Assembly: GCF_028748145.1 (NCBI RefSeq)
Contig: NZ_CP118181.1
Span: 627,433-691,432 of the forward strand
Length of the DNA stretch: 64,000 bases
From: Entomospira culicis
Lineage (GTDB): Bacteria; Spirochaetota; Spirochaetia; WRBN01
Reading direction: 5' to 3'
The notes beneath the pieces were generated by a model that searched no databases, had not been told where the DNA came from, and worked only from the letters and a program-made list of their open reading frames with translations. Shown one piece after another: positions 1 through 64,000 of the stretch. Positions within the stretch are counted from its first letter, which is position 1; each line of letters begins with the position of its first letter. The position numbers were made by a program, and so were the translations under genes.

Positions 1-305
1 TAGTCGATCTACTTAACAGCTTAAATAGTAAGTATGATCCAACTATCCTTAAAATACTGGTGCAAGAGCTCTCTATTTTCCCTCTTGGCTCGGGCGTCAA
101 GCTTTCAGACGGATCTATTGGCATCATTATGGATGTCGATCCTACCGATCCGCGTCATCCGACTGCACGCATTCTTGTCAACCGTGGTGGGGATATTGCT
201 GATGGGGAAGATACCATTCGCATTGGAGGTTATTTATCGGTGAAGCATGTGCTTAGTCAGCAAGAACTACAGGAGTTGAAACTAAAAATATCGGGTGCGG
301 AGTAG
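1..305 (+). CDS. C-terminal end of a probable HD-GYP domain protein (partial)
   Basis: The frame is open from the left edge (first full codon at base 3) to the TAG ending at 305, so only about the last 100 residues are visible. The segment FPLGSGVKLSDGSIGIIMDV followed by a P-x-x-P-x-x-R-I-L-V run resembles the tail that follows the HD-GYP phosphodiesterase domain of cyclic-di-GMP-type proteins, where a short beta-rich stretch begins with 'FPxGxxVxLSDGxxG'. The catalytic HD and GYP motifs lie outside the window, so this rests on the tail alone. It could instead be another protein with the same C-terminal beta domain. Confidence 0.5.
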   Translation, partial: VDLLNSLNSKYDPTILKILVQELSIFPLGSGVKLSDGSIGIIMDVDPTDPRHPTARILVNRGGDIADGEDTIRIGGYLSVKHVLSQQELQELKLKISGAE

Positions 306-358
306 TCTCTGGGTTGTTTTTTCTTAAACTTTAGAATAGATGAGGTCGATGGTTAGGT

Positions 359-1798
359 ATGAAGAGAATTTTATTGATATCATTAATATGGCTTGGAGCG
401 CTGTGGTCATTGGCCGCTGATTCAATGAGTTTACGCCAAGAGTCTGATGATTGGCGAAAAGGGACTTTTCACGCTGTTAAGTCGCTACGCAATAAGAGCA
501 ATCAGGCGGTAATGCGTTTACGTGCGTACAGTATGATAGAAAATCTTGATCTCTTGCTTAACTTTGAAGATAGTGGCGAGTTTAGAGATTATCCTTATCG
601 TCTGATAGGCTCAACGTTTAGCCTTTCTGATGCACAATCTCGGGTTGGAGGTAATTCATCTGCTTTTCGGGTAACCGATGCGGTGACGCTTTTACCAGAA
701 GATGGATCGATTTTTTCTCTCTCTGAACAGAATTTCACTATTGGATTTTGGTTAAATCCTCTACGTTTGGGGGATGGCGAGATTCTCTTTAGTTATCAAT
801 CTTCTGTCGTTTACAAGGGAGAGTATTTGCAACAGAATGTAACTGCCTTTTTCGCGATGGAGCATTTGGTTTGGCGTTTTGAAAATATCTTTTTTGAAGA
901 GGATGGAACGCCTTTGCTTATTGAGCTTAAAGGTGAGCCTATTTTTAAAAATACTTGGTCTCATCATGCCGTTAGTTTCGATACCAAGCGAGGATATATT
1001 CAGTTGCTTAATAATAATATTCCTGTGGATAGTTACTATACGAATAGGCACAATAACGCGAATTTTCCCACATTTCCTGCGATTTTTCAACCTACGCAAG
1101 ATAAGTCGCTCATCTTAGGACAGTTTTTTGGTTATCTTGATGGTCTTTTTATTTCTAGGAATTTTATGGATAGGGTTAGTTTGGATAGCTTTAATCAACG
1201 AGGTTATTTTATATCAGAGCCCCTTTTTGTCGAGGGTAAAATTTTTGAGGATATTGTGGCAGAGCATGCTGGCGAGGATCATTCATCGATACGTGTATGG
1301 TTGCGTGGCGATAAGAGTGCGCTTTTATTAAAATCTTTGCCAGATGATTTTGGTTGGCATGAGTTAGACGCTACTACCTACCTTGCTTATTTGAATGAGG
1401 GGAATTATCGCTATTTACAATTACGTGTAGAATTTTTTGCTGGTAAGAGTCGTCGAAGTACGCCTATATTGAGCGATATTACGCTTCATTATTATATGGT
1501 TCCTCTACCGCCACGTCCTGGTATGTTACGCATGCAACGGGAGGGCAATGATGTTCGTATTCTTTGGCAACCGGTGATCGCAGGCAACGTTGCAGGTTAT
1601 CGTCTTTATTTTGGTACAGAGTCTGGGGAGTATTTGGGTGTGAGTGCGCAAGGTGCCTCGCCTCTTGATGCACAACAAGAGAATAGTCTCTTGTTGTACG
1701 GTTTAGAACGCGGAAGAATGTATTATATTGTTCTCGTTACTTACGATGAATTAGGACGGGAGAGCCAATTTTCTCCGGAGTTGATGCTTTTACTGTAG
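359..1798 (+). CDS. Secreted LamG-like / fibronectin type III protein
   Basis: 479 residues. The N terminus has a clear Sec signal peptide (K-R, then ILLISLIWLGALWSLA, cut near AAD). Residues about 60-240 look like a LamG/concanavalin-type jellyroll: alternating strands with 'FTIGFWLNP', 'WSHHAVSFD' and 'LDGLFISR' elements typical of that fold. Residues about 385-475 look like a fibronectin type III domain (PPRPGMLRMQREGNDVRILW, then AGYRLYFGT and YYIVLVTYDELGRES). This suggests an exported binding or structural protein in the periplasm or outer membrane. No catalytic motif is visible. It follows the HD-GYP-like gene by 53 bases and ends inside a hairpin shared with the convergent neighbour. 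Confidence 0.7.
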   Translation: MKRILLISLIWLGALWSLAADSMSLRQESDDWRKGTFHAVKSLRNKSNQAVMRLRAYSMIENLDLLLNFEDSGEFRDYPYRLIGSTFSLSDAQSRVGGNSSAFRVTDAVTLLPEDGSIFSLSEQNFTIGFWLNPLRLGDGEILFSYQSSVVYKGEYLQQNVTAFFAMEHLVWRFENIFFEEDGTPLLIELKGEPIFKNTWSHHAVSFDTKRGYIQLLNNNIPVDSYYTNRHNNANFPTFPAIFQPTQDKSLILGQFFGYLDGLFISRNFMDRVSLDSFNQRGYFISEPLFVEGKIFEDIVAEHAGEDHSSIRVWLRGDKSALLLKSLPDDFGWHELDATTYLAYLNEGNYRYLQLRVEFFAGKSRRSTPILSDITLHYYMVPLPPRPGMLRMQREGNDVRILWQPVIAGNVAGYRLYFGTESGEYLGVSAQGASPLDAQQENSLLLYGLERGRMYYIVLVTYDELGRESQFSPELMLLL

Positions 1799-1819
1799 AA
1801 GGGATTTCCTTCTACAGTA
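1791..1819. terminator. Bidirectional hairpin between convergent genes
   Basis: ACTGTAGAAGG (1792-1802) pairs exactly with CCTTCTACAGT (1808-1818), one further T-A pair closes the base, and the loop is 5 nt. The stop codons of both convergent genes (TAG 1796-1798 on plus; TAG read from 1814-1812 on minus) lie within the stem. There is no long T-tract, so termination strength is uncertain. Confidence 0.55.
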
Positions 1820-2819
1820 GTTGATCGCGTAATGCGTTAAAATTTTCTGTAATAACGGCTTGTGATTGGCGTTGTTGTTGATTTTCTCCTTCGTAGTAAT
1901 GAATAACAATGAGTGCTCCGGTGTTGTTTTCTCTTTTCCAACTGTAGCTGACAATCGTATGATAGTCGCTGATTTTTTGAGTAGTGATCTCTGGTGATTG
2001 TTGCAAAAGTTTATTAAAGATTTCTATGATATACTCTTCTTGTTCCTCGATATTTTGAAAGAAGATGGAGGATAGTTGGTCGTTTTCAAAGAAGTAGGTA
2101 TAAAAAATGGGGCTATATGGGTTATTTAGTTTCGCTAGATAAACTAAAGTTTCTCGATTATGTGCAGCCGCATAAAAATGAGGATGCTCTTTTATTACTG
2201 TGGCATAATCTTGTCCCAGCTCTATATTAGCTAAAAAATTAGGATTAATATTTAGCTCTTTAAACAGGCGCAAATCATTTTGCATACGAATTTCATAATT
2301 AAGCAGAAGGAGAAAGCCTTCTTGACTTTGATGATTGTATGCAATTTGTAAAAAAGCATTTTGTTGCGGAATATTCCAAATCACAATTTCTTGATGACTC
2401 TGTCGCTCTTCTTCATTGGGTGCGCCTAAATGCGCGCTTGCTTCATCAAAGAGACGCCGAAAATTTTCTGCACTCATTGGGGTAAAGGGAATGAGCTGGG
2501 CATAGAGCTGATCTTGATCGAAAAAAACGATGAGTGGATAAGTCTCTTTATAGAAGATTGTCTGAAATGTTTTGATTTGCGTACGATGGGCAAAGTTATC
2601 GAGTGCACTCTTAAGAAAATCAACACTGGCAATACTTTGAAGAATTGTTTCTTGCGAAAGTTGGCTTGATGAATAGAATTTTTCAGGAAACACCTTCTTG
2701 ATTGAGTCTTGGTTGCTACCGTAGGGAGCTTCGATAATCTGTTGCAATAGCTGGGTATTATTACTCTGCTGACAGGCAATAAAAAGGGCAAAAAGGGGTA
2801 AAAATAGTAATTTTTTCAT
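1812..2819 (-). CDS. Lipoprotein of unknown function
   Basis: 335 residues. It begins MKKLLFLPLFALFIACQQ, a lipoprotein signal peptide with Cys at position 16 as the lipidation site. The mature part is rich in Gln, Asn, Phe and Tyr with no motif I recognise. It alternates short helices (ENFRRLFDEASAHLG) with strands (IVIWNIPQQNAFLQIAYN). It is the last gene of the minus-strand group that contains fliS, 33 bases after the FlgN/FliT-like gene, so it may share that transcript. That neighbourhood does not prove a flagellar role. The SD is weak (AGAG about 7 nt before ATG). Confidence 0.65.
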   Translation of the reverse strand: MKKLLFLPLFALFIACQQSNNTQLLQQIIEAPYGSNQDSIKKVFPEKFYSSSQLSQETILQSIASVDFLKSALDNFAHRTQIKTFQTIFYKETYPLIVFFDQDQLYAQLIPFTPMSAENFRRLFDEASAHLGAPNEEERQSHQEIVIWNIPQQNAFLQIAYNHQSQEGFLLLLNYEIRMQNDLRLFKELNINPNFLANIELGQDYATVIKEHPHFYAAAHNRETLVYLAKLNNPYSPIFYTYFFENDQLSSIFFQNIEEQEEYIIEIFNKLLQQSPEITTQKISDYHTIVSYSWKRENNTGALIVIHYYEGENQQQRQSQAVITENFNALRDQLL

Positions 2820-2852
2820 TTTTGTCTCTGTATTAAAAGGATTTTTTTTGAG

Positions 2853-3260
2853 CTACAAGTGCAGATCTAAGTAATGATTGGGGGTGTTGAAGCGATATGT
2901 GGGTTGCGTTCGTGTTGTCGGCTTTGCACTAGCGATGAGCGACTCTAGTTCTGCTTTATAGAGAGTAATTTTGGTTTGAAGGGATTGCAATAATCGCAAA
3001 TTTTGCTGAAAAGTGGTTTCAATTTGATGGATAAGTTGATTGGACTCCTCCGTGAGTCCATACTTATCTATTAAGAGGGCAATCCATCCTTGATATTGCG
3101 TGATCAATTGGTTTAATGAAGCTGCTTGATGGGTAAAGGTATTTAAGGAGGCTTCATTAAAGTGCGGCAAAAGATCTAGCTTGGCTAAGATATGCTGTTC
3201 TCTTTGAGCAGTAAGTAAATAATGCTTTAAGTGTTTGTATAGCACATCAGACATAGGCAA
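2853..3260 (-). CDS. Probable flagellar chaperone-like helical protein (FlgN/FliT type)
   Basis: 135 residues if the TTG at 3260 is used, which sits 5 nt after a GGA; the alternative is ATG at 3254. The protein is almost wholly helical, with heptad-like Leu/Gln/Ile spacing between residues about 35 and 110, and ends in a short Pro/Thr/Tyr-rich tail. Size, all-helix character and position directly after fliS (2 bases between stop and start) fit small export chaperones such as FlgN or FliT, which hold hook-associated or cap proteins in the cytoplasm. No sequence motif clinches this, so the family is an inference from context. Confidence 0.5.
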   Translation of the reverse strand: MPMSDVLYKHLKHYLLTAQREQHILAKLDLLPHFNEASLNTFTHQAASLNQLITQYQGWIALLIDKYGLTEESNQLIHQIETTFQQNLRLLQSLQTKITLYKAELESLIASAKPTTRTQPTYRFNTPNHYLDLHL

Positions 3261-3262
3261 TA

Positions 3263-3682
3263 CTATCCAGCGATATTAAGAGAACGACTGGGATCTGGCT
3301 TATTCGCATCGATGGCCTTCCATGCCTCGGAGAGACTCATGAGTAGGGATAAGACTTCTGGGAGTTGTTGAGGTTTTTTGGTAAGGTTAGCCTCGTTGAT
3401 TTCGCGCGTAAAGTAGGAGTAAACACTAAAAAGATTACGAGCAATATCGCCACCTTTTTCGAAGTCGAGACTTGCGGTGAGTTCGCCTACAATGTCTAAG
3501 GCTTTGTTTAGGGCATTATTGATGGCTGCATATTGGGTTACAATATCCTCTTTTTTCATCAACTCTAAGGCGATATTGATTTGGCGGATCACCTCTGCAT
3601 AGAGCATCACGATGAGTTTTGCTTGGCTTGCGGTCATGACTTTGGTGTTTTTGTAGGCAGAATAGCCTCCATTTTGAATCAT
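3263..3682 (-). CDS. fliS: Flagellar export chaperone FliS
   Basis: About 139 residues. FliS binds the C terminus of newly made flagellin in the cytoplasm and prevents early polymerisation before export. The N terminus with Y-x-A-Y (GGYSAYKNTKVMTASQAKL), followed by the LIVMLYAEVIRQINIALELM helix and DIVGELTASLDFEKGGDIA, is the standard FliS pattern. An ATG at 3688 is also in frame, but GGAG (3691-3694) lies only 2 nt from it and 8 nt from the ATG at 3682, so the latter is chosen. The flagellin gene flaB is elsewhere in the window (32862). Confidence 0.88.
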   Translation of the reverse strand: MIQNGGYSAYKNTKVMTASQAKLIVMLYAEVIRQINIALELMKKEDIVTQYAAINNALNKALDIVGELTASLDFEKGGDIARNLFSVYSYFTREINEANLTKKPQQLPEVLSLLMSLSEAWKAIDANKPDPSRSLNIAG

Positions 3683-3710
3683 AAACATTTCTCCTTTAAA
3701 AAATTATGAA

Positions 3711-3902
3711 TTACTCCTTAGCTGTTTTAAGCTCTCGTTCTACATCAGATAGAAGGGCATTAACTTCTTCAAAGCTTTGCAATAATGTCTCATGTTTGCT
3801 GGGGGATGGGGTTTTTTGCGCAAGGTTTAATGAGCTTGGTCTGCTTGGCTTTGGGGTTGTGGTTTGGGTCTGCGTCATCTGGGTAGACTCTTTTTGCTTC
3901 AT
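3711..3902 (-). CDS. Small hypothetical protein heading the fliS operon
   Basis: 63 residues if the ATG at 3902 is used, or 55 if the ATG at 3878 is used (preceded by AAGAG 9 nt upstream). A longer frame reaches 3941 but would start inside the promoter, so it is not accepted. The first half is Thr/Pro/Lys/Ser-rich and probably disordered; the second half (ETLLQSFEEVNALLSDVERE) is a single amphipathic helix. It sits 28 bases ahead of fliS. No family recognised. The promoter at 3913-3941 would place the transcript start about 4 nt before the ATG at 3902, making it nearly leaderless. Confidence 0.45.
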   Translation of the reverse strand: MKQKESTQMTQTQTTTPKPSRPSSLNLAQKTPSPSKHETLLQSFEEVNALLSDVERELKTAKE

Positions 3903-3912
3903 AATGTAATAA

Positions 3913-3941
3913 AGTATAGCATAAAAGGCGAACAAAGTCAA
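3913..3941 (-). promoter_or_regulatory. Sigma-70-type promoter of the fliS operon
   Basis: On the minus strand, TTGACT (3941-3936), 17-bp spacer, TATACT (3918-3913). The expected start is near 3906, within a few bases of the ATG at 3902. This is a housekeeping, not sigma-28, promoter for a flagellar chaperone gene. Confidence 0.65.
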
Positions 3942-3971
3942 ATCGTGCGTGGGTATAGGGTACGCTGAGGA

Positions 3972-4001
3972 TTGACAAGATGGGGCGAAACAGGGTATCT
4001 T
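3972..4001 (+). promoter_or_regulatory. Sigma-70-type promoter ahead of the outer-membrane gene
   Basis: TTGACA (3972-3977), 18-bp spacer, TATCTT (3996-4001). It faces away from the fliS operon promoter 30 bases to the left and gives a leader of about 65 nt for the gene starting at 4075. Confidence 0.55.
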
Positions 4002-4074
4002 AGAAAAAATAGATGGATGATGTTACACTCTGCTGGTTAGTGAATACTGTAAGGCAGTGTGATTAGGGATGTAC

Positions 4075-5649
4075 ATGATTAAGATAAATCTTCACATATT
4101 TAGTATTGGTGTGTTGCTGATGTGGTTGTTGCTTGTTCGACAGGTGGGAGCGCAGGAGCAAATTTATCGTCTAGTAGATGTGGACTACCAATTGCAGAGC
4201 CGTGGTTGGTTTTTGAGCGGTAAGACGCAGAAGGGGCAATTGATGCAACGCATTCGGGTACGCGAGGGGATGACTTTCACTTCCCTTGAGGATTTGGATG
4301 AGGCTTCGCGCTTTTGGCAGAATGAACTGAACCAATTTCGTATCTTTATGGGCAACGCTAAGGTGAGCTATACCTTAGGGGAGGAGCTTGATGGAGAAAT
4401 TCCTGTTTATTTAACGATTTTTGTGGAAGAGGGAGTTAACGTTACGGGTTTTCCCTCTTTTAAGATAACCTCGGATGCGGGTACGAGCATTGGTTTACGC
4501 GCGAGGCATTATAATTTTATGGGTACAATGGAGCCATTGTTTTTGAGTACTTCTTATCGTAAAAATGATTATGGACAACATTATGTGGATAATTCGATAG
4601 ATTTTAGCTCCCTTTTTAATATTCAGGATCACTATTATCGTCTATCGGTTTCGATGGGAGGTGGTTATCAGCATCCTTTAGATCGAGGTTATACGCTATT
4701 TCGTGGTGGGCTAAGCTTTGGTAGCTTTTGGATTTTTGGTAGTATTCAGCGTCCTGTGGCTTACTTGGATTTCAACGTGGGGCAGTCGGTGAGTATTTTG
4801 GGGCAGATCGCCTTGGAACAACCGGCTGATGTGTCGCGCGTATATGACACCCATTACTTTAACAGTAATGCGCGGGTGGGCGGTTGGGTGAACATTATGG
4901 CTGCACCTTGGATCAAGAATGCTTGGCTTCGTTACAATATTTCTGCAGGAACAAGTATCAATTACACTTTTGTGCGTGAGGTAGAAGAGTATCGTCGTGG
5001 TCTTGATTTTTTCACAAACCATTCTTTTAGTTATGGCGAGGTGGAACTTTTAGCCAGTAACTTTAAGCGTGGCTATATGCTCTCCTTATATAATAATAAT
5101 AACTTTAATGTTTTTAGAATGAATCAATATGGGCTGATGTGGAAGGATGCTCCTGCGAACAAGAGCGGATATCAACCGACTTTTGGTACCGAAGCACGTG
5201 TCTATGTCCCATTTTTAGATCGGGTGGCGCTTAATGCGCGTATCGGGATTGAGTATCAACCTTGGCAGCGAGAAAAAGCCGATTATTTTGTGCGTGATAA
5301 TTGGGCAGAGAAAGTGCGTGGTATTCGCAATGAAGCCATGCGCGGAAATGGGCTCTTTTATTGGAATTTCGAATTTGAGTCTAATGTATGGATGTGGCGT
5401 CTAGCTAAGATCTTCAATGTCCACGGCGTACTCTTTTTTGACGGTGGGATGATGCATAGCTCTCTGGTGGGCAACGAGGGCTGGCAGGAGCCTTTTGCTG
5501 GCATGGGTGTAGAAGTGCGTTTAGTGCCACTTTCCTCCCGTAATCTTACGACGCGTATCAGTTTTGGTCTTAACATTAACCGCTGGTTTGGCTGGGAAAT
5601 GCGTGGATCACTCTTTGAACTCTTTATCGGTAATGAATTACACTTTTAG
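4075..5649 (+). CDS. Outer-membrane beta-barrel protein with a POTRA-like N-terminal region
   Basis: 524 residues from the ATG at 4075 (AGGG 6 nt upstream; the in-frame ATG at 4069 is too close to it). A signal peptide ends near VGAQEQ. Residues about 28-120 resemble one POTRA-like alpha/beta unit: a strand (YRLVDVDYQL), a helical part with LEDLDEASRFWQNELNQ, and a strand with VYLTIFVEEG. The rest is rich in alternating aromatic/polar strands and Gly, and ends in an aromatic strand finishing LHF, as outer-membrane barrels do. The layout recalls Omp85/BamA/TamA relatives, but with only one POTRA-like unit, so a full assembly role is not assured. It could be a spirochaete-specific porin-like protein. 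Confidence 0.6.
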   Translation: MIKINLHIFSIGVLLMWLLLVRQVGAQEQIYRLVDVDYQLQSRGWFLSGKTQKGQLMQRIRVREGMTFTSLEDLDEASRFWQNELNQFRIFMGNAKVSYTLGEELDGEIPVYLTIFVEEGVNVTGFPSFKITSDAGTSIGLRARHYNFMGTMEPLFLSTSYRKNDYGQHYVDNSIDFSSLFNIQDHYYRLSVSMGGGYQHPLDRGYTLFRGGLSFGSFWIFGSIQRPVAYLDFNVGQSVSILGQIALEQPADVSRVYDTHYFNSNARVGGWVNIMAAPWIKNAWLRYNISAGTSINYTFVREVEEYRRGLDFFTNHSFSYGEVELLASNFKRGYMLSLYNNNNFNVFRMNQYGLMWKDAPANKSGYQPTFGTEARVYVPFLDRVALNARIGIEYQPWQREKADYFVRDNWAEKVRGIRNEAMRGNGLFYWNFEFESNVWMWRLAKIFNVHGVLFFDGGMMHSSLVGNEGWQEPFAGMGVEVRLVPLSSRNLTTRISFGLNINRWFGWEMRGSLFELFIGNELHF

Positions 5650-5671
5650 CAGAATATGAGGGTAAAACTAG

Positions 5672-7153
5672 ATGATTATCACTGAACTTAATACGATTAC
5701 ACAGTCTCAATTGTTGGATTGGGGTATTCAAAAGATTATTTTTGATAGCAATGAGTCATGCACGGGAGCGCTCTTTTGCGCGCTGGTGGGTATTCATACT
5801 GATGGGCATCGTTTTATTGAGCAAGCGAAACAAAAGGGCGTGCGCCACTTTTTGGTTAGTAACGCCTCTTTTATTGAGGACAATGATGATTTGATCTATA
5901 TGCTTTGCGACAATACACGCCTAGCGATGGCTGACCTAGCTTCTATTTACTACGGTGCACCAAGTCGCAACATGAAGATCGTCGGGGTTACCGGAACGGA
6001 CGGCAAGAGCACGACATCGCAACTGATTATGCAGCTCATAGAAGCCATGGGCGAGCGTTGTGGATTGATTTCCACAGTCAATATTAAGACGGGAAGCACC
6101 ATCGAGGCGAATAATCTTCGTCAAAGCACCCCCGAGGCTCCGCAAATTGAGGAGGCTCTTGCTCATATGTTAGATGCGGGTATCCAATATGCGGTATTGG
6201 AGGCAACTAGTCACGGATTGTCGCAGGCTACGGGGCGTCTGGCGCAGATTCACTTTGCTGCGGGTGTCTTTACGAATGTTACGATTGAGCATTTGGAATT
6301 TCACCAAACGGTGGAACGTTATCGTGATGATAAGGCTAATCTCTTCCGTAAAGTGGCACAGGTGGATGGCTTTGCCGTGATTAACGGGTTGAGTGAACAT
6401 GTCAATCTCTATGTGGAGGCGAGCGCTCCAGCAAAAACCTATCTATATGGATCGGCGAATAGTGACCTTTGGGCAGAGGAGATTGCGTCCAGCGAGGATG
6501 GTTTCCACTTTTTACTAAAGAGTCCCAGTGAGAGTAAGCAAGTGCATTTACCGATGGTGGGTCGCTTTAACATTGAAAATGCATTGGCCGCGGTGCTCTG
6601 TGTGGCAAAACTCTTTAACGTGAGCGCGATGACGGTTGCCGAGCATTTATCGGTGTTGAAAGCGCCCGCTGGTCGTATGGTGTTGGTTCAGCATGCACCC
6701 TTTAAAGTGATTATCGATTACGCCCACACACCGGGGGCGTTCGAGCGTTTATTACCCCACATGAAAGAGACAACGAAGGGGAAAGTGGTGGTACTCTTTG
6801 GATCGGGAGGCGAGCGTAATTTAGAGAAGCGCCCAATTCAAGGTAGACTGGCTGACCTCCATAGTGATGTGATTATTTTAACCAATGAAGATCCGCGTTT
6901 AGAGGATGAATTCGTTATCCTGCAAGATATTGCTAGCGGTGTGGAGCAAAAGCAGATGAATAAATCGCTCTTCTTGATTCCCGATCGTAAGAAGGCTATT
7001 GAGCACGCAGTGAGCCTCTGCTCGCATGGTGATACGTTGCTTTTATTAGGCAAGGGACATGAGGGTTCGATTATTGGGCCACAGGGAAAAATGCCTTGGA
7101 GCGAAGAGCAAGTGGCTATCGATATTTTGCGAGATAAAGGTTTTTTATCTTAA
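5672..7153 (+). CDS. murE: UDP-N-acetylmuramyl-tripeptide synthetase MurE
   Basis: 493 residues. MurE adds the third amino acid, a diamino acid, to UDP-MurNAc-L-Ala-D-Glu in cytoplasmic peptidoglycan synthesis. Visible motifs: the ATP loop GVTGTDGKSTTS (from residue about 104), AVLEATSHGL and FTNVTIEHLEFH in the central domain, and DYAHTPGAFERLL (about 348) and GSGGERNLEKRP in the C-terminal ligase domain. The substrate-recognition motif that is DNPR in diaminopimelate-adding enzymes reads EDPR here (residues 406-409), which bears on which diamino acid is used. The start ATG has GAGGG 9 nt upstream. It follows the barrel gene by 22 bases, probably on the same transcript. Confidence 0.92.
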   Translation: MIITELNTITQSQLLDWGIQKIIFDSNESCTGALFCALVGIHTDGHRFIEQAKQKGVRHFLVSNASFIEDNDDLIYMLCDNTRLAMADLASIYYGAPSRNMKIVGVTGTDGKSTTSQLIMQLIEAMGERCGLISTVNIKTGSTIEANNLRQSTPEAPQIEEALAHMLDAGIQYAVLEATSHGLSQATGRLAQIHFAAGVFTNVTIEHLEFHQTVERYRDDKANLFRKVAQVDGFAVINGLSEHVNLYVEASAPAKTYLYGSANSDLWAEEIASSEDGFHFLLKSPSESKQVHLPMVGRFNIENALAAVLCVAKLFNVSAMTVAEHLSVLKAPAGRMVLVQHAPFKVIIDYAHTPGAFERLLPHMKETTKGKVVVLFGSGGERNLEKRPIQGRLADLHSDVIILTNEDPRLEDEFVILQDIASGVEQKQMNKSLFLIPDRKKAIEHAVSLCSHGDTLLLLGKGHEGSIIGPQGKMPWSEEQVAIDILRDKGFLS

Positions 7154-7279
7154 ATTTATTGTTTTTTATCTTTATTGTTAGGATCTCTTTGATCTCTCTT
7201 TTAGCGGAGAGAATCAGAGCGATATGTTCTACTTTAGGGTTAGGGCAAGGAATATTTTTACCTAGAAAGGATGTGTAGG

Positions 7280-8305
7280 ATGGACAAACAAGCTCCCGAA
7301 ATGAGTCAGGAAGAGTATTATTTGAAGAGTTTTATGCGGAGCTTAAAGAAGCGTCTGGCGCATCGACGCGAGTGGGCGGTTGCCGAGGAGACCACGGGCT
7401 ATCGTCTTTTTGATCGCGAGAATAACATTCCTCTTACGATTGATTTTTACAACGATAAATATGCGGTAGTTGTTGCTTATCTCGAAGAAGATGATGCGTG
7501 GGTTGCGGATGCCTACTTGCTGGTGATTCAAAAAGCGCTGGGTATTTCTGCCGATCGTCTCTTCTATAAAGAGCGTCGAAAAGGCGTGCGTGGAGGCGTG
7601 GCGCGTGAGGTGGATCAGGCGAGTGTGGAGATCGAAATGCAGGAGTATGGTCTCTTTTATCAATTAAATTTAAGTGATCACCTTGACGTTGGTATCTTTA
7701 TGGACCATCGGAATTTACGTGGTGAGTTGATGAAGTACGCGCGCGGATTGCGTGTATTAAATTTATTCAGCTACACGGGATCTTTTGGTTTGAGTATGGC
7801 TGCCGGTGGCGCAAGCGAAGTGATCAATGTTGATCTTTCTGCCCGCTATTTGGAAATTGCCAAGGCTAATTTTGTGCGGAATGGTCTCTTGGGCGATCAA
7901 TTTAAATTCATTAAAGCCGATATTATGCAGTGGCTCAAGGATGCGGTGGCGCAATATGCAAATCATTTTGATGTGATTATTTGCGACCCGCCTGCATTTA
8001 GCAATAGTCGAGCGATGGCGGGTACGCTCAATATTCAACGCGATTACTTGTGGCTCATCGAGCAGTCGGCAAAGCTTTTACGCGCTAAGAGTGGCGTAAT
8101 TTACTTCTCTTCTCCCTTGCAAGAGCTTCAATTTCAGCATCGAAAGTTGCCTAATTTCAAGATCAAAGAGATCACCGACTTCACCTTGCCCTACGATTTT
8201 CGTAAGACAAAAGTGCATCGATGTTGGCAAATTCGTCTATATTGGCAAGAAAAAGAGCGAGCGCATGGACGCCCGCGAAAAAATTTTACACCTCATAGGA
8301 GATAA
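7280..8305 (+). CDS. SAM-dependent rRNA methyltransferase, RlmK/RlmI type
   Basis: 341 residues from the ATG at 7280; the ATG at 7271 directly abuts AAAGG and is less likely. The C-terminal half is a Rossmann methyltransferase: VLNLFSYTGSFGLSMAAGGA (SAM loop), VINVDLSARYLEIAKANFVRNG, and the catalytic DPPAF motif in IICDPPAFSNS, which marks RNA base methyltransferases. The N-terminal half matches the RNA-binding part of the RlmK domain (the C-terminal half of RlmKL), so guanine methylation of 23S rRNA is the best guess. The exact target base cannot be told. It ends 2 bases before the symporter start, so the two are likely cotranscribed. Confidence 0.8.
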   Translation: MDKQAPEMSQEEYYLKSFMRSLKKRLAHRREWAVAEETTGYRLFDRENNIPLTIDFYNDKYAVVVAYLEEDDAWVADAYLLVIQKALGISADRLFYKERRKGVRGGVAREVDQASVEIEMQEYGLFYQLNLSDHLDVGIFMDHRNLRGELMKYARGLRVLNLFSYTGSFGLSMAAGGASEVINVDLSARYLEIAKANFVRNGLLGDQFKFIKADIMQWLKDAVAQYANHFDVIICDPPAFSNSRAMAGTLNIQRDYLWLIEQSAKLLRAKSGVIYFSSPLQELQFQHRKLPNFKIKEITDFTLPYDFRKTKVHRCWQIRLYWQEKERAHGRPRKNFTPHRR

Positions 8306-8307
8306 TT

Positions 8308-9756
8308 TTGAATAATATACAAATATATTCGTTGGTAGGATTGTTTCTCTACTTTGCGCTTTTAATTTTTGCGGTGCTTCGCGATAAGCAGAAAGCATCG
8401 GTTTTTGAGTATTTTTTTGGGGGTAGAACATTGCCCTTTTGGGCGTTATCGCTTACATTTATTGCCTCGTGGTGGGGTGCTGGATCGGCGTTATCGACAG
8501 CAGATTTAGCCTATGATGACGGGTTAAGTGCCTTTTGGTACTACGGTGTCCCCGTCTTAGTCTCCACGTTAATGATGATCCTCTTTGCCCGGATGATTCG
8601 TGGCGTGGGTTATTTGACACAAGGTAAAATGATGGCTAGTCGCTATAATAATCTTGTTGCTAAGTTGTTGAGCCTGATGATCTTACTCTTTATGACGATT
8701 ACCGCAGCTTCACAAATGGTGGGGATTGGTCAGTTTGGTGGAGAATTTTTATCCATCGGCTACGAGTGGGCAGTCATCGCCGGTACGGCAATCGTCTTAA
8801 TTTACTCTTTTTTTGGCGGATTTCGTGGGGTGGTACTCACCGACATCATTCAATTTATCTTTTTAACGCTGGCCGCTCTGGTGGTTTTTTTTGTTGCTAT
8901 GCACCACGCCGATGGGTTTCAGGGCATCAGTGCGCGAGCTATGCAGTTAGAAAAGGCAGATTACACTGATTTCTGGGTGGGTGCAAGAAAACACTTTGCC
9001 TATTTGGTTACCTTTGGGACTTCGTGGATGATTCAGGCGAATGTGTGGCAACGCATCTCCGCGACGAAGACGGTAGGTGATGCCAAAAAGATGACGTTGA
9101 TGAGTTTTTTTGTCTTTATTCCGCTCTATTTGATAGTTGTTTTGACGGGTATGGCGGGGTTGGTTTTATATGAAACACTGCCAGAAGGGGGCGTGGTATT
9201 GGCAATTACACAAGATTACCTGCCACCGGTGCTCTCGGCGCTAACCTTTGTGGGGATTATCTCGGCGATTATGTCGACGATGGATTCGGTGATTAACACT
9301 GCGGCGATGACCTTCACACTAGATATCTATCCGGTAAAGAACGAAGAGAAGCAGTTACAGTTAGGAAAAATCACCACGCTACTGGTAACCTTAGTGGCTA
9401 TTGTCATCGCGCTAAGGATTCAATCGATTTTAGCGGTGGCGTGGTTGGCCTCGGACATTATTACCACGGGTGTCTTTGTGCCGTTGTTGGGGGGATTCGT
9501 TTGGCGTCGAGGAAACACCAAGGGCGCGTTAAGCTCCATGACATTAGGTCTAATATTTTCTCTGTATAACTTGTTGATAGCCCTTGATCTTCCGTTGCCT
9601 AGCGCATGGGAGCAACAGAGCGTGTTACAAGTGGTGATCGGGATAACCTTATCGCTGATAAGTTATATAGGTGTCAGTTTATTGACAAGCCCAGAGTATG
9701 ATAAAGCCGATAATTTTATGCGTAGTGCCAGAAAAGGCCAAGAAACGCCCGCTTAG
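8308..9756 (+). CDS. Sodium:solute symporter (SSS family)
   Basis: 482 residues with about 13 predicted membrane helices. It starts at TTG 8308 with AGGAG 6 nt upstream. SSS-family signs are the early FEYFFGGRTLPFWALSLTF segment, the ASWWGAGSALSTADLAYDDG region, and TM segments with YSFFGGFRGVVLTDIIQF and SAIMSTMDSVINTAAMTF, the last carrying the conserved Ser/Thr-rich Na+ site. The substrate (sugar, proline, pantothenate or other) cannot be inferred. Its stop overlaps the convergent rsmE stop by 4 bases, leaving no terminator between them. Confidence 0.85.
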   Translation: MNNIQIYSLVGLFLYFALLIFAVLRDKQKASVFEYFFGGRTLPFWALSLTFIASWWGAGSALSTADLAYDDGLSAFWYYGVPVLVSTLMMILFARMIRGVGYLTQGKMMASRYNNLVAKLLSLMILLFMTITAASQMVGIGQFGGEFLSIGYEWAVIAGTAIVLIYSFFGGFRGVVLTDIIQFIFLTLAALVVFFVAMHHADGFQGISARAMQLEKADYTDFWVGARKHFAYLVTFGTSWMIQANVWQRISATKTVGDAKKMTLMSFFVFIPLYLIVVLTGMAGLVLYETLPEGGVVLAITQDYLPPVLSALTFVGIISAIMSTMDSVINTAAMTFTLDIYPVKNEEKQLQLGKITTLLVTLVAIVIALRIQSILAVAWLASDIITTGVFVPLLGGFVWRRGNTKGALSSMTLGLIFSLYNLLIALDLPLPSAWEQQSVLQVVIGITLSLISYIGVSLLTSPEYDKADNFMRSARKGQETPA

Positions 9757-10496
9757 AAGCAGGCTTGTTGCGCGAGAATAATGCTTGCAGTAACGGCGGT
9801 TTCGGTGCGTAAAATACGTGGACTAATGGCTAGGGGGCGAAAAAAATGCTCCTTAGCCATGTTTATTTCTTGGGGAGTAAAGCCACGCTCTGCGCCAATG
9901 AGAAGAGTAATTGATTGCTCTGTCATATCGATTTTTGAGGGAATTTGTCGATGTTCTTGGCTGTATGGATCGAGAATGAACGCGTATGAGGTTGGGCTAA
10001 ATAGTTCATTGCGTATCTTTAACGCATGATGAAGCGAGCGCGCTAGATTGATTTGGGGCGGGTGGACGAGTACGCCTTGAGATAGTCCCTCTTTGATGGG
10101 GATAAGGTACGCCTCGTCATGCCAAAGTGAGCTGGCTAGATAACTTTTTTCCCCGTTTTCACTTGCGAAAATGGTGAGCGAGCGAATACCAAGCGTGGCG
10201 ATATCTTTAAGTAGACGTTTCATGACAATCGGGCGCGTAGCACCGAGAATGAGATCGATGGGACTAGGGGACGGTGTAATATCATGATGTGGCTGATAGA
10301 TTCCGCGTAAGGAGTGATGATCAAAAGCGGTGAGTTGGAGCGTACCCAAATGTTTCTGCCAAACGCCTGCTTTGAGCGTATCTGGGGGAGCAAGGCGAAG
10401 AATTTTTTTGATATGTTGATAACGTGTATCACGCGCGACAATTTCGATCTCATCACGCGCGATAAAGTCTTGTTCTTCTAAAAGAAGGAGATTCAC
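9753..10496 (-). CDS. rsmE: 16S rRNA (uracil-N3) methyltransferase RsmE
   Basis: 247 residues. RsmE methylates U1498 of 16S rRNA. The SPOUT-fold C terminus is clear: LLIGAERGFTPQEI followed by LRTETAVTASIILAQQ. The N-terminal PUA-like region has the RYQHIKKILRL motif. The open frame extends to 10535, but that extension lies inside the upstream gene. The GTG at 10496 overlaps the TGA of that gene (GTGA), giving coupled translation and the typical N terminus (M)NLLLLEEQDF, so this start is preferred. Confidence 0.88.
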   Translation of the reverse strand: MNLLLLEEQDFIARDEIEIVARDTRYQHIKKILRLAPPDTLKAGVWQKHLGTLQLTAFDHHSLRGIYQPHHDITPSPSPIDLILGATRPIVMKRLLKDIATLGIRSLTIFASENGEKSYLASSLWHDEAYLIPIKEGLSQGVLVHPPQINLARSLHHALKIRNELFSPTSYAFILDPYSQEHRQIPSKIDMTEQSITLLIGAERGFTPQEINMAKEHFFRPLAISPRILRTETAVTASIILAQQACF

Positions 10497-11224
10497 CGTC
10501 GTGAACGCGGATCGGAGAAGGCAGGCATGCGCCAAGCAGAGACATTTTCCCCTAAAAATTCTCGTTGAAGAAAGTTACCAGGGTCGGTCATCCGTACGCC
10601 ATCGACAAGGAAATAGTAGTGGTGCTCCCCTTCTGCGAGCTGGAGTTGCAAGTGGTAAAGCCCCTCTTCAATCTCTTTCATCGGGAGGAGGAAGGGATCC
10701 CATCGCGTAAAATTACCTACTAAAAAGACACTTGCCGAGGGTTTTGCCGAGAGATAAAAGTCGACAATCCCGTTGCCACGATAGATAGGGCCACGCATAA
10801 TGTTGGCGCGATTTTGCGGAATTTCTAAGATGGAGAGACTAACGCCACGTGGATCTTGCATGCTTTGCGAATTTTGGGGATCGGTTTGCCAAACCCCGTC
10901 AACATTGATGCGATATTTCAGTTCCGACACATCGGGCAGGGTATCGTAGTAGACGAAAACATTATGCTCGTTGCGCAAGAATTTATGTAAAATTTGATAA
11001 TTTTCATGTTCAAAGGCAACCGTAACGATACGTGCACGTTGACGCGATGAGTAAGTCAAAATGAAGTGATCGTTCCAAATTTCTGGCGCTTGGGCTGAGG
11101 TCATGTTGCTGATTTTGATGTGCAAGGTCAGGCTCGAGGGTGGCTCTGGACTCTGGGTTACCTGCGCGAGGAGGGGGAGGGAGAGAATAAATAGAATGAT
11201 AGATATAGATAATAACTTTTGCAT
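10493..11224 (-). CDS. Secreted protein with a CBM48/AMPK-like glycogen-binding fold
   Basis: 243 residues with a signal peptide (LLSISIILFILSLPLLAQ). The C-terminal part, residues about 145-225, matches the early set/CBM48 pattern: VDFYLSAKPSASVFLVGNFT with W-D-P soon after, then EGLYHLQLQLAEGEHHYYFL and VDGVRMTDPGN. The N-terminal part may be a second beta-sandwich (ELKYRINVDGVWQTDPQN repeats the same theme). Such domains bind alpha-glucans or mediate protein contacts; export argues against a glycogen-enzyme role here. It lies between the HIT gene and rsmE on the same strand and overlaps rsmE. Confidence 0.7.
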   Translation of the reverse strand: MQKLLSISIILFILSLPLLAQVTQSPEPPSSLTLHIKISNMTSAQAPEIWNDHFILTYSSRQRARIVTVAFEHENYQILHKFLRNEHNVFVYYDTLPDVSELKYRINVDGVWQTDPQNSQSMQDPRGVSLSILEIPQNRANIMRGPIYRGNGIVDFYLSAKPSASVFLVGNFTRWDPFLLPMKEIEEGLYHLQLQLAEGEHHYYFLVDGVRMTDPGNFLQREFLGENVSAWRMPAFSDPRSRR

Positions 11225-11267
11225 ACTCTTTCTTATCGACCTTATAGTAAAATTTCTTGACTGGATT

Positions 11268-11609
11268 TTAAAGCGGAAAGGGTGGCCAACTCATGGCTTT
11301 GCCAGCGAGAATGTGCAGATGAAGGTAATCGACGGTTTGCCCGCCATCCTCGCCGGTGTTAAAGACTAAACGATAGCCATCGGTAAGGTTAAGTTGGGCA
11401 ATAACCTGATTAATTGACTGCATATAGCCTGCACGTGCTTCTGGCGACCACTGCGCGGTATCGGAGAAATTTTTGGCAGGATGTTTGGGCACCACCAAAA
11501 TATGTATGGGCGCTTGTGGGGCAATATCGGGGAAGGCGATGGCATAATCGTCTTCATAAATAATATTAGCAGGAATTTCCTTACGCAAAATTTTTTCAAA
11601 AATGCTCAT
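11268..11609 (-). CDS. HIT family nucleotide hydrolase (HinT-like)
   Basis: 113 residues. HinT-type enzymes hydrolyse adenosine phosphoramidates and similar nucleotide conjugates. The sequence carries IFEKILRKEIPANIIYED, IHILVVPKHP, LVFNTGEDGGQTVDYLHLHI and LAG in family order. The HIT triad H-x-H-x-H reads Y-L-H-L-H: the first His is Tyr, while the middle His, the nucleophile, remains. It has a strong SD (GGAG before GC-ATG). It is divergent from queA and is probably the first gene of the group running to rsmE. Confidence 0.85.
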   Translation of the reverse strand: MSIFEKILRKEIPANIIYEDDYAIAFPDIAPQAPIHILVVPKHPAKNFSDTAQWSPEARAGYMQSINQVIAQLNLTDGYRLVFNTGEDGGQTVDYLHLHILAGKAMSWPPFPL

Positions 11610-11685
11610 GCTCTCTCCTCTAGGCGAAGCCTCGCTTTTATGGTATCCTAAAAAAGAGATTTTGAAAAGAGAGAAACGACAAAAA

Positions 11686-12720
11686 ATGATAAAAACCAGT
11701 GATTTTGACTTTATTTTGCCTGCGCATCTTATCGCTAGTGAGCCCAGCCTTGTGCGAGGGGAGGATCGGTTGATGGTGTTGCATCGCCATAATCAATCGG
11801 TAGCGCACCACAATTTTAAAGAGATCGTCGATCTTATCCCTGATCATGCGCTACTGGTTTTTAACGACTCAAAGGTACGTAAGGCGCGGTTGATGGCGCA
11901 GAGTGAACATGGAGCGAGCGTAGAGTTTCTTCTGCTAGAGCCTCAAGATGCGCATCACTGGTTGGTTTTGGTGAGTAAGGCAAAGCGTCAAAAGGTGGGA
12001 AAAAGCTATCAGCTACCCGAGGGCGTGCAGGCAAAAATCGTTGGTGATGGCGAGAGTGAAGGGACGAAGATCGTCTATTTTAGCTACCTAACCGAGAGTT
12101 ATATTGAGCGATACGGGGCAATGCCTCTTCCGCCTTATATGCAACGTCAAGCCCAAGATGCCGATGATGAGCGGTATCAAACCATTTATGCGCAACGCGT
12201 GGGCAGTGCGGCAGCGCCAACGGCGGGGCTTCACTTTACACAGGATATTTTAGATAAATTACGCGCACGAGGTATCGAACAGGCGTTTGTAACACTACAC
12301 GTAGGGTTAGGCACGTTTGCCCCAGTGCGTAGCGAGATCTTAACGGATCATGTGATGCACACCGAGCCATACCATATTAGCGAGGCGAGTGCCCGACAGA
12401 TTAACCAAGCAATGGCAGAAAAGCGTCCAATTATCGCGATTGGTACGACAAGTTGTCGATTGTTGGAGAGCGCAATGCAGAGAAGTCCTGATGGTACAAT
12501 TCATGCAGGTGATGCAAAGAGTAATATCTTTATCTATCCAGGCTATCAATTTAGGTGTATTACTGGCTTGTTTACCAATTTTCACACGCCAAAATCAACG
12601 CTCTTAGCTTTGGTTAGTGCATTGGCTGGTTACGATTTTATTCGTAAAAGTTATCAAGAAGCGATAGCGCAAGAGTACCGCTTCTTTTCTTACGGCGATG
12701 CGATGTTAATTCTTCCTTAA
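11686..12720 (+). CDS. queA: S-adenosylmethionine:tRNA ribosyltransferase-isomerase QueA
   Basis: 344 residues from ATG 11686; the frame runs upstream to 11602 but would overlap the HIT gene start. QueA transfers the ribosyl part of SAM to 7-aminomethyl-7-deazaguanine in tRNA, forming epoxyqueuosine. Family blocks visible: DFILPAHLIASEPS, LLVFNDSKVRKARL, LPPYMQR, YAQRVGSAAAPTAGLHFT, and HVGLGTFAPVRSE near the middle. IYPGYQFRCITGLFTNFHTP and LLALVSALAGYDFIRKSYQE close the protein. No tgt or queuosine precursor gene is in the window. Confidence 0.93.
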   Translation: MIKTSDFDFILPAHLIASEPSLVRGEDRLMVLHRHNQSVAHHNFKEIVDLIPDHALLVFNDSKVRKARLMAQSEHGASVEFLLLEPQDAHHWLVLVSKAKRQKVGKSYQLPEGVQAKIVGDGESEGTKIVYFSYLTESYIERYGAMPLPPYMQRQAQDADDERYQTIYAQRVGSAAAPTAGLHFTQDILDKLRARGIEQAFVTLHVGLGTFAPVRSEILTDHVMHTEPYHISEASARQINQAMAEKRPIIAIGTTSCRLLESAMQRSPDGTIHAGDAKSNIFIYPGYQFRCITGLFTNFHTPKSTLLALVSALAGYDFIRKSYQEAIAQEYRFFSYGDAMLILP

Positions 12721-12722
12721 CC

Positions 12723-12971
12723 TTAAATTTTGGTAAGAATAAGTGCTTGCGCCTCATCTTTGCGTAAGCTCAAATTGAATCCGCGTACACCAACTTTTAC
12801 GGGATCTCCCATGGGGGCGACCTGTTTTACCGTTACAATTTCATCTTTGGTGAGACCCAAGGTTAGCAGACGATGCAACGCCACGTCGTCTGAATGTTCG
12901 TACCCAATAATTCTTGCCTGATCGGACTTTTGGAGATCCGCTAGCTTCACTAATACCGTGCTCTGTGCCAT
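12723..12971 (-). CDS. feoA: FeoA-domain protein
   Basis: 82 residues, the usual length for FeoA, an SH3-like accessory protein of ferrous iron uptake that acts with the FeoB GTPase at the inner membrane. The pattern HRLLTLGLTKDEIVTVKQVA and DPVKVGVRGFNLSLRKDEA is diagnostic of the domain. No feoB lies alongside; it stands alone between convergent queA (2 bases between the stops) and the chromate transporter genes. A GAGGGA SD lies about 6-8 nt upstream of the ATG. Confidence 0.83.
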   Translation of the reverse strand: MAQSTVLVKLADLQKSDQARIIGYEHSDDVALHRLLTLGLTKDEIVTVKQVAPMGDPVKVGVRGFNLSLRKDEAQALILTKI

Positions 12972-12996
12972 TAGAGTTCCCTCACTTTATAGTAAA

Positions 12997-13025
12997 ATTA
13001 TAGATCAAAGACAAAAATATTACAA
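12997..13025 (-). promoter_or_regulatory. feoA promoter
   Basis: On the minus strand, TTGTAA (13025-13020), 17-bp spacer, TATAAT (13002-12997), giving a leader of about 20 nt. No clear Fur box was recognised. Confidence 0.65.
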
Positions 13026-13033
13026 GAGATTTT

Positions 13034-13585
13034 TCAAAGAAAAGTGAGAATTGCTCCTAAAAAGGCCATGAGAAAGATGAGATAGACGCTCTTGATGAGT
13101 TTGAATTTGAGGATGATTGCCGAGAGAAGCATGACAAGCGCGGTGGTGAGGTGAATGGGGTGCGTAGGATTTTGGGTGAAGAGCTCCGAGAGAAAGAGAT
13201 TTACGCCGGCATAACCAATGAGCCCTAGGGTGGCAGGGGCGAGGTGTTTCATTAAGATGGCGATGAAGGGATTCTCTTTGGCGCGATAGAGTGGGTAGGC
13301 AACGAAGTAGCTTAATAAAAATCCGGGGAGAGAGAGCGTGGTGGTGGTGATAAGTGAGCCTAAGATGGCGTACGGTAAGGCAATCGCCCCCACGTAGGTC
13401 GCAAGATTGATGGCAAAGGCCCCAGGGGTGGCTTGGCTGATGGCGAGGATATCCAAAAATTGCTGTTCGCTAATCCACTTATTAACAAGCGCGCGCTCTA
13501 GGAGAGGAAGCATTGCGAACCCACCCCCAAAGCTGATGGCACCAATGAGAAAAAATTCCCAGGCCAATTTGATATATAATATCAT
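13034..13585 (-). CDS. chrA: Chromate transporter half-protein (ChrA C-terminal-type partner)
   Basis: 183 residues with about 5-6 membrane helices. The N-terminal EFFLIGAISFGGGFAMLPLL and the AISQATPGAFAINLATYVGA segments are the core motifs of one ChrA domain. Full-length ChrA has two such domains in tandem; here each is a separate gene. The ATG overlaps the TGA of the upstream half (ATGA), so translation is coupled and a heterodimer is likely. The substrate (chromate or another oxyanion) is not proven by sequence. Confidence 0.83.
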   Translation of the reverse strand: MILYIKLAWEFFLIGAISFGGGFAMLPLLERALVNKWISEQQFLDILAISQATPGAFAINLATYVGAIALPYAILGSLITTTTLSLPGFLLSYFVAYPLYRAKENPFIAILMKHLAPATLGLIGYAGVNLFLSELFTQNPTHPIHLTTALVMLLSAIILKFKLIKSVYLIFLMAFLGAILTFL

Positions 13586-14148
13586 AGGGAGCCTCGTTTT
13601 TTACGAATAAGATACTCGATGCTTGCGGTGAGAATGGCCGTAAGAATAAAGATGATGGGATTGAGTCTCGTGAAGAGCGAGAGGAGAATGATCGCAAGGA
13701 CAATACTCATCGCGCGTAACTTAGTGGGTATCTTTTTGCCTGAAAGGGTTTTCTTAATTAAGGAACTTGCACTAAAGAGAATCATGATGGCTGCGGTTGC
13801 ACGGATGGCCTTGAGCGCTCCTTGCATCGAGGTTTGATAGAGAAGGGAGCTAAAGCCCAAGGCGATCACCAAAATAATCACAAACGAGGGAAAAATAACG
13901 CCCGAGGTAGCCCAAACACTTCCCCAAAATCCATTAAGTTTGCGCCCGACAATCGTGGAGACATTGGTAGCGATCATGCCAGGCATGCTCTGCGCCAAGC
14001 TAAAGATGCGTAAAATCTCCTCGCGCGACATGCCGTAGCGCTGTAGCTCCTCTTCAAGCCAAGGGATCATCGCCATGCCCCCGCCGAAGGTAAAGAGACC
14101 TATCTTAAAAAACGAGAGAAAGAGTGAGTGATTACTATATTGAGACAT
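13582..14148 (-). CDS. chrA: Chromate transporter half-protein (ChrA N-terminal-type partner)
   Basis: 188 residues with 5-6 membrane helices. It carries FFKIGLFTFGGGMAMIPWLE and SLAQSMPGMIATNVSTIVG, the two conserved blocks of a ChrA domain. It is the first of two paired half-size genes and lies 38 bases from the divergent tatD gene. No good SD is visible before the ATG (CAAGAC only). It could move chromate outward, but a generic anion transporter role cannot be excluded. Confidence 0.83.
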   Translation of the reverse strand: MSQYSNHSLFLSFFKIGLFTFGGGMAMIPWLEEELQRYGMSREEILRIFSLAQSMPGMIATNVSTIVGRKLNGFWGSVWATSGVIFPSFVIILVIALGFSSLLYQTSMQGALKAIRATAAIMILFSASSLIKKTLSGKKIPTKLRAMSIVLAIILLSLFTRLNPIIFILTAILTASIEYLIRKKRGSL

Positions 14149-14151
14149 GTC

Positions 14152-14180
14152 TTGATTATCGGTGAAAAATGGCGTAAAAT
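14152..14180 (+). promoter_or_regulatory. Promoter placing the transcript start at the tatD ATG
   Basis: TTGATT (14152-14157), 17-bp spacer, TAAAAT (14175-14180). The expected +1 is at 14187, the A of the start codon, and no SD precedes it, so the mRNA is predicted to be leaderless. Confidence 0.6.
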
Positions 14181-14186
14181 AGAGTT

Positions 14187-14930
14187 ATGTGGATCGACAT
14201 TCATGCGCATCTATCGGCATATACGAGAGATCATCGGCTTATAGCCAAGACGCTTTTTAGTACGCACACGCCAAAAGAGGTGGATACGCTCTTTGGTCTA
14301 GATCATCCTTGGCTCTATCGCTCGGCGGGGGTGCACCCGCAGGATGTTCGCATGGATTATTTTGAGCATTTGTCGGATCGTTTAGCGACAAAAGGAGAGA
14401 AAACATTGCATGCTATCGGTGAGATTGGCTTTGATCTTTGGCCAGAATTTCGCCATACGCTTGCCTTACAACGATCCATCTTTGTCGAAGAGTTACGATT
14501 AGCCCAGCAGTATCACCTCCCGATTGTGGTGCATCAACGTCGCGCCATGCATGAAATCTTTGCGCAAATATCTAGCCTTAAGCGGTTACCGGCGGTCATT
14601 TTTCACGGCTATTCAGGCACGTTCTTAGAGGCGCTTTCGTTACGTAAACGTGGAGTTCATGCCTATTTTAGTGTGGGTACGCCATTGCTGTGGGGGAGTA
14701 AGATAGCGCAACAGTTGGCAAAAAATCTCCCTCTTGCATGGCTTTTCTTGGAGACAGATGCCCCTTATCAACCGCGCCGTGGCGTAGTAGCAACGCCTTG
14801 GCAGGATCTCCTGCTTATTTATGCTGCTGTCGCACAGATACGTGGGATATCGATAGATGAGTTACAAGCGCAGTTAGCCGCTAATTTTGACGCTATCTTT
14901 CTAAAAAAAGCACCTAATCTCAATGATTAA
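14187..14930 (+). CDS. tatD: TatD family metal-dependent DNase/hydrolase
   Basis: 247 residues. TatD proteins are TIM-barrel hydrolases with 3'-5' exonuclease activity. Metal and active-site segments are in order: WIDIHAHLSA (HxH), SAGVHPQDV, HAIGEIGFDLW (Glu), LPIVVHQRRAMHE (His), VIFHGYSG (His) and LFLETDAPYQPRRG (Asp). The family's usual GEIGLDYY reads GEIGFDLW. The protein is slightly short, consistent with a compact bacterial TatD. It is divergent from the chrA pair. Confidence 0.85.
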   Translation: MWIDIHAHLSAYTRDHRLIAKTLFSTHTPKEVDTLFGLDHPWLYRSAGVHPQDVRMDYFEHLSDRLATKGEKTLHAIGEIGFDLWPEFRHTLALQRSIFVEELRLAQQYHLPIVVHQRRAMHEIFAQISSLKRLPAVIFHGYSGTFLEALSLRKRGVHAYFSVGTPLLWGSKIAQQLAKNLPLAWLFLETDAPYQPRRGVVATPWQDLLLIYAAVAQIRGISIDELQAQLAANFDAIFLKKAPNLND

Positions 14931-14949
14931 GTGCGGATGAATAAATGTG

Positions 14950-15243
14950 TTAGCCTTGACTTTTGAGGGCAAACATTTTGATGCCCTCGTGCGGGAAGCG
15001 CTCTTTAATTAAATCGATACTGGTACGCAGATCTTTTAATGTCTTTTCATCGCCATAAATGATAAAGATTCCATTGGTCTCGGGCCAGATACCATCGCCT
15101 TGCTTTGGCTCTTGTCGCCCCTGCCCGTAGGCGAGGGGGATTTCAGTAAAATATTGACACTCAATGGTTTGAAACTCCTGCAGAAGTTCATCACGTAGCG
15201 ACTGATTGATGATGATCTCAATACGATAGAAGGGTTTACTCAT
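14950..15243 (-). CDS. Small P-II-like protein at the end of the RND operon
   Basis: 97 residues. The predicted order strand-helix-strand-strand-helix-strand (FYRIEIIINQ, LRDELLQEFQ, GIFIIYGDEKT, LKDLRTSIDLIKERFP) fits a ferredoxin-like fold as in P-II or CutA proteins, with a loop rich in Gly/Gln (YGQGRQEPKQGDG) where P-II has its T-loop. It overlaps the RND permease gene by 8 bases, so it is made with the pump. A regulator or sensor of the pump is a reasonable idea, but no family name is certain. Confidence 0.55.
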   Translation of the reverse strand: MSKPFYRIEIIINQSLRDELLQEFQTIECQYFTEIPLAYGQGRQEPKQGDGIWPETNGIFIIYGDEKTLKDLRTSIDLIKERFPHEGIKMFALKSQG

Positions 15244-18200
15244 GATTTGCCTCTTTATTCATTTGTTGGCGACGCTCTAAAAGAATCGCATGTTCGCGTT
15301 GCTGTTGTGCTACTCTCTTGCGCTCGCCTTTTTGGTTGAACATGTAATAGAGTACTGGTACTAGGAATAGTGTCATAATGGAAGAGGAGATCATTCCTCC
15401 TACTACTGTTACACCAATAGGTTGCGTCATGGAGGTACCATCTCCGGTGGCAGTGGCTAGGGGAATCATACCCAAAATCGTGGTGAGAGTGGTCATGAGA
15501 ATGGGGCGTAAACGCAGACGACCAGTCTCGATAACTGCTTCACGGAGGTTGGTGCCCCTCTTGCGTAGCAGGTTGATATAGTCGACGAGAATAATACCGG
15601 TGTTGACGATGATACCGATCAGCATGATCATTCCAATAACGCTAAAGCTACTGAAGGGTTGCCCCGAAATCGCGTAGATAAGGATAGGACCAATGGGCAT
15701 GGTAACGATACTCAAGATGATAATGAACGGATCTTTTAGACTCTCAAATTGCGATGCCATGATCCCATAAACAAGGATAATCGAGATAGCGATAACGGCA
15801 AGGAAGATCGGAATGAGATCGATGAAATCTTGGTTGTCGCCAGCCTCTTTGATGGTTACTCCGTCAACGGGGATAAAGTCGCGATTGATGGCACGCCATG
15901 CAGCTTCGGAGACAATGCTTGGTGCAAAGGGTTTGCCGTCGGGGCGTAATCCCGCATTTGCGCTTACCGTGGCTTGACGTGTCTGGTTTTCGCGTCGGAT
16001 ACTCATCGGACTAATGCCTTCCTCAATCTCCACGAGGTTGGCAATCGGAATGCGTGTCCCTGTAACTTGACTATTAACATAGATACGATCAAGGTCTCGA
16101 ATCGACATACGATCTTCCGGGCGCAGTACCAAAAAGAGATCAATCTCCTCACCATCAGCGCGATAAATGCTTACAGTAGAACCATTGATATTACTACGAA
16201 TCTCCGAACCAATGCTCGCCATCGGTACACCAAAGGCTCCAGCTTTATCACGATTAGGGATAATAATTGTCTCGGGAATGCCTGCAGAGAGGTTACTGGT
16301 AGGCTCTTTGACCTCGGGCACTGTGCGTAAAATTTCTACAATCGTGTTAGCAACTTCCTCTAGTTTACGCTGATCGTTACCCGAAATGTTGATGGTTAAT
16401 GCCGAGCCACCACCAGATCCTGGAGGACCTCCGGCACTAAAGCCAAACTCAACTCCAGGGTACTCGCTAAAAATACCACGCGCGATATCCTGCATTTGGT
16501 TGATGCTTAAAGGGCGATTTTTAAAGTCGTCATCCAAGATGATATCGAGTGAACCCTCATTAAGTGAGCCACCAAAGCCCATATTGCTACCACCAGCGGA
16601 GAGAATGTAAAAACTAGCTGCTTTCCCTACATTCTTTTCGGCAATCACTTCTTGATAGCGACGACTAAATGACTGTCCTGTCTCAATAGTTGCTTCGATG
16701 GTACTATCGACCGGCAGAGTAAAGTTGATAGTAAAGGTCTGGCTATCCATGGCAGGCATCTGCTCGGTACCGATAAGGGGAGACATCAACAAGACAATCG
16801 ATGCCGCCAGTGTCCCAAAGGAGATAAAAATAACCGACCACCGATGGTTTAACGACCACTCAATACCACGTGCATACTTAGCGTCTAACCAGCTTAGTAT
16901 GCGCTCCATTCCACGATCAATCACCGCCATAAATCCTTTCAGAGGCTTTTGCTTAGGCGTGTCTATCGCTAAGAAGCTTCCTGCCAATACTGGTACTACC
17001 GTAATCGAGAAGACCAACGAGGAGATAAGCGCAATGACGATGGTAAAGGCTAGGTCGCCTAGCAAAACACCCACTAACTGAAGTTCTTTTTGGAAGAGCA
17101 CCATCGGCAAGAAGACCGCAACTGTTGTGAGGGTACTGGCGGTAATGGCTAAGGCCATTTCACTGGTACCAAGGTGGGCAGCAGTGGTCGATTTAACCCC
17201 TTTTTCGCGATAGCGGTAGATATTTTCAATAATAACAATCGCAGAATCAACCACCATACCAACACCCAACGTCAAACCAGTAAGACTGATGATATTTAAT
17301 GTAAGATCGAAGAAGTACATAAACATCAGCGTCGTAAAGATAGAGAGAGGCATGGTGATGCTAACGATGAGCGCACTTTTAATATTACGCAAAAAGATGA
17401 GCAATACGAAAATAATCAGCAGTAATCCCGACAACGCAGAGTTGACTACCTGCGCAATTGAGTTTGACGTAATTTTACTCGTATCATAGATAATCTCGAT
17501 ATCGATACCATCAGGGAGCTGGGCATTAAGTACAGGAATTTGTCGACGCAGTGCTTTGGAGACGTCCACCGCATTGCTACCTGATTGGCGCTGAATATTG
17601 AGGTTAAGCGCCTCCACACCGTTTACCTCAGCATGACTATCGGCATCGGCAAAGCCCCAAAAGACATCTGCCACATCCCGCACCCTAATCGGCACCATGC
17701 GAGGCGAATTTCCCCCCGCCGATAGATTGGTGCTGGTACTACTCCAGCTACTGCCTTGCGTAGTGGTCGTGGGCGAGTAGGGAACTGGCCGATAGGTGAT
17801 GACCACATCTTCAATATCCGTAAGGTTTGCAAATTCTCCTGCGGTGCGCAAGAGGAGACGACTATCGCCCATGTTGATATTTCCGGCGCTCACTTGCACA
17901 TTTTGCGCGGCAATCGAGCGGGAGATATCGCCCATGGTAATATTGTAGGCCTCAAGGCGGTTTTGGGTAACCTCCACGCGTACTTGGCGCTGGCGCCCAC
18001 CAAACGTATTTACCGAGGCCACGCCATTAATCTGCTCTAAGTAAGGAATGATCTTATCTTCAGCAATCACCTTAAGCTCATCGCTATTCATATCCAATCC
18101 CGACAAATTGAGGATCATGACTGGAATCATCGTGTTGAGGTTGAGCCTAAAGATGATCGGGGTATTTGCCCCTTCAGGGAGTGCATTGCGCGCCAGATCG

Positions 18201-18535
18201 ATCTTATCACGAATATCATTGGTGGCAACATCGAGATTTTTGTTCCAGTCAAAGGAGATACTTACCACCGATTGCCCTTCGCTACTGGTGCTACTAAGTT
18301 TGGTAATTCCAGAGATGCTCAAAAAGACACTCTCAAGAACTTGGGTGATGCTACTCTCAATCTCTTCGGGGCCTGCCCCAGGATAAGTGGTGATGACAGA
18401 GATGGTAGGGAAGTCAAACTCTGGCGTCAGCTCTTGAGGAAGCAAGTTGATCATAAAGATCGATATAATAAAGGTAAGCGAAGCGAGCACCACGACGCTC
18501 ACGGGCTTATTAATTAGGCTTTTAACCATACTCAT
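15236..18535 (-). CDS. RND efflux pump permease (AcrB/MexB-like)
   Basis: 1099 residues, the normal size. RND permeases are inner-membrane proton antiporters that pass drugs or other compounds to a periplasmic adaptor and outer-membrane channel. Seen here: TM1 (VSVVVLASLTFIISIFMINL), the porter-domain opening FPTISVITTYPGAGPEEIES, and TM4 with GLTLGVGMVVDSAIVIIENI, which carries the proton-relay Asp. The second half repeats with FSSFSVIGMIMLIGIIVNTG and IILVDYINLLRKRG, then LRPILMTTLTTILGMIPLA. A Gly-rich stretch (GGPPGSGGGSALTI) links porter subdomains. Adaptor and TolC genes lie directly upstream on the same strand. Confidence 0.92.
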   Translation of the reverse strand: MSMVKSLINKPVSVVVLASLTFIISIFMINLLPQELTPEFDFPTISVITTYPGAGPEEIESSITQVLESVFLSISGITKLSSTSSEGQSVVSISFDWNKNLDVATNDIRDKIDLARNALPEGANTPIIFRLNLNTMIPVMILNLSGLDMNSDELKVIAEDKIIPYLEQINGVASVNTFGGRQRQVRVEVTQNRLEAYNITMGDISRSIAAQNVQVSAGNINMGDSRLLLRTAGEFANLTDIEDVVITYRPVPYSPTTTTQGSSWSSTSTNLSAGGNSPRMVPIRVRDVADVFWGFADADSHAEVNGVEALNLNIQRQSGSNAVDVSKALRRQIPVLNAQLPDGIDIEIIYDTSKITSNSIAQVVNSALSGLLLIIFVLLIFLRNIKSALIVSITMPLSIFTTLMFMYFFDLTLNIISLTGLTLGVGMVVDSAIVIIENIYRYREKGVKSTTAAHLGTSEMALAITASTLTTVAVFLPMVLFQKELQLVGVLLGDLAFTIVIALISSLVFSITVVPVLAGSFLAIDTPKQKPLKGFMAVIDRGMERILSWLDAKYARGIEWSLNHRWSVIFISFGTLAASIVLLMSPLIGTEQMPAMDSQTFTINFTLPVDSTIEATIETGQSFSRRYQEVIAEKNVGKAASFYILSAGGSNMGFGGSLNEGSLDIILDDDFKNRPLSINQMQDIARGIFSEYPGVEFGFSAGGPPGSGGGSALTINISGNDQRKLEEVANTIVEILRTVPEVKEPTSNLSAGIPETIIIPNRDKAGAFGVPMASIGSEIRSNINGSTVSIYRADGEEIDLFLVLRPEDRMSIRDLDRIYVNSQVTGTRIPIANLVEIEEGISPMSIRRENQTRQATVSANAGLRPDGKPFAPSIVSEAAWRAINRDFIPVDGVTIKEAGDNQDFIDLIPIFLAVIAISIILVYGIMASQFESLKDPFIIILSIVTMPIGPILIYAISGQPFSSFSVIGMIMLIGIIVNTGIILVDYINLLRKRGTNLREAVIETGRLRLRPILMTTLTTILGMIPLATATGDGTSMTQPIGVTVVGGMISSSIMTLFLVPVLYYMFNQKGERKRVAQQQREHAILLERRQQMNKEANHE

Positions 18536-18550
18536 AATAATTTATCCTCT

Positions 18551-19681
18551 TTAATTCTCTAGTGCATCCACAATATTAACAGGTAAGGCATTGCTTAGGT
18601 CGCTTTGTCCAGAGACAATGACAATATCACCGGCCTCTAAGCCTTGGGTAACCACCACTTGCCCATCGATGCTAAAACCAAGCTCCACCTCGATAAGCGT
18701 TGCCCAACCAGAGATAGGGGCAGAGTCCTTCACGGTAACGACCATATTTTGGCGTTTTTTCTCTTCTCTGGACTCCTTCCACTTTGCCAAAAATCCTTTT
18801 TTAGGAGCAACCTCTTCTTCGGCTTGCTTGCGTTGTTCCACATTGATACCGCGTTGTTTTGCTACTGCTTCGCTGTCGCTAACAACAAAGAGATAATAGC
18901 GACCACCACGGGTGATAACCGCACGCTGGGCAATCACCAAGACATCTTGGTAGCGATCAGACTCAATGAGGAGCTCGACGAACATGCCCGATTTCATTTG
19001 GGGAGGAAGATCACTGACTTGAATACGGGTGAGTGTAGTTCGGCTATTCACGTCGATAGCTGGAGCAATCTCGCTGATTTTGCCATAGCTTACAACATCA
19101 GGGAAGGCCGGCATATGGATAGTAACATTGGCACCAAGGGCGGTGCGTCCTAGTAGGCGCTCGGGGATGAAGCCCTCGATCTGTAAGGAGTTAAGGTTTC
19201 CCACCTGCGCGAGTACCGAAGAGGATGCCACACGCGTGCCGATATCAAGAGGTAAGGCAATAATTGTACCGGCGATGGGGCTACGGATTGGGTTAGGCGC
19301 ATAGGTCATACCGGGTTGACTCGGATCGATATAGCCGATGACTTGGTTTCGACTCACTTTGTCGCCTACTTTTACACTGTAAGACATCAGGCGACCAACT
19401 TGGACATCGGGAAAGACATTGATAAGATTGGTCGCGATGACATCGCCATTAATCTTGAAGTAGTCGACAATTTCTTGTGCTTGCATCTCTTGCGTAGCTA
19501 CGGAGTAGACTTTTCGCTCGATAATAATTTCATTGGATTTATTCTTATTCATTAACATGTAGAGGGCAATGCCCACAATTGCTACGACAATAATACTAAG
19601 AATAATTATGAGAGCCATCGGCGATCGACTGCTGGATCGGCGAAAGGTTTTCACCTCATTGACGTTGGTGTTATGCATCAT
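18551..19681 (-). CDS. RND periplasmic adaptor (membrane fusion protein)
   Basis: 376 residues: a short cytoplasmic lead, one membrane anchor (ALIIILSIIVVAIVGIALYML), then the lipoyl/barrel-sandwich halves (VGDKVSRNQVIGYIDPSQPG and SPIAGTIIALPLDIGTRVAS), a beta-barrel (VNSRTTLTRIQVSD) and a membrane-proximal domain ending EAGDIVIVSGQSDLSN. The alpha-hairpin is very short or absent. An insert near residues 285-315 is highly charged (QAEEEVAPKKGF with KWKESREEKKRQN), unusual for the family. It bridges the permease at 15236 and the TolC-like protein at 19708. Confidence 0.88.
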   Translation of the reverse strand: MMHNTNVNEVKTFRRSSSRSPMALIIILSIIVVAIVGIALYMLMNKNKSNEIIIERKVYSVATQEMQAQEIVDYFKINGDVIATNLINVFPDVQVGRLMSYSVKVGDKVSRNQVIGYIDPSQPGMTYAPNPIRSPIAGTIIALPLDIGTRVASSSVLAQVGNLNSLQIEGFIPERLLGRTALGANVTIHMPAFPDVVSYGKISEIAPAIDVNSRTTLTRIQVSDLPPQMKSGMFVELLIESDRYQDVLVIAQRAVITRGGRYYLFVVSDSEAVAKQRGINVEQRKQAEEEVAPKKGFLAKWKESREEKKRQNMVVTVKDSAPISGWATLIEVELGFSIDGQVVVTQGLEAGDIVIVSGQSDLSNALPVNIVDALEN

Positions 19682-19707
19682 GTTATTTTAAAACTCCTTC
19701 TCTTACC

Positions 19708-21096
19708 TTAAAATGTATTGGGGATATTTGACGTGCCACGAGCGAAATTCATCAGCGTTGATGGGTTTTGTCCAGTGGTTACGCTTAGCTCTTGGAGGGC
19801 GCGGAAGTAATCAAATTTCGCTACAGCAAGATTAAGCCGTGCTTGGTTTCTACTAATAAGCGCTTGATCAAGTTCGATTTGATTTCGTACACCGAGGTTA
19901 TATCCTTGCGTTGTCAGCTCTAGGGCGCGTTCGCTAACATTAGCGGCATTTTGTAAGATGAGCAGACGCTCTACGATATTGTTAATCTGTTGTGTTTGAT
20001 TGATAATCTCGCGCTCGTTGGTGATAATATCTTCATCGTTTTTGAGTGCCTGATAATAGAAGCCTTCGCGTTGCTTCCAGAGACTCTGTCCGGTTTTACT
20101 CCAAGGGAGCATGGCATCGAGATTCATACTAAAGCCTAAGGTGAGGGAGAAGCTGTTACGGGGCATGAGGCTCGTGCTTACCAGACCGGCATGGGATAGG
20201 GGGGAGGTGTTATATTGGGCGGCGTAGTCTAAGCGAACGAACGGCGTAAAGGTTTGGGCGGCATGGCTATACCACAATCCCCACTCATTGGCAAGCTGTT
20301 GTTTGAGCGCTTGCTGGATGGCTAGGTTCGCCCCCGAAAAGGCCGCTAGCGTACGGTCGATGTCGAATTTATTTGGCTCTAAGTCGACACTGCCTAGGAG
20401 GACGACGTCTTGGTCGAAGGCGATGCCTAGCATCTGTTTGAAGCTTAGCTCAGCCTCTTGGTAGTCGATAAGGGCTTGCTCGTACTGGTTGAGCTGATTT
20501 TGGTAGCTAACCTCGGCATTGAGAAGGTCTAGTTGTTGCACCATGCCATTATTATATAGACGAGAACTCTGTTGGTAGGCCTCTTGGGCAACGCGTACGC
20601 TATCGGCAAGGAGGTTGAGGCGCTCTTGGCTAAGCAGGAGGGAGTAGAAGGTGATGAGACCACTGGAGATGATCTGTTGTTTGGCGTGTTCAAAGCTAAG
20701 TTCGCCGGCTTCGTACTCGTATTGAGTTTTGAGCATGCCCATCCAGACCCAGCTAGTGAGGTTGAGCTGTGCGCCAAAGGTTACTTGGTTAACCCAGCCA
20801 CCGGTGGGGTTACTATGAGCAAGGAGCGCCTGATTGTAGCCGTAGACGCGGTTGGAGCTTACTCCTGCACTAATTTGGGGAAGGAATTCGTTCCACATGT
20901 GATCGCGGGCACGTTTGGCTTGATCGAACTGAATTTGGATTCCTTTAACATTGATATTGTTGGAGATGATAAGCGTTTCAACACGTGCTTCATCTAGAAA
21001 GATAGCCTCAGAAGACTGCGCGAAGAGCGAGGCAGGTAGGCAGAAGAGGCTAAGCAGACCTAGTTTTAACCGTAAAGATGTTTTCATTCTTCTCAT
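19708..21096 (-). CDS. TolC-family outer-membrane efflux protein
   Basis: 462 residues with a signal peptide ending SLFAQS. Two similar halves, each with long helices, mark the TolC fold: NAEVSYQNQLNQYEQALIDY and LDQALISRNQARLNLAVAKF are the paired coiled-coil segments. It is the first gene of the efflux operon: TolC, adaptor, permease, P-II-like protein. The start is either ATG 21096 (AAAGGA only 3 nt away) or ATG 21087; the choice does not alter the mature protein. Confidence 0.87.
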   Translation of the reverse strand: MRRMKTSLRLKLGLLSLFCLPASLFAQSSEAIFLDEARVETLIISNNINVKGIQIQFDQAKRARDHMWNEFLPQISAGVSSNRVYGYNQALLAHSNPTGGWVNQVTFGAQLNLTSWVWMGMLKTQYEYEAGELSFEHAKQQIISSGLITFYSLLLSQERLNLLADSVRVAQEAYQQSSRLYNNGMVQQLDLLNAEVSYQNQLNQYEQALIDYQEAELSFKQMLGIAFDQDVVLLGSVDLEPNKFDIDRTLAAFSGANLAIQQALKQQLANEWGLWYSHAAQTFTPFVRLDYAAQYNTSPLSHAGLVSTSLMPRNSFSLTLGFSMNLDAMLPWSKTGQSLWKQREGFYYQALKNDEDIITNEREIINQTQQINNIVERLLILQNAANVSERALELTTQGYNLGVRNQIELDQALISRNQARLNLAVAKFDYFRALQELSVTTGQNPSTLMNFARGTSNIPNTF

Positions 21097-21136
21097 TTGT
21101 CCTTTCTTTTTTCATTTTCTTTTCACATTTAACACT

Positions 21137-21145
21137 AGTATACCA
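21137..21145 (-). promoter_or_regulatory. Extended -10 promoter of the efflux operon
   Basis: The minus strand reads TGG-TATACT (21145-21137), a TGn-extended -10. No good -35 lies 16-18 bp upstream, as is common for extended -10 promoters. The expected start is about 21130. Confidence 0.45.
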
Positions 21146-21337
21146 AAAGCTTGAAAAAATTTATAGAGCATCGTTGGGCTTTTGGTGAGATATTATGCAT
21201 TTTGTCATAATGAGTATCATTGTAATAGAAATTCTCAAAATAAACAACTAACAAAAAGAGCGTATCTGTAAAATAATTAACAAAAAAGCATAAGTGTATC
21301 AAGCACTTTGGATAAAACGCTTTTGACGTATTCTGCC

Positions 21338-21366
21338 TTGACAAGGGAAAAGATTGGATATATAAT
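21338..21366 (+). promoter_or_regulatory. Full-consensus sigma-70 promoter of the BMP lipoprotein gene
   Basis: TTGACA (21338-21343), 17-bp spacer, TATAAT (21361-21366): an exact match to the consensus, implying strong constitutive expression. The leader is about 45 nt and ends in AGAAGGAG before the ATG. Confidence 0.8.
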
Positions 21367-21416
21367 GATAAATATAGGTGTTTTTTTATTTTTAGGCAAG
21401 AGAGAAGGAGTGAAAC

Positions 21417-22532
21417 ATGAAAGGTTATGTACGTTTGTTGGCCGTTTCCTTGGCGTCGCTGGCGCTGTTTAGCTGTGGCGGATCGGGGAATAATCAATCG
21501 TCTGGTGGTGGACGTGGCATGGCAATGAAGGATGTTATCTTGGTGGACGAGGGATCGGGCATTGATGATAAATCGTTTAATGCGGCTACTTGGCGTGGGA
21601 TTACGGCACACTTTGGCGATACGCCAGAAAATGCAAGTCAGCGCGGTGTTCGCTACGAGGAGCTCTATTCAAGCTCTCAAGATAAAATCTGGGAGAATCT
21701 CAACATTGCTACGGATGAGGGTGCACGCCTAATTATTGGTACGGGTTTTACCTTTGAGGAGCCTATCCAGCGCGTTGCTAAGGCTAATCCTGATCAGCAC
21801 TATCTCCTTATTGATGGTAGCAATGGCGATATCGATAATCTACGTGGTGTGCTTTTTAAGGAGCACGAAGGTGCCTTTTTGGTAGGTGTTGCGGTTGCGC
21901 TTCAGGCACAGGCAGATGGCATTGCGGATCCTAAATTTGGCTTTGTCGGCGGTATGCAGAGTGATGTTATCTCTCGCTTTGAGTTAGGCTATATTCAAGG
22001 TATTTTGAGCGTCTTGCCCGATGCTCTAATTGAAGATTTTTATGCCGATAGCTGGGGTGCTCCGGAAGTGGGGAAAACCAAGGCCAAGGATTGGTTTAAT
22101 AAGGGCTTTTATGCAATTTTGAGCGCTGCGGGTGGTACGGGTAGCGGTGTCATCGCCGAGGCAAAAGAGCAACGCATGTTAGGTAAGAATGTCTGGGCGT
22201 TGGGGGTTGATTCTGATCAATATGAAGATGGTCTGTATAGCGAGGGTGAGAGCGCTGTCTTAACAAGCATGCTCAAGCTTGTGGAGAAGGCGGTAAGCGA
22301 CGCCCTTATCGATGTAGATAGCAACCAATTTACTGGTGGCACGGTTTACTACGGTCTTGCCGAAGGTGGCGTTGGCTTTTCTACGCGTAATAGTCGCCTG
22401 AATGAGGAAGTGATTGCACAAGTGCGTGCGTTGGCGGATAAAATTGTACGTGGAGAGATCGTGGTGTATGGCACGTATGCCGAGGCAAAAGCCAACAACC
22501 TATTACCTAATAATCCACTTATTCTTAGCTAA
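21417..22532 (+). CDS. BMP family ABC-type substrate-binding lipoprotein (PnrA/TmpC-like)
   Basis: 371 residues. The lipoprotein signal ends LASLALFSC-GG. The BMP fold is recognisable: VILVDEGSGIDDKSFNAATW at the N terminus, ARLIIGTGFTFEEPIQRVAK, KEHEGAFLVGVAVALQA, FGFVGGMQSDVISRFELGYI and IAEAKEQRMLGKNVWALGVD. Spirochaete members such as TmpC/PnrA bind purine nucleosides for import by an ABC transporter; ribose or nucleoside binding is likely here, though no transporter genes are adjacent. The exact-consensus promoter, strong SD (GGAG, 6 nt) and terminator show a well-expressed single-gene unit. Confidence 0.88.
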   Translation: MKGYVRLLAVSLASLALFSCGGSGNNQSSGGGRGMAMKDVILVDEGSGIDDKSFNAATWRGITAHFGDTPENASQRGVRYEELYSSSQDKIWENLNIATDEGARLIIGTGFTFEEPIQRVAKANPDQHYLLIDGSNGDIDNLRGVLFKEHEGAFLVGVAVALQAQADGIADPKFGFVGGMQSDVISRFELGYIQGILSVLPDALIEDFYADSWGAPEVGKTKAKDWFNKGFYAILSAAGGTGSGVIAEAKEQRMLGKNVWALGVDSDQYEDGLYSEGESAVLTSMLKLVEKAVSDALIDVDSNQFTGGTVYYGLAEGGVGFSTRNSRLNEEVIAQVRALADKIVRGEIVVYGTYAEAKANNLLPNNPLILS

Positions 22533-22555
22533 AGTACTTCTTTTTTAGTGATGTT

Positions 22556-22589
22556 CGAAAAAGAGTGGAGTGAAATTCACTCTTTTTCG
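22556..22589 (+). terminator. Terminator after the BMP lipoprotein gene
   Basis: CGAAAAAGAGTG (22556-22567) pairs fully with CACTCTTTTTCG (22578-22589) around a 10-nt loop. The stem's own T-run serves as the U-tract. Confidence 0.75.
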
Positions 22590-22676
22590 GTCTCAATGGA
22601 GCAAATTTTATACCACGCGCGCGCTTTTTTGCGTATCTTATGTGCAGAGGGGGTGGGTGTTTGAGGTGAAGAAAGA

Positions 22677-23261
22677 GTGTCGCATAAAACAAACATGAGT
22701 CGATGGTATACATTTTTTTTGTCGTTGACTTTGGCGCTGATTGTCTTGGTGGCGATGGGAGGCGTGATTAGCCTAAAGACTCTGGTTTTGGGAAAAAAAG
22801 AGCCGGTAAGTCGGGTGCAAGAGCAACAGAGTGCCTATTACTTGGTAACTTTGGTGGAAGAGAAGATTCTCTATATTCCCATCGAACGGCGTATGTCTCA
22901 TGATATTTTGGGCGCGCAACGGCTTTTGGGTGAGCTTTTGTCGGTCTCTTTCAGTGGAGAAGATCCCTTCTTTAGCTTGATTCCGCCAGAGGTCGAGCTA
23001 CGTAATTTGTGGGTTGAGGGCGAGGTGTTGTATGTAGATTTTTCTGAAGATTTGCAATTTAACCCTTATGGGAGCGAAGGCTATGCAGGGGCATTACATC
23101 AAATTTTACGTACGCTTGCCACCGTTTCTCCGGTTAGTAGCGTGCAAATATTGATTGAGGGTCAAACACAAGATTTCTTGCATGAGGGAGTATTTATTGG
23201 GGAGCCGATACTTTTGCAAGAGTACCAAGAGGAGTGGAGCAGTGTGCTGGAGAATCGTTAG
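22677..23261 (+). CDS. Membrane-anchored GerMN-domain protein
   Basis: 194 residues from the GTG at 22677 (GAGGTG about 9 nt upstream); an in-frame ATG at 22695 has no SD. One N-terminal membrane helix (YTFFLSLTLALIVLVAMGGV) is followed by a GerMN domain at residues about 55-175: AQRLLGELLSVS, LWVEGEVLYVDFSEDLQFN, YAGALHQILRTLATVSPVSS and VQILIEGQ. GerMN domains occur in germination protein GerM and in non-sporing bacteria as envelope proteins of unclear role. The spirochaete context rules out sporulation. Confidence 0.75.
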   Translation: MSHKTNMSRWYTFFLSLTLALIVLVAMGGVISLKTLVLGKKEPVSRVQEQQSAYYLVTLVEEKILYIPIERRMSHDILGAQRLLGELLSVSFSGEDPFFSLIPPEVELRNLWVEGEVLYVDFSEDLQFNPYGSEGYAGALHQILRTLATVSPVSSVQILIEGQTQDFLHEGVFIGEPILLQEYQEEWSSVLENR

Positions 23262-23386
23262 CGTGTGGGGTTGCTTTAGCCTCTATTGCGGTCGATATAG
23301 GCAAAAAGTGGCTGGATAACCTGTAGACAGATTTGCGAAAATACATTATGGTATTAACATATATTTTAATTTAAGGAGAATATTGT

Positions 23387-23707
23387 ATGGTCAAGCATTT
23401 AACAAAGGAGACCTTTCAGGCAGCAATTGATGAGGATAAGTTGACGATGGTCGACTTCTGGGCGGAGTGGTGTGGCCCTTGTCGCATGTTGGGGCCAGTG
23501 CTCGATGACATCGCCAAAACAATGTCGGACAAAGTTTCTGTCTGTAAGGTAAATACAGATCTTGAACAAGAGCTTGCAATGCGCTATAATATCAGTAGCA
23601 TCCCCTGTGTTATCTACTTTAGAAAGGGAGAGGCATTGCGTGCGTCTTTAGGCTTTAAGCCCAAAGAGAATTTTGTCAAAGAGATTGATGAGCTTCTAGG
23701 CAAGTAG
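23387..23707 (+). CDS. trxA: Thioredoxin
   Basis: 106 residues, the standard length. The active site WCGPC is at residues 28-32 (Cys29 and Cys32), within MVDFWAEWCGPCRMLGPVLD. The cis-Pro is in ISSIPCVIYFRKGE, where an extra Cys precedes Val. It reduces protein disulfides in the cytoplasm. It has a strong SD (AAGGAG about 8 nt upstream). It stands alone between the GerMN gene and the motility operon, with an imperfect terminator downstream. Confidence 0.93.
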   Translation: MVKHLTKETFQAAIDEDKLTMVDFWAEWCGPCRMLGPVLDDIAKTMSDKVSVCKVNTDLEQELAMRYNISSIPCVIYFRKGEALRASLGFKPKENFVKEIDELLGK

Positions 23708-23716
23708 TGTATGATA

Positions 23717-23745
23717 GCGACTTAGACTTATCATGGCTAAGTCGC
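23717..23745 (+). terminator. Hairpin after trxA, weak terminator
   Basis: GCGACTTAG (23717-23725) pairs with CTAAGTCGC (23737-23745), 9 bp with an 11-nt loop, followed only by CCTTTC. The poor U-tract makes termination efficiency doubtful. Confidence 0.45.
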
Positions 23746-23834
23746 CCTTTCAAGAAAAAAGATAGATCTACTCCAAACATAAAATGTGCAGCTAGTAATC
23801 TGTGGAGGTGTGGGATGGAAAGGAGTTGAAAAAA

Positions 23835-24347
23835 GTGAAACGAATCGTAACATCTGCAATCATTGCATTTCTCATTGCATTGGTGATAAATATTATTCTC
23901 GGGGTCGTACGTAGCTCCTTTAAGATCGGACTCATTCTCACCAACTCTATAGCAACCTTTGTGATTGTTCTTTTCCTTCTCTGGATCATTAAGGGTGCGG
24001 TTGAACGCTTTTTGCCCGAGTTAAATGAGCCTTTAGCCGAGAAAAATGGGGAAGAAGAGGGAGATTCTTCAAGCCCAGAGCATGGAGAATCTGGGGATGA
24101 TTTCTCTCGTACAGATATGCATAATTCCGAAAGCGTCTCTACGGGACAGCGGGTTAATGTGGTGCTTGATGATGCGATTGAAAACCCTTACTATAGCAGA
24201 TCATCTTCGGATTCCTTCTCTGTGGAGGGCGGGGAGCAAGAGACTCTTGCGCGCTCTAAAGATCTCTCTGCAGAATCCTTTGCTCATGAGTCCCCAGAAG
24301 TCTTAGCGCAAGCGGTGCGCACGGCACTTGGTCGCGATGATAGCTAG
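23835..24347 (+). CDS. Membrane protein with a Ser/Glu-rich tail, first gene of the sigma-28 operon
   Basis: 170 residues from the GTG at 23835, which has AAAGGAG 9 nt upstream; the frame runs up to 23802. Two membrane helices form a hairpin (IVTSAIIAFLIALVINIILG and ILTNSIATFVIVLFLLWIIK). The rest is acidic, rich in Ser, Glu and Asp, and probably disordered in the cytoplasm (EEGDSSSPEHGES). No family is recognised. Its stop lies 10 bases ahead of the sigma factor start. Position and cotranscription suggest a motility-linked role, perhaps membrane placement of a regulator, but nothing in the sequence proves that. Confidence 0.6.
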   Translation: MKRIVTSAIIAFLIALVINIILGVVRSSFKIGLILTNSIATFVIVLFLLWIIKGAVERFLPELNEPLAEKNGEEEGDSSSPEHGESGDDFSRTDMHNSESVSTGQRVNVVLDDAIENPYYSRSSSDSFSVEGGEQETLARSKDLSAESFAHESPEVLAQAVRTALGRDDS

Positions 24348-24357
24348 AGAGGGTAAG

Positions 24358-25146
24358 ATGAGGGATATTGTCATTACCGAAGAGAGCGAAGACAGCTACT
24401 GGCAGGAGTATAAAAAGAGCAAGGATCCCAAAATTCGCGAGGCATTCATCAATCAGTATGCACCGTTGGTCAAATTTGTGGCGGGCAAGGTGATGGCGAA
24501 TATGCCGGGATCGGTTGAGTTTGATGACTTGGTGAGCTTTGGTGTCTTTGGTCTAATGGATGCTGTGGATAAATTTGATCCATCTAAAGATGTGCAATTT
24601 AAGACCTATGCGGTTACGCGCATTCGCGGTGCAATTTATGATGAGTTGCGCAAAGATGATTGGGTGCCACGTAGTGTGCGTCAGAAGAGTCGAGAGCTGG
24701 ATGAGGGGACGCAACATCTTGAGGCTAAACTTGGGCGCACCGCCACGCATGAGGAGATTGCGGAACATTTTGGTCTTTCTCTGCCTGAATACAACGCATT
24801 AGCACTTAAAGTATCGGGATCTGCAATGCTTTCGCTCAATGAAACCTCTAAGCGTGTCGATGAATCTGATAAGACCTCTTTGTTGGAGTCGATTGAATCG
24901 CCCTCTAGTCTACAGCCTGATATCATCATTGAAAAGGGTGAGGTGCGTCGCTTAATAGTTGATGCAATTCACGAGCTTCCGGATAAAGAGAAGATGGTCT
25001 TGGTTCTCTACTATTACGAGGATCTCACGCTCAAGGAGATTGGGCAAGTCTTGGAGGTCACTGAGTCGCGTGTTTCACAGCTCCACACCAAGGCGATTAT
25101 GCGCTTACGTACTAAGTTATCGCATATAAGAAAAGGAATTTTGTAG
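24358..25146 (+). CDS. fliA: RNA polymerase sigma factor FliA/WhiG type (sigma-28)
   Basis: 262 residues from ATG 24358 (GAGAGGG just upstream); earlier in-frame starts overlap the previous gene. Sigma region 2 is clear: LVKFVAGKVMANMPGSVEFD, DLVSFGVFGLMDAVDKFDPS and VQFKTYAVTRIRGAIYDELR. Region 3 has EAKLGRTATHEEIAEHFGLS. Region 4 has LPDKEKMVLVLYYYEDLTLK, EIGQVLEVTESRVSQLHTKA. This factor directs late flagellar genes such as flagellin. An anti-sigma FlgM is not visible in the window. It is followed by fapA at a 21-base gap. Confidence 0.92.
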   Translation: MRDIVITEESEDSYWQEYKKSKDPKIREAFINQYAPLVKFVAGKVMANMPGSVEFDDLVSFGVFGLMDAVDKFDPSKDVQFKTYAVTRIRGAIYDELRKDDWVPRSVRQKSRELDEGTQHLEAKLGRTATHEEIAEHFGLSLPEYNALALKVSGSAMLSLNETSKRVDESDKTSLLESIESPSSLQPDIIIEKGEVRRLIVDAIHELPDKEKMVLVLYYYEDLTLKEIGQVLEVTESRVSQLHTKAIMRLRTKLSHIRKGIL

Positions 25147-25167
25147 GCAAAGGCAGGATAGATAGCG

Positions 25168-27192
25168 ATGAAGAATTTGGATGAATTTCGGAGAATCATG
25201 AAGCACGCGTGGCAAGAGGAAAAGGCCAATCGATCGATTGTCTTGGTGGGTAAAAGCCTTGAGGAAATTCTTGCGCAAGCCTCCATCGAACTCTCGTTAC
25301 CTTTGCATAAATTAGATTATGAAGTGCAAATCCGTGGAAGTAAAGGCTTTTTATTTGGGACATTTGGTAAACGCAGTTGGCGAGTCATGGTCTACCCCGC
25401 ACGAAAACATATGGTTACTAAGCAAGGAGTTATGCAAAAGGCAGGCTTGGATGATCACCATGCTCTTGATTTAGCGCAGGAAGAACAACGAGATGGTCTC
25501 TTTGGCTTTTTACTCAACAAAAATGGCGAGGTGATGCTCAAGGTGGTTGCTTCGGTTGGTGATGGTAAAGATGTCGAGGTGGATGATATTCTTAAAAAAG
25601 CCTCACAAATGCGATCTATTCCACATTTAGATGAGGCGGCAGTTCGGCGCACAGTAATGGAGAGTAGTGGCGTTTGGGTAAAAGTGGCAGAGTACGCGCA
25701 CAACGCTTCGGCTGATAGTAGCTTTACGGTGCTGATGTCTGATGATGAGATGAAGGCGACGATTACACTTTCTACTCCGGGGGTGGGTGGCGCAACGGTT
25801 ACCTACGAAGAGATGAAGAATGCGCTACATCAAGCGGGTGTTTTTGCTGGTATTCAAGAGGATGCGCTCAATGAGTTGGAAATGAACCCAGTGTATCGCA
25901 CTGCCATGGTCGTGGCGATGGGAGTACCTGCGCGTGCAGGTGAGGATACCCGTATTCAATGTTTACATGAGACGGATTTATCTGAAAAGAGTATTCAGGT
26001 AGATTCTAAGGGATCGATAGATTTTAAGCGAATGACAAGTATCCATAGTGTCGCTGCTGGAGACGTTGTGGCACGTGTGTTGCAACCTACCGATGGTATT
26101 CCTGGTATGACTGTACGCGGAAGCATGATTGCTGCGAAAAATGGGGAGAAAAAAGCGATCAATTTAGGCGCAAATGTGCGTATCTCTGATGATGAGACGG
26201 AGGTTATCGCCACAAATAATGGTCAGTTAATCATCAAGGAGGATATTGTTAGTGTCGAGAATATCTATACGGTGGAAGGTGATTTGAAGAGCCATATCGA
26301 CTTTCTTGGTACGGTTGTTATCAATGGTAATATTGAGGATGGTTATGAGGTCAAAGCCAAGGGTGATATCACCGTAACTGGATCGGTGGGTCGTAGTCAG
26401 CTTACTGCCGAGGGAAATATTATTGTGGGCAATGGAATTAACGGGAATAAATATGGTGATGGTGCCTCAGGCGATGCGGTGAGTTTTGTCAAGGCAGGTA
26501 AGAGTCTGTGGGCGAGCTTTATTCAAAACTGTTATGTAGAAGCCAATCAAATGGTAGTTGTATCTGATGGTATATTAAATTCTAATGTTTTGTCGCTTGG
26601 GAAGGTTCTTTGTAAGGGTAAGCGTGCTGCCATTGTTGGTGGCCGAGTGCGTGCTTTGGACGAAATTAATGCGGTGGTCTTTGGCTCTAATTCTGGCACA
26701 ACGACGGTTTTAGAGGTGGGTGTAAATCCTAAGCTAAAAGACAATCTTTCTGACTTAGAAACAAGGAACGAGAAGCATCATGACGCGCTTGTTGATTTAC
26801 GTCGGATTATTGATAACTGGAGTGAGGCAAGTCGCACACGCCCCTTGCCACCAGAAAAGAAGAGTAAATTTGACGAAATGATAGCCCAAGCCGACGAGAT
26901 TAATCGCGAAATTCAAGAGAACAAAGAGCAAATGAAGGCAATCAAAGAGCAATTGAATGCGCGACATGATGATGCAAAAATTGCTGCTAGCTTAAAAATT
27001 CATGGTGGAGTAGAAATTATCATCGGTGATTATGAGTATCAAGTAACCTCTGAATACAATAAAGGGCAGACGTTCTATTTAGAACAAGATCAGATTAAGA
27101 TTAAAGGCTATGAGGCAATTACCGATGATATTACCCCCGATGTAGAGGAGAAAAAGAAGAGGTACTCAAAGAATAAAGTATCTTTATCCTAA
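25168..27192 (+). CDS. fapA: Flagellar assembly protein A (FapA, DUF342) with Jag-like N domain
   Basis: 674 residues. The first 75 or so (SIVLVGKSLEEILAQASIEL, then GSKGFLFGTFGKRSWRVMVY) resemble the Jag N-terminal domain found at the front of many DUF342 proteins. The long right-handed beta-helix core shows repeated V/I-x-G patterns: VEGDLKSHIDFLGTVVINGN, IEDGYEVKAKGDITVTGSVG and SQLTAEGNIIVGNGINGN. A coiled-coil insert follows at residues about 525-605 (EQMKAIKEQLNARHD). FapA affects flagellar placement or assembly in some bacteria, but its biochemical role is unclear. The gene directly follows sigma-28. Confidence 0.83.
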   Translation: MKNLDEFRRIMKHAWQEEKANRSIVLVGKSLEEILAQASIELSLPLHKLDYEVQIRGSKGFLFGTFGKRSWRVMVYPARKHMVTKQGVMQKAGLDDHHALDLAQEEQRDGLFGFLLNKNGEVMLKVVASVGDGKDVEVDDILKKASQMRSIPHLDEAAVRRTVMESSGVWVKVAEYAHNASADSSFTVLMSDDEMKATITLSTPGVGGATVTYEEMKNALHQAGVFAGIQEDALNELEMNPVYRTAMVVAMGVPARAGEDTRIQCLHETDLSEKSIQVDSKGSIDFKRMTSIHSVAAGDVVARVLQPTDGIPGMTVRGSMIAAKNGEKKAINLGANVRISDDETEVIATNNGQLIIKEDIVSVENIYTVEGDLKSHIDFLGTVVINGNIEDGYEVKAKGDITVTGSVGRSQLTAEGNIIVGNGINGNKYGDGASGDAVSFVKAGKSLWASFIQNCYVEANQMVVVSDGILNSNVLSLGKVLCKGKRAAIVGGRVRALDEINAVVFGSNSGTTTVLEVGVNPKLKDNLSDLETRNEKHHDALVDLRRIIDNWSEASRTRPLPPEKKSKFDEMIAQADEINREIQENKEQMKAIKEQLNARHDDAKIAASLKIHGGVEIIIGDYEYQVTSEYNKGQTFYLEQDQIKIKGYEAITDDITPDVEEKKKRYSKNKVSLS

Positions 27193-27217
27193 AACAGTAT
27201 GTCTCAAGGAGGAGCGT

Positions 27218-27535
27218 ATGGGAGTGTCAGGGATTGAGCAGATGGCTTACTTAGCCCGTCAGGCAGATATCGGTAAAGAGCAGGCGATTGACAAAGAGCA
27301 AAAGCGTGCATTGCGCAAAAAAATGGAAGAAAGTGAGCAGTTGCGCCATGTGGAGAAGAGTCAAGCGGTGCCCAGCATGAGCGAAAATGATAAAATTGAG
27401 GCGCTAGGGCGAGACGACTCTTCGGATGAGCAACGGCGAGCAAGTCAGAAAGGTTCTGATGACGAGGTGATTGCTAAGAAAAGTCATTATTATCATGATC
27501 CAAGCTTGGGCGGGCATATTGATATTTCCAGTTAA
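27218..27535 (+). CDS. Small charged protein of the motility operon, unknown
   Basis: 105 residues with a very strong SD (AAGGAGGAG) about 5 nt before the ATG. The sequence is mostly Lys/Glu/Gln/Ser-rich and probably helical or disordered (GKEQAIDKEQKRALRKKMEE), ending in a short ordered-looking tail with Tyr and His (SHYYHDPSLGGHIDISS). No family is recognised. It lies between fapA and the next membrane protein gene with gaps of 25 and 15 bases, so cotranscription is likely. Confidence 0.6.
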   Translation: MGVSGIEQMAYLARQADIGKEQAIDKEQKRALRKKMEESEQLRHVEKSQAVPSMSENDKIEALGRDDSSDEQRRASQKGSDDEVIAKKSHYYHDPSLGGHIDISS

Positions 27536-27550
27536 GTTTGAGGTAGTGTC

Positions 27551-28183
27551 ATGCTAGTGGTTGGGTTTTTGATAGTTTTCACCCTCAATGCTGTTTTTTC
27601 TTGGTGGATCATTACGGTTAAAATGAATCAAGTTAAGCGCGATCGCACTTATATGCAGGATATTCGCAGTGAAATGCAGGAATTTATGGCGGCATTAGAA
27701 GAGAATGTCGCCGGTTATGTGGCATTGATGGAGAAGATGCGTAAGGATGCTGATAATGTCATGGATTCGGTGAACCGTAAGTTGCGTTTGCTGGAGAAAG
27801 AGAGCCAAAAGTTGGAGCAATCACGGCAGACCTACAATGATCTATCTCGACGTAAATCGTTGGTGACTTCAGTGGTTGATATCCAAAAATCTGGTGCAAC
27901 TCCTAAGCGAGAGACTGAGCACGAGAGTAGTTATGATCAAAAGATCTCTATTGGTATGAAGAATTTATCAGAACATTTACGTGAATCTACCCAATCGATG
28001 CAACAAGGCAGCAGTAAAGCGGTGGTGGATAAACATCCACCAAAAGCAGGTAAGGGTAGTGCCGAGCGTGTGGCAAGTTTATGGCGGGAGGGTAAAGAGG
28101 CCAAAGAGATTGCAGAAAAACTCAACCTCTCGCTGGGAGAGGTTGAGCTTGCCCTAGAACTGATGGGTTCTAGGCGTTCATAA
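27551..28183 (+). CDS. Membrane-anchored coiled-coil protein with C-terminal HTH-like motif (DUF6115-like)
   Basis: 210 residues: one N-terminal membrane helix (LVVGFLIVFTLNAVFSWWII), a coiled coil at about 25-110 (QEFMAALEENVAGYVALMEK; KLRLLEKESQKLEQSRQTYN), a polar linker, then a C-terminal helix pair GKEAKEIAEKLNLSLGEVEL-ALELM. That last element matches the 'EIAxxLxxxxGEVELxL' end of DUF6115-type proteins seen next to motility and swarming genes in other bacteria. No enzymatic motif. Last gene of the sigma-28 operon. Confidence 0.65.
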   Translation: MLVVGFLIVFTLNAVFSWWIITVKMNQVKRDRTYMQDIRSEMQEFMAALEENVAGYVALMEKMRKDADNVMDSVNRKLRLLEKESQKLEQSRQTYNDLSRRKSLVTSVVDIQKSGATPKRETEHESSYDQKISIGMKNLSEHLRESTQSMQQGSSKAVVDKHPPKAGKGSAERVASLWREGKEAKEIAEKLNLSLGEVELALELMGSRRS

Positions 28184-28196
28184 TGGACGCGCAAGC

Positions 28197-28379
28197 TTAG
28201 CTAGCCTTTTTATTCTTGATAGCTTTGCTACACTCTTTGCAAACATTCATCTTCTGATCGTCGGCTTGGACTACTTCATAAATAGTCTTGATGCCGGTAC
28301 GCTTACATGCGGGGCATGTGCCTCTACCTCTGTTCGCGTACTCGCCAATCAAACCTTTTCCTCGGTGTGCTTTAGACAT
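28197..28379 (-). CDS. Small zinc-ribbon protein
   Basis: 60 residues. Two Cys pairs, CPAC (about residues 22-25) and CKEC (47-50), would bind one zinc ion. The remainder is Lys-rich with an Arg/Gly stretch (AHRGKGLIGEYANRGRG) that suggests nucleic acid binding. It has its own promoter and SD (GAGG, 5 nt). Function unknown; its compact basic zinc ribbon resembles small ribosome- or RNA-associated proteins, but I cannot name the family. Confidence 0.7.
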   Translation of the reverse strand: MSKAHRGKGLIGEYANRGRGTCPACKRTGIKTIYEVVQADDQKMNVCKECSKAIKNKKAS

Positions 28380-28408
28380 CTGAACCTCTTCTTTCTAAAT
28401 TTACTCTA

Positions 28409-28437
28409 ATTCTAGCCAATTTAAGGGATAAAGTCAA
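28409..28437 (-). promoter_or_regulatory. Promoter of the zinc-ribbon gene
   Basis: On the minus strand, TTGACT (28437-28432), 17-bp spacer, TAGAAT (28414-28409). The -35 box lies only 4 bases from the stop codon of glgC. Confidence 0.65.
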
Positions 28438-28440
28438 TAA

Positions 28441-29730
28441 CTAGATGAGCGTATTATCGGCAATAACGGCATTTTTACGAATAATGATAATGTTATCACG
28501 AATGATATAGGCATTGTAGTCGCCATCCTTGAGGGAGTTGGGCGAGAGACCGATTTTACAGTTATTGCCAATACGTGCATTTTTGTCGATAATACAGCGA
28601 TGAATCTGGGTGTTCGAGCCGATTCCAACATTGGGGATACCATTTTTTTGATTGGCGCTCTTTTGTTCTTCGGTTTCGTAAAAATCGGCACCCATCATCA
28701 GTACGCCAGAGAGATGCACATGATCGGCGATCATGGAGCGCACGCCAATCACAGATTGTTCGATGTGGCTTTGCGAAATAATCGAGCCCTCACAAATAAG
28801 CGTATTTATGATTTCGCTGTTATTAAATTTCGTGGGACCAAGGTTGAGCATTCGAGTGTAAAGGGGATTGAGTGAGTCGTACATATTGAAGGACGGGAGG
28901 TTGGAGGCGAGATTGATGTTTGCCTCATAGAAGGATTTAATGGTGCCGATGTCTTCCCAGTATCCACGGTAAAGATAGGCGTTGACTTTTAGATTTTTGA
29001 TGGCATGCGGGATAACTTCTTTACCGAAGTCGAGCATTTCGTTATCCAGAGAACTTTCAAGTGTTCCCCGATTAAAGATATACATTCCCATGCTAGCTAA
29101 GTAGTTATGTGCTGGATCGATATTGTATTTTTGGCGATACGCCTCGGGGATAGCCATGTCAGAGATATCTTTATCGGCACCGGGCTTTTCTAAAAAGTCG
29201 ATGATTTGTCCGTGTTCATCAATTTTGAGGATACCTAACTCGTTGGCAGCCTCGCGGGTTACGCAGGTGGTGGCAATGGAAACTTCGGCCTGTTGCTCTT
29301 GGTGGCGCGCAAGGAAATCTTTGAGATCCATCTGATAGAGTTGATCACCCGATAAAATGATATAGTGACTAGGATTAAAAGGATGATAGTGTGTGATATT
29401 TTTACGCACTGCATCGGCTGTACCATTGAACCAACTGGTGCTACTGGGGGTCTGTTCGGCAGCGAGAATTTCGACAAATCCACCACTAAATTGATCAAAT
29501 TTATAAGCAGAGTTGATGTGTGTATGAAGACTGGCTGAGTTAAATTGTGTCAAGACAAAGATATGATTGAATCCAGCGTTGATACAATTAGAGATGGGGA
29601 TGTCCACCAATCGATACTTACCGCCGAAGGTAACGGCGGGTTTTGAGCGTTGCTCGGTGAGTGGATAGAGCCGACTGCCTTGCCCACCACCAAGGATAAT
29701 GGCTAAGGGATTATGCTGTTGCATGTTCAA
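28441..29730 (-). CDS. glgC: Glucose-1-phosphate adenylyltransferase GlgC
   Basis: 429 residues. GlgC makes ADP-glucose from glucose-1-phosphate and ATP, the committed step of bacterial glycogen synthesis. Motifs: the nucleotide loop LAIILGGGQGSRLYPLTEQR with SKPAVTFGGKYRLVDIPISN, then IILSGDQLYQMDLKDFL, GILKIDEHGQIIDFLEKP and YLASMGMYIFNRGTLE. A C-terminal left-handed beta-helix follows (ARIGNNCKIG). No glgA or glgB is in the window; the CBM48-like protein at 10493 is exported and need not be linked. Strong SD AGGAGG 6 nt before the ATG. Confidence 0.92.
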   Translation of the reverse strand: MNMQQHNPLAIILGGGQGSRLYPLTEQRSKPAVTFGGKYRLVDIPISNCINAGFNHIFVLTQFNSASLHTHINSAYKFDQFSGGFVEILAAEQTPSSTSWFNGTADAVRKNITHYHPFNPSHYIILSGDQLYQMDLKDFLARHQEQQAEVSIATTCVTREAANELGILKIDEHGQIIDFLEKPGADKDISDMAIPEAYRQKYNIDPAHNYLASMGMYIFNRGTLESSLDNEMLDFGKEVIPHAIKNLKVNAYLYRGYWEDIGTIKSFYEANINLASNLPSFNMYDSLNPLYTRMLNLGPTKFNNSEIINTLICEGSIISQSHIEQSVIGVRSMIADHVHLSGVLMMGADFYETEEQKSANQKNGIPNVGIGSNTQIHRCIIDKNARIGNNCKIGLSPNSLKDGDYNAYIIRDNIIIIRKNAVIADNTLI

Positions 29731-29770
29731 CCTCCTATTAGATTGTAAATTTTACTTATACGTCTCTTAT

Positions 29771-29799
29771 AGTATATCCTTAGTGCGCGAAAAATGCAA
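29771..29799 (-). promoter_or_regulatory. glgC promoter
   Basis: On the minus strand, TTGCAT (29799-29794), 17-bp spacer, TATACT (29776-29771). The leader is about 35 nt and ends in AGGAGG. It lies in the short gap after polA. Confidence 0.65.
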
Positions 29800-29822
29800 C
29801 TAAATTTCGTTGGAAAAGTCGA

Positions 29823-32552
29823 TTAATGGAATTCTCCCCACTTTTTTCCGCTTTCGAGGTTGATGGTAAGAGGAATTGGCGCAGGCAGACTCTTTCCGGC
29901 CTCTTGCATGGCTTGGGTGAGGAGAGTCTTGGCGATATCGAGATGATCGTGATGGACTTCGAGGATGAGTTCGTCGTGGACTTGGAGCAAGAGGTGTGCA
30001 TTGAGTTGGTACTCTTGGAGGAGGGTATTGACACGCAACATGGCCAGCTTGACGATATCGGCAGCACTACCTTGGATGACGGTATTAAGGGCGATGCGTT
30101 CGCTGGCAAGGCGTTCGTTGTGATTTTTACTGTTGATTTGGTGGATGAGGCGACGGCGCTGGAGGACGGTACGCACCTCGCCATGCTCGTTGGCGTAGGC
30201 GACACTCTTTTGTACGAACTCTCGGACTTTTGCATAGCGAGCAAAGTAGGAGTCGATAAATTTAGTGGCTAAAGCGCGGGGAATTTTAAGCTCGTTGCTA
30301 AGGCGAAAAGCCGACATCCCGTAGATCACCCCAAAGTTGATAGTCTTGCCAATGCGTCGCTGTTCGCTGGAGACCTGCTCTTGTGGGAGTTGAAAGAGGA
30401 AGCTTGCTGTCTCTCGATGGAGATCGCGCCCATTGGCAAAGGTCTCGAGCATGATGGGATCTTGGGCAAGGTGAGCAAGCACGACCAGTTCGATTTGACT
30501 ATAGTCAGCACTGATCAGTTGGTAGCCCTCGCGCGATTGAAACGCTTGGCGGATTTTGCGCCCTTCTTCATTTTTGATGGGGATGTTTTGGAGATTAGGA
30601 TTAATGCTACTCAAGCGACCGCTGGCGGTTCCACTCTGTAAAAAGCTGGTGTGGATGGCGTTTTCGGGCGTGATCTCTTTGAGTAGTCCTTCGACGTAGG
30701 TGGATTTGAGTTTTGCGACTTTGCGGTACTCTAAAACCGCTGGAATGAGGAGATCTTCTGGGTGGAGGCGTTGCAGTTCGCGCAAAATGTGGACATCGGT
30801 GGAGCCTTTTTTGAGGTCGGTAAAGCCTAACTCCTCGAAGAGCACTTGAGCGAGCTGTTTTGGTGATTGGACATTAAAAGAATGCCCCACGAGATCGATG
30901 ATTTGCGCCTCTAGCTCCTTGCTTTGACGTTCAAGTTGCTGACCATAGTCGCGTAAGGCCTGGGCATCCAGCTCGATTCCCCGCCACTCCATCCTCGCAA
31001 GAATCGAGACAAGGGGCATCTCGAGATCGAAAAAGAGTCGATCTAACTGCAGGCTTTCCATTTGTGGGCGAAAGAGTTGGTAGAGAGCGAAGGCGAGGCT
31101 GGCATCTTCGCAGGCGTACTCGGTGCTTAGCGTGAGGGAGACCTCATCGAAGCGTTGGTTTTTGGCGACAATATCGCTGTAATGGATGGTTTGGTGGTTG
31201 AGATAGCGCTTGGCGAGGGTATCGAGGTTGACCGGTGATTGGCTGTCGATGAGCCATGCCGCGATCATGGTGTCGAAGTATGGGGTGAGTATTATGTCTA
31301 GTGGAAAAAGAAACTGCATATCGAATTTGAGGTTTTGCCCGATGAACTTGACCCCGCTAGCAAAGAGCTTTTTGAGGTGGGGTAGCGCTTCGTCAAAGGC
31401 GAGGGTTGCTTCTCCTTTTGGTGCAGAGAAGGGGATATAATAACCGTGCTTGCCGTCGAGGCTAAAGCTCATCCCCACGATCTGATCTTGGCGCGGGTTG
31501 AGGCCAGTTGTCTCGCTGTCGTAGGCAACAATACCTGCTTGTTCGATCTCCTTAAAGAGGTTGATAAGTTCGGGAATGGTGGTGATGAGGGCGTAGGTGA
31601 GCGGGAGCTTTTGCGGTTGGCTGTCGGGCTGGGAGTTTAGCTCAAGTTGGTGCTGAAAACGCGAGGCAATGGGTGGGATATCGGATAAAATTTGTTTGAT
31701 GCCCAGCGCCTCTAACGCTTGATGGAGCCTACTAAAGTGAACTGAGGCGAGGTGGAACGCTTCTATGTTGATGCTGGGTAGGTCGATGTCGCGTTTGAGG
31801 TCGACAAGCTCCCAACTCAAGAAGGCCATCTCTTTGGCACGGATCAGCTTATCGCGCGTGCCGGCGGGGGTTACGTGGTTGATTTCGTCATAGATACGCT
31901 TAAGCGAGTGGTGCTTCTCTAAGAGCTTGATAGCACCTTTCTCCCCGATACCGGCGACCCCTGGGATATTGTCGCTGGCGTCTCCCAGAATCGCGAGATA
32001 GTCGTGGATTTGGTGAGGCGGTACGCCCATTTTGGGCAGAACGTCGGATGCGCTCATGGGTTCGACCCCTGCTTTAAATTCACGCTTGGTCGTGAAACGT
32101 AGCATTGTGATTTCCTCATTGAGCAACTGCATTAAATCCTTATCCCCAGAGATAATTACGGTAGCTAATCCGGTTTGATGGCGTTGCCAAGCCAGCGAGG
32201 CGATGATGTCATCGGCCTCGTTATCCCCAATGCGTAAGGTGATAAAACCACACTCGGTTAAGATGCGTTCAATGTGATCGCTTTGGCTACGTAGTTCGTC
32301 TGGGGGGGCGGGGCGATGGGCTTTATATTCGGGATAGCGCTTGCGTCGGAAGGTCGGTTCGATAGGATCTAGCGCCACGACAAAGTGTTCGATATCAAAA
32401 TTTTTTATGAGAGAAAAGAGTGAGCGAAAAAAGACCACTATTGCGGTGATATTTTCCTCTTTACTATTGCGCAATGGGGCTTGCTTACCCATGCTGTAGT
32501 AGGATTTATAGATGAGCGCGTAGCCGTCGAGAATGTAGAGCGGTTTAGACAT
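29823..32552 (-). CDS. polA: DNA polymerase I
   Basis: 909 residues with all three domains. 5'-3' exonuclease (1 to about 290): YILDGYALIYKSYYSM, NEADDIIASLAW, GDKDLMQLL and DASDNIPGVAGIGEKGAIKL. 3'-5' proofreading exonuclease (about 325-500): VAYDSETTGLNPRQDQIVGM keeps the Asp and Glu metal ligands, and FIGQNLKFDMQFL and YACEDASLAF follow, so proofreading appears intact. Polymerase: LISADYSQIELVVLAHLAQD (motif A), RRIGKTINFGVIYGMSAF (O helix) and LLQVHDELILEVHH (motif C). It fills gaps in repair and Okazaki fragment maturation. Transcribed away from flaB. Confidence 0.95.
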   Translation of the reverse strand: MSKPLYILDGYALIYKSYYSMGKQAPLRNSKEENITAIVVFFRSLFSLIKNFDIEHFVVALDPIEPTFRRKRYPEYKAHRPAPPDELRSQSDHIERILTECGFITLRIGDNEADDIIASLAWQRHQTGLATVIISGDKDLMQLLNEEITMLRFTTKREFKAGVEPMSASDVLPKMGVPPHQIHDYLAILGDASDNIPGVAGIGEKGAIKLLEKHHSLKRIYDEINHVTPAGTRDKLIRAKEMAFLSWELVDLKRDIDLPSINIEAFHLASVHFSRLHQALEALGIKQILSDIPPIASRFQHQLELNSQPDSQPQKLPLTYALITTIPELINLFKEIEQAGIVAYDSETTGLNPRQDQIVGMSFSLDGKHGYYIPFSAPKGEATLAFDEALPHLKKLFASGVKFIGQNLKFDMQFLFPLDIILTPYFDTMIAAWLIDSQSPVNLDTLAKRYLNHQTIHYSDIVAKNQRFDEVSLTLSTEYACEDASLAFALYQLFRPQMESLQLDRLFFDLEMPLVSILARMEWRGIELDAQALRDYGQQLERQSKELEAQIIDLVGHSFNVQSPKQLAQVLFEELGFTDLKKGSTDVHILRELQRLHPEDLLIPAVLEYRKVAKLKSTYVEGLLKEITPENAIHTSFLQSGTASGRLSSINPNLQNIPIKNEEGRKIRQAFQSREGYQLISADYSQIELVVLAHLAQDPIMLETFANGRDLHRETASFLFQLPQEQVSSEQRRIGKTINFGVIYGMSAFRLSNELKIPRALATKFIDSYFARYAKVREFVQKSVAYANEHGEVRTVLQRRRLIHQINSKNHNERLASERIALNTVIQGSAADIVKLAMLRVNTLLQEYQLNAHLLLQVHDELILEVHHDHLDIAKTLLTQAMQEAGKSLPAPIPLTINLESGKKWGEFH

Positions 32553-32861
32553 CGATAGACCTCTTTTGTTTCGTTTACAATATTAAATGTAAAAAGAAAG
32601 AGAACGTCTTCGCAGGAATCGCCTCTTTGCCTCTCATTTATCGGCAAGCGAATGCTCGATTCTACGCCGATTACTGGGGGAATTGTTAAAATTTTCTTCA
32701 AAAAAAGAAAAAAAATCGATATCTTGGGCAATTTCTTTTAATGTTTTAGCCAAAGATGACGAAAAATATGTTATAGGTAGACATACTTGGATGGTATCGT
32801 CGGTAACAGGGATGTTAGATGGTGATACGATCTGTACAAAGACAAATCATGGAGGAAAAGA
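32553..32861. other. 309-base intergenic region between polA and flaB
   Basis: Non-coding, divergent spacer. It includes an inverted pair of sigma-28-like boxes: TTATCGGC at 32638-32645 (GCCGATAA on minus) and GCCGATTA at 32666-32673 on plus, plus GTCGGTAA at 32799-32806 about 55 bases before flaB. An A-rich stretch spans 32700-32715. No RNA gene was recognised. Confidence 0.5.
32778..32806 (+). promoter_or_regulatory. Candidate sigma-28 promoter of flaB
   Basis: GTCGGTAA (32799-32806) matches six of eight bases of the sigma-28 -10 (GCCGATAA), at a sensible distance from the flaB start. A TAGA (32778-32781) upstream is a poor -35 with a 17-base gap instead of the usual 15. Low confidence. 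Confidence 0.3.
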
Positions 32862-33722
32862 ATGATTATTAATCACAACATGAGCGCTATGAATGGTGCT
32901 CGCAACAACAAACTTGTTGAAGGCGACCTTAAGGGAAACATGGACAAACTCGCTAGCGGTCTTCGCATTACCAAGGCAGGCGATGACGCCTCTGGATTGG
33001 CTGTATCTGAAAAGATGAGAGCGCAAATCCGTGGTCTTCGCCAAGCTAGCCGTAACGCTGCTGATGGTGTTTCTATGATCCAAACCACTGAGGGTTACCT
33101 TCAAGAGACCACTGATCTTGTCCATCGTATCCGTGAGTTGGCTGTTCAATCTGCCAACGGTACGTATGCCGATGAAGATCGCCAGTACATTCAGGTAGAA
33201 ATTGCTGCTCTCGTTGATGAGGTAGATCGTGTGGCAAGCCATGCTCAATTTAACGGCATGAACTTGTTGACTGGTCGCTTTGCTGCCGAGAACGGTGGTA
33301 ACGAAGTTACTGCCAGCATGTGGCTTCATGTTGGTGCGAACATGGATCAACGCATTCGTGTGAACATCGGTACGATGACTGCTTCGGCTCTTGGATTGAA
33401 AGAGTTTGGTACTGGTACCATCATCGACGCTCTTACCACCGAGAGTGCTAACAGCGCAATTGGTGTAATGGACAATGCTCTTCAGATGGTAAACAAACAA
33501 CGTGCTGATTTGGGTGCATACCAAAATCGTCTCGAAATGACCATCAAGGGTCTTGACATTGGTGCTGAGAACCTCCAAGCTAGTGAGTCTCGCATCCGCG
33601 ATCTTAACATGGCTGAAGAGACTGTGAAGCTCACCACCAACCAAATCCTTTCTCAAACTGCCGTTGCGATGCTCGCTCAAGCGAATTCCAGCAGTCAGAA
33701 CGTATTACGTCTACTACAGTAG
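32862..33722 (+). CDS. flaB: Periplasmic flagellin core protein FlaB
   Basis: 286 residues, the usual length for spirochaete FlaB core subunits, which lack the D2/D3 outer domains of long flagellins. The N terminus [16 protein letters not shown], the [20 protein letters not shown] block, and the C-terminal end ([20 protein letters not shown], then [13 protein letters not shown]) are diagnostic. There is no signal peptide: export is by the flagellar type III system. Codon use looks strongly biased, as expected for an abundant protein. Strong SD GGAGG 7 nt upstream and a strong terminator follow. FliS (3263) and sigma-28 (24358) are likely partners. Confidence 0.96.
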
Positions 33723-33739
33723 TAGCGTTTACTTTAAGG

Positions 33740-33771
33740 AAAAAAAGAGTCTGGCAACAGACTCTTTTTTT
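33740..33771 (+). terminator. Strong terminator of flaB
   Basis: A 14-bp perfect stem (A7-GAGTCTG at 33740-33753; CAGACTC-T7 at 33758-33771) closed by a GCAA tetraloop (GNRA). Because of the A-run it may also work toward the convergent lipoprotein gene. Confidence 0.9.
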
Positions 33772-33790
33772 ATACACTTTAAAATGAGAT

Positions 33791-34405
33791 TTACTCTCCC
33801 TCAACACTTTCGTCAAGATCTTCTAAGGAGAATTCAGCGCCTTCTAATCCTGGTATCTGCATGCTACCAGACATGTAAATTTGGAAGATAGCCATCTCAA
33901 TGCTGTTGATATACTCGCCAATTTTCTCTTCGTCAAAGAGAGCGGTTGCGATTTCTTTACTACCTAACAACATGCCCGTAACGTCGCGGTAATGTGTGGT
34001 GAAGACTTCTTCTTCATTCTCTTCGGTGTACTCCGGAAGTTCAGTGGTGGTGGTTAAAATGATAGCCGTGTAGAAGCCAAGGGGGGTGTTGATGTCGAGC
34101 ATGCCGGCATCTTTTAGCGCCTTAATTTGCTCTGGAGTAAAGAGTTCTTTGAGAAGATTGTCGCTGATTTTTGCATTAGGTTTCTTGTAGTCGCTGTAGG
34201 TGTTGGGGTATGGGGTGGTGTTTTCGTGGACGGCATCGAAAACGCTCGGTGCAGACTCATAGAAACCTTGCATCTCCATGAGGTGCTCATAAAGGGCATC
34301 ACGACCCTCTATGGCTTGTGGGTCAACGGTGAGCTTGGGCGATTTATCCGTACAGCTCAAACTAATCAGAGCGATGGCGCTCATTAACATAAACAGACGT
34401 TTCAT
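33791..34405 (-). CDS. Lipoprotein of unknown function
   Basis: 204 residues from ATG 34405, which has AAGGAAGG 5 nt upstream; the longer frame to 34453 has no SD and starts inside the promoter. The signal MKRLFMLMSAIALISLSC gives lipid attachment at Cys18. The mature part is acidic and mostly helical (LKELFTPEQIKALKDAGMLD; TEENEEEVFTTHYRDVTGML), with a very acidic end. No family recognised. Single-gene unit with its own promoter. Confidence 0.7.
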   Translation of the reverse strand: MKRLFMLMSAIALISLSCTDKSPKLTVDPQAIEGRDALYEHLMEMQGFYESAPSVFDAVHENTTPYPNTYSDYKKPNAKISDNLLKELFTPEQIKALKDAGMLDINTPLGFYTAIILTTTTELPEYTEENEEEVFTTHYRDVTGMLLGSKEIATALFDEEKIGEYINSIEMAIFQIYMSGSMQIPGLEGAEFSLEDLDESVEGE

Positions 34406-34442
34406 AGAAACCTTCCTTAAAATAAATATATTACTAATGTAT

Positions 34443-34470
34443 ATGATATCCAAACTTTGTAAATTGTCAA
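34443..34470 (-). promoter_or_regulatory. Promoter of the 33791 lipoprotein gene
   Basis: On the minus strand, TTGACA (34470-34465), 16-bp spacer, TATCAT (34448-34443), giving a leader of about 30 nt with a strong SD. Confidence 0.6.
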
Positions 34471-34556
34471 CATGCCAATAGAATAAATTCTGAAACCTAG
34501 CGATGTCTTATCATAATTTAATAAAATAACTCTTAAATTTTCCAAAAATGCTCTAT

Positions 34557-34576
34557 GCACACTTAGATAAATGTGC
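34557..34576 (+). promoter_or_regulatory. 20-bp dyad, candidate operator of the CoA operon
   Basis: The 20 bases have the form GCACA-n-TTA-nn-TAA-n-TGTGC; 8 of 10 mirrored positions pair. It directly abuts the -10 hexamer TACAAT (34577-34582) and covers the spacer, where a bound repressor would block RNA polymerase. No known regulator family is assigned. Confidence 0.45.
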
Positions 34577-34582
34577 TACAAT
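34574..34582 (+). promoter_or_regulatory. Extended -10 promoter of the CoA operon
   Basis: TGC-TACAAT is an extended -10. The -35 region holds only a partial match (ATGCAC, 34555-34560, 16-bp spacing). Transcription would start near 34589, leaving a leader of about 30 nt with AAAGGAG and GGGGAG. Confidence 0.5.
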
Positions 34583-34620
34583 AAGATTACTAGATTAGCA
34601 GTAAAGGAGTGGGGAGTATC

Positions 34621-36186
34621 ATGCAACGGGTGCAATTTGTTTCGGCAAAAGAGGCTATCGCCTTAATTCAAAACAATGACATAGTAACTACGGGTGGATT
34701 TATCGGTACAGCAGTACCAGAAGAGTTAATGGTAGTATTAAAAGAGCGCTATTTCGCTAGTCAAAGCCCACAAAACCTTACAATTATTTTCGCTGCCGGC
34801 CAAGGCGATGGCAAAGAGCGTGGTATCAATCACCTTGCACAAGAAGGCTTGGTAAAACGTATGGTGGCGGGTCATTGGGGATTAACGCCTAAGATGGGCA
34901 AGCTTGCGATGGATAATAAAATCGAGGCTTACAACTTTCCTCAAGGCGTCATCGCCCAAGCCATGCGCGCACTTGGGGCGGGCATGCCGGGTATCCTCGC
35001 GCGCACGGGAATCGGCACCTATATTGACCCGCGCAACGCTGGCGGTAAGGTTAATAGCAAAACTACCGAAGATTTAGTCAAACTCATTACGATAGATAAT
35101 GAAGAATTTCTCTGGTTCACGCTTCCCAAGCCCACCTTCGCCCTGTTGCGCGGTACTTGCGCCGATAAACATGGCAATATCAGCATGAAACACGAGGCAC
35201 TCACCACCGAAATGCTCGCGCAGGCCATCGCCACCCGTAATAATGGTGGGACGATCGTGGTGCAGGTGGAAGAGGTGCTAGAGGATACTTATATAAACCC
35301 ACACGATGTCGTGATTCCTGGATCGTTTGTCGATTACGTGGTGCAATCTTCCGACAAGAGCATGCATATGCAGACCTTCGGCACACAATTTAATGAGGCC
35401 TTTGTCATGGAAGAGCCTCAAGATATGGCGAGCGATTCTGTCGATGCCTTACCGTTAGATGAGCGAAAAATTATCGCTAGACGCAGTGCTTTAACACTAG
35501 ACAAGCATAAAGTGATGCTCAATTATGGCATTGGCATGCCCGAAGGAATCCCTCAGGTGCTTCGCGAAGAAGGGCTTATTGATGCCTTTATCCCTACCGT
35601 AGAGCCGGGAATTGTGGGGGGAACACCTGCTGGCGGGCTTGATTTTGGTGCATCGGTCTATCCATGGGCAATCATCGATCAACCCTATATGTTTGACTTT
35701 TACGACGGTGGCGGACTGGATCATGCCTTTTTAGGGCTAGCCCAGTGTGATCAGTTTGGTAATATTAACGTCTCGCGCTTTGGCCCTAAGTTTGCAGGCT
35801 GTGGAGGCTTTATTAATATCACGCAAAACGCCAAAGAGGTAGTCTTTTGTGGCACGTTTACGGCAGGCGGCTTAAAAATTGCGGTTGATAATGGCAAACT
35901 TAACATTCTTGAAGAGGGTAAACATAAGAAATTTGTACAACATGTCGAGCAAATTACCTTCTCGGGGAAAGAGGCGGTAAAGGCGAAAAAGCCTGTAACC
36001 TATATTACCGAGCGTGCGGTTTTTATGCTTAATGAGCAAGGGTTTATGCTCACCGAGATTGCTCCAGGGGTCGACTTACAGCGTGATATTCTCGATCAGA
36101 TGGAGTTTGTCCCGTTGATTAGCGAGAATTTGCGCGAGATGGACGCCAGAATTTTTGTAGAACAAGTGATGAACTTGTCCTTTTAA
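34621..36186 (+). CDS. Acyl-CoA:carboxylate CoA-transferase (YdiF / propionate CoA-transferase type)
   Basis: 521 residues from ATG 34621 (GGGGAG 4 nt upstream; the in-frame GTG at 34609 is only 1 nt after the first SD). A fused alpha-beta family I CoA-transferase: the N-terminal half has NDIVTTGGFIGTAVPEELMV and FAAGQGDGKERGINHLAQEG, the second half has MLNYGIGMPEGIPQVLREEG with the catalytic Glu at 308. It swaps CoA between short acyl-CoAs and free acids by a ping-pong mechanism with a glutamyl-CoA intermediate. First gene of an operon with a GntP permease, enoyl-CoA hydratase, acyl-CoA dehydrogenase and ETF, so C4 acids (3-hydroxybutyrate, crotonate, butyrate) are likely substrates. Confidence 0.87.
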   Translation: MQRVQFVSAKEAIALIQNNDIVTTGGFIGTAVPEELMVVLKERYFASQSPQNLTIIFAAGQGDGKERGINHLAQEGLVKRMVAGHWGLTPKMGKLAMDNKIEAYNFPQGVIAQAMRALGAGMPGILARTGIGTYIDPRNAGGKVNSKTTEDLVKLITIDNEEFLWFTLPKPTFALLRGTCADKHGNISMKHEALTTEMLAQAIATRNNGGTIVVQVEEVLEDTYINPHDVVIPGSFVDYVVQSSDKSMHMQTFGTQFNEAFVMEEPQDMASDSVDALPLDERKIIARRSALTLDKHKVMLNYGIGMPEGIPQVLREEGLIDAFIPTVEPGIVGGTPAGGLDFGASVYPWAIIDQPYMFDFYDGGGLDHAFLGLAQCDQFGNINVSRFGPKFAGCGGFINITQNAKEVVFCGTFTAGGLKIAVDNGKLNILEEGKHKKFVQHVEQITFSGKEAVKAKKPVTYITERAVFMLNEQGFMLTEIAPGVDLQRDILDQMEFVPLISENLREMDARIFVEQVMNLSF

Positions 36187-36222
36187 TTAGCATCATAATT
36201 GTAACTAGGGAGATGGGTGAAG

Positions 36223-37578
36223 ATGGAAGTGATGGCATTGTTGATTGCACTAGGTATTTTGGTGATACTCTCTTTTAGTGGTATTTCCATGTTGATTGTT
36301 GCGCCGTTTACGGTGGCAGTCTTAGCGTTGTTGTCTGGAGATATGCCTATTTTAACGGCATTGACAGGTCCTTTTATGACCTCGACAATGAACTATGTGC
36401 GCGATTTCTTTTTGATCTTCTTGGGTGGCGCGCTCTTTGGCAAGATTATGGGTCAAACTGGTGCGGCTCGAAGTTTAGCGCTCTTTATTGCGCAAAAATT
36501 GGGTAAAGAACGTGCGATGTTAGCAGTGGTTTTGGCTACGGCGGTGCTTACTTACGGTGGAGTCTCGTTATTTGTGGCGGTTTTTGCGATCTTTCCTTTG
36601 GCGAAAGCGCTCTTTGCAGAGGCTGATATCCCTAAACGATTGATTCCTGGGGCGATTGCATTAGGTGCATTTACCTTTACCATGACGGCGCTCCCAGGGA
36701 CTCCGCAGAGCATTAACGCCTTGCCCACAAACATTTTAGGCACCACGATTTTTGCCGCACCTATTTTGGGGACAATCGGGGCAATCATTATCTTTGGGGT
36801 GGGCATGCTCTGGTTGAACATGCGCGTAAGGCAAGCAAAAAAGCTTGGCGAGGGCTATGGGGAGACGATAGAGAATTTGGCGGTGAATCCTAATGAGAAG
36901 AGCATGTCGGTGGTGTTAGCAATTTTACCCTTAGTGACGATTTTCTTGGTGAATTTAGCGTTGACTTTTCTCTTTAAACAAGCGAGCGTTGTTGCTTACT
37001 TTGCCCCTTTTGGTGGAGTCAATAATACTTGGTCGCTGATTTTAGCCTTATTGGTGGGAATTTTATTGAGCTTATTTTTATATCGTAAAGAGATTGGTGG
37101 ACGAAGTGCGCTGTTGCACTTGGTCAATCAAGGGGCGGAGAGTTCGCTTTCGCCTATCTTTAACACGGCACTGATTATTGGATTTGGTGGAGTGGTGCGT
37201 CAGACAGCAGCCTTTGCGCTCTTTCGTGATGCAGTGATGGGCTTGGCGATTCCCGGTTTATACAAAGTAGCGATCGCTAGCAGTGCGATTGCAGGTATTA
37301 CCGGATCTTCTTCGGGCGGTGCGGGGATCGCATTGGAGGCCTTGGGATCGGAATTTTTGGCGATGGGTATCGATCCGCAAGCAATCCATCGTGTCATGCT
37401 GGTCTCCGCTGGTGGCTTGGATAGTCTACCTCATTGTGGAGCGGTGGTAACCCTTTTGGCTGTCTGTGGGGTCAGTTCGCGCAAGGGCTACTTGGACGTG
37501 GGAGTAACCACTGTAGTGGGGCCGGTTTTAGCCTCGCTGACCATGATTATCGTGTATAATACATTTGGTATTGTTTAA
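36223..37578 (+). CDS. GntP-family permease, likely for a short hydroxy acid
   Basis: 451 residues from ATG 36223 (a GTG at 36217 is also in frame), with 11-13 membrane helices. GntP signs: MLIVAPFTVAVLALLSGDMP at the N terminus, LIFLGGALFGKIMGQTGAAR, LTYGGVSLFVAVFAIFPLAK, and ITGSSSGGAGIALEALGSEF with HCGAVVTLLAVCGVSSRKGY near the C terminus. Family members carry gluconate or other hydroxy acids, including D-beta-hydroxybutyrate. The operon context points to 3-hydroxybutyrate or a related C4 acid rather than gluconate; that is an inference. Confidence 0.8.
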   Translation: MEVMALLIALGILVILSFSGISMLIVAPFTVAVLALLSGDMPILTALTGPFMTSTMNYVRDFFLIFLGGALFGKIMGQTGAARSLALFIAQKLGKERAMLAVVLATAVLTYGGVSLFVAVFAIFPLAKALFAEADIPKRLIPGAIALGAFTFTMTALPGTPQSINALPTNILGTTIFAAPILGTIGAIIIFGVGMLWLNMRVRQAKKLGEGYGETIENLAVNPNEKSMSVVLAILPLVTIFLVNLALTFLFKQASVVAYFAPFGGVNNTWSLILALLVGILLSLFLYRKEIGGRSALLHLVNQGAESSLSPIFNTALIIGFGGVVRQTAAFALFRDAVMGLAIPGLYKVAIASSAIAGITGSSSGGAGIALEALGSEFLAMGIDPQAIHRVMLVSAGGLDSLPHCGAVVTLLAVCGVSSRKGYLDVGVTTVVGPVLASLTMIIVYNTFGIV

Positions 37579-37579
37579 T

Positions 37580-37616
37580 TTTTCTTAGCTTGAGGACTCT
37601 CCTTGCGCTAAGAAAA
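37580..37616 (+). other. 10-bp hairpin between permease and hydratase genes
   Basis: TTTTCTTAGC (37580-37589) pairs perfectly with GCTAAGAAAA (37607-37616) around a 17-nt loop. No U-tract follows on the plus strand, so it is not a plain terminator; it could be an RNA processing or stability element that separates expression of the two halves of the operon. Confidence 0.5.
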
Positions 37617-37659
37617 TGTGGCAAGACTGCGTGTGTATATATAGTATTGGAGGTTGAAA

Positions 37660-38067
37660 ATGAAATTTTCAGAACTAGAAGTAGGCATGAAGGCGTCGTT
37701 GAGTCGTACGGTAACCGAGGCTGATGTAGCGATGTTTGCAGGTTTGAGCATGGATTTTAATCCCGCGCACATGAACGAAGAGGCGGCAAAATCGGGGGTC
37801 TTTAAACAGCGTGTGGCGCACGGAATGCTCTCTGCGGGCTTTATCTCGGCGATTTTGGGCACTAAGCTTCCGGGTGAGGGCAGTATCTATATGGGACAAA
37901 CCCTGCAATTTACTGCGCCAGTCTTTTTAGGCGACACGGTAACGGCAACGTGTGAGATTACCCAGCTGATTCCAGAAAAACACCGCGTCATTTTATCAAC
38001 TACTTGTACCAAGCAAGATGGTACGGAAGTGATTAAGGGCGAGGCAACCATTTTAAAGCGCGATTAA
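37660..38067 (+). CDS. MaoC-type enoyl-CoA hydratase, (R)-specific (PhaJ-like)
   Basis: 135 residues from ATG 37660 with GGAGG 6 nt upstream. A single hot-dog domain with the hydratase-2 motif: FAGLSMDFNPAHMNEEAAKS holds the catalytic Asp and His (D-x4-H), and VAHGMLSAGFISAILGTKLP and YMGQTLQFTAPVFLGDTVTA follow as in PhaJ. Such enzymes interconvert (R)-3-hydroxyacyl-CoA and trans-2-enoyl-CoA, the opposite stereochemistry to crotonase. With a butyryl-CoA dehydrogenase next door, the likely reaction is (R)-3-hydroxybutyryl-CoA to crotonyl-CoA. Confidence 0.85.
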   Translation: MKFSELEVGMKASLSRTVTEADVAMFAGLSMDFNPAHMNEEAAKSGVFKQRVAHGMLSAGFISAILGTKLPGEGSIYMGQTLQFTAPVFLGDTVTATCEITQLIPEKHRVILSTTCTKQDGTEVIKGEATILKRD

Positions 38068-38085
38068 AAAAGGGAGTAAAAGAGT

Positions 38086-39231
38086 ATGGATTTTAATTTA
38101 AGTGCAACGCATTTGTTGTTTCAACAGATGGTGCGAGACTTTGCGAATAATGAGGTAAAACCTCTTGCGCATGCTATCGATGAGGAGGAGCGCTTCCCTA
38201 TCGAAACGGTAGAGAAGATGCGATCTTGTGGATTTTTTGGCATTAACGTGCCTACTCAGTATGGCGGTGCTGGTGGTGATCAGCTCTTGTATACCATCGC
38301 GGTGGAAGAATTGGCAAAGGTTTGTGGTACTACTTCGATTATGTTGTCGGCACATACGAGTTTAGGGATGGCGCCGATTTTAGAGTTTGGTACCGAGGAG
38401 CAAAAGAAGCAGTATCTTCCTAAAATGTGTACGGGTGAGTGGCTTGGAGCTTTTGGTTTGACCGAGGCCGGCGCAGGTACCGATGCGGCGGGTCAGCAGA
38501 CGGTAGCGGTGTTTGATGAGAAGAGCAATGAATGGGTGCTTAATGGATCTAAGTTATTTATTACCAATGCTGGTCAGGCACATATCTATATTATTTTTGC
38601 AATGACCGATAAGAGTAAGGGAACGAAGGGTATTACCGCCTTTATTGTCGAGGCGGATCGCGCAGGATTTTCGGTAGGTCCTAAAGAGAAGAAGATGGGT
38701 ATCCGCGGAAGTGCGACGGCTGAGTTGATCTTACAAAACGTGCGTATTCCTGCTGGTAATCTTTTGGGCAAAGAGGGGATGGGCTTTAAAGTTGCCATGA
38801 TGACCCTCGATGGCGGGCGTATCGGAGTGGCTGCGCAGGCGGTTGGGTTGGCTGCAGGTGCGCTTGAGTCTACTGTGGAGTATGTTAAGGGGCGCAAGCA
38901 GTTCGGGCGTTCGATTGCACAGTTCCAAAATACACAGTTTCAATTGGCCGACATGTATACTAAGGTGGAGGCTGCCCAACTTTTGCTCTATCGTGCTAGC
39001 ATGAAAAAGCAAGCCAAAGCCCCTTATAGCACTGATGCGGCGATGGCTAAACTCTTTGGGTCGGAGGTTGCTATGGAGGTAACCACGAAGGCGGTGCAAC
39101 TGTATGGTGGCTATGGTTATTCGCGCGAGTATCCTGTGGAGCGTATGATGCGTGATGCCAAGATTACAGAAATTTACGAAGGAACCTCTGAGGTTCAGCG
39201 CATGGTTATTGCTGGCGCGGTGTTGCGTTAA
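38086..39231 (+). CDS. Acyl-CoA dehydrogenase, butyryl-CoA dehydrogenase type
   Basis: 381 residues. FAD flavoprotein converting crotonyl-CoA to butyryl-CoA in reductive use. Family blocks: FGINVPTQYGGAGGDQLLYT, WLGAFGLTEAGAGTDAAGQQ, LNGSKLFITNAGQAHIYIIF, KKMGIRGSATAELILQNVRI and VQLYGGYGYSREYPVERMMR. DAKITEIYEGTSEVQRMVIA holds the catalytic Glu in the EGTSE position of short-chain enzymes. It lies 18 bases after the hydratase and 18 before etfB, as in butyrate-forming anaerobes, where Bcd and EtfAB form a complex. Confidence 0.9.
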   Translation: MDFNLSATHLLFQQMVRDFANNEVKPLAHAIDEEERFPIETVEKMRSCGFFGINVPTQYGGAGGDQLLYTIAVEELAKVCGTTSIMLSAHTSLGMAPILEFGTEEQKKQYLPKMCTGEWLGAFGLTEAGAGTDAAGQQTVAVFDEKSNEWVLNGSKLFITNAGQAHIYIIFAMTDKSKGTKGITAFIVEADRAGFSVGPKEKKMGIRGSATAELILQNVRIPAGNLLGKEGMGFKVAMMTLDGGRIGVAAQAVGLAAGALESTVEYVKGRKQFGRSIAQFQNTQFQLADMYTKVEAAQLLLYRASMKKQAKAPYSTDAAMAKLFGSEVAMEVTTKAVQLYGGYGYSREYPVERMMRDAKITEIYEGTSEVQRMVIAGAVLR

Positions 39232-39249
39232 AGAGAGGAGAGATTGAGA

Positions 39250-40035
39250 ATGAATATTACTGTATTGGTTAAGCAGGTGCCCAACACTGCCGAGATTCGC
39301 ATTGATCCTGTAAAGAATACGTTGATTCGAGACGGTGTGCCGAGCATTATTAATCCTGACGATAAGGCTGGATTGGAAGAGGCGTTACGCCTAAAAGAGC
39401 AATTTGGTGCAACTGTTACGGTGCTTAGCATGGGGCCACCACAGGCAGAGATTGCTCTGCGCGAGGCGATGGCGATGGGTGCAGATCGGGCGATTTTAGT
39501 GAGCGATCGTAAATTTGGTGGCGCAGATACCCTTGCTACCAGTACGACATTAGTTGCCGCCTTAAAGCAATTGTCTAGCGATTTGATTATTGCAGGCCGT
39601 CAAGCGATTGATGGGGATACCGCGCAAGTAGGGCCTCAGGTGGCTGAGATGCTCGATTTGCCTCAAGTATCGTATGTAAAAAAGCTTCAATTTGATGGCA
39701 AAAAGACGCTTAAAATTGAGCGGGCAATTGAGGATGGACACTATCTGCTAGAGGTGGATCTGCCTTGTCTTATCACCGTGCTTACCGAGGCCAATAAACC
39801 GCGCTATATGCATGTGAATCACTTAGTAGAGGTCTTTAAGAAAGAGGTAGAGATTTGGGATTTTGCCAAAATTCAACCAGATGAGAGCCAAATTGGTCTC
39901 GCTGGATCGCCTACTAAGGTGAAGAAGTCTTATACCAAGGGTGTCAAGCAATCGGGTAAAATCGTACAGCCTGCTAATGCAGAAGAGGCGGCTGATCTTA
40001 TTGTGGAGAAGCTCAAAGAGCTCTTCATTATTTAA
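39250..40035 (+). CDS. etfB: Electron transfer flavoprotein beta subunit
   Basis: 261 residues from ATG 39250 (GAGGAG 9 nt upstream; an in-frame TTG at 39244 is too close to it). MNITVLVKQVPNTAEIRIDP, INPDDKAGLEEALRLKEQFG, TVLSMGPPQAEIALREAMAM and GRQAIDGDTAQVGPQVAEML (from residue about 115) mark EtfB. Those segments resemble EtfB of fermentative, electron-bifurcating Bcd-Etf systems (Acidaminococcus type) more than mitochondrial EtfB, whose corresponding segment reads GKQAIDDDCNQTG. This supports NADH as electron donor. Pairs with EtfA at 40047. Confidence 0.92.
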   Translation: MNITVLVKQVPNTAEIRIDPVKNTLIRDGVPSIINPDDKAGLEEALRLKEQFGATVTVLSMGPPQAEIALREAMAMGADRAILVSDRKFGGADTLATSTTLVAALKQLSSDLIIAGRQAIDGDTAQVGPQVAEMLDLPQVSYVKKLQFDGKKTLKIERAIEDGHYLLEVDLPCLITVLTEANKPRYMHVNHLVEVFKKEVEIWDFAKIQPDESQIGLAGSPTKVKKSYTKGVKQSGKIVQPANAEEAADLIVEKLKELFII

Positions 40036-40046
40036 AGGAGGCTAAC

Positions 40047-41048
40047 ATGAATATTGCAGAATATAAAGGTGTGATGGTTTTTGCCGAACAGCGCGATGGG
40101 GTTTTAGAGAGCGTTGGTTTAGAGCTCATTGGTGAGGCGAGTCGTTTGGCTGCGCATTTAAAAGAGAGTGTAACGGCGGTTTTGGTGGGATCCAACATTA
40201 AAAGCTTGGCTACGGAGTTGGCAAGCTATGGTGCTGATCGCGTAATTATTGTTGATGATGCGGTGCTATCTCATTACGATACCGAAGCTTATACCCAAGC
40301 TGTAACCGCGGTGGTCAATAAGTACAAACCTGAAATCTTTTTGGTGGGCGCTACGACATTGGGGCGTGATTTGGCTCCGCGGCTATCGGGTCGCTTACGC
40401 ACTGGTCTTACTGCTGACTGTACCGAGCTCTCGATTGATGAGGCAACGCGCGAGTTGTGGTCGACACGCCCAACCTTTGGTGGTAACTTATTGGCGACGA
40501 TTGTCTGCCCCGACCATCGTCCACAAATGTCGAGTGTGCGCCCCGGCGTGATGGCTAAATTGGCTAAAGATACCAGCCGTAAAGCCGATGTCATTGAGGA
40601 ACAGATCACCTTTGATAAGAGTAAATTTAAGGTGCGTTTCATCGACAAGGTGGTGGATAAATCTAAAAAGATCGACATTACCGAAGCCAAGGTGTTGGTA
40701 GCAGGTGGTCGCGGTGTCGGTAAGGAAGGTATGCCTCTCTTAATCAATCTTGCACAGTCGCTTCATGGCGAGCTTGCTGGTACGCGCGCCCTTGTTGAAG
40801 AGGGAATGGTTGAGAGTTCGCGTCAAGTAGGGCAGACGGGCAAGACCGTTAAACCCGACCTCTATATTGCAGCTGGCATCTCTGGTGCAATTCAACACGT
40901 TATTGGTATGGAGAATTCTGAGCTTACCATCGCTATCAACACCGATAAGGAAGCCCCGATTTTTCAAGTTGCCGATTTGGGTGTTGTTGCCAATTTCCAT
41001 GAGGTTGCTCCTGTTCTCATTAAAAAGTTAGGAGAAATTCAAGCGTAA
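40047..41048 (+). CDS. etfA: Electron transfer flavoprotein alpha subunit
   Basis: 333 residues with a strong SD (AAAGGAGG 6 nt upstream). Domain I is the nucleotide-binding-like half (VMVFAEQRDGVLESVGLELI, YKPEIFLVGATTLGRDLAPR). The C-terminal FAD domain has AKVLVAGGRGVGKEGM, VEEGMVESSRQVGQTGKTVK and PDLYIAAGISGAIQHVIGME, then IAINTDKEAPIFQVADLGVV. It carries the flavin that shuttles electrons to the dehydrogenase. Last gene of the operon; an inverted repeat begins 10 bases later. Confidence 0.93.
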   Translation: MNIAEYKGVMVFAEQRDGVLESVGLELIGEASRLAAHLKESVTAVLVGSNIKSLATELASYGADRVIIVDDAVLSHYDTEAYTQAVTAVVNKYKPEIFLVGATTLGRDLAPRLSGRLRTGLTADCTELSIDEATRELWSTRPTFGGNLLATIVCPDHRPQMSSVRPGVMAKLAKDTSRKADVIEEQITFDKSKFKVRFIDKVVDKSKKIDITEAKVLVAGGRGVGKEGMPLLINLAQSLHGELAGTRALVEEGMVESSRQVGQTGKTVKPDLYIAAGISGAIQHVIGMENSELTIAINTDKEAPIFQVADLGVVANFHEVAPVLIKKLGEIQA

Positions 41049-41057
41049 AATAGGAGA

Positions 41058-41101
41058 GATACTCCAAAATGAACTTGCACTTTATTCCATTTTGGAGTAT
41101 C
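41058..41101 (+). other. 14-bp inverted repeat bracketing a promoter
   Basis: GATACTCCAAAATG (41058-41071) and CATTTTGGAGTATC (41088-41101) are perfect reverse complements around a 16-nt loop. There is no U-tract after it. The promoter of the next gene (41075-41103) sits within and over the right arm, so the repeat could be an operator pair, or an RNA hairpin ending the etf transcript, or both. Confidence 0.6.
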
Positions 41102-41103
41102 AT
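41075..41103 (+). promoter_or_regulatory. Promoter of the 41113 gene, nearly leaderless
   Basis: TTGCAC (41075-41080), 17-bp spacer, TATCAT (41098-41103). The expected start is about 41110, three bases before the ATG at 41113, which has no SD. Confidence 0.5.
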
Positions 41104-41112
41104 AAAGATGTT

Positions 41113-41745
41113 ATGAGAGAAGAAAGTTATCCTACTTTATATGCCAAAGCCTTTATCTGTCCGCTGTGTGGTGTTTATTCCGAACAACAGTGGCAAATTC
41201 TCTACACCAAGAATAGCGCTAGGATCTCTCTCTCAACCTGTCAAAAGTGCCAGGCTACGATGCTCTGGCACAATCATGAAATCATTGAGCCACCTATCGA
41301 GATGACCCTACCTCTTCATTATCTTACTCCTGAGAGTTTAAAGCCTGCGTATCTCCAGGCAATGATGGCGCTCAAATACGACGTCTCCTTGAGTTATGGC
41401 TACATACAACAGGCGATTTATCAACTCTTCTGTTACATGAACGGTCGTGCCTCTGTGATGCTTGAGGATGTGGTGCGCTGGCAGGAGGTGGAGCTAGGCT
41501 CGTGGGAGCTCTGGCAAGAGGTGCGCAGCTACTATATTTTTGAGGATAAGCGTAATGATAGCATGCAAATTACTTTACAGCATCCGCCCACGCGCGAGGA
41601 GGTGGAGCGCGGATTTCGTCTCTTCAATCGTATTGTAGAAGAGTGTCTAGCTACTCCGCGCCACATGGCGTATTATTTCTCTCGAGAAGCTGACGAGCAA
41701 TCACGACAGAAGCGTATCGATCCTGACTTTTTCTCAAGAGATTAA
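41113..41745 (+). CDS. Zinc-ribbon protein with DUF4145-like N terminus
   Basis: 210 residues from ATG 41113; the frame runs to a TTG at 41092 inside the inverted repeat. The N terminus (AFICPLCGVYSEQQWQIL, then STCQKCQATMLW) has two CxxC pairs and resembles the zinc-ribbon start of DUF4145 proteins, some of which are linked to restriction or defence genes. The remainder is helical (LQAMMALKYDVSLSYGYIQQ) and does not clearly match the rest of that family. Function unknown. Confidence 0.55.
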   Translation: MREESYPTLYAKAFICPLCGVYSEQQWQILYTKNSARISLSTCQKCQATMLWHNHEIIEPPIEMTLPLHYLTPESLKPAYLQAMMALKYDVSLSYGYIQQAIYQLFCYMNGRASVMLEDVVRWQEVELGSWELWQEVRSYYIFEDKRNDSMQITLQHPPTREEVERGFRLFNRIVEECLATPRHMAYYFSREADEQSRQKRIDPDFFSRD

Positions 41746-41798
41746 TGAGGCAATAATCTTAGATTTTTTAGCAACAAGCAGATAGAGGAGTAGGTGGA

Positions 41799-43247
41799 GT
41801 GGACAATTTTGATAAAATAGAGCTTGATTCATATGGTCAATGGTTAAATATTCGTGAGAGTTTAGCACAAATTGCACAACAGCAACATCAGGATGAACCC
41901 AATAAAGAGATTTTACAATCGGTACTGCAAGAGCTTCATTTGGTACGCGAGCGGTTGGATCAACTTCAAGAACAGACGGATACGGCTGTTCCATTGCCGA
42001 CTTCTGCTTCTAGCAACTCATTATTGTCGCACTTTGATCTTCCCAATACTGGGGAACCTTGTGAGGAGTTTAATCCGCTTGCGCAGGGCTTAATACAGGT
42101 AGAAGTTCCGACAGAGGCGATGGATGCCTCTTCGCCTGAGAGTTTAGTGGTGAATGACGATTTGCGCGAGCTTTTGGCGTCGATTCAGCAAGTACCTCTC
42201 TTGCCTAGCGAACCCGAAGCGATTCAAGCCTTTTTAGAACGCGAAGTCGTGGTAATTAATAAAAAGGAGATAGCTGTTGCTTCGGATCTCTTCCTTTTTG
42301 ACGAGACTGCGCCATCCCTTGCTATCGTACCAACAGAGGATTCTGTAGAGATTATTGTGCCTGATGAGGAGAATCTCGCGCCTCTGAGTACCGTTGAGCA
42401 ATTCATTGAGCCTGCTTCGGATGAAACAATGAATCTATCTTTTATTAAGAAAGATCTAGAGAGTGATGAGGTAGAGTTAGCACCCTTGGAGTTAGACGCG
42501 TTGAAAGGGGATAGGCTCAATTTGCTAGAAGATACAGGGGTTGTGGAGAAAAAAAAGCTCCATAATGATGCGCTACTCGATTATGACTCTTTTGATATGG
42601 ATGATGATTTTATCGATCAAAGTATGGAGGAATCGCTCTCTTCTGCAGTGTTAGAGGAGCTGGAAATTGCCGAAGCCGAGAAGAGTTTTTTTGAGGATGA
42701 GGATGATCTTATTGAAATAGAGGAGAGTGATTCGTATATCGTGCAAGATGGCGAGCAAGAATTTTTGTTGCTTGCACCATCAGAAGAAGAGATCTCTCCC
42801 TCAGAGGAAGATCCGTATGATTTTTCGCAAAGAGATCTCATTGAAAAGAAGAAATCACCCGATACTATGAGTAGAGTTCTTGAAAATTTTAATGTACAAG
42901 AGTTGGATTTTCAACAAGTGCGAGACATTGTCTTGGCTATTAAGGATGAGCCAGTGGAGTATATGGAGTTGCATCATGAGCTTCAGCACGAAGAGCATGC
43001 GTCCTTGGATAAAGCAGAATCTTTTTGCTTATTAGATGAGTGGTTGAATAAAATAGATGAAGACGAGGAGAATGAAGAGATGGCATATGAACTTAGTTCA
43101 GATTTAAAGGGAGAGATGCGCGCCATGTTGGCGTACTTTGATGATTTTCTTAAGGATCTGCCAGAGGATAAGGTGGTTGAATTTGCCGAAAGTCCGGCGT
43201 TTAAGCTTTATAAAAAGCTCTACAAAGAGTTGGGGGTTAAAAGATAA
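41799..43247 (+). CDS. Large acidic protein of unknown function
   Basis: 482 residues from GTG 41799. The sequence is dominated by Glu, Asp, Ser and Leu, with several nearly pure acidic runs (FFEDEDDLIEIEESDSY). The N-terminal 50 residues may form a coiled coil (EILQSVLQELHLVRERLDQL), and the C-terminal 60 look folded (GEMRAMLAYFDDFLKDLPED, then AFKLYKKLYKELGVKR). No signal peptide or membrane helix. Translation is coupled to the next gene (TAATG). The architecture, a disordered acidic linker between two short folded ends, would suit a scaffold, but no function can be assigned. Confidence 0.65.
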   Translation: MDNFDKIELDSYGQWLNIRESLAQIAQQQHQDEPNKEILQSVLQELHLVRERLDQLQEQTDTAVPLPTSASSNSLLSHFDLPNTGEPCEEFNPLAQGLIQVEVPTEAMDASSPESLVVNDDLRELLASIQQVPLLPSEPEAIQAFLEREVVVINKKEIAVASDLFLFDETAPSLAIVPTEDSVEIIVPDEENLAPLSTVEQFIEPASDETMNLSFIKKDLESDEVELAPLELDALKGDRLNLLEDTGVVEKKKLHNDALLDYDSFDMDDDFIDQSMEESLSSAVLEELEIAEAEKSFFEDEDDLIEIEESDSYIVQDGEQEFLLLAPSEEEISPSEEDPYDFSQRDLIEKKKSPDTMSRVLENFNVQELDFQQVRDIVLAIKDEPVEYMELHHELQHEEHASLDKAESFCLLDEWLNKIDEDEENEEMAYELSSDLKGEMRAMLAYFDDFLKDLPEDKVVEFAESPAFKLYKKLYKELGVKR

Positions 43248-43729
43248 TGGGGTTGTTAGCTAGAGCCGAATCGGTTATTGCAGAGCGCCGAAGACGGGAG
43301 TATCAACCCATTATGATGAGCGCAGATAGTACGGCGCATGTTACAGAAAATAAATTACAGAAGTATGTCGAACAGATGGAAGATGCCGATCGTCGTGTCT
43401 ACGTATTGGAGCTAAACACGGAGACGTTGCTTGATGAGTTGACCAAACAATCTGATGATCCTGTGCAAGAGAGTGAAATTCTCCAGCAGTGGAGCGATAT
43501 GCTTTATGAATTATTAGGTAAAGATAGCTTTGTTTTACATGTGGAGAAGAATCAATATGTCATTATCCACAGCTCTGATGATAGTATGATTAAGAGCTTT
43601 TTGGTCTCTGGTATTGTGCGTTTTGCCTCTGATGTCTTTGGGGTCGAGGCCGAGGAGAGCTGGTTTGTTCCCAGTTTCTACTCGATGAATGCCAGTGCTA
43701 TGGAGCGTTTTGCTGTTTGGATTCAATAA
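43247..43729 (+). CDS. Hypothetical protein coupled to the acidic protein
   Basis: 160 residues. The ATG overlaps the TAA of the previous gene (TAATG), so the two proteins are made together. After a basic N terminus (ARAESVIAERRRREYQPIMM) the rest appears to be one alpha/beta domain (LLDELTKQSDDP, MLYELLGKDSFVLHVEKNQY, VIIHSSDDSMIKSFLVSGIV). No recognised family, though the size and pattern would suit a small sensor-like domain. Followed by a strong terminator. Confidence 0.65.
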   Translation: MGLLARAESVIAERRRREYQPIMMSADSTAHVTENKLQKYVEQMEDADRRVYVLELNTETLLDELTKQSDDPVQESEILQQWSDMLYELLGKDSFVLHVEKNQYVIIHSSDDSMIKSFLVSGIVRFASDVFGVEAEESWFVPSFYSMNASAMERFAVWIQ

Positions 43730-43750
43730 TCATTTTTTATGTTGATAACA

Positions 43751-43780
43751 AAAAGTAGATGTCTTTACATCTACTTTTTT
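43751..43780 (+). terminator. Terminator after the 43247 gene
   Basis: AAAAGTAGATGT (43751-43762) pairs with ACATCTACTTTT (43767-43778) around CTTT, followed by a U-run. It may also serve the convergent RND operon on the minus strand because of the leading A-run. Confidence 0.85.
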
Positions 43781-43802
43781 ATTCTCTCTTTGTAATCTTT
43801 AT

Positions 43803-46800
43803 TTAGTAATTTTGCACGTTTCTCTCTTTACTAAATAGGAAGAGGGTAACGGGAATGACAAATAATGTGAAGAAGGTCGATAAGAGCAGTCCGCCACTCA
43901 CCGCGACACCTAGCGATTGAATGACGTTTGCTCCATCACCGATAGCGATAGCCAGTGGAAGCATTGCTAAGAGGGTGGTAACCGTGGTGCTGAGGATGGC
44001 TGGAAAACGGAGCATACAAGCATGGATGATGGCCTCTTTTTTTGATCTGCTTTGGGTATCATGGATATAAAAATCGACAATTAAGAGTGAGTTATTGATG
44101 GCAATTCCTCCCAGTAAAATCATACCAAGCATAGAGTTAATCGATATACTAAGGTTGGTTGCATCGAGGGAAAAGATAGCGCCGATGATACCTAAGGGGA
44201 TAGCAAGTAGGATTATAAGGGAGAGTTTAAAGGAGTTGAATTGAATGGTCAGTACGAGAAATACGAGGAGGACACTAATCACGAGGGCGACAGCTAAGGA
44301 GCGAATGGCATCATTGGTGATGGCTCTGGCATCGAGCATGCGATAGGAGTAACCCGCATCGAAGGTGATATGTTCTTTGATAAGATCTTCAAGTTCCCGT
44401 TCATAGCGTACCAGATCGGCAGGTAGCGTATTTTTGGGCGTGCGTCCACGTATTTCGGTGAGGGTAATTTGATCGGTGATGGAAATCATGCTAAGCCCTT
44501 GATCCTCCTCGATGGTAAAAAAGTGGCTCACAGGAAGTGCCATATTGTTGTAAGGAATCAAAATATTACCGACATCTTCTTTACTAGAGAGGGCAGGAAA
44601 ACGAAAGAGCGGACGCATCTCCTGTCCATCATCTAGGAGGAAGGTTACTGGTCTACTCCCATTAAGATAGGTGGTAATCAGCGAGGTGAGGCGCGCTTTG
44701 GTGTATTCAGGGAGATCGATAAAGACTTCGTCTCTGGCACGAAAGATAAGCTCGCTGGTGGGGGTAGTGCTAGGAATGCTGAAAATACTCGTATAGGCAC
44801 GGGTGCCTTCTGCATTTTGTACACGTAAGGTAAGGTCAACGATTTGCTCTAAATAGTGAAAAATCTTCTCCTGTGAGGCTCCGCTAACGGCTACTTGTAC
44901 GGCAAAAGTATCTGGCAGAGGCATGGCCGCGGGGTTATATTGGGATACGACAAATGTCCACGTATTATCAGAGATAAGATGACTTTGGAGAATTTCTAAA
45001 GCTTCTTCGGCATGCTTGGCACTGGTAAATCCGAGAGAGAGTGTGCCTTGGTTCGTGCCAGATGTTTTAAGCAGGCGGGTGCTTAAATGCTTTCCGATGA
45101 GATCCATGATTTGATCTTCGATGGGCTCGACCTCGAGGATAAAGTCGTTGATATTATCGACATCGCTGTGTGTTAATTTAATATTGAGATTGGCACTGTT
45201 AGGCTCCTCCATAATAAGGAAAGGGATTTGCCCTGTGGTAACGATAAGCAAAGAGAGAGCAAAGAGCACCACAGAGCTACTTAGTAGGATGATGCCACGT
45301 AATTTAGAGCCTAAAAAGAAGCTAAGTCCGCCTTTATAGAGCTTGAGAAGAAATCCCATGACCGCGTGGGAAAGACGTAACATCCAACTATCGGGTTGGG
45401 GTTCTCTCTCTTGTGGGATGTTTTTTGCATTTTTGGAGGGTCGAAAAAAGTAGTAGGCTAAGAGTGGCAAGACGGTGAAGGAGACAAAGACACTCGTGAT
45501 GAGGGTGAAGATAATGGCAAGCGCAAGGTCGCCAAGGATAGCCGCGGCGAGGGGAGAGGTGTATCTAAGGGGAAGGAAGACAGCAATGGTGGTGAGTGCG
45601 CTCATAAAGACGGGTTGGGCAACTTCGGCGGTGGCTTTGGTGATGACTTCTTTGATGGGCAAGGGGTTGGGGAGCCTTGCATTTTCGAGACGATGACGAT
45701 GGATATTCTCCATCACAACGATGGCAGCATCGAGCGACATACCTACCGCTAAGGCTAATCCAGATAAAGAGATAAGATTAATCGAAATATCAAAGTTATA
45801 TAAAAAAATGAAGGCATAGATGATAGAGATAGGAATCGCCGAGACGACGATAAAGGTGTTGCGAAAGACACCAAGAAAGAGGAGGGTTACGATCATCGCG
45901 AGAATAGCGCCGATGATAGCGGAGTTGAGCACATTATTGATGGCGACATCGATGAATTGGGCGGGGTTGAGCAAGACATCGGCCTCTACGGTTTGGGAGA
46001 AGAGTGGCATCTTTTCGTTGATGATGGCGAGAACTTTTTCCGCCATCACTTTGACACTCTCTCCTTGTTTGGGGGTAACGTTGATGACGATAGCAGGCTC
46101 GCCATCGACACGATAGACATTACGCGGAAGATCATAAAAGACTTTGACCTCGGCAACATTCCCAAGAAGGATCGTCTGCTTGCCCACGGTACCTACTGGA
46201 ATCTTTTCCAGATCGAAAATATTACTAATTGAGCTTAAACTACGCACAGTAAAGCTCTTACGTCCATCTTGAAAGTTACCCATGCTCACGGTGCGATACT
46301 CACTGCTAACGCGATTTAAAATACTGTCTACCGTAAACCCATAGCTAAGAAGCGTGTCTGGATGGAAGGTTACCTCGGCTTTGAGTTGCTGGATGGGACT
46401 AATGTCGAGGATATCGACCTCGGAGAGGTTATTGATGTCATCTTCAAAGAGGGTAAGTGCCTCCATGTAGATCTCTTCATTGGTGAGCATGGAGCTGTAG
46501 AGGGCTATCGAGAGTTCTCCTGAGGCACCGCCGTCACTACGCGCACCAAAGAGAGGCTTGTTGAAGGAATTGGGAAGAATGGATGTGAGTTGACTGACAA
46601 AACTTTGTGTCGCCAGCTCTGCCTCTGCAATGCTCATGCGCCAAGGGAATTCGAGGTTAATGGCGATAAAACCGCCACGTCCGGTGAAGTAGGTAACAGA
46701 GCTTGATTCTAGATCGGCAATAGCAAGAATGGCCGATTGGATTTTTGCATTATAGTCATTATACATGTCTTCGGCAGCTACGCCGGTGGCAGAGACTTGT

Positions 46801-46943
46801 ACGAAAAAGGCAGGTTTTTGGGTACGTGGATAAAAGCTGACGGGGGTTTGTCCAATGAAGATAATGCCTGCAACCAGCAAGAGCGCGAGAATGAGAAACC
46901 CTGCCCGCCGATTATTAATAAGAAGTTCAATAAAGCGCTTCAT
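43803..46943 (-). CDS. RND family permease, second system
   Basis: 1046 residues. It keeps the RND layout: TM1 near RAGFLILALLLVAGIIFIGQ, TM4 with SLSGLALAVGMSLDAAIVVM-ENIHRHR (proton-relay Asp), and second-half NSMLGMILLGGIAINNSLLI with VDFYIH and LRFPAILSTTVTTLLAMLPL. The porter region is unlike that of the pump at 15236, so the two are not a recent duplication. It lies 9 bases after an adaptor gene; no TolC gene is in this operon, so it may share the TolC-like protein at 19708. Substrate unknown. Confidence 0.88.
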   Translation of the reverse strand: MKRFIELLINNRRAGFLILALLLVAGIIFIGQTPVSFYPRTQKPAFFVQVSATGVAAEDMYNDYNAKIQSAILAIADLESSSVTYFTGRGGFIAINLEFPWRMSIAEAELATQSFVSQLTSILPNSFNKPLFGARSDGGASGELSIALYSSMLTNEEIYMEALTLFEDDINNLSEVDILDISPIQQLKAEVTFHPDTLLSYGFTVDSILNRVSSEYRTVSMGNFQDGRKSFTVRSLSSISNIFDLEKIPVGTVGKQTILLGNVAEVKVFYDLPRNVYRVDGEPAIVINVTPKQGESVKVMAEKVLAIINEKMPLFSQTVEADVLLNPAQFIDVAINNVLNSAIIGAILAMIVTLLFLGVFRNTFIVVSAIPISIIYAFIFLYNFDISINLISLSGLALAVGMSLDAAIVVMENIHRHRLENARLPNPLPIKEVITKATAEVAQPVFMSALTTIAVFLPLRYTSPLAAAILGDLALAIIFTLITSVFVSFTVLPLLAYYFFRPSKNAKNIPQEREPQPDSWMLRLSHAVMGFLLKLYKGGLSFFLGSKLRGIILLSSSVVLFALSLLIVTTGQIPFLIMEEPNSANLNIKLTHSDVDNINDFILEVEPIEDQIMDLIGKHLSTRLLKTSGTNQGTLSLGFTSAKHAEEALEILQSHLISDNTWTFVVSQYNPAAMPLPDTFAVQVAVSGASQEKIFHYLEQIVDLTLRVQNAEGTRAYTSIFSIPSTTPTSELIFRARDEVFIDLPEYTKARLTSLITTYLNGSRPVTFLLDDGQEMRPLFRFPALSSKEDVGNILIPYNNMALPVSHFFTIEEDQGLSMISITDQITLTEIRGRTPKNTLPADLVRYERELEDLIKEHITFDAGYSYRMLDARAITNDAIRSLAVALVISVLLVFLVLTIQFNSFKLSLIILLAIPLGIIGAIFSLDATNLSISINSMLGMILLGGIAINNSLLIVDFYIHDTQSRSKKEAIIHACMLRFPAILSTTVTTLLAMLPLAIAIGDGANVIQSLGVAVSGGLLLSTFFTLFVIPVTLFLFSKERNVQNY

Positions 46944-46952
46944 GATGTCTCC

Positions 46953-48020
46953 TTAATTGCGGGGTAGGGTTGGCGATGGGTTATTACCTTGTTGTTGGTT
47001 GTTTTGGGTTTGATTATTGCCTTGTTGTTGGGTATTCTCTGGCTGTTGATTAGGCCGAGATACGCGTACGGTATCACCTGACTGTGGGATACGTCCAGGA
47101 AGCTCGCGAATGATCTCTTCGCCCGCCTCAATCCCGGTGAGGATGACTACATAGTCGCCAAAAGCCTCGCCGAGCTCTACTTGCCGATAAGAGACGATAT
47201 TATTTTCGTCGACTTGCAAGACGTGGCTTCGCCCATAGCGTACCAGAATCGCTGATTGACGGACTGCAATACTGTGGGTGCGATTGGTGCGTAGTTCGAC
47301 GCGTTCAAATTTACCAAAGAAGAGATCGGGGGCGTAATCGAAGGTAACCTCGATGGTAAAGAGACCAGTTTGATAATTGGGGATAATGGGTAGGTAGGTG
47401 ATAGTGCCTTGGCTTTGGGTAATAATTTGACGTTGTTGGCGGATAATCTCGCGCATGCTCTCTTTAAATTGTGGATCTTCAGAGCGCCGAATCCGCTCTT
47501 GGGTCGCCTCGATGAGGGCATTGGCGCTCTCGATGCGCCCCGGTAAGTAGACGCTGTCGCCAAGGGAGAGTTGGTGGAAATCTTTCTCGCTAATTGCTAG
47601 TCTAATTTTAATCTTATCGGTTTTAGCAAGGGTAATCACCGAGGTGTTTGCTTGCACGCGCTCCCCAACATTGAGGTCGATATGCACCACCATACCACTG
47701 TTTTGGGCATAGATGGGCGTGGGTAGGTAATTTTGCGCCACCACGGTCTGTTGCACGGTGTAGAGCAGTTGCCCTGTGCGTACATAATCACCAGGGCGAA
47801 CATGCATAGCACGGATAACTCCACTAACCAACGATGGCTGGGGATACGTCTGTATCGGTTCAAATCGCCCGCCATAGAGGCTACGATTGAAGAGTTCACG
47901 TACTTGCAGTCTCTCGATTTGCATGGCCGATTGTCGACCACCTCCCATCATCTGGGCATGGATTGAGCTCAAATAGATAGCATGCAACGTGATAATGATC
48001 AAAAAGAGTCTCTTGTGCAA
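46953..48020 (-). CDS. RND periplasmic adaptor with Gln/Asn-rich tail
   Basis: 355 residues from TTG 48020, which has GGAGGA 7 nt upstream. A Sec signal peptide ends SIHAQ. Adaptor features: VRPGDYVRTGQLLYTVQQTV and AQNSGMVVHIDLNVGERVQA (lipoyl halves), DKIKIRLAISEKDFHQLSLG (barrel), and GEAFGDYVVILTGIEAGEEI near the end. There is no membrane anchor, only a signal peptide. The last 35 residues are Gln/Asn/Pro-rich, with QQQGNN twice, unusual for the family. It forms an operon with the permease at 43803. Confidence 0.85.
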   Translation of the reverse strand: MHKRLFLIIITLHAIYLSSIHAQMMGGGRQSAMQIERLQVRELFNRSLYGGRFEPIQTYPQPSLVSGVIRAMHVRPGDYVRTGQLLYTVQQTVVAQNYLPTPIYAQNSGMVVHIDLNVGERVQANTSVITLAKTDKIKIRLAISEKDFHQLSLGDSVYLPGRIESANALIEATQERIRRSEDPQFKESMREIIRQQRQIITQSQGTITYLPIIPNYQTGLFTIEVTFDYAPDLFFGKFERVELRTNRTHSIAVRQSAILVRYGRSHVLQVDENNIVSYRQVELGEAFGDYVVILTGIEAGEEIIRELPGRIPQSGDTVRVSRPNQQPENTQQQGNNQTQNNQQQGNNPSPTLPRN

Positions 48021-48074
48021 TGGCGCATCCTCCGTTAGCGAGGGATCTTCTCCCTTACTCGTTCTTATTTTAGA

Positions 48075-48090
48075 TTAGAATATAGTCTAA
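48075..48090. promoter_or_regulatory. 16-bp dyad upstream of the second RND operon
   Basis: TTAGA-n-TATA-n-TCTAA is symmetric at 14 of 16 positions. It lies about 55 bases from the adaptor start and could be a repressor operator. I cannot place a convincing -35/-10 pair around it. Confidence 0.35.
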
Positions 48091-48150
48091 GAATGTGAAG
48101 AAATTATGAATTCTCCTAAAAAACTGCTACACAATCCCTCGTAAAAAGGC

Positions 48151-48179
48151 TTGTTCAATTGTCGATTTTTGATTATACT
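48151..48179 (+). promoter_or_regulatory. cysS promoter
   Basis: TTGTTC (48151-48156), 17-bp spacer, TATACT (48174-48179). The leader is about 36 nt to the ATG at 48222. Confidence 0.6.
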
Positions 48180-48221
48180 GTTAGAGAGAGTTTGCACGCA
48201 AGTAACCGTATCGGGGGAACC

Positions 48222-49637
48222 ATGAAGGGATCACTTTATATTTATAATACATTAAGCCGAGAAAAAGAGCTTTTTAAACCGATTCATGCAGATAAGGTTT
48301 CGCTCTACTGCTGTGGTCCTACCGTGTACAATTACGCGCATATTGGCAATTTGCGTACCTATCTTTTTGAGGATATTCTAAGGCGCACGCTAGAGTTACT
48401 CGATTATGAGGTCATGCATGTGGTCAATATTACCGATGTGGGGCATTTGAGTGGTGATGGCGATGAGGGTGAGGATAAGGTGCTTCAGAGTGCGCGTGCT
48501 AAGGGCATGGGGGTGCATGAAATTGCTGAATTTTTTACGCAAGCTTTTTTACAAGATTGTGCGTTGCTCAACATTAAGCCTGCGCATCACTACCCGCGAG
48601 CAACTGCGTATATTGCCTCGATGATTACGTTTATCGAAATTTTAGAGCAAAAAGGCTTTACCTATCAAGCGGGGGGAAATCTTTATTTTGATTCCAGTAA
48701 AGATCCCGAGTACGGTGCGTTGCGCGGTTATCGCGAGGTGGTAGATGCCCATGCGCGGGTGGTTCAAGCTGATGCGAAGCGATCGAGTGGCGATTTTGTC
48801 CTATGGTTTACCCAAAGTAAGTTCCCTGATCAGGCGATGGTGTGGCCTAGTCCGTGGGGGGTGGGCTATCCGGGGTGGCACTTAGAGTGCAGTGTCTTGA
48901 GTCATGAGTATTTAGGTGTGCATTTTGATATTCACTGCGGTGGTGTTGATCATATCGCTACCCATCACACCAATGAGATGGCGCAAAATTTTGGTCATTG
49001 TGGATCCGTAGGCGCCAATTATTGGGTGCATGGTGAGTTTCTCTTGATGGGCAACGCGCAAAAGATGAGTAAATCCTCAGGGGAATTCTATACATTGAAT
49101 AGACTCGAAGAGCTCGGGATTGATCCCTTAGCCTATCGTTACTTTCTCTTGCAGACGCACTATCGCAAGCAGTTGACCTTCAGCCTTGAGGCGCTCAAGG
49201 GCGCGCAACAGGCGCTTCATCGTCTACGCGCGCGCATCAGAGAGCTTGCGCATGTTGAACCGACTCATTCGGATGCAACCCAAACATGGTTGTCGCGCGC
49301 TTGGGAAGCACTACTTGATGACTTGGGCACACCTGAACTTTTGTCGATTTTATGGCAAGTCATGAAGAGCGAAACGTTGAACAATGGGGAAAAGTTGAAG
49401 ATTGCTCTCGAACTGGAGAAGATTCTTGCTTTAGATCTTTTTTCCGTGGCGGAAACCGTTAGCCCGCAAGTGGATGAGGATTTACTTAAATTTATCGAAC
49501 AAAAAATAAAGGAACGTGCTATTGCCCGAGAAAAACGTGATTTTGTGTCTGCAGATAGGGTGCGCGATGAACTTTTGGCGATGGATATCATATTAGTAGA
49601 TGAGCCCTCGGGAACGACGTGGCACGTAAAGGAGTAA
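48222..49637 (+). CDS. cysS: Cysteinyl-tRNA synthetase
   Basis: 471 residues from ATG 48222; the frame extends upstream to 48159 across the promoter, so the longer start is rejected. Class I synthetase: [20 protein letters not shown] carries the HIGH motif as HIGN and a zinc-binding Cys, [20 protein letters not shown] and [20 protein letters not shown] carry the other zinc ligands, and KMSKSSGEF is KMSKS. It charges tRNA-Cys. glyA starts 4 bases downstream, giving a two-gene operon. Confidence 0.95.
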
Positions 49638-49641
49638 AATA

Positions 49642-50928
49642 GTGATAAAGGATGAGATGGTCGAGGCAATTATTGAGCAAGAGGCGTTACGTCAAGAGGA
49701 GAATTTGGAGCTGATTGCCAGCGAAAATATTGTTAGTCCGAATGTTTTATCGGCGGTTGGATCGATTTTGACCAACAAGTATGCCGAAGGCTATGTCAAC
49801 GCGCGTTACTATGGTGGGTGTGAGGTGGTCGACAAGGTAGAACAGCTGGCTATCGATCGAGCAAAAGAACTTTTCGGGGCGGTGTATGCCAATGTGCAAC
49901 CGCATTCGGGTTCGCAGGCGAATATGGCCGTTTATATGGCGACGCTCAACCCCTATGATACGATTTTGGGGATGGATTTGAGCGCGGGTGGGCATCTTAC
50001 CCATGGGGCGCCGGTTAGTTTTTCGGGTCAATTATATAGGGCGGTTGGTTATGGCGTGCATCCAGAGAGTGAGCGCATCGATTATGATGAGGTCATGCGC
50101 CTTGCCAAAGAGCATCGCCCCAAAATGATTGTTGCCGGAGCTTCGGCCTATGCGCGTTTTATCGATTTTGCGCAATTCGCTGCTATCGCAAAGGAGGTGG
50201 GCGCGTATTTAATGGTGGATATGGCGCATATTGCGGGTATGGTGGCGACAGGCGATCACCCTTCGCCTATGGAGCATGCCGATTTTATCACATCGACAAC
50301 GCATAAAACTTTGCGTGGACCACGTGGTGGGCTTATCTTGATGGGGAAAGATCGAGAAAATGATCGAGGCATTGTGATGGCAAAGAGCGGACGCACCAAG
50401 CTCTTTAGCGAGTTGGTTGATAGCGCCATCTTTCCTGCTAGTCAAGGCGGCCCGTTGATGCATGTGATTGCTGGTAAGGCGGTGGCTTTTGGTGAGGCGC
50501 TTCGCCCAAGCTTTAAAAACTACCAACAACAAGTGATAAAAAATGCCAAGGTCTTAGCGACATCCCTACAAGATCTTGGGTTAAGAATTGTGAGCGGTGG
50601 TACGGATAATCACTTAGTTCTTGTCGATTTACGCCCACTGAAAGTCTCGGGTAATGTCGCGGAAAAACTTCTCGATCGGGTGGGCATCACCTGCAACAAA
50701 AATGCCATCCCCTTCGACCCAGCCCCTGCACGGGAGACATCGGGTATCCGTCTTGGCACGCCGGTTCTCACCACCCGTGGCATGAAAGAACCGCAAATGC
50801 AAGAGTTAGCTACGCTCATCGTAGATACCCTAAAAGCCATTGATAATGACGCCATGTTACAGGATATTAAACTACGAAGTCGGGCACTAAGCGCGCAATT
50901 TCCGATTAGTGGGAGTCAATTTAGGTAG
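49642..50928 (+). CDS. glyA: Serine hydroxymethyltransferase
   Basis: 428 residues from GTG 49642 with GGAG 7 nt upstream. PLP enzyme interconverting serine and glycine and feeding one-carbon units to tetrahydrofolate. Motifs: [80 protein letters not shown] and [20 protein letters not shown], where the Lys in the [11 protein letters not shown] block binds PLP. It shares the cysS transcript. Confidence 0.95.
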
Positions 50929-50944
50929 AATTTTTCCAAAAGTA

Positions 50945-50973
50945 TTGCAATTTGTGTAAAATTTTGCTAAAAT
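50945..50973 (+). promoter_or_regulatory. Ferritin promoter
   Basis: TTGCAA (50945-50950), 17-bp spacer, TAAAAT (50968-50973). The leader is short (about 15 nt) with AAAGGAG. No PerR or Fur box was identified with confidence. Confidence 0.65.
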
Positions 50974-50994
50974 AAAACAAAGGAGTTTTCAATT

Positions 50995-51510
50995 ATGAAA
51001 ATGAAAGAAGAAATTTTAATCGCTTTTAATCAAGCACTACATGGTGAGCTGCAGACCGCTTATGACTACGAGGCAATGGCATTGTGGTTACGCTATAATA
51101 GTCTGGATGGAATGGCACAGTGGGTGCAGTTGCAGGTAGAGGAAGAGCGAGCACACGCACAGAAAATGCGCGAGTATTTGGAAATTCGCGGAGCGAAGGT
51201 TGCGTTGTCCGCGATTGCTCAACCACGTAGCGAATTTAGCTCGGCGCTAGAGGTCTTTGAAGAGGTTTATAAGGCCGAAGGGCGTGTGGCGAAAGTTATT
51301 TTGTCGTTGCGTGAACTTGCCCTTAAGCATCAGGACGAGGGTGCAGCTATCTTCCTAAATTGGTATGTTACTGAACAAGAGGAAGAGGAGATGAGTTTGC
51401 AGACGATCTTGGACAAATTTGCCTTAGCTGGCATCAATCACGAGACCAAGAGTGGCGCTGCTATTTATTTGTTGGATAAAGAGTTAGGGAGTAGACCTAA
51501 TTTTAGTTAA
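50995..51510 (+). CDS. Ferritin-like iron storage protein
   Basis: 171 residues, one four-helix bundle. The ferroxidase ligands line up with bacterial FtnA: Glu in LHGELQTAYDYEAM, Glu and His in VEEERAHAQKM, Glu in YKAEGRV, and Gln/Glu in YVTEQEEEEMS. It oxidises Fe(II) and stores Fe(III) in a 24-mer shell, keeping iron away from peroxide. A rubredoxin gene follows 41 bases later, so the two are probably one redox-defence unit. Confidence 0.88.
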   Translation: MKMKEEILIAFNQALHGELQTAYDYEAMALWLRYNSLDGMAQWVQLQVEEERAHAQKMREYLEIRGAKVALSAIAQPRSEFSSALEVFEEVYKAEGRVAKVILSLRELALKHQDEGAAIFLNWYVTEQEEEEMSLQTILDKFALAGINHETKSGAAIYLLDKELGSRPNFS

Positions 51511-51551
51511 AAATAAATCTATGCTAGATTTTCTAGTATGAAGGAGTTGTA

Positions 51552-51710
51552 ATGGACAAGTATATTTGTGAGCCATGTGGATATATCTATGATCCCGCTG
51601 AAGGGGATCCAGATAGCGGAATCGCCCCAGGCACTGCGTTTGAGGATATTCCAGAAGACTGGTACTGCCCAGTTTGTGGCGTATCGAAAGCTGAATTTAG
51701 AAAGCTTTAG
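51552..51710 (+). CDS. Rubredoxin
   Basis: 52 residues, a complete classical rubredoxin below the usual ORF length cut. It starts at ATG 51552, 5 nt after AAGGAG. The Fe site is formed by two C-x2-C pairs: [12 protein letters not shown] at the N terminus and [14 protein letters not shown] near the end. [20 protein letters not shown] lies between them, as in the family. It donates electrons to oxidases, peroxidases or superoxide reductase; desulfoferrodoxin at 60953 is a candidate partner. Confidence 0.95.
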
Positions 51711-51720
51711 TCTAAAAAAT

Positions 51721-51757
51721 GAGCAATATCGCAATGTCGGTATTGCTCTCACTTTTT
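51721..51757 (+). terminator. Terminator after rubredoxin
   Basis: GAGCAATA (51721-51728) pairs with TATTGCTC (51741-51748); further TCG/CGG pairing is possible inside the loop. It is followed by TCACTTTTTT. Confidence 0.7.
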
Positions 51758-51766
51758 TATGGGCGC

Positions 51767-51795
51767 TTGTCAGAGCTGTCATTGTATGCTATAAT
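51767..51795 (+). promoter_or_regulatory. radC promoter
   Basis: TTGTCA (51767-51772), 17-bp spacer, TATAAT (51790-51795), giving a leader of about 58 nt. Confidence 0.65.
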
Positions 51796-51859
51796 GCAAC
51801 CTCAGAAGTAGATCAAAGAGACATAAGGTGAGTGAACATCTCTCCTAGAGTAGGGGACT

Positions 51860-52540
51860 GTGGAATTTTTTTCAATAATGAAAGATCCTAAGTGGATGAC
51901 TAATATAGAGTTAGTGCGTGTGATGTTAGGTCAAAATGATTCAAGCAAAGAGCTTCTTTCTCATGAGCTTTGCGATGCGATCGTTCATTATTTAGAGCTT
52001 CGAGCAAGAGATGCTCCGGTTACTCATGAGGAATCTAAACTACTCGATTTAGGTTTAAGCCAAGCTCATTTAGAGTATTTACAGGTGTCACAGGAATTTT
52101 TTCGTAGATTATTATATCCAGCAAAAACGGTTATTCGCAATGCTGGAGATTTGCATCGAATGATGCATCATCACGGTGAGCGAACTGAAGAGAACTTATT
52201 TCTCATTTCATTAAACGCTGGTCAAGAAGTTTTAGCTAAACATTTTATCGCCCGCGGATCATTAACACGAGTAGAGATGCATCCTCGCGAAATTTTTAAG
52301 TTAGCGGTAACAGATAACGCTGTCAGTATTGTTTTGATGCATAATCATCCTAGCGGTAGTGTTCATCCCTCTGAGGGTGATATTACTTCTACGGAGAGAT
52401 TATGGCGAGCTGGGATAATTATCGGAATTCCTTTATACGATCATATTATTTTTACAGAGGATAGGTATTACTCTCTTCAAGAAAAAGGGCATATGGATAC
52501 ATTTGAGAAAAAAAGGATAAAAAAAGGGCGAAAAAAATGA
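51860..52540 (+). CDS. radC: RadC/JAB-domain protein
   Basis: 226 residues from GTG 51860, or 220 from ATG 51878. The C-terminal JAMM metalloprotease-like motif is intact: Glu in VEMHPREIF, then VLMHNHPSGSVHPSEGDITS with HxH and Asp. The N-terminal part is a short helical domain (QVSQEFFRRLLYPAK). RadC was named for repair, but its true activity is unsettled and these proteins are often mobile-element associated; no such element is seen here. Single-gene unit. Confidence 0.87.
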   Translation: MEFFSIMKDPKWMTNIELVRVMLGQNDSSKELLSHELCDAIVHYLELRARDAPVTHEESKLLDLGLSQAHLEYLQVSQEFFRRLLYPAKTVIRNAGDLHRMMHHHGERTEENLFLISLNAGQEVLAKHFIARGSLTRVEMHPREIFKLAVTDNAVSIVLMHNHPSGSVHPSEGDITSTERLWRAGIIIGIPLYDHIIFTEDRYYSLQEKGHMDTFEKKRIKKGRKK

Positions 52541-52555
52541 ATATAGAATGTAAGA

Positions 52556-53113
52556 TTAGGAGGGATCGCTCTTTTTTTCGATAGAGATGAGCATTTCTGG
52601 GGTGATGGCAAATTTTCTACGCCATAAGGGTTCTGACGGTAAATCTTCTTCTGTGAAATCAAGATAGCGAATAATTTCAAAAGGCGCTTTTTTCTCTGGA
52701 GATTGCGCGACAACAGCAAACTTACCACCACCAATATAAGCGATTTTTTCATTGGGTTGAATAGGATTGTTCTCTTCTAACCAGCGAATTACACAGAGAA
52801 AGTGAGCTGGATGAGAATCTTTTCCGAACTTAATAGCCGTTGCTTCTTTTCCAATTATCTTTTGGCAGAGGGGGCAAGGATCTTGAAGATCTTGTTTTTG
52901 TGGAATATTATTTTTAGGATAATCGCGTCTTTTGAAGGTGGGTTTTTTTTGAATACGTTGAATGCCACGATCAGCAGGAGGAAGCAACTCTTTTTTTTGC
53001 TGTGATGACTGGTTACGCCCACGCCTTCCACCATGTTTAGCAGTAGGATGTTGCGAATTCTGTCTAGAGTTGTTTCTTTTTCTTGGTTGTGGGGACTGAT
53101 TCATCGTCGACAA
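52556..53113 (-). CDS. Basic protein with a CxxC/HxxxC cluster, unknown
   Basis: 185 residues from TTG 53113, which has GGAG 6 nt upstream; the first in-frame ATG at 53104 has no fitting SD. Residues 1-75 are Arg, Lys, Gln and Asn-rich and likely disordered (TAKHGGRRGRNQSSQQKKEL). They are followed by DPCPLCQKIIGKEATAIKFG, then SHPAHFLCVIRWLEENNP: CxxC plus H-x3-H-x2-C would bind one zinc ion. The C terminus has beta-strands (IAYIGGGKFAVVAQ). It overlaps the preceding small gene in another frame. A nucleic-acid-binding zinc protein is plausible; no family was named. Confidence 0.6.
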   Translation of the reverse strand: MSTMNQSPQPRKRNNSRQNSQHPTAKHGGRRGRNQSSQQKKELLPPADRGIQRIQKKPTFKRRDYPKNNIPQKQDLQDPCPLCQKIIGKEATAIKFGKDSHPAHFLCVIRWLEENNPIQPNEKIAYIGGGKFAVVAQSPEKKAPFEIIRYLDFTEEDLPSEPLWRRKFAITPEMLISIEKKSDPS

Positions 53114-53258
53114 GTTCTACTCCATTCCATTCTAAAAGTCCACCGGTAAGGATGGTTGCAATCCCGAGGATGGCGACTTCTAGGTAGCTTTCTTGATAGA
53201 TTTTTTTCTTGAGTTCCTGAATTTTTTGTGGGTCGGATGGTTTTGCGATACGAATCAT
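53064..53258 (-). CDS. Small hypothetical protein after yraN
   Basis: 64 residues. The ATG overlaps the yraN TGA (ATGA), and the end overlaps the start of the next gene, so it is translated in a chain with its neighbours. A single hydrophobic stretch (EVAILGIATILTGGLLEWNG) lies between charged ends; KKKKQL closes the protein. It could be a small membrane protein. No family recognised. Confidence 0.5.
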   Translation of the reverse strand: MIRIAKPSDPQKIQELKKKIYQESYLEVAILGIATILTGGLLEWNGVELVDDESVPTTKKKKQL

Positions 53259-53635
53259 AGGGGAGTTCCGTCTCCTTCAAAAGCGTTTGTTATGTAATTC
53301 AACTGCTTGGACCTCCACGCTAAAAATAGAATATCGTATCGAATTTGATGGTTATCAAACTCAGGATGTTCTAGCAAATAGATGAGGGATGTTTGAATAA
53401 TACGTTTTCGCTTTGTTTTAGAGATGGAAAATTCTAGATCGGTAAAATCATATTTTTTCCAGCTTTTTACCTCGACAAAGGCAAGAGTATTTTCGTTATC
53501 CTCTCCTATAATATCGACCTCTCCATACTCACTCTTGAAGTTTCTTTTTAAGATTTTTACTCCTAAATTTTCTAAAAATTGAGTGGCGAGATCCTCTCCG
53601 GCATAGCCTCGTTGTTTGCTGATATTTGATGCCAT
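53255..53635 (-). CDS. yraN: YraN/UPF0102 family nuclease-like protein
   Basis: 126 residues from ATG 53635 (131 if TTG 53650 is used, which lies inside the hairpin below). The fold is Holliday-resolvase/restriction-like: RGYAGEDLATQFLENLGVKI, RNFKSEYGEVDIIGEDNENT and LAFVEVKSWKKYDF hold the E...D...E-x-K catalytic set. Activity in cells is not well known; it often lies near rplS/rnhB, as here, where it follows rplS on the ffh operon. Confidence 0.87.
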   Translation of the reverse strand: MASNISKQRGYAGEDLATQFLENLGVKILKRNFKSEYGEVDIIGEDNENTLAFVEVKSWKKYDFTDLEFSISKTKRKRIIQTSLIYLLEHPEFDNHQIRYDILFLAWRSKQLNYITNAFEGDGTPL

Positions 53636-53648
53636 GATAGACTCACGC

Positions 53649-53682
53649 AAACACTGTCCTCGCGAGGGTTTGGACAGTGTTT
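53649..53682 (-). other. 11-bp hairpin between rplS and yraN
   Basis: AAACACTGTCC (53649-53659) is the exact reverse complement of GGACAGTGTTT (53672-53682), with a 12-nt loop. On the minus strand it ends with only TTT, so it may partially terminate after rplS or protect the ribosomal transcript while allowing some yraN expression. Confidence 0.55.
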
Positions 53683-53694
53683 ATATCGCAAAAA

Positions 53695-54060
53695 CTACGA
53701 CTTTTTGGTACTTTTCTTCGTGATGAGTTGGCGTACCTTGGTGGCTTTACCGACACGATCGCGTAGATAGTAAAGTTTTGCACGGCGAATACGACCAGCC
53801 TGTACGAGTTCTACACGCTCTAAGCGAGGGCTGTGTAGAGGAAAAACCTTTTCCACGCCGATATTAAAAGAGAGTTTGCGCACGGTGAAGCTACGGCGAA
53901 GTCCGCCATTGTTTTTGGCGATGACAGTGCCCTCAAAAATCTGTACGCGCTCGTTTTTCCCTTCAACAATTTTGAAGTGTACCCGTACCGTATCTCCAAT
54001 GCTAAAGCCTTCAGCATTCTCTTTCATTTGTGCCGATTCAACATGTTTAATCAGATCCAC
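53695..54060 (-). CDS. rplS: Ribosomal protein L19
   Basis: 121 residues from GTG 54060, which has a perfect GGAGG 5 nt upstream; the ATG at 54072 overlaps that SD and would add four residues. L19 lies at the 30S-50S interface. Pattern: GDTVRVHFKIVEGKNERVQI, FEGTVIAKNNGGLRRSFTVR and VEKVFPLHSPRLERVELVQA, then RRAKLYYLRDRVGKATKVRQ. It follows trmD, as in most bacteria. Confidence 0.95.
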   Translation of the reverse strand: MDLIKHVESAQMKENAEGFSIGDTVRVHFKIVEGKNERVQIFEGTVIAKNNGGLRRSFTVRKLSFNIGVEKVFPLHSPRLERVELVQAGRIRRAKLYYLRDRVGKATKVRQLITKKSTKKS

Positions 54061-54104
54061 AATTTCCTCCATTAGGTTTTCATACGCCCAATACGTGCTT
54101 AGCG

Positions 54105-54129
54105 GAATAAACCTTGGATGGGTTTATTC
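54105..54129 (-). other. Hairpin in the trmD-rplS spacer
   Basis: GAATAAACC (54105-54113) pairs with GGTTTATTC (54121-54129) around a 7-nt loop, just after the trmD stop and about 45 bases before rplS. No U-tract follows. It may separate low trmD from high rplS expression or act as an L19 leader structure. Confidence 0.4.
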
Positions 54130-54841
54130 ATGAGTCATCGTCTCGTGGTATATCGTCTTGATTATGGTTACTATTATGCATTAAATCGGGACGATTGGCA
54201 AGGGTTTTTTCGATTTTTTTTGCAAATTTCCACTTTTTTATTTCAACATGGTGTCCGCTGAGGAGAACGCTGGGAACGGGGAGTCCTTCAAAGATCTCGG
54301 GGCGGGTGTAGAGGGGGTACTCGAGGAGGTTATCTTCGAAGCTCTCTTCGGTGAGGCTCTCGGATTTGATGACGCCGGGAACTTGACGCATGATGGCATC
54401 GAGCATGACGAGGGAGCTTAGTTCACCGTTGGAGAGGACGTAGTCGCCAATGCTTAGCTCTTCGTCGACAAAGCAGTCAATAATACGCTGATCGATACCC
54501 TCATAACGTCCAGCGATGAAGATGATATGCTCTTTTTGCGCAAGTTCTTTGGCTTTTTGATGGGTAAAGACTTTGCCACTTGGTGTGGCATAAATTACAT
54601 AGCTAGAAGGAGTTATACAGTAGCGCAAAGCAGAGGCTAGCGGTTGTGGCGTCATGACCATGCCTGCACCACCACCATAGGGGATATCGTCAACTTTTTT
54701 GTGTTTGTCCTCGGTGAAGTCGCGTATATTGAGATTTTCTATATCAATTAATTGCTTGCGATGCACCGCAATATGTGCGATCGAATTTTTAAAATATGCG
54801 TCGATAAATTCAGGAAAGAGCGAGAGGATAGAGAATTTCAC
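54128..54841 (-). CDS. trmD: tRNA (guanine-N1)-methyltransferase TrmD
   Basis: 237 residues. TrmD makes m1G37 in tRNA. SPOUT knot motifs: DIPYGGGAGMVMTPQPLASA, YATPSGKVFTHQKAKELAQ, IIFIAGRYEGIDQRIIDCFV and DEELSIGDYVLSNGELSSLV, then TRPEIFEGLPVPSVLLSGHH. The GTG start overlaps the TGA of rimM (GTGA), showing coupled translation. Confidence 0.95.
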   Translation of the reverse strand: MKFSILSLFPEFIDAYFKNSIAHIAVHRKQLIDIENLNIRDFTEDKHKKVDDIPYGGGAGMVMTPQPLASALRYCITPSSYVIYATPSGKVFTHQKAKELAQKEHIIFIAGRYEGIDQRIIDCFVDEELSIGDYVLSNGELSSLVMLDAIMRQVPGVIKSESLTEESFEDNLLEYPLYTRPEIFEGLPVPSVLLSGHHVEIKKWKFAKKIEKTLANRPDLMHNSNHNQDDIPRDDDS

Positions 54842-55356
54842 TCTAGCAGATCTCCCCGTAGTAAAACGACCGCTTTTTTGGTAAAATTAGGCATATCAAA
54901 ATACTCCTTAATAAAAGGAAAATAGCGCAATTCGCCCGATTGCATGCGTACCTCAACAACGGTATGTGCTGCCTCAAAGTAGCTAACGCATTGACCAATC
55001 ACATTACCCTCATAGATAATTTCCAATCCAATAAGATCGCTTAGATAAAATTCATCGCGTGCTAAGGTGCTGGCAAGCGATCTTGGTGCGTAGAGTTCTC
55101 CGCCTTTGAGCGCCTCTTTTACCATTTCTGGATTATCATAACCAGCAAGAAAGAGAATGAGGCTATCTCCTTTAATTTCGACGCGTTCAATATGAATGGT
55201 AAATTTCTCTTGCGCACGAAGAAAAAGAAGTGGTTTCCCGATCAGTTTACGCAGAGCTTTAACATCTTCAGAATACGATAAAAACTTCACCCCCCCCTTG
55301 AGTGCAAAGGGGGCGTGGAGTTTACCAATAGCCAAGTACGCGTCTTTATTAATCAA
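54838..55356 (-). CDS. rimM: Ribosome maturation factor RimM
   Basis: 172 residues from TTG 55356, overlapping khpA by 8 bases. RimM helps assemble the 30S head and binds S19. N-terminal beta-barrel: YLAIGKLHAPFALKGGVKFL, GDSLILFLAGYDNPEMVKEA and LKGGELYAPRS. The C-terminal PRC barrel has DEFYLSDLIGLEIIYEGNVI, GELRYFPFIKEYF. Standard position before trmD. Confidence 0.9.
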   Translation of the reverse strand: MINKDAYLAIGKLHAPFALKGGVKFLSYSEDVKALRKLIGKPLLFLRAQEKFTIHIERVEIKGDSLILFLAGYDNPEMVKEALKGGELYAPRSLASTLARDEFYLSDLIGLEIIYEGNVIGQCVSYFEAAHTVVEVRMQSGELRYFPFIKEYFDMPNFTKKAVVLLRGDLLE

Positions 55357-55582
55357 GGATTTCTAAAGAGACGCGACGACCTGTGCGACTGGCACTTGCA
55401 GACAATAAAGCACGAATAGCCTTTGCAATACGGCCGTGCTTACCAATAACTTTTCCCAGATCGCTTTCGGCGACCCGTAGCTCTAAAATAGTCGATTTCT
55501 CTCCCTCGATAACATGAATATCGATCTGATCAGGGTATTCCACGAGAGACTCAACGATATGCTTTACTAACTCTTTTTCCAC
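55349..55582 (-). CDS. khpA: KH-domain RNA-binding protein KhpA
   Basis: 77 residues, a single KH domain with the GxxG loop in VIGKHGRIAKAIRALLSASA. GTG start. It lies between rpsP and rimM, the normal place for YlqC/KhpA. In other bacteria KhpA pairs with KhpB (Jag/EloR) to bind RNA and affect cell envelope growth; no khpB is seen here, although FapA carries a Jag-like N domain. Confidence 0.9.
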   Translation of the reverse strand: MEKELVKHIVESLVEYPDQIDIHVIEGEKSTILELRVAESDLGKVIGKHGRIAKAIRALLSASASRTGRRVSLEILD

Positions 55583-55600
55583 AATGATCCTTCCTCACTT

Positions 55601-55843
55601 TTAGTTTAAAGCAATTTTATACTTTCTAAAGAGATCGCGCACCGTGTCGGTAGCTTGAGCTCCATTTTTGATCCAATACTGCACGCGTTCCTGATCAACT
55701 TTGAATTGATCGCTCTCTACGGGACGATAAAATCCAAGCTCTTCAAGCGTCTTGCCATCGCGAGGTTTGCGAGAGTCCACCGCAACGATTCTGTAATAAG
55801 GGCGCTTGGGAGCCCCAAATTTCTTTAAGCGAATTTTTACCAC
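55601..55843 (-). CDS. rpsP: Ribosomal protein S16
   Basis: 80 residues, standard length. [40 protein letters not shown] and [20 protein letters not shown] are the family blocks. GTG start with GGAGAAAG upstream. It lies 14 bases after ffh. Confidence 0.95.
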
Positions 55844-55857
55844 AACTTTCTCCTATT

Positions 55858-57186
55858 CTACCCTTTCAAGCTCTTTGCTAGTTGCGCTTGATAGGCTTTA
55901 TTTTTCATAACTTTTTTCATTTGCACCTTCATCTTTTCAAAGCGATTGATGAAGCGGTTGACCTCAACCACGGTAACACCGGCACCTTTTGCGACGCGCT
56001 TACGTCGGGATGGGTTGAAGATGAGGAGATTTTTACGCTCCTTTTTGGTCATACTCAAGATGATTGCCTCTTCACGTACCATCTGTTGTTCGTCAAGTTT
56101 CTCTTCGATATCTTTGGCCGATACCCCAGGTAGGAGCTTGGCAAGTTCACCGGCTTTACCCATTTTTTTTACCATCTTAATCTGTTCGAGATAGTCCTCG
56201 AGGGAAAAGTCGGGGGAGAAGAGCTTTTGTTGCATGCGCAACGCCTCTTCTTCGTCAAATTTTTCCTGCGCCTTTTCTACCAGAGAGACAATATCACCCA
56301 TGCCTAAAATACGGCTAGCGATACGCTCGGGGTGGAAGATTTCAAGGGCTTCGACCTTTTCGCCTACACCAATAAATTTGATTGGTTTTCCTGTAATACT
56401 CTTGAGGCTTAGGGCAGCACCACCACGGGTGTCGGAGTCGAATTTACTCAAAATGAAGCCCGTAACGCCCAATTGCTCGTCGAAAGCCTTGGCGACATCA
56501 ACTGCATTTTGACCAATCATCGCATCGGCAACGAGGATCTTTTCGTCTGGGTTAAGCGCTTTACTGATGGCCGAAATTTCGTTCATCAGCTCCACGTCGA
56601 CCTGCATACGACCGGCAGTATCGACAATCAATACATTATATTGATGCTTTTTTGCTTCTTCCAGCGCAGCCTTGGATCGAGCGACGGGATCTTGTTCGCT
56701 ACCCGTAAAGACAGGCACACCGATCTGTTCGCCTAAAATTTCAAGCTGTTTTACGGCGGCAGGGCGACTCAAATCAGCAGCACAGAGCAAGACACGTCGA
56801 CCTTCATTTTTTAGGTGAAGTGCCAGCTTAGCGGCGTTGGTGGTCTTACCCGCTCCCTGCAGACCTAAGAAGAGGATGGTACTAACGACATCAGGACCAC
56901 GTAGGTTGAGGTTACTGCGCTCATCGCCGAGGAGGGCGACCATTTTGTCGTAGATGATCTTGACAAACTGCTGCCCAGGGTCGACGGCTTTGAGAACTTT
57001 CTCTCCGCGCGCCTCTTCGGCAGTGGCATTAATGAAGCGACGAGCGACACGTAGGTTGACGTCGGCCTCGAGGAGGGCAGTTTTGATCTCTTCGATCGCA
57101 TCTTCGATATTTTTGTCGGTAATTTTGCTCTTGCCGACGAGGGTTTTGGTAATCTTTGCAAATGAATCTTGTAATCGTTCTAACAT
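55858..57186 (-). CDS. ffh: Signal recognition particle protein Ffh
   Basis: 442 residues. Ffh binds 4.5S RNA and signal sequences for cotranslational targeting. NG domain: TILFLGLQGAGKTTNAAKLA (P-loop), CAADLSRPAAVKQLEILGEQ, VLIVDTAGRMQVDVELMNEI, ILSKFDSDTRGGAALSLKSI and FIGVGEKVEALEIFHPERIA. The M domain follows (PSRRKRVAKGAGVTVVEVNR binds the RNA). First gene of a long operon. The C terminus is short and Gly-poor. Confidence 0.95.
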   Translation of the reverse strand: MLERLQDSFAKITKTLVGKSKITDKNIEDAIEEIKTALLEADVNLRVARRFINATAEEARGEKVLKAVDPGQQFVKIIYDKMVALLGDERSNLNLRGPDVVSTILFLGLQGAGKTTNAAKLALHLKNEGRRVLLCAADLSRPAAVKQLEILGEQIGVPVFTGSEQDPVARSKAALEEAKKHQYNVLIVDTAGRMQVDVELMNEISAISKALNPDEKILVADAMIGQNAVDVAKAFDEQLGVTGFILSKFDSDTRGGAALSLKSITGKPIKFIGVGEKVEALEIFHPERIASRILGMGDIVSLVEKAQEKFDEEEALRMQQKLFSPDFSLEDYLEQIKMVKKMGKAGELAKLLPGVSAKDIEEKLDEQQMVREEAIILSMTKKERKNLLIFNPSRRKRVAKGAGVTVVEVNRFINRFEKMKVQMKKVMKNKAYQAQLAKSLKG

Positions 57187-57207
57187 TCTCTCTTTATCCT
57201 AGAGGCT

Positions 57208-57236
57208 AGTATAGCCGAAAAAGTTATTTCTGTCAA
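57208..57236 (-). promoter_or_regulatory. Promoter of the ffh operon
   Basis: On the minus strand, TTGACA (57236-57231), 17-bp spacer, TATACT (57213-57208). Strong near-consensus promoter with a leader of about 15 nt. Confidence 0.75.
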
Positions 57237-57279
57237 AAGGTATAGAGCCGATTTTGACGATATTTGCATAAAAAGCGTC

Positions 57280-57308
57280 TTTACTAATCGAGAAAAAGGA
57301 GGTATACT
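57280..57308 (+). promoter_or_regulatory. Candidate tsaD promoter, leaderless
   Basis: TTTACT (57280-57285), 17-bp spacer, TATACT (57303-57308). The expected start is 57315, one base before the ATG. An AAAGGAGG (57295-57302) lies upstream of the -10, 13 nt from the ATG, too far for normal use, so an upstream promoter with a long-spaced SD is the alternative. Confidence 0.4.
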
Positions 57309-57315
57309 CCATTTT

Positions 57316-58356
57316 ATGATGATAGTTTTGGGAATTGAGAGCAGTTGCGATGAGTGTGCGGTGGCGCTGTTGGCAGGCGATGAGGTGGTGCATCAGGTCA
57401 TCGCCTCGCAGATTGAGGCGCATCAATGTTATGGTGGCGTGGCGCCAGAGGTGGCTAGCCGTCTGCATATCGAGCAAATTTCGACGGTGGTCGATCAGCT
57501 TTTCACTCAGTCGCCCTACCATCCAGAAGATATCGATCTCGTTGCCTACACCAATCGTCCTGGGCTGATGGGGAGTTTGTTGGTGGGGGCGACGTTTGCC
57601 AAACATTTTGCATGGGCGCTTGGAAAACCGTTTATCGCGGTGAACCATCTTTTGGCGCATCTTTTTGTGGCAAAACAGGAGCATCCTACATTGACATTCC
57701 CCTTTTTAGGGGTGATTGCCTCGGGCGGGCATACGGTGATTGCGGTGGTGGAGGGATACCAAGAAGATCAGGTGAAGGTGCTCGGCACGACGCTAGATGA
57801 TGCGATTGGTGAGTGTTTTGACAAAGTGGGCAAGGCGTATGGCTTGCCTTATCCGGCGGGTGTTCATGTCGATAAGTTAGCACAAACAGGCGATGCGCAA
57901 GCATATGCGTTTCCTTATCCTAAGCTCAATCCACGTTATGCCGGTGCGTACGATTGCTCTTATAGTGGACTCAAAAATGCGGTCATCAATCAAAAAGAGC
58001 AGTTTTTACGCGCCGATGCAGAAGATAGTTTAGAAAATATCATGGCGAGCTTCCAATATGTAGCGGTGCGCCAGCTGGTTAAGATTATCTTGAAGGCTAG
58101 CAATGATTTCTCTCTGCATCAGGTGGTGATAGGCGGTGGCGTAGCGGCCAATTCGGCATTGCGAGCGATGATACAAAGTTATACACATTTGAAGTTTTTT
58201 TCGCTCCCCTCTAAGCTCTGTGGCGACAACGGGCAGATGATTGCCTATTATGGTAAAGAGCTCTTTTTAGAAAGGGGAAAAACCAGCGACGCACTAGATA
58301 CCGGGGTGATACCGCGCGTCGATCTCTTTAAGTATCAACGACCTATCCCCTCTTAA
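57316..58356 (+). CDS. tsaD: tRNA threonylcarbamoyladenosine transferase TsaD
   Basis: 346 residues. TsaD transfers the threonylcarbamoyl group to A37 of ANN-decoding tRNAs. Motifs: VLGIESSCDECAVALLAGDE, AYTNRPGLMGSLLVGATFAK, AVNHLLAHLFVAKQEH (metal-binding HxxxH, in NHLLAH), VIASGGHTVIAVVEGYQ, TLDDAIGECFDKVGKAYGLP and GGGVAANSALRAMIQS, then LCGDNGQMIAYYG. The 3' end overlaps the stop of the convergent gene by 4 bases. Confidence 0.94.
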   Translation: MMIVLGIESSCDECAVALLAGDEVVHQVIASQIEAHQCYGGVAPEVASRLHIEQISTVVDQLFTQSPYHPEDIDLVAYTNRPGLMGSLLVGATFAKHFAWALGKPFIAVNHLLAHLFVAKQEHPTLTFPFLGVIASGGHTVIAVVEGYQEDQVKVLGTTLDDAIGECFDKVGKAYGLPYPAGVHVDKLAQTGDAQAYAFPYPKLNPRYAGAYDCSYSGLKNAVINQKEQFLRADAEDSLENIMASFQYVAVRQLVKIILKASNDFSLHQVVIGGGVAANSALRAMIQSYTHLKFFSLPSKLCGDNGQMIAYYGKELFLERGKTSDALDTGVIPRVDLFKYQRPIPS

Positions 58357-59261
58357 AAGTAGATACGCATGCCCGTAACTGTATGGTAGAAGGCACGCGA
58401 GCGCCCGCCATTGTCCATGGTAAATTCCAGCACGAGATGCCCCCAGTCGGCATCTGCGTCGACTCGCCACTCCACCTTCGTAATGCGTTGGCTGATAGAA
58501 CGATAAGGGCTCGCTATCTCTGCATCCGAGAGTGTGAAGCCTTCTGTATCTAGCTTGCGCGATCGGTTGGTGAGCGTGTCATGGAGATAAAGATGGATTC
58601 CATCTGGGCTGTAGAGCACTTGTTGCGTCGCTTGATGTAGGCTAATCAGATAGGGGAAATTTTGCGAAACCTTTTTTGTGGTTGCATCGAAGAGGTGGTT
58701 CATTGCGGGAAAGTTATCGGGGCGCTGTTCGATATGGTATTGTTCACCGCCCAAGTAGCTAATCATCGTAGAACTCGCTACATTGTCAAGAATAAGCGTC
58801 TCCTTACCCTGCTCTAGCCAGAGAATAGAAGCTGGCGTACTTATTGGCTCATAGAGGATTAATGCTGGTCCCATCTGCCCCCAAAAGTGCGCTGGCGGAA
58901 TGCTCCGGTGCTGTGTAGCGGTAATCAGGGTGGGGGTGCTAAGGTCATAGGAAAAGGAGAGTAAAAGGTTTTGCTGGCGTTGCCCATTCACCTCTTGAAT
59001 ATCATAAAGATGAATCATGCCTTGCCAGCTATTTTGCTCGCGCACGTGTAGCAAGTGTCCGTCGAGTGGCTCTTGCGACAAATGGGATACATTCTTCTCT
59101 TGTTGTACATTGTATGTATAGGCTAGCGCTCGTACCAAAGGATCACTAAGGATCTTTTGGGGTTGAGCATAGGCAAACGGTGCAAGCAAAAAGAGACTTA
59201 GTGCCAAGGCGACGCCAAGCGATCGGCGGGGGTTAGTCGTTAAATTCATCAAATTCTTCAT
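58353..59261 (-). CDS. Secreted protein of unknown function, coupled to a tiny acidic ORF
   Basis: 302 residues from ATG 59261 (GAGGA 8 nt upstream; ATG 59264 is also possible). The frame continues to 59294, but that part overlaps the small acidic gene and lacks an SD. The signal peptide ends LFLLAPFAYAQ. The mature part looks like a beta-rich fold with repeated strand pairs (SWQGMIHLYDIQEV; LILYEPISTPASILWLEQGK; IHLYLHDTLTNRSRKLDTEG), perhaps a propeller-like periplasmic protein. It ends YHTVTGMRIYF, an aromatic end that could also suit an outer-membrane protein. No family recognised. Confidence 0.6.
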   Translation of the reverse strand: MKNLMNLTTNPRRSLGVALALSLFLLAPFAYAQPQKILSDPLVRALAYTYNVQQEKNVSHLSQEPLDGHLLHVREQNSWQGMIHLYDIQEVNGQRQQNLLLSFSYDLSTPTLITATQHRSIPPAHFWGQMGPALILYEPISTPASILWLEQGKETLILDNVASSTMISYLGGEQYHIEQRPDNFPAMNHLFDATTKKVSQNFPYLISLHQATQQVLYSPDGIHLYLHDTLTNRSRKLDTEGFTLSDAEIASPYRSISQRITKVEWRVDADADWGHLVLEFTMDNGGRSRAFYHTVTGMRIYF

Positions 59262-59373
59262 CATTATAATCCTCGTCAAAATCTTCATCGTCAAATTCTT
59301 GCCAATCTTCTTCTTGAGGCATGAATTCCTCGTCTAGGTCGTCTTCAAAATCGTCTAAATCGTACTCTTGCAC
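59233..59373 (-). CDS. 46-residue extremely acidic small protein
   Basis: It starts at GTG 59373 with GAGGA about 8 nt upstream and stops at TAA 59235-59233. 27 of 46 residues are Asp or Glu and none is basic; aromatic Phe, Tyr and Trp are spaced through the acidic run (e.g. FDDEDFDEDYNDEEFDEFND). The gene lies between the mutase (19 bases upstream) and the secreted protein, whose start lies inside this ORF in another frame, so coupled translation is likely. Short acidic-aromatic peptides can be metal-binding or act as DNA mimics, but nothing specific is shown. The composition and a fitting SD support a real gene. Confidence 0.5.
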   Translation of the reverse strand: MQEYDLDDFEDDLDEEFMPQEEDWQEFDDEDFDEDYNDEEFDEFND

Positions 59374-59392
59374 CGTTATTTTCCTCGCTTTT

Positions 59393-60751
59393 CTAGCTAA
59401 ATTTGCCTAGAATGGCTTTTACTTCGTCGAGATGTTTGCTCAGTGTTGCCTGATCGTTAGCCTCCATGACGATGCGTAAGTAGGGTTCGGTGTTGGAGCT
59501 ACGAACATTGAACCACCAATTTGGGTACTCAAAGCGATAGCCGTCAAAGTCGAGGGTAGCTTGGAGGTCGCTGATGGCGGTTGCGTACGCTTTGAGGGCT
59601 GCGATAGCATCAGTTTTGGCGTTGATGACAAAGTTAATTTCCCCAGAGTTTGCATAAATGTCGATATTTTGGATGATGGCAGAGATGGGTTGATGCTCGT
59701 TTGTTTTGACCTGTTGTGCATTTTTGAGCACGAGCAACGAAGCTAAGATACCCGAATCACAGTTGAAGAAATCGCGGAAGTAATAGTGTCCCGCAAGCTC
59801 ACCCCCAACTACGGCATTAATCTCTTTCAGCTTGAGCTTGGCAAATGCATGTCCGACTTTCCACATATTTACATTAGCTTTACGTTGATTTTGTAGATAC
59901 TCGCTGACTCCACGGCTGGTACGAATATCGACAAGAACATTCTCCCCACTGGATACGCCTAATGCATTGGCAAGTACGGCAGTGATGATGTCGGGGCGGA
60001 TGAATTGTCCTTTTTCATCGATAAACATCGCACGATCGGCATCGCCGTCATAAATGATACCTAGATCGAGCTTTTCACGCTTTACCAGATCGATAATTTG
60101 CACTAAGTTCTTCTCTTCTAGTGGGTTGGGCTCATGGCTAGGGAAAGAGCCGTCGATGGTCTGGTTGATAGCATGAATTTCTGCGCCACGCTCCTTGAGT
60201 AGCTCTGGGACATAGAGACTTGCCATGCCGTTGCTGTAGTCGATACCGATACGTAAGCCGTGGAGAGTGGGAACAAATTTTTGGAGAAATTGAATGTAAT
60301 CGTTCTTGATATCCTTGGCGATAATTTTCCCTTTATTTGTATCAGTAACGGGGGTAACTTCTTGGGTGAGTACGAGTTGTTCTAGCTCTTTGAGACCGGT
60401 CTCACCACCTACAGGAATCGCCTTAGCACGCGAGATTTTGAGTCCATTATACTCTTTGGGATTGTGGCTAGCAGTAATTTGTACGCTGGCTTGTGCGTTA
60501 AAGTGTGCGGTAGCAAAGTAGACAGCCGGTGTAGTGGTTTGTCCTAAATCGACAACATTAGCCCCTGCGTCCGTGATACCTTGGCTTAGGTACTTAAAGA
60601 TCTCCGGTGAACTGATACGATCATCTCTACCGATATAAATTTCATTAACCTGCAAGAGCCTGGGCAGGAAAAATCCAATTTTATAGACAACATCTTTGTC
60701 ATACTCTTTATTATAAATGCCTCGAATATCATAGGCTTTAAATACACTCAT
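59393..60751 (-). CDS. Phosphomannomutase/phosphoglucomutase
   Basis: 452 residues, alpha-D-phosphohexomutase family. FKAYDIRGIYNKEYDKDVVY opens the protein; VQITASHNPKEYNGLKISRA holds the phosphoserine of the active site; DLGIIYDGDADRAMFIDEKG binds Mg2+; AVVGGELAGHYYFRDFFNCD reads sugar orientation; and VRSSNTEPYLRIVMEANDQA is the phosphate-binding loop. It interconverts hexose 1- and 6-phosphates, feeding glycogen (with GlgC at 28441) or surface glycans. SD AAAGGAG 5 nt upstream. Confidence 0.93.
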   Translation of the reverse strand: MSVFKAYDIRGIYNKEYDKDVVYKIGFFLPRLLQVNEIYIGRDDRISSPEIFKYLSQGITDAGANVVDLGQTTTPAVYFATAHFNAQASVQITASHNPKEYNGLKISRAKAIPVGGETGLKELEQLVLTQEVTPVTDTNKGKIIAKDIKNDYIQFLQKFVPTLHGLRIGIDYSNGMASLYVPELLKERGAEIHAINQTIDGSFPSHEPNPLEEKNLVQIIDLVKREKLDLGIIYDGDADRAMFIDEKGQFIRPDIITAVLANALGVSSGENVLVDIRTSRGVSEYLQNQRKANVNMWKVGHAFAKLKLKEINAVVGGELAGHYYFRDFFNCDSGILASLLVLKNAQQVKTNEHQPISAIIQNIDIYANSGEINFVINAKTDAIAALKAYATAISDLQATLDFDGYRFEYPNWWFNVRSSNTEPYLRIVMEANDQATLSKHLDEVKAILGKFS

Positions 60752-60786
60752 GGTTGCTCCTTTTTTAATACAATTTTCTCTTTAAG

Positions 60787-60815
60787 ATTATCGGCTAGTA
60801 CAAGGAATAACTCAA
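60787..60815 (-). promoter_or_regulatory. Promoter of the mutase gene
   Basis: On the minus strand, TTGAGT (60815-60810), 17-bp spacer, GATAAT (60792-60787). The sequence also contains GCCGATAA by overlap, but no sigma-28 -35 is present. Confidence 0.55.
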
Positions 60816-60851
60816 TCTTTTTTTATGTCTGATGATTTTCTTCAAAAATCC

Positions 60852-60880
60852 TTGATTTTTCTTATGGGACAGTGTATAAT
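60852..60880 (+). promoter_or_regulatory. Desulfoferrodoxin promoter
   Basis: TTGATT (60852-60857), 17-bp spacer, TATAAT (60875-60880). The leader is about 65 nt and ends in AAGGAG. Confidence 0.7.
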
Positions 60881-60952
60881 TATTGTAGATCTTTTGTAAA
60901 AAATTGTTATGAGAGATCCTGTTTATATCATATTATATGTAAGGAGATAAAG

Positions 60953-61336
60953 ATGAATAGAAGTGACATTTATCGTTGCCCGCATTGTGGGCGCGTGGTT
61001 TATGTAGTAGAGGCAGGGCACGGCGGGCTTACTTGCTGTGGACATGAGATGCAAGTACTTAAGGGGGGTGAGATTGACGGATCTACTGAAAAACACGTAC
61101 CTGTGATCGAAAAGATTGATACCGGCTATAAGGTTACTGTCGGCTCGGTCGCTCACCCGATGACCCAAGAGCACTACATTTCGTTTATCGAGTTGATTGT
61201 TGATGGTAACCACTATTCGCAAATGCTACAACCTGTTGCCAGCCCAGAAGCTATCTTCAATGTTGCACACGGTAAGAGTGTGGTTGCGCGCGAGTATTGC
61301 AACCTCCACGGCCTATGGCAGGCAACGTTGAGCTAA
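60953..61336 (+). CDS. dfx: Desulfoferrodoxin (2Fe superoxide reductase)
   Basis: 127 residues from ATG 60953 with AAGGAG 6 nt upstream; the open frame reaches 60872 but overlaps the promoter. It reduces superoxide to peroxide without making oxygen. The N-terminal desulforedoxin centre has Cys9, Cys12, Cys28 and Cys29, so this is the 2Fe class. The catalytic Fe(His)4Cys centre has His48, His68, His74, Cys116 and His119, and Glu46-Lys47 beside His48. Rubredoxin (51552) is a likely electron donor. It shows an oxygen-defence style typical of anaerobes. Confidence 0.95.
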   Translation: MNRSDIYRCPHCGRVVYVVEAGHGGLTCCGHEMQVLKGGEIDGSTEKHVPVIEKIDTGYKVTVGSVAHPMTQEHYISFIELIVDGNHYSQMLQPVASPEAIFNVAHGKSVVAREYCNLHGLWQATLS

Positions 61337-61364
61337 AAAATTAGAGAGGATCGGCCAAAGAGGC

Positions 61365-61393
61365 TTGACAAAAGTTGATAAGCAGTTTATGCT
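61365..61393 (+). promoter_or_regulatory. Promoter of the RRM gene
   Basis: TTGACA (61365-61370), 17-bp spacer, TATGCT (61388-61393). The -10 lies in a small dyad ATGCTT-GAGG-AAGCAT (61389-61404). The leader is about 110 nt. Confidence 0.65.
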
Positions 61394-61443
61394 TGAGGAA
61401 GCATTGTCTTATTGGTTTGATTGATTTTTGTTAAGTTAGTTTT

Positions 61444-61474
61444 CCGGTAGAGATTGAATGCCGGTCCTTTTTTT
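61444..61474 (+). promoter_or_regulatory. Terminator-like hairpin in the RRM leader (candidate attenuator)
   Basis: CCGGTA (61444-61449) pairs with TGCCGG (61459-61464), including one G-U pair, with a 9-nt loop, then TCC and seven Ts (61468-61474). It lies after the promoter and 36 bases before the start codon, so it could end transcription early or be overridden by a factor. Confidence 0.5.
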
Positions 61475-61509
61475 AGGTGCCAAATTTACGTTTTATAAGG
61501 TTTAGTATC

Positions 61510-61782
61510 ATGAGTTCTAAAGTTTATGTCGGTAACATTAATTACCGCACATCAGATCAGGCGCTTCGCCAGTTATTTTCCGAGTACGGCAACGTGGAGT
61601 CTGTTCATTTAGCAAAAGATCGCGAGAGTGGTCGTTTTAGAGGATTTGCTTTCGTAGAGATGAGCAATAGTGATGAGGCATCTAGAGCAATTGCGGCATT
61701 GGATGGACAGGAGATTGACGGTCGTCAGCTTCGTGTGAAAGAGGCCGAAGATCGACCAAGACCAGTGCGTCGAGAGTATTAG
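61510..61782 (+). CDS. RRM-type RNA-binding protein
   Basis: 90 residues from ATG 61510. One RNA recognition motif fills the protein: RNP2 in KVYVGNINYRT, RNP1 in GRFRGFAFVEM, and an Arg/Pro tail (DRPRPVRREY). Similar small RRM proteins in cyanobacteria and other bacteria are induced by cold and bind RNA. A leader hairpin suggests control at the RNA level, possibly by the protein itself. Confidence 0.93.
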   Translation: MSSKVYVGNINYRTSDQALRQLFSEYGNVESVHLAKDRESGRFRGFAFVEMSNSDEASRAIAALDGQEIDGRQLRVKEAEDRPRPVRREY

Positions 61783-61818
61783 GATTTAAGTTTTTCAACT
61801 TGATGTTATAGCTATGAT

Positions 61819-61852
61819 ATAGTTCCGCTTGATAAGGGTGGAGCTATTTTTT
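61819..61852 (+). terminator. Terminator after the RRM gene
   Basis: ATAGTTCC (61819-61826) pairs with GGAGCTAT (61840-61847) with one G-U pair and a 13-nt loop, then a T-run to 61852. Confidence 0.65.
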
Positions 61853-61892
61853 CATAACTTTTGAACGACTTAGCAGGCAACGGGGAGGGTGC

Positions 61893-64000
61893 GTGAGGCA
61901 ATTATCAAAGTGGAGCATAGGATTTTTTTGGGGCATGATGGTAACATTTTCCTTGGTTGCCCGTCCTAAGGTGGGCTTGGTTTTAGGCGGTGGTGGAGCG
62001 CTGGGGTTGGCGCATGTGGGGGTCATCGAGGTGCTTGAGGAGATGGGTATTCCTGTCGATATCGTAACGGGGGTAAGCATTGGGTCGATGGTGGGAGCAT
62101 ATTACGCGCTAGGCTTTGATGCGGCTGCTTTAGATGAAATTACGCGTAGTATGGATATTTTTGAGGTGCTTGATGATGCGAATCGTCGACCTTACCACAA
62201 CCCCATTCGGCGCAGTCATGACTGGCGCACGGTGGTAGATGTACGTTTTCGTAAGGACTTCTCGGCGCCTGAAGCTAGTGGCGTATCTGGTGCCTATAGT
62301 GTAGAGCACTTTTTGGATCGTATTTATTGGCAGTCAGGATTTTATGAGAATTTTCGTGCCTTCCCTCGTGCCTTTGCCACATCGGGGACAAGTCTTAATA
62401 CCGGTGAGCGTGTCGTTTATACAGACGGATCGCTTGGCCGTGCGGTGCGCGCGAGTATTGCGGTACCGGGGGTCTTTACGCCTGCGTTGATGGATGATGG
62501 GGATCTGGTTGTCGATGGTGGTGTCTCTGGGAACTTTTTAATCCAAGAGGCGATTGACTTGGGTGCGGACATTATTATTCTTGTCGATTTAAGTGATTAT
62601 GATGATAACGTTGCCGATCAACCGATTACGACACTAAGTGGTCTGCTCTCCATTTTAATGCTTAGAGGGCGTGAAGCGGATCAGGCGGTGATGCCTTTAG
62701 TGGATATTCATATTAAGCCAGAATTAGATGGCTTTACCCCCGCCTCGTTTGGTGATTATGTCGGACTTAAAGAGCGTGGCCGTACTGCCGCCCTAGCTAT
62801 GGAGGAGTCTCTGCGTCTGCTTGCGCAACGTTTTGCTACGGAAAATATCGTGCCAATTACCGCACAGGTTGAGGAGAATCTCTTAATTAATGAGATTAAG
62901 GTTTTGGGATTAGAGAGTAACGAGCGCGCCGAACAGCGCTTGTTGAGTCAGTTGCGTATTGATTTAGGGCAGAGTGCCTCCCCTGATTGGGTGGCGATGG
63001 AGGTTACTCGCGCTGCTAATAAAAATTTCTATCAGCGGGTGCGCTATTGGGTGCATGAGCAGACGCTCTATTTGTACGCGCAAGAAGAGCCGTTTTTGAC
63101 GTTTTCGGGAGTTTTACAATTAAGTAGTGACTTTGGTCTACGGGTGGGCACGGCTATTGAGGTTACCTCCATTGAAAATTTTGGCGCAATCGATGCGAAT
63201 ATCTACTTTGGTTACCAGCATGGAGTGGAGGGATTGCTCTATATCGATTTCTTTCCAGGCGATCTCTACTGGCTCAATACCTACGCAAAGTTGAGTATTT
63301 TCGATTCGAATACTTACGCGAGCTTGATTCCCAATTTTAATATTTTGAATACAGAGCGATCCTTACCGGGACATTATCACGCACAAGTGGGTGTACAGTT
63401 TGCTTATGAGAACTATTTTTACGCCCAATTAGGGACGGAGGTGGGTAACTGGAGCTCGGCTAATGTACATAATGAGCATTTTCTTACCTATTATGGGCAA
63501 AATTACATTGAGGGGCGGTTTGCATTAGTTGCCGATCAACTTAATGAGCAGTACTATGCCAATCGTGGGTACAAGGCTGCCGCCTACTACGACGTGGGTT
63601 TCCAAAAAAATGCGCAAGATCAGGGCGTTTATCATCGATTAGCCTTCGATCTTCGCTATATTCAACCCATGCCTCATGGCCTCTCTTGGCTTTTTGCTAG
63701 CAATGGGAATTTATTGTTTGGTGAAAATCCTAATCTCTATCGATATGCATTACTGGGTGGCATGCTCGGCGAGCGCGAGACCTATCCTCTCCCAGGCTAC
63801 GCGGTTGGCGCGCTAACGGGGCGTACGATGGTGGGATTTAGAACGGCATTGCAGTATAGCTTTTTTTTACGATTTATGATAGCCTTAGAGTGGTACGGCT
63901 ACTTGCTTGAGGAGGAGGTAGCTAATCCTTTTTCCAAGGAGAATTTTTACCAGAGTGCAGGTGCCAAAATTGTGGCGAATTTAGGGTTTGGTTACTTTGA
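61893..64000 (+). CDS. Patatin-like phospholipase with C-terminal POTRA/barrel (type Vd-like), partial
   Basis: At least 702 residues, running off the right edge. GTG 61893 follows GGGGAGGG by about 4 nt. A signal peptide (WSIGFFWGMMVTFSLVA) is followed by a patatin domain: LVLGGGGALGLAHVGVIEVL (oxyanion loop), GVSIG with Ser62 as nucleophile, and VDGGVSGN with Asp208 as the dyad partner. Residues about 315-395 look like one POTRA unit (EENLLINEIKVLGLESNERA). The rest has barrel-like strands (YLYAQEEPFLTFSGVLQLSS; LYIDFFPGDLYWLN). This is the layout of PlpD/FplA type Vd secreted lipases, which carry their own outer-membrane barrel. The dyad looks intact, so phospholipase A activity is expected. 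Confidence 0.85.
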   Translation, partial: MRQLSKWSIGFFWGMMVTFSLVARPKVGLVLGGGGALGLAHVGVIEVLEEMGIPVDIVTGVSIGSMVGAYYALGFDAAALDEITRSMDIFEVLDDANRRPYHNPIRRSHDWRTVVDVRFRKDFSAPEASGVSGAYSVEHFLDRIYWQSGFYENFRAFPRAFATSGTSLNTGERVVYTDGSLGRAVRASIAVPGVFTPALMDDGDLVVDGGVSGNFLIQEAIDLGADIIILVDLSDYDDNVADQPITTLSGLLSILMLRGREADQAVMPLVDIHIKPELDGFTPASFGDYVGLKERGRTAALAMEESLRLLAQRFATENIVPITAQVEENLLINEIKVLGLESNERAEQRLLSQLRIDLGQSASPDWVAMEVTRAANKNFYQRVRYWVHEQTLYLYAQEEPFLTFSGVLQLSSDFGLRVGTAIEVTSIENFGAIDANIYFGYQHGVEGLLYIDFFPGDLYWLNTYAKLSIFDSNTYASLIPNFNILNTERSLPGHYHAQVGVQFAYENYFYAQLGTEVGNWSSANVHNEHFLTYYGQNYIEGRFALVADQLNEQYYANRGYKAAAYYDVGFQKNAQDQGVYHRLAFDLRYIQPMPHGLSWLFASNGNLLFGENPNLYRYALLGGMLGERETYPLPGYAVGALTGRTMVGFRTALQYSFFLRFMIALEWYGYLLEEEVANPFSKENFYQSAGAKIVANLGFGYF

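What the first reader, a model, noticed from the sequence alone, without database searches (positions are those of the whole stretch)
59233..59373. Unnoticed 46-residue protein, 59% acidic with no basic residue
A GTG start with a proper SD, a stop just inside the next gene, and a composition far from random argue for a coding gene. It appears translationally coupled to a secreted protein. Its role could be metal or cation buffering, DNA mimicry or control of the downstream start.
Basis: partly seen in the sequence, partly recalled or inferred. Interest (0 to 1): 0.5.

Follow-up and report, generated by a model that had tools for sequence, protein, structure and literature searches.

The report
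Orphan small acidic spirochaete protein gene
A mosquito-gut spirochaete carries a tiny, probably real gene for a 46-residue protein made mostly of acidic residues with evenly spaced aromatic ones; no relative of it was found and its job is unknown.

Summary
The ORF is as described: minus strand, 59373-59233, GTG start, 46 residues, 27 acidic (59%), no K/R/H. It is very unlikely to be chance: none of 20,000 dinucleotide shuffles of its DNA reached 27 acidic residues in any frame, and no other ORF of 30+ codons in 64 kb of window, 400 kb of the same genome or 888 kb of 80 relatives' loci reached 40% acidic. The third codon position varies freely while the first two stay GA, so selection seems to act on charge. 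It lies 19 nt after a phosphomannomutase gene and overlaps a secreted orphan protein's gene by 29-32 nt. That overlap is too long for ordinary termination-reinitiation, and the downstream start is not hidden in RNA structure, so "translationally coupled" is weakened. No relative was found in 394 Spirochaetia genomes or in Pfam, NCBIfam, PHROGs or PDB sequences. Best reading: a real, lineage-restricted, disordered polyanionic microprotein that docks on a basic partner through spaced aromatics. That it is a translated gene is fairly likely (about 0.75); the function is inferred.

The parts
59233..59373 (-). 46-aa acidic ORF (GTG start 59373-59371, TAA stop 59235-59233)
   Evidence: 27 of 46 acidic, no K/R/H, strong codon phase
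59382..59386 (-). SD-like GAGGA, 8 nt before the GTG
   Evidence: duplex energy -8.0 kcal/mol over the 20 nt upstream
59320..59322 (-). internal in-frame ATG (Met18) with GAGGA at 59331-59327; possible second start giving a 29-aa form
   Evidence: duplex energy -5.9 kcal/mol; functional use is inferred
59270..59274 (-). SD-like GAGGA inside the acidic ORF, serving the downstream gene
   Evidence: duplex energy -5.9 kcal/mol for ATG 59264 and 59261
58353..59264 (-). downstream gene for a predicted secreted protein (signal-peptide-like N-terminus judged by eye), orphan; starts at ATG 59264 or 59261, overlapping the acidic ORF by 32 or 29 nt
   Evidence: coordinates; no relatives; low-confidence model
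59393..60751 (-). upstream phosphoglucomutase/phosphomannomutase gene, ending 19 nt before the GTG
   Evidence: (four PGM_PMM Pfam domains), gap

Best explanation
A real, lineage-restricted microprotein gene read with its neighbours. Ribosomes start at GTG 59373, and possibly at the internal ATG 59322. The product is a flexible polyanion (net about -27) with aromatic or leucine residues every few positions. It most likely acts in trans by docking on a basic surface of a partner protein (nucleic-acid mimicry in the broad sense), carboxylates giving charge complementarity and spaced aromatics acting as anchors. Shown: open frame, codon phase, charge-level constraint on the sequence, SD, position. 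Inferred: translation, disorder, partner binding; the partner is unknown.
For: Codon position 2 is A in 34 of 45 codons while position 3 is near-random (entropies 1.54, 1.01, 1.89 bits), and 0 of 20,000 shuffles match. D and E come out 15:12, as expected if GA is held and N drifts. A decayed-GAN-repeat model keeps the frame open without any K/R/H in only 0.73% of 20,000 runs. TRF finds only a 19-bp, two-copy match, not a microsatellite. Aromatic/Leu gaps are more even than in shuffled proteins (p = 0.009, chosen after seeing the sequence, uncorrected). The three GAGG motifs in the ORF and its leader each sit at SD distance from a start codon. Genome-wide, Glu before GAN avoids GAG (0.40 against 0.64, p = 5e-44) and the ORF follows (2 of 7). 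The single-sequence AlphaFold model is of low confidence, mean pLDDT 62.9, pTM 0.21, compatible with disorder. Acidic residues run the full length, beyond what a leader-peptide role would need (inference).
Against: No relative in 394 Spirochaetia genomes beyond the genome itself, and none in families or PDB sequences. Without congeners, purifying selection between species is untested. Glu codons depart from the genome's usage (GAG 3 of 12 against 61%, p = 0.013), only partly explained by the SD-avoidance context. No amphipathic helix signal (hydrophobic moment at 100 degrees, p = 0.66 whole, 0.48 best 18 residues). No partner, expression or phenotype is known.
Confidence: 0.4

Rival explanations
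1. Translated, but the product matters little: a young orphan (proto-gene) tolerated between two genes, with no selected function yet.
For: No relatives of the ORF or of the downstream protein; PMM itself was not found in the only other genome of the family; Glu codon usage departs from the genome's.
Against: Extreme, consistently held charge and the 0.73% decayed-repeat null suggest selection on the peptide.
Confidence: 0.2
2. Cis-acting acidic ORF: nascent Asp/Glu runs destabilise the ribosome (intrinsic ribosome destabilisation, as for mgtL and mgtQ), and drop-off frees or withholds the downstream start that lies inside the ORF, so that Mg2+ or ribosome state sets the amount of the secreted protein.
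For: 17 of the first 30 residues are acidic; such residues early in a protein destabilise or pause ribosomes in E. coli and Salmonella (PMC8092293 passages; PMC11282234 passages). The downstream SD lies within the ORF. L31 is present; ABC-F-like proteins are present but below the EttA cut-off.
Against: No attenuator-like RNA structure (z = +0.88, 160 of 200 shuffles fold at least as well). The downstream start is as open as the upper quarter of 166 long-ORF starts (0.55, 75th percentile 0.54). The downstream gene is not a recognisable Mg2+ transporter. Known examples need only two or a few acidic residues.
Confidence: 0.2
3. Not translated: a purine-rich spacer whose open frame is a coincidence or a decayed trinucleotide repeat.
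For: The DNA contains weak, imperfect repeats with spacings that are multiples of 3 (65-77% alike); GC is 36% against 45.6% for the window.
Against: 0 of 20,000 shuffles, period-3 power, SD at the GTG, no comparable ORF in about 1.35 Mb examined.
Confidence: 0.15
4. Cation (Mg2+, Ca2+ or metal) buffer peptide.
For: 27 carboxylates in 5.9 kDa.
Against: Would have to be present at very high copy to matter; GTG start and a position inside an operon do not suggest that; no His or Cys for soft metals (inference).
Confidence: 0.05

Closest known systems
mgtQ of Salmonella (translation-aborting acidic small ORF between mgtC and mgtB)
   Same: Small ORF with Asp/Glu codons and its own SD lying between two genes of an operon, upstream of a gene it might control (PMC8092293, passages)
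   Different: mgtQ is 8 residues with two acidic codons, sits in a 219-nt intergenic region and works through alternative stem-loops; here 46 residues, 27 acidic, overlap with the next gene and no stem-loop evidence
CrsL of mycobacteria (small disordered regulator of CarD and RNA polymerase)
   Same: 5.7 kDa and disordered alone, folding on its partner; a model of how such a microprotein can work in trans (PMC12709188, passages)
   Different: CrsL homologues are reported from actinobacteria with a hydrophobic motif; no sequence relation was tested here
DNA-mimic proteins such as SPO1 Gp44
   Same: Use of carboxylates to imitate nucleic acid (PMC8208478, start of abstract in search listing only; the role of carboxylates is recalled)
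   Different: A phage protein; no similarity to any PHROGs family found here

Membership tests
Ribosome-destabilising acidic leader/small ORFs (mgtL, mgtQ) | Acidic residues within the first about 30 codons | tested here: met
   17 of the first 30 residues acidic
Ribosome-destabilising acidic leader/small ORFs (mgtL, mgtQ) | Alternative RNA structures that hide the downstream start | tested here: not met
   Fold z = +0.88; downstream start mean unpaired 0.55, about the 75th percentile of 166 starts
Ribosome-destabilising acidic leader/small ORFs (mgtL, mgtQ) | Shown ribosome drop-off affecting the downstream gene | not testable with these tools
   Needs reporter or toeprint experiments
Translationally coupled gene pair (termination-reinitiation) | Spacing near -4 to +3 nt, coupling lost by about -25 nt overlap | tested here: not met
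   Overlap is 29 or 32 nt; spacing rule from review PMC12548453
Known protein families (Pfam, NCBIfam, PHROGs) | Profile match | tested here: not met
   0 families at E up to 10, 1 and 1
DNA-mimic proteins | Binding to a DNA-binding protein in place of DNA | not testable with these tools
   No partner known

The most novel reading that the evidence does not exclude
An extended self-aborting acidic ORF: the whole 46-codon polyacidic stretch acts as a ribosome-stability sensor whose drop-off clears the start codon embedded in it, tying synthesis of a secreted protein to Mg2+ or ribosome state without any RNA switch.
Probability: 0.1. Interest if true: 0.65.

Novelty: new member of a known kind. 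Interest (0 to 1): 0.3.

Why it matters
Orphan microproteins of extreme composition are easily missed by annotation and homology searches. This one has unusually clear internal evidence of charge-level selection and would be a clean test of whether polyacidic small ORFs work as proteins in trans or as ribosome-destabilising elements in cis.

Tried and rejected
Conservation next to PMM: of 80 PMM-bearing loci, neighbours were inspected in 29 and no acidic ORF follows PMM; all 80 were included in the composition census, with 0 of 7556 ORFs at 40% acidic or more.

Weak matches in 17 other Spirochaetia genomes (E 0.016-0.99) were translated. Most carry stops or lie in long frames of other genes. 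Eight of them come from one genus (g77, unnamed) and are homologous places of one another with 45-aa open frames; in the two stored in the readable direction (L085, L090) stops flank and interrupt the match. My script read some loci on the strand opposite to the match, so that part is a judgement from those two, their likeness to one another and the stop counts. They were rejected as homologues.

Paralogue in the same genome: a protein search found only itself; a short acid-aromatic pattern gave 6 places in all, two of them the ORF itself.

Amphipathic helix: no signal. RNA switch: no signal. Secreted-protein fold: model too poor (mean pLDDT 43), so no fold search was run.

Literature: searches listed no paper on this ORF; 'Entomospira' with 'small protein' gave 0 papers.

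Full report
What is there. The ORF reads on the minus strand from GTG 59373 to TAA 59233. It encodes 46 residues, 15 Asp and 12 Glu, no Lys, Arg or His, with 6 Phe, 2 Tyr, 1 Trp and 2 Leu. It starts 19 nt after the stop of a phosphoglucomutase/phosphomannomutase gene (Pfam domains; gap) and ends 32 or 29 nt inside the next gene, whose likely starts are the adjacent ATGs at 59264 and 59261. All three are on one strand, and the scan shows no minus-strand terminator-like site in 58300-61000, so one transcript is plausible (inference).

Is it chance? No, by every internal test. In 20,000 dinucleotide shuffles no frame reached 27 acidic residues (maximum 20), and only 880 had any open frame. Period-3 power was 10.6 against a maximum of 3.4 in 5000 shuffles. 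Among 580 window ORFs of 30+ aa it alone is at least 35% acidic and alone lacks K/R/H. In 400 kb of the same genome 0 of 3482 such ORFs, and in 80 relatives' loci (888,155 bases) 0 of 7556, reach 40% acidic. Of 89,300 windows of 46 residues in ORFs of 250+ aa in the 400 kb, the most acidic has 21 acidic residues and is a PE repeat. Nine of the 3482 ORFs lack K/R/H, but none of them is more than 16% acidic.

What kind of constraint? A is at codon position 2 in 34 of 45 codons, while position 3 is nearly random. Within the 27 GAN codons the third base is A 9, T 8, C 7, G 3, giving D and E about equally: the charge is kept and the residue drifts. A model in which GAN codons decay at positions 1 and 2 gives an open frame without basic residues in 0.73% of 20,000 runs, although 37% stay open. 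Against this, the DNA does show loose repeats at multiples of three bases (65-77% alike), so an origin by repeat growth is possible; TRF sees only a 19-bp match. Glu codon usage is off (GAG 3 of 12 against 61% in 228 long ORFs, p = 0.013). Part of that is context: before a GAN codon the genome's GAG fraction falls from 0.64 to 0.40 (p = 5e-44), which I read as avoidance of internal SD sites. The ORF has GAG in 2 of 7 such places and in 1 of 5 others. The three GAGG motifs in the ORF and its leader sit before GTG 59373, before the in-frame ATG 59322 and before the downstream ATGs. This pattern was noticed after the fact.

Whose genome? The window lies in a contig of 1,639,587 bases of a 1,769,585-base genome in 4 contigs. 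The plasmids of Entomospira culicis BR151 are given as 98,591, 28,402 and 3,005 bp (PMC11636382, first of two parts of the text read). The sum with this contig is exactly 1,769,585, and the window's 45.6% GC fits the reported 45.8%. The identification rests on that arithmetic. Two sister species are sequenced but not held: an order-level search covers only 2 genomes, and the best PMM relative outside is 58% identical. The genus-level conservation test could therefore not be made.

Relatives. A protein search of 394 Spirochaetia genomes matched 18, one being the genome itself at 4.7e-20; the other 17 have best E of 0.016-0.99 and were judged to be chance (limits of that check are told under Tried and rejected). 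The other genome of the family has no match to the ORF, to PMM or to the downstream protein. The downstream protein has no match in 393 other Spirochaetia genomes or in Pfam, NCBIfam or PHROGs. In four nearest Spirochaetales loci (L002-L005) and in L007, PMM is followed by a different gene that looks like a nucleotide-sugar epimerase (name recalled from its N-terminal sequence), so the PMM-acidic-secreted order is peculiar to this lineage as far as seen.

Coupling. A review (PMC12548453, passages) reports best coupling at -4 to +3 nt and, from one study, none at -25 nt; it also names pairs coupled over longer overlaps (MS2 coat-lysis, -50 nt, through RNA unfolding; phage fr coat-lysis, -38 nt). 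Here the overlap is 29-32 nt. Unfolding would need a masked start, but the region folds no better than shuffles (z = +0.88) and the downstream start is about as open (0.55) as the 75th percentile of 166 long-ORF starts. Coupling is thus not excluded but has no support. A reverse effect, elongating ribosomes passing over the embedded start, is possible (inference).

How it most likely works. Trans reading (0.4): a polyanion with evenly spaced aromatic/Leu residues (p = 0.009 for even gaps, post hoc) binding a basic partner. The predicted structure is of low confidence (mean pLDDT 62.9, pTM 0.21, no alignment) and there is no amphipathic helix signal, so it is probably disordered alone. CrsL is a precedent for a 5.7-kDa disordered regulator (PMC12709188, passages). 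Cis reading (0.2): early acidic residues destabilise or pause ribosomes in enteric bacteria (PMC8092293 and PMC11282234, passages). L31 is encoded here, and two long ABC-F-like proteins are present but under the EttA cut-off. The acidity runs the whole length, far beyond the two acidic codons that suffice in mgtQ, and this favours the protein reading (inference). A proto-gene (0.2), non-coding DNA (0.15) and a cation buffer (0.05) make up the rest.

Verdict. A sound observation and probably a real small gene, orphan and of unknown job. Interest is moderate to low until the two sister genomes and an expression test are examined.

Noticed in passing
window, whole genome: Contig lengths add up exactly to Entomospira culicis BR151 (chromosome contig 1,639,587 plus plasmids 98,591, 28,402 and 3,005 equals 1,769,585).
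   Followed up: yes
window 59393-60751: The phosphomannomutase was not found in the only other held genome of the family, and its best outside relatives are Spirochaetales MAGs at up to 58% followed by mostly Bacteroidales at about 50%; lateral transfer is possible.
   Followed up: no
L118-L137 (own genome, 400 kb sample): Glu codons before a GAN codon use GAG at 0.40 instead of 0.64 (p = 5e-44), a strong codon-pair effect that looks like avoidance of internal SD sites.
   Followed up: partly
window 58353-59264: The downstream secreted protein is itself an orphan: no match in 393 other Spirochaetia genomes.
   Followed up: partly
L118 1705-2266 on the reverse complement: Three consecutive Gly/Val-rich ORFs without basic residues, looking like a repeat array (or its antisense); a PEPEP repeat lies in the same stretch.
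   Followed up: no
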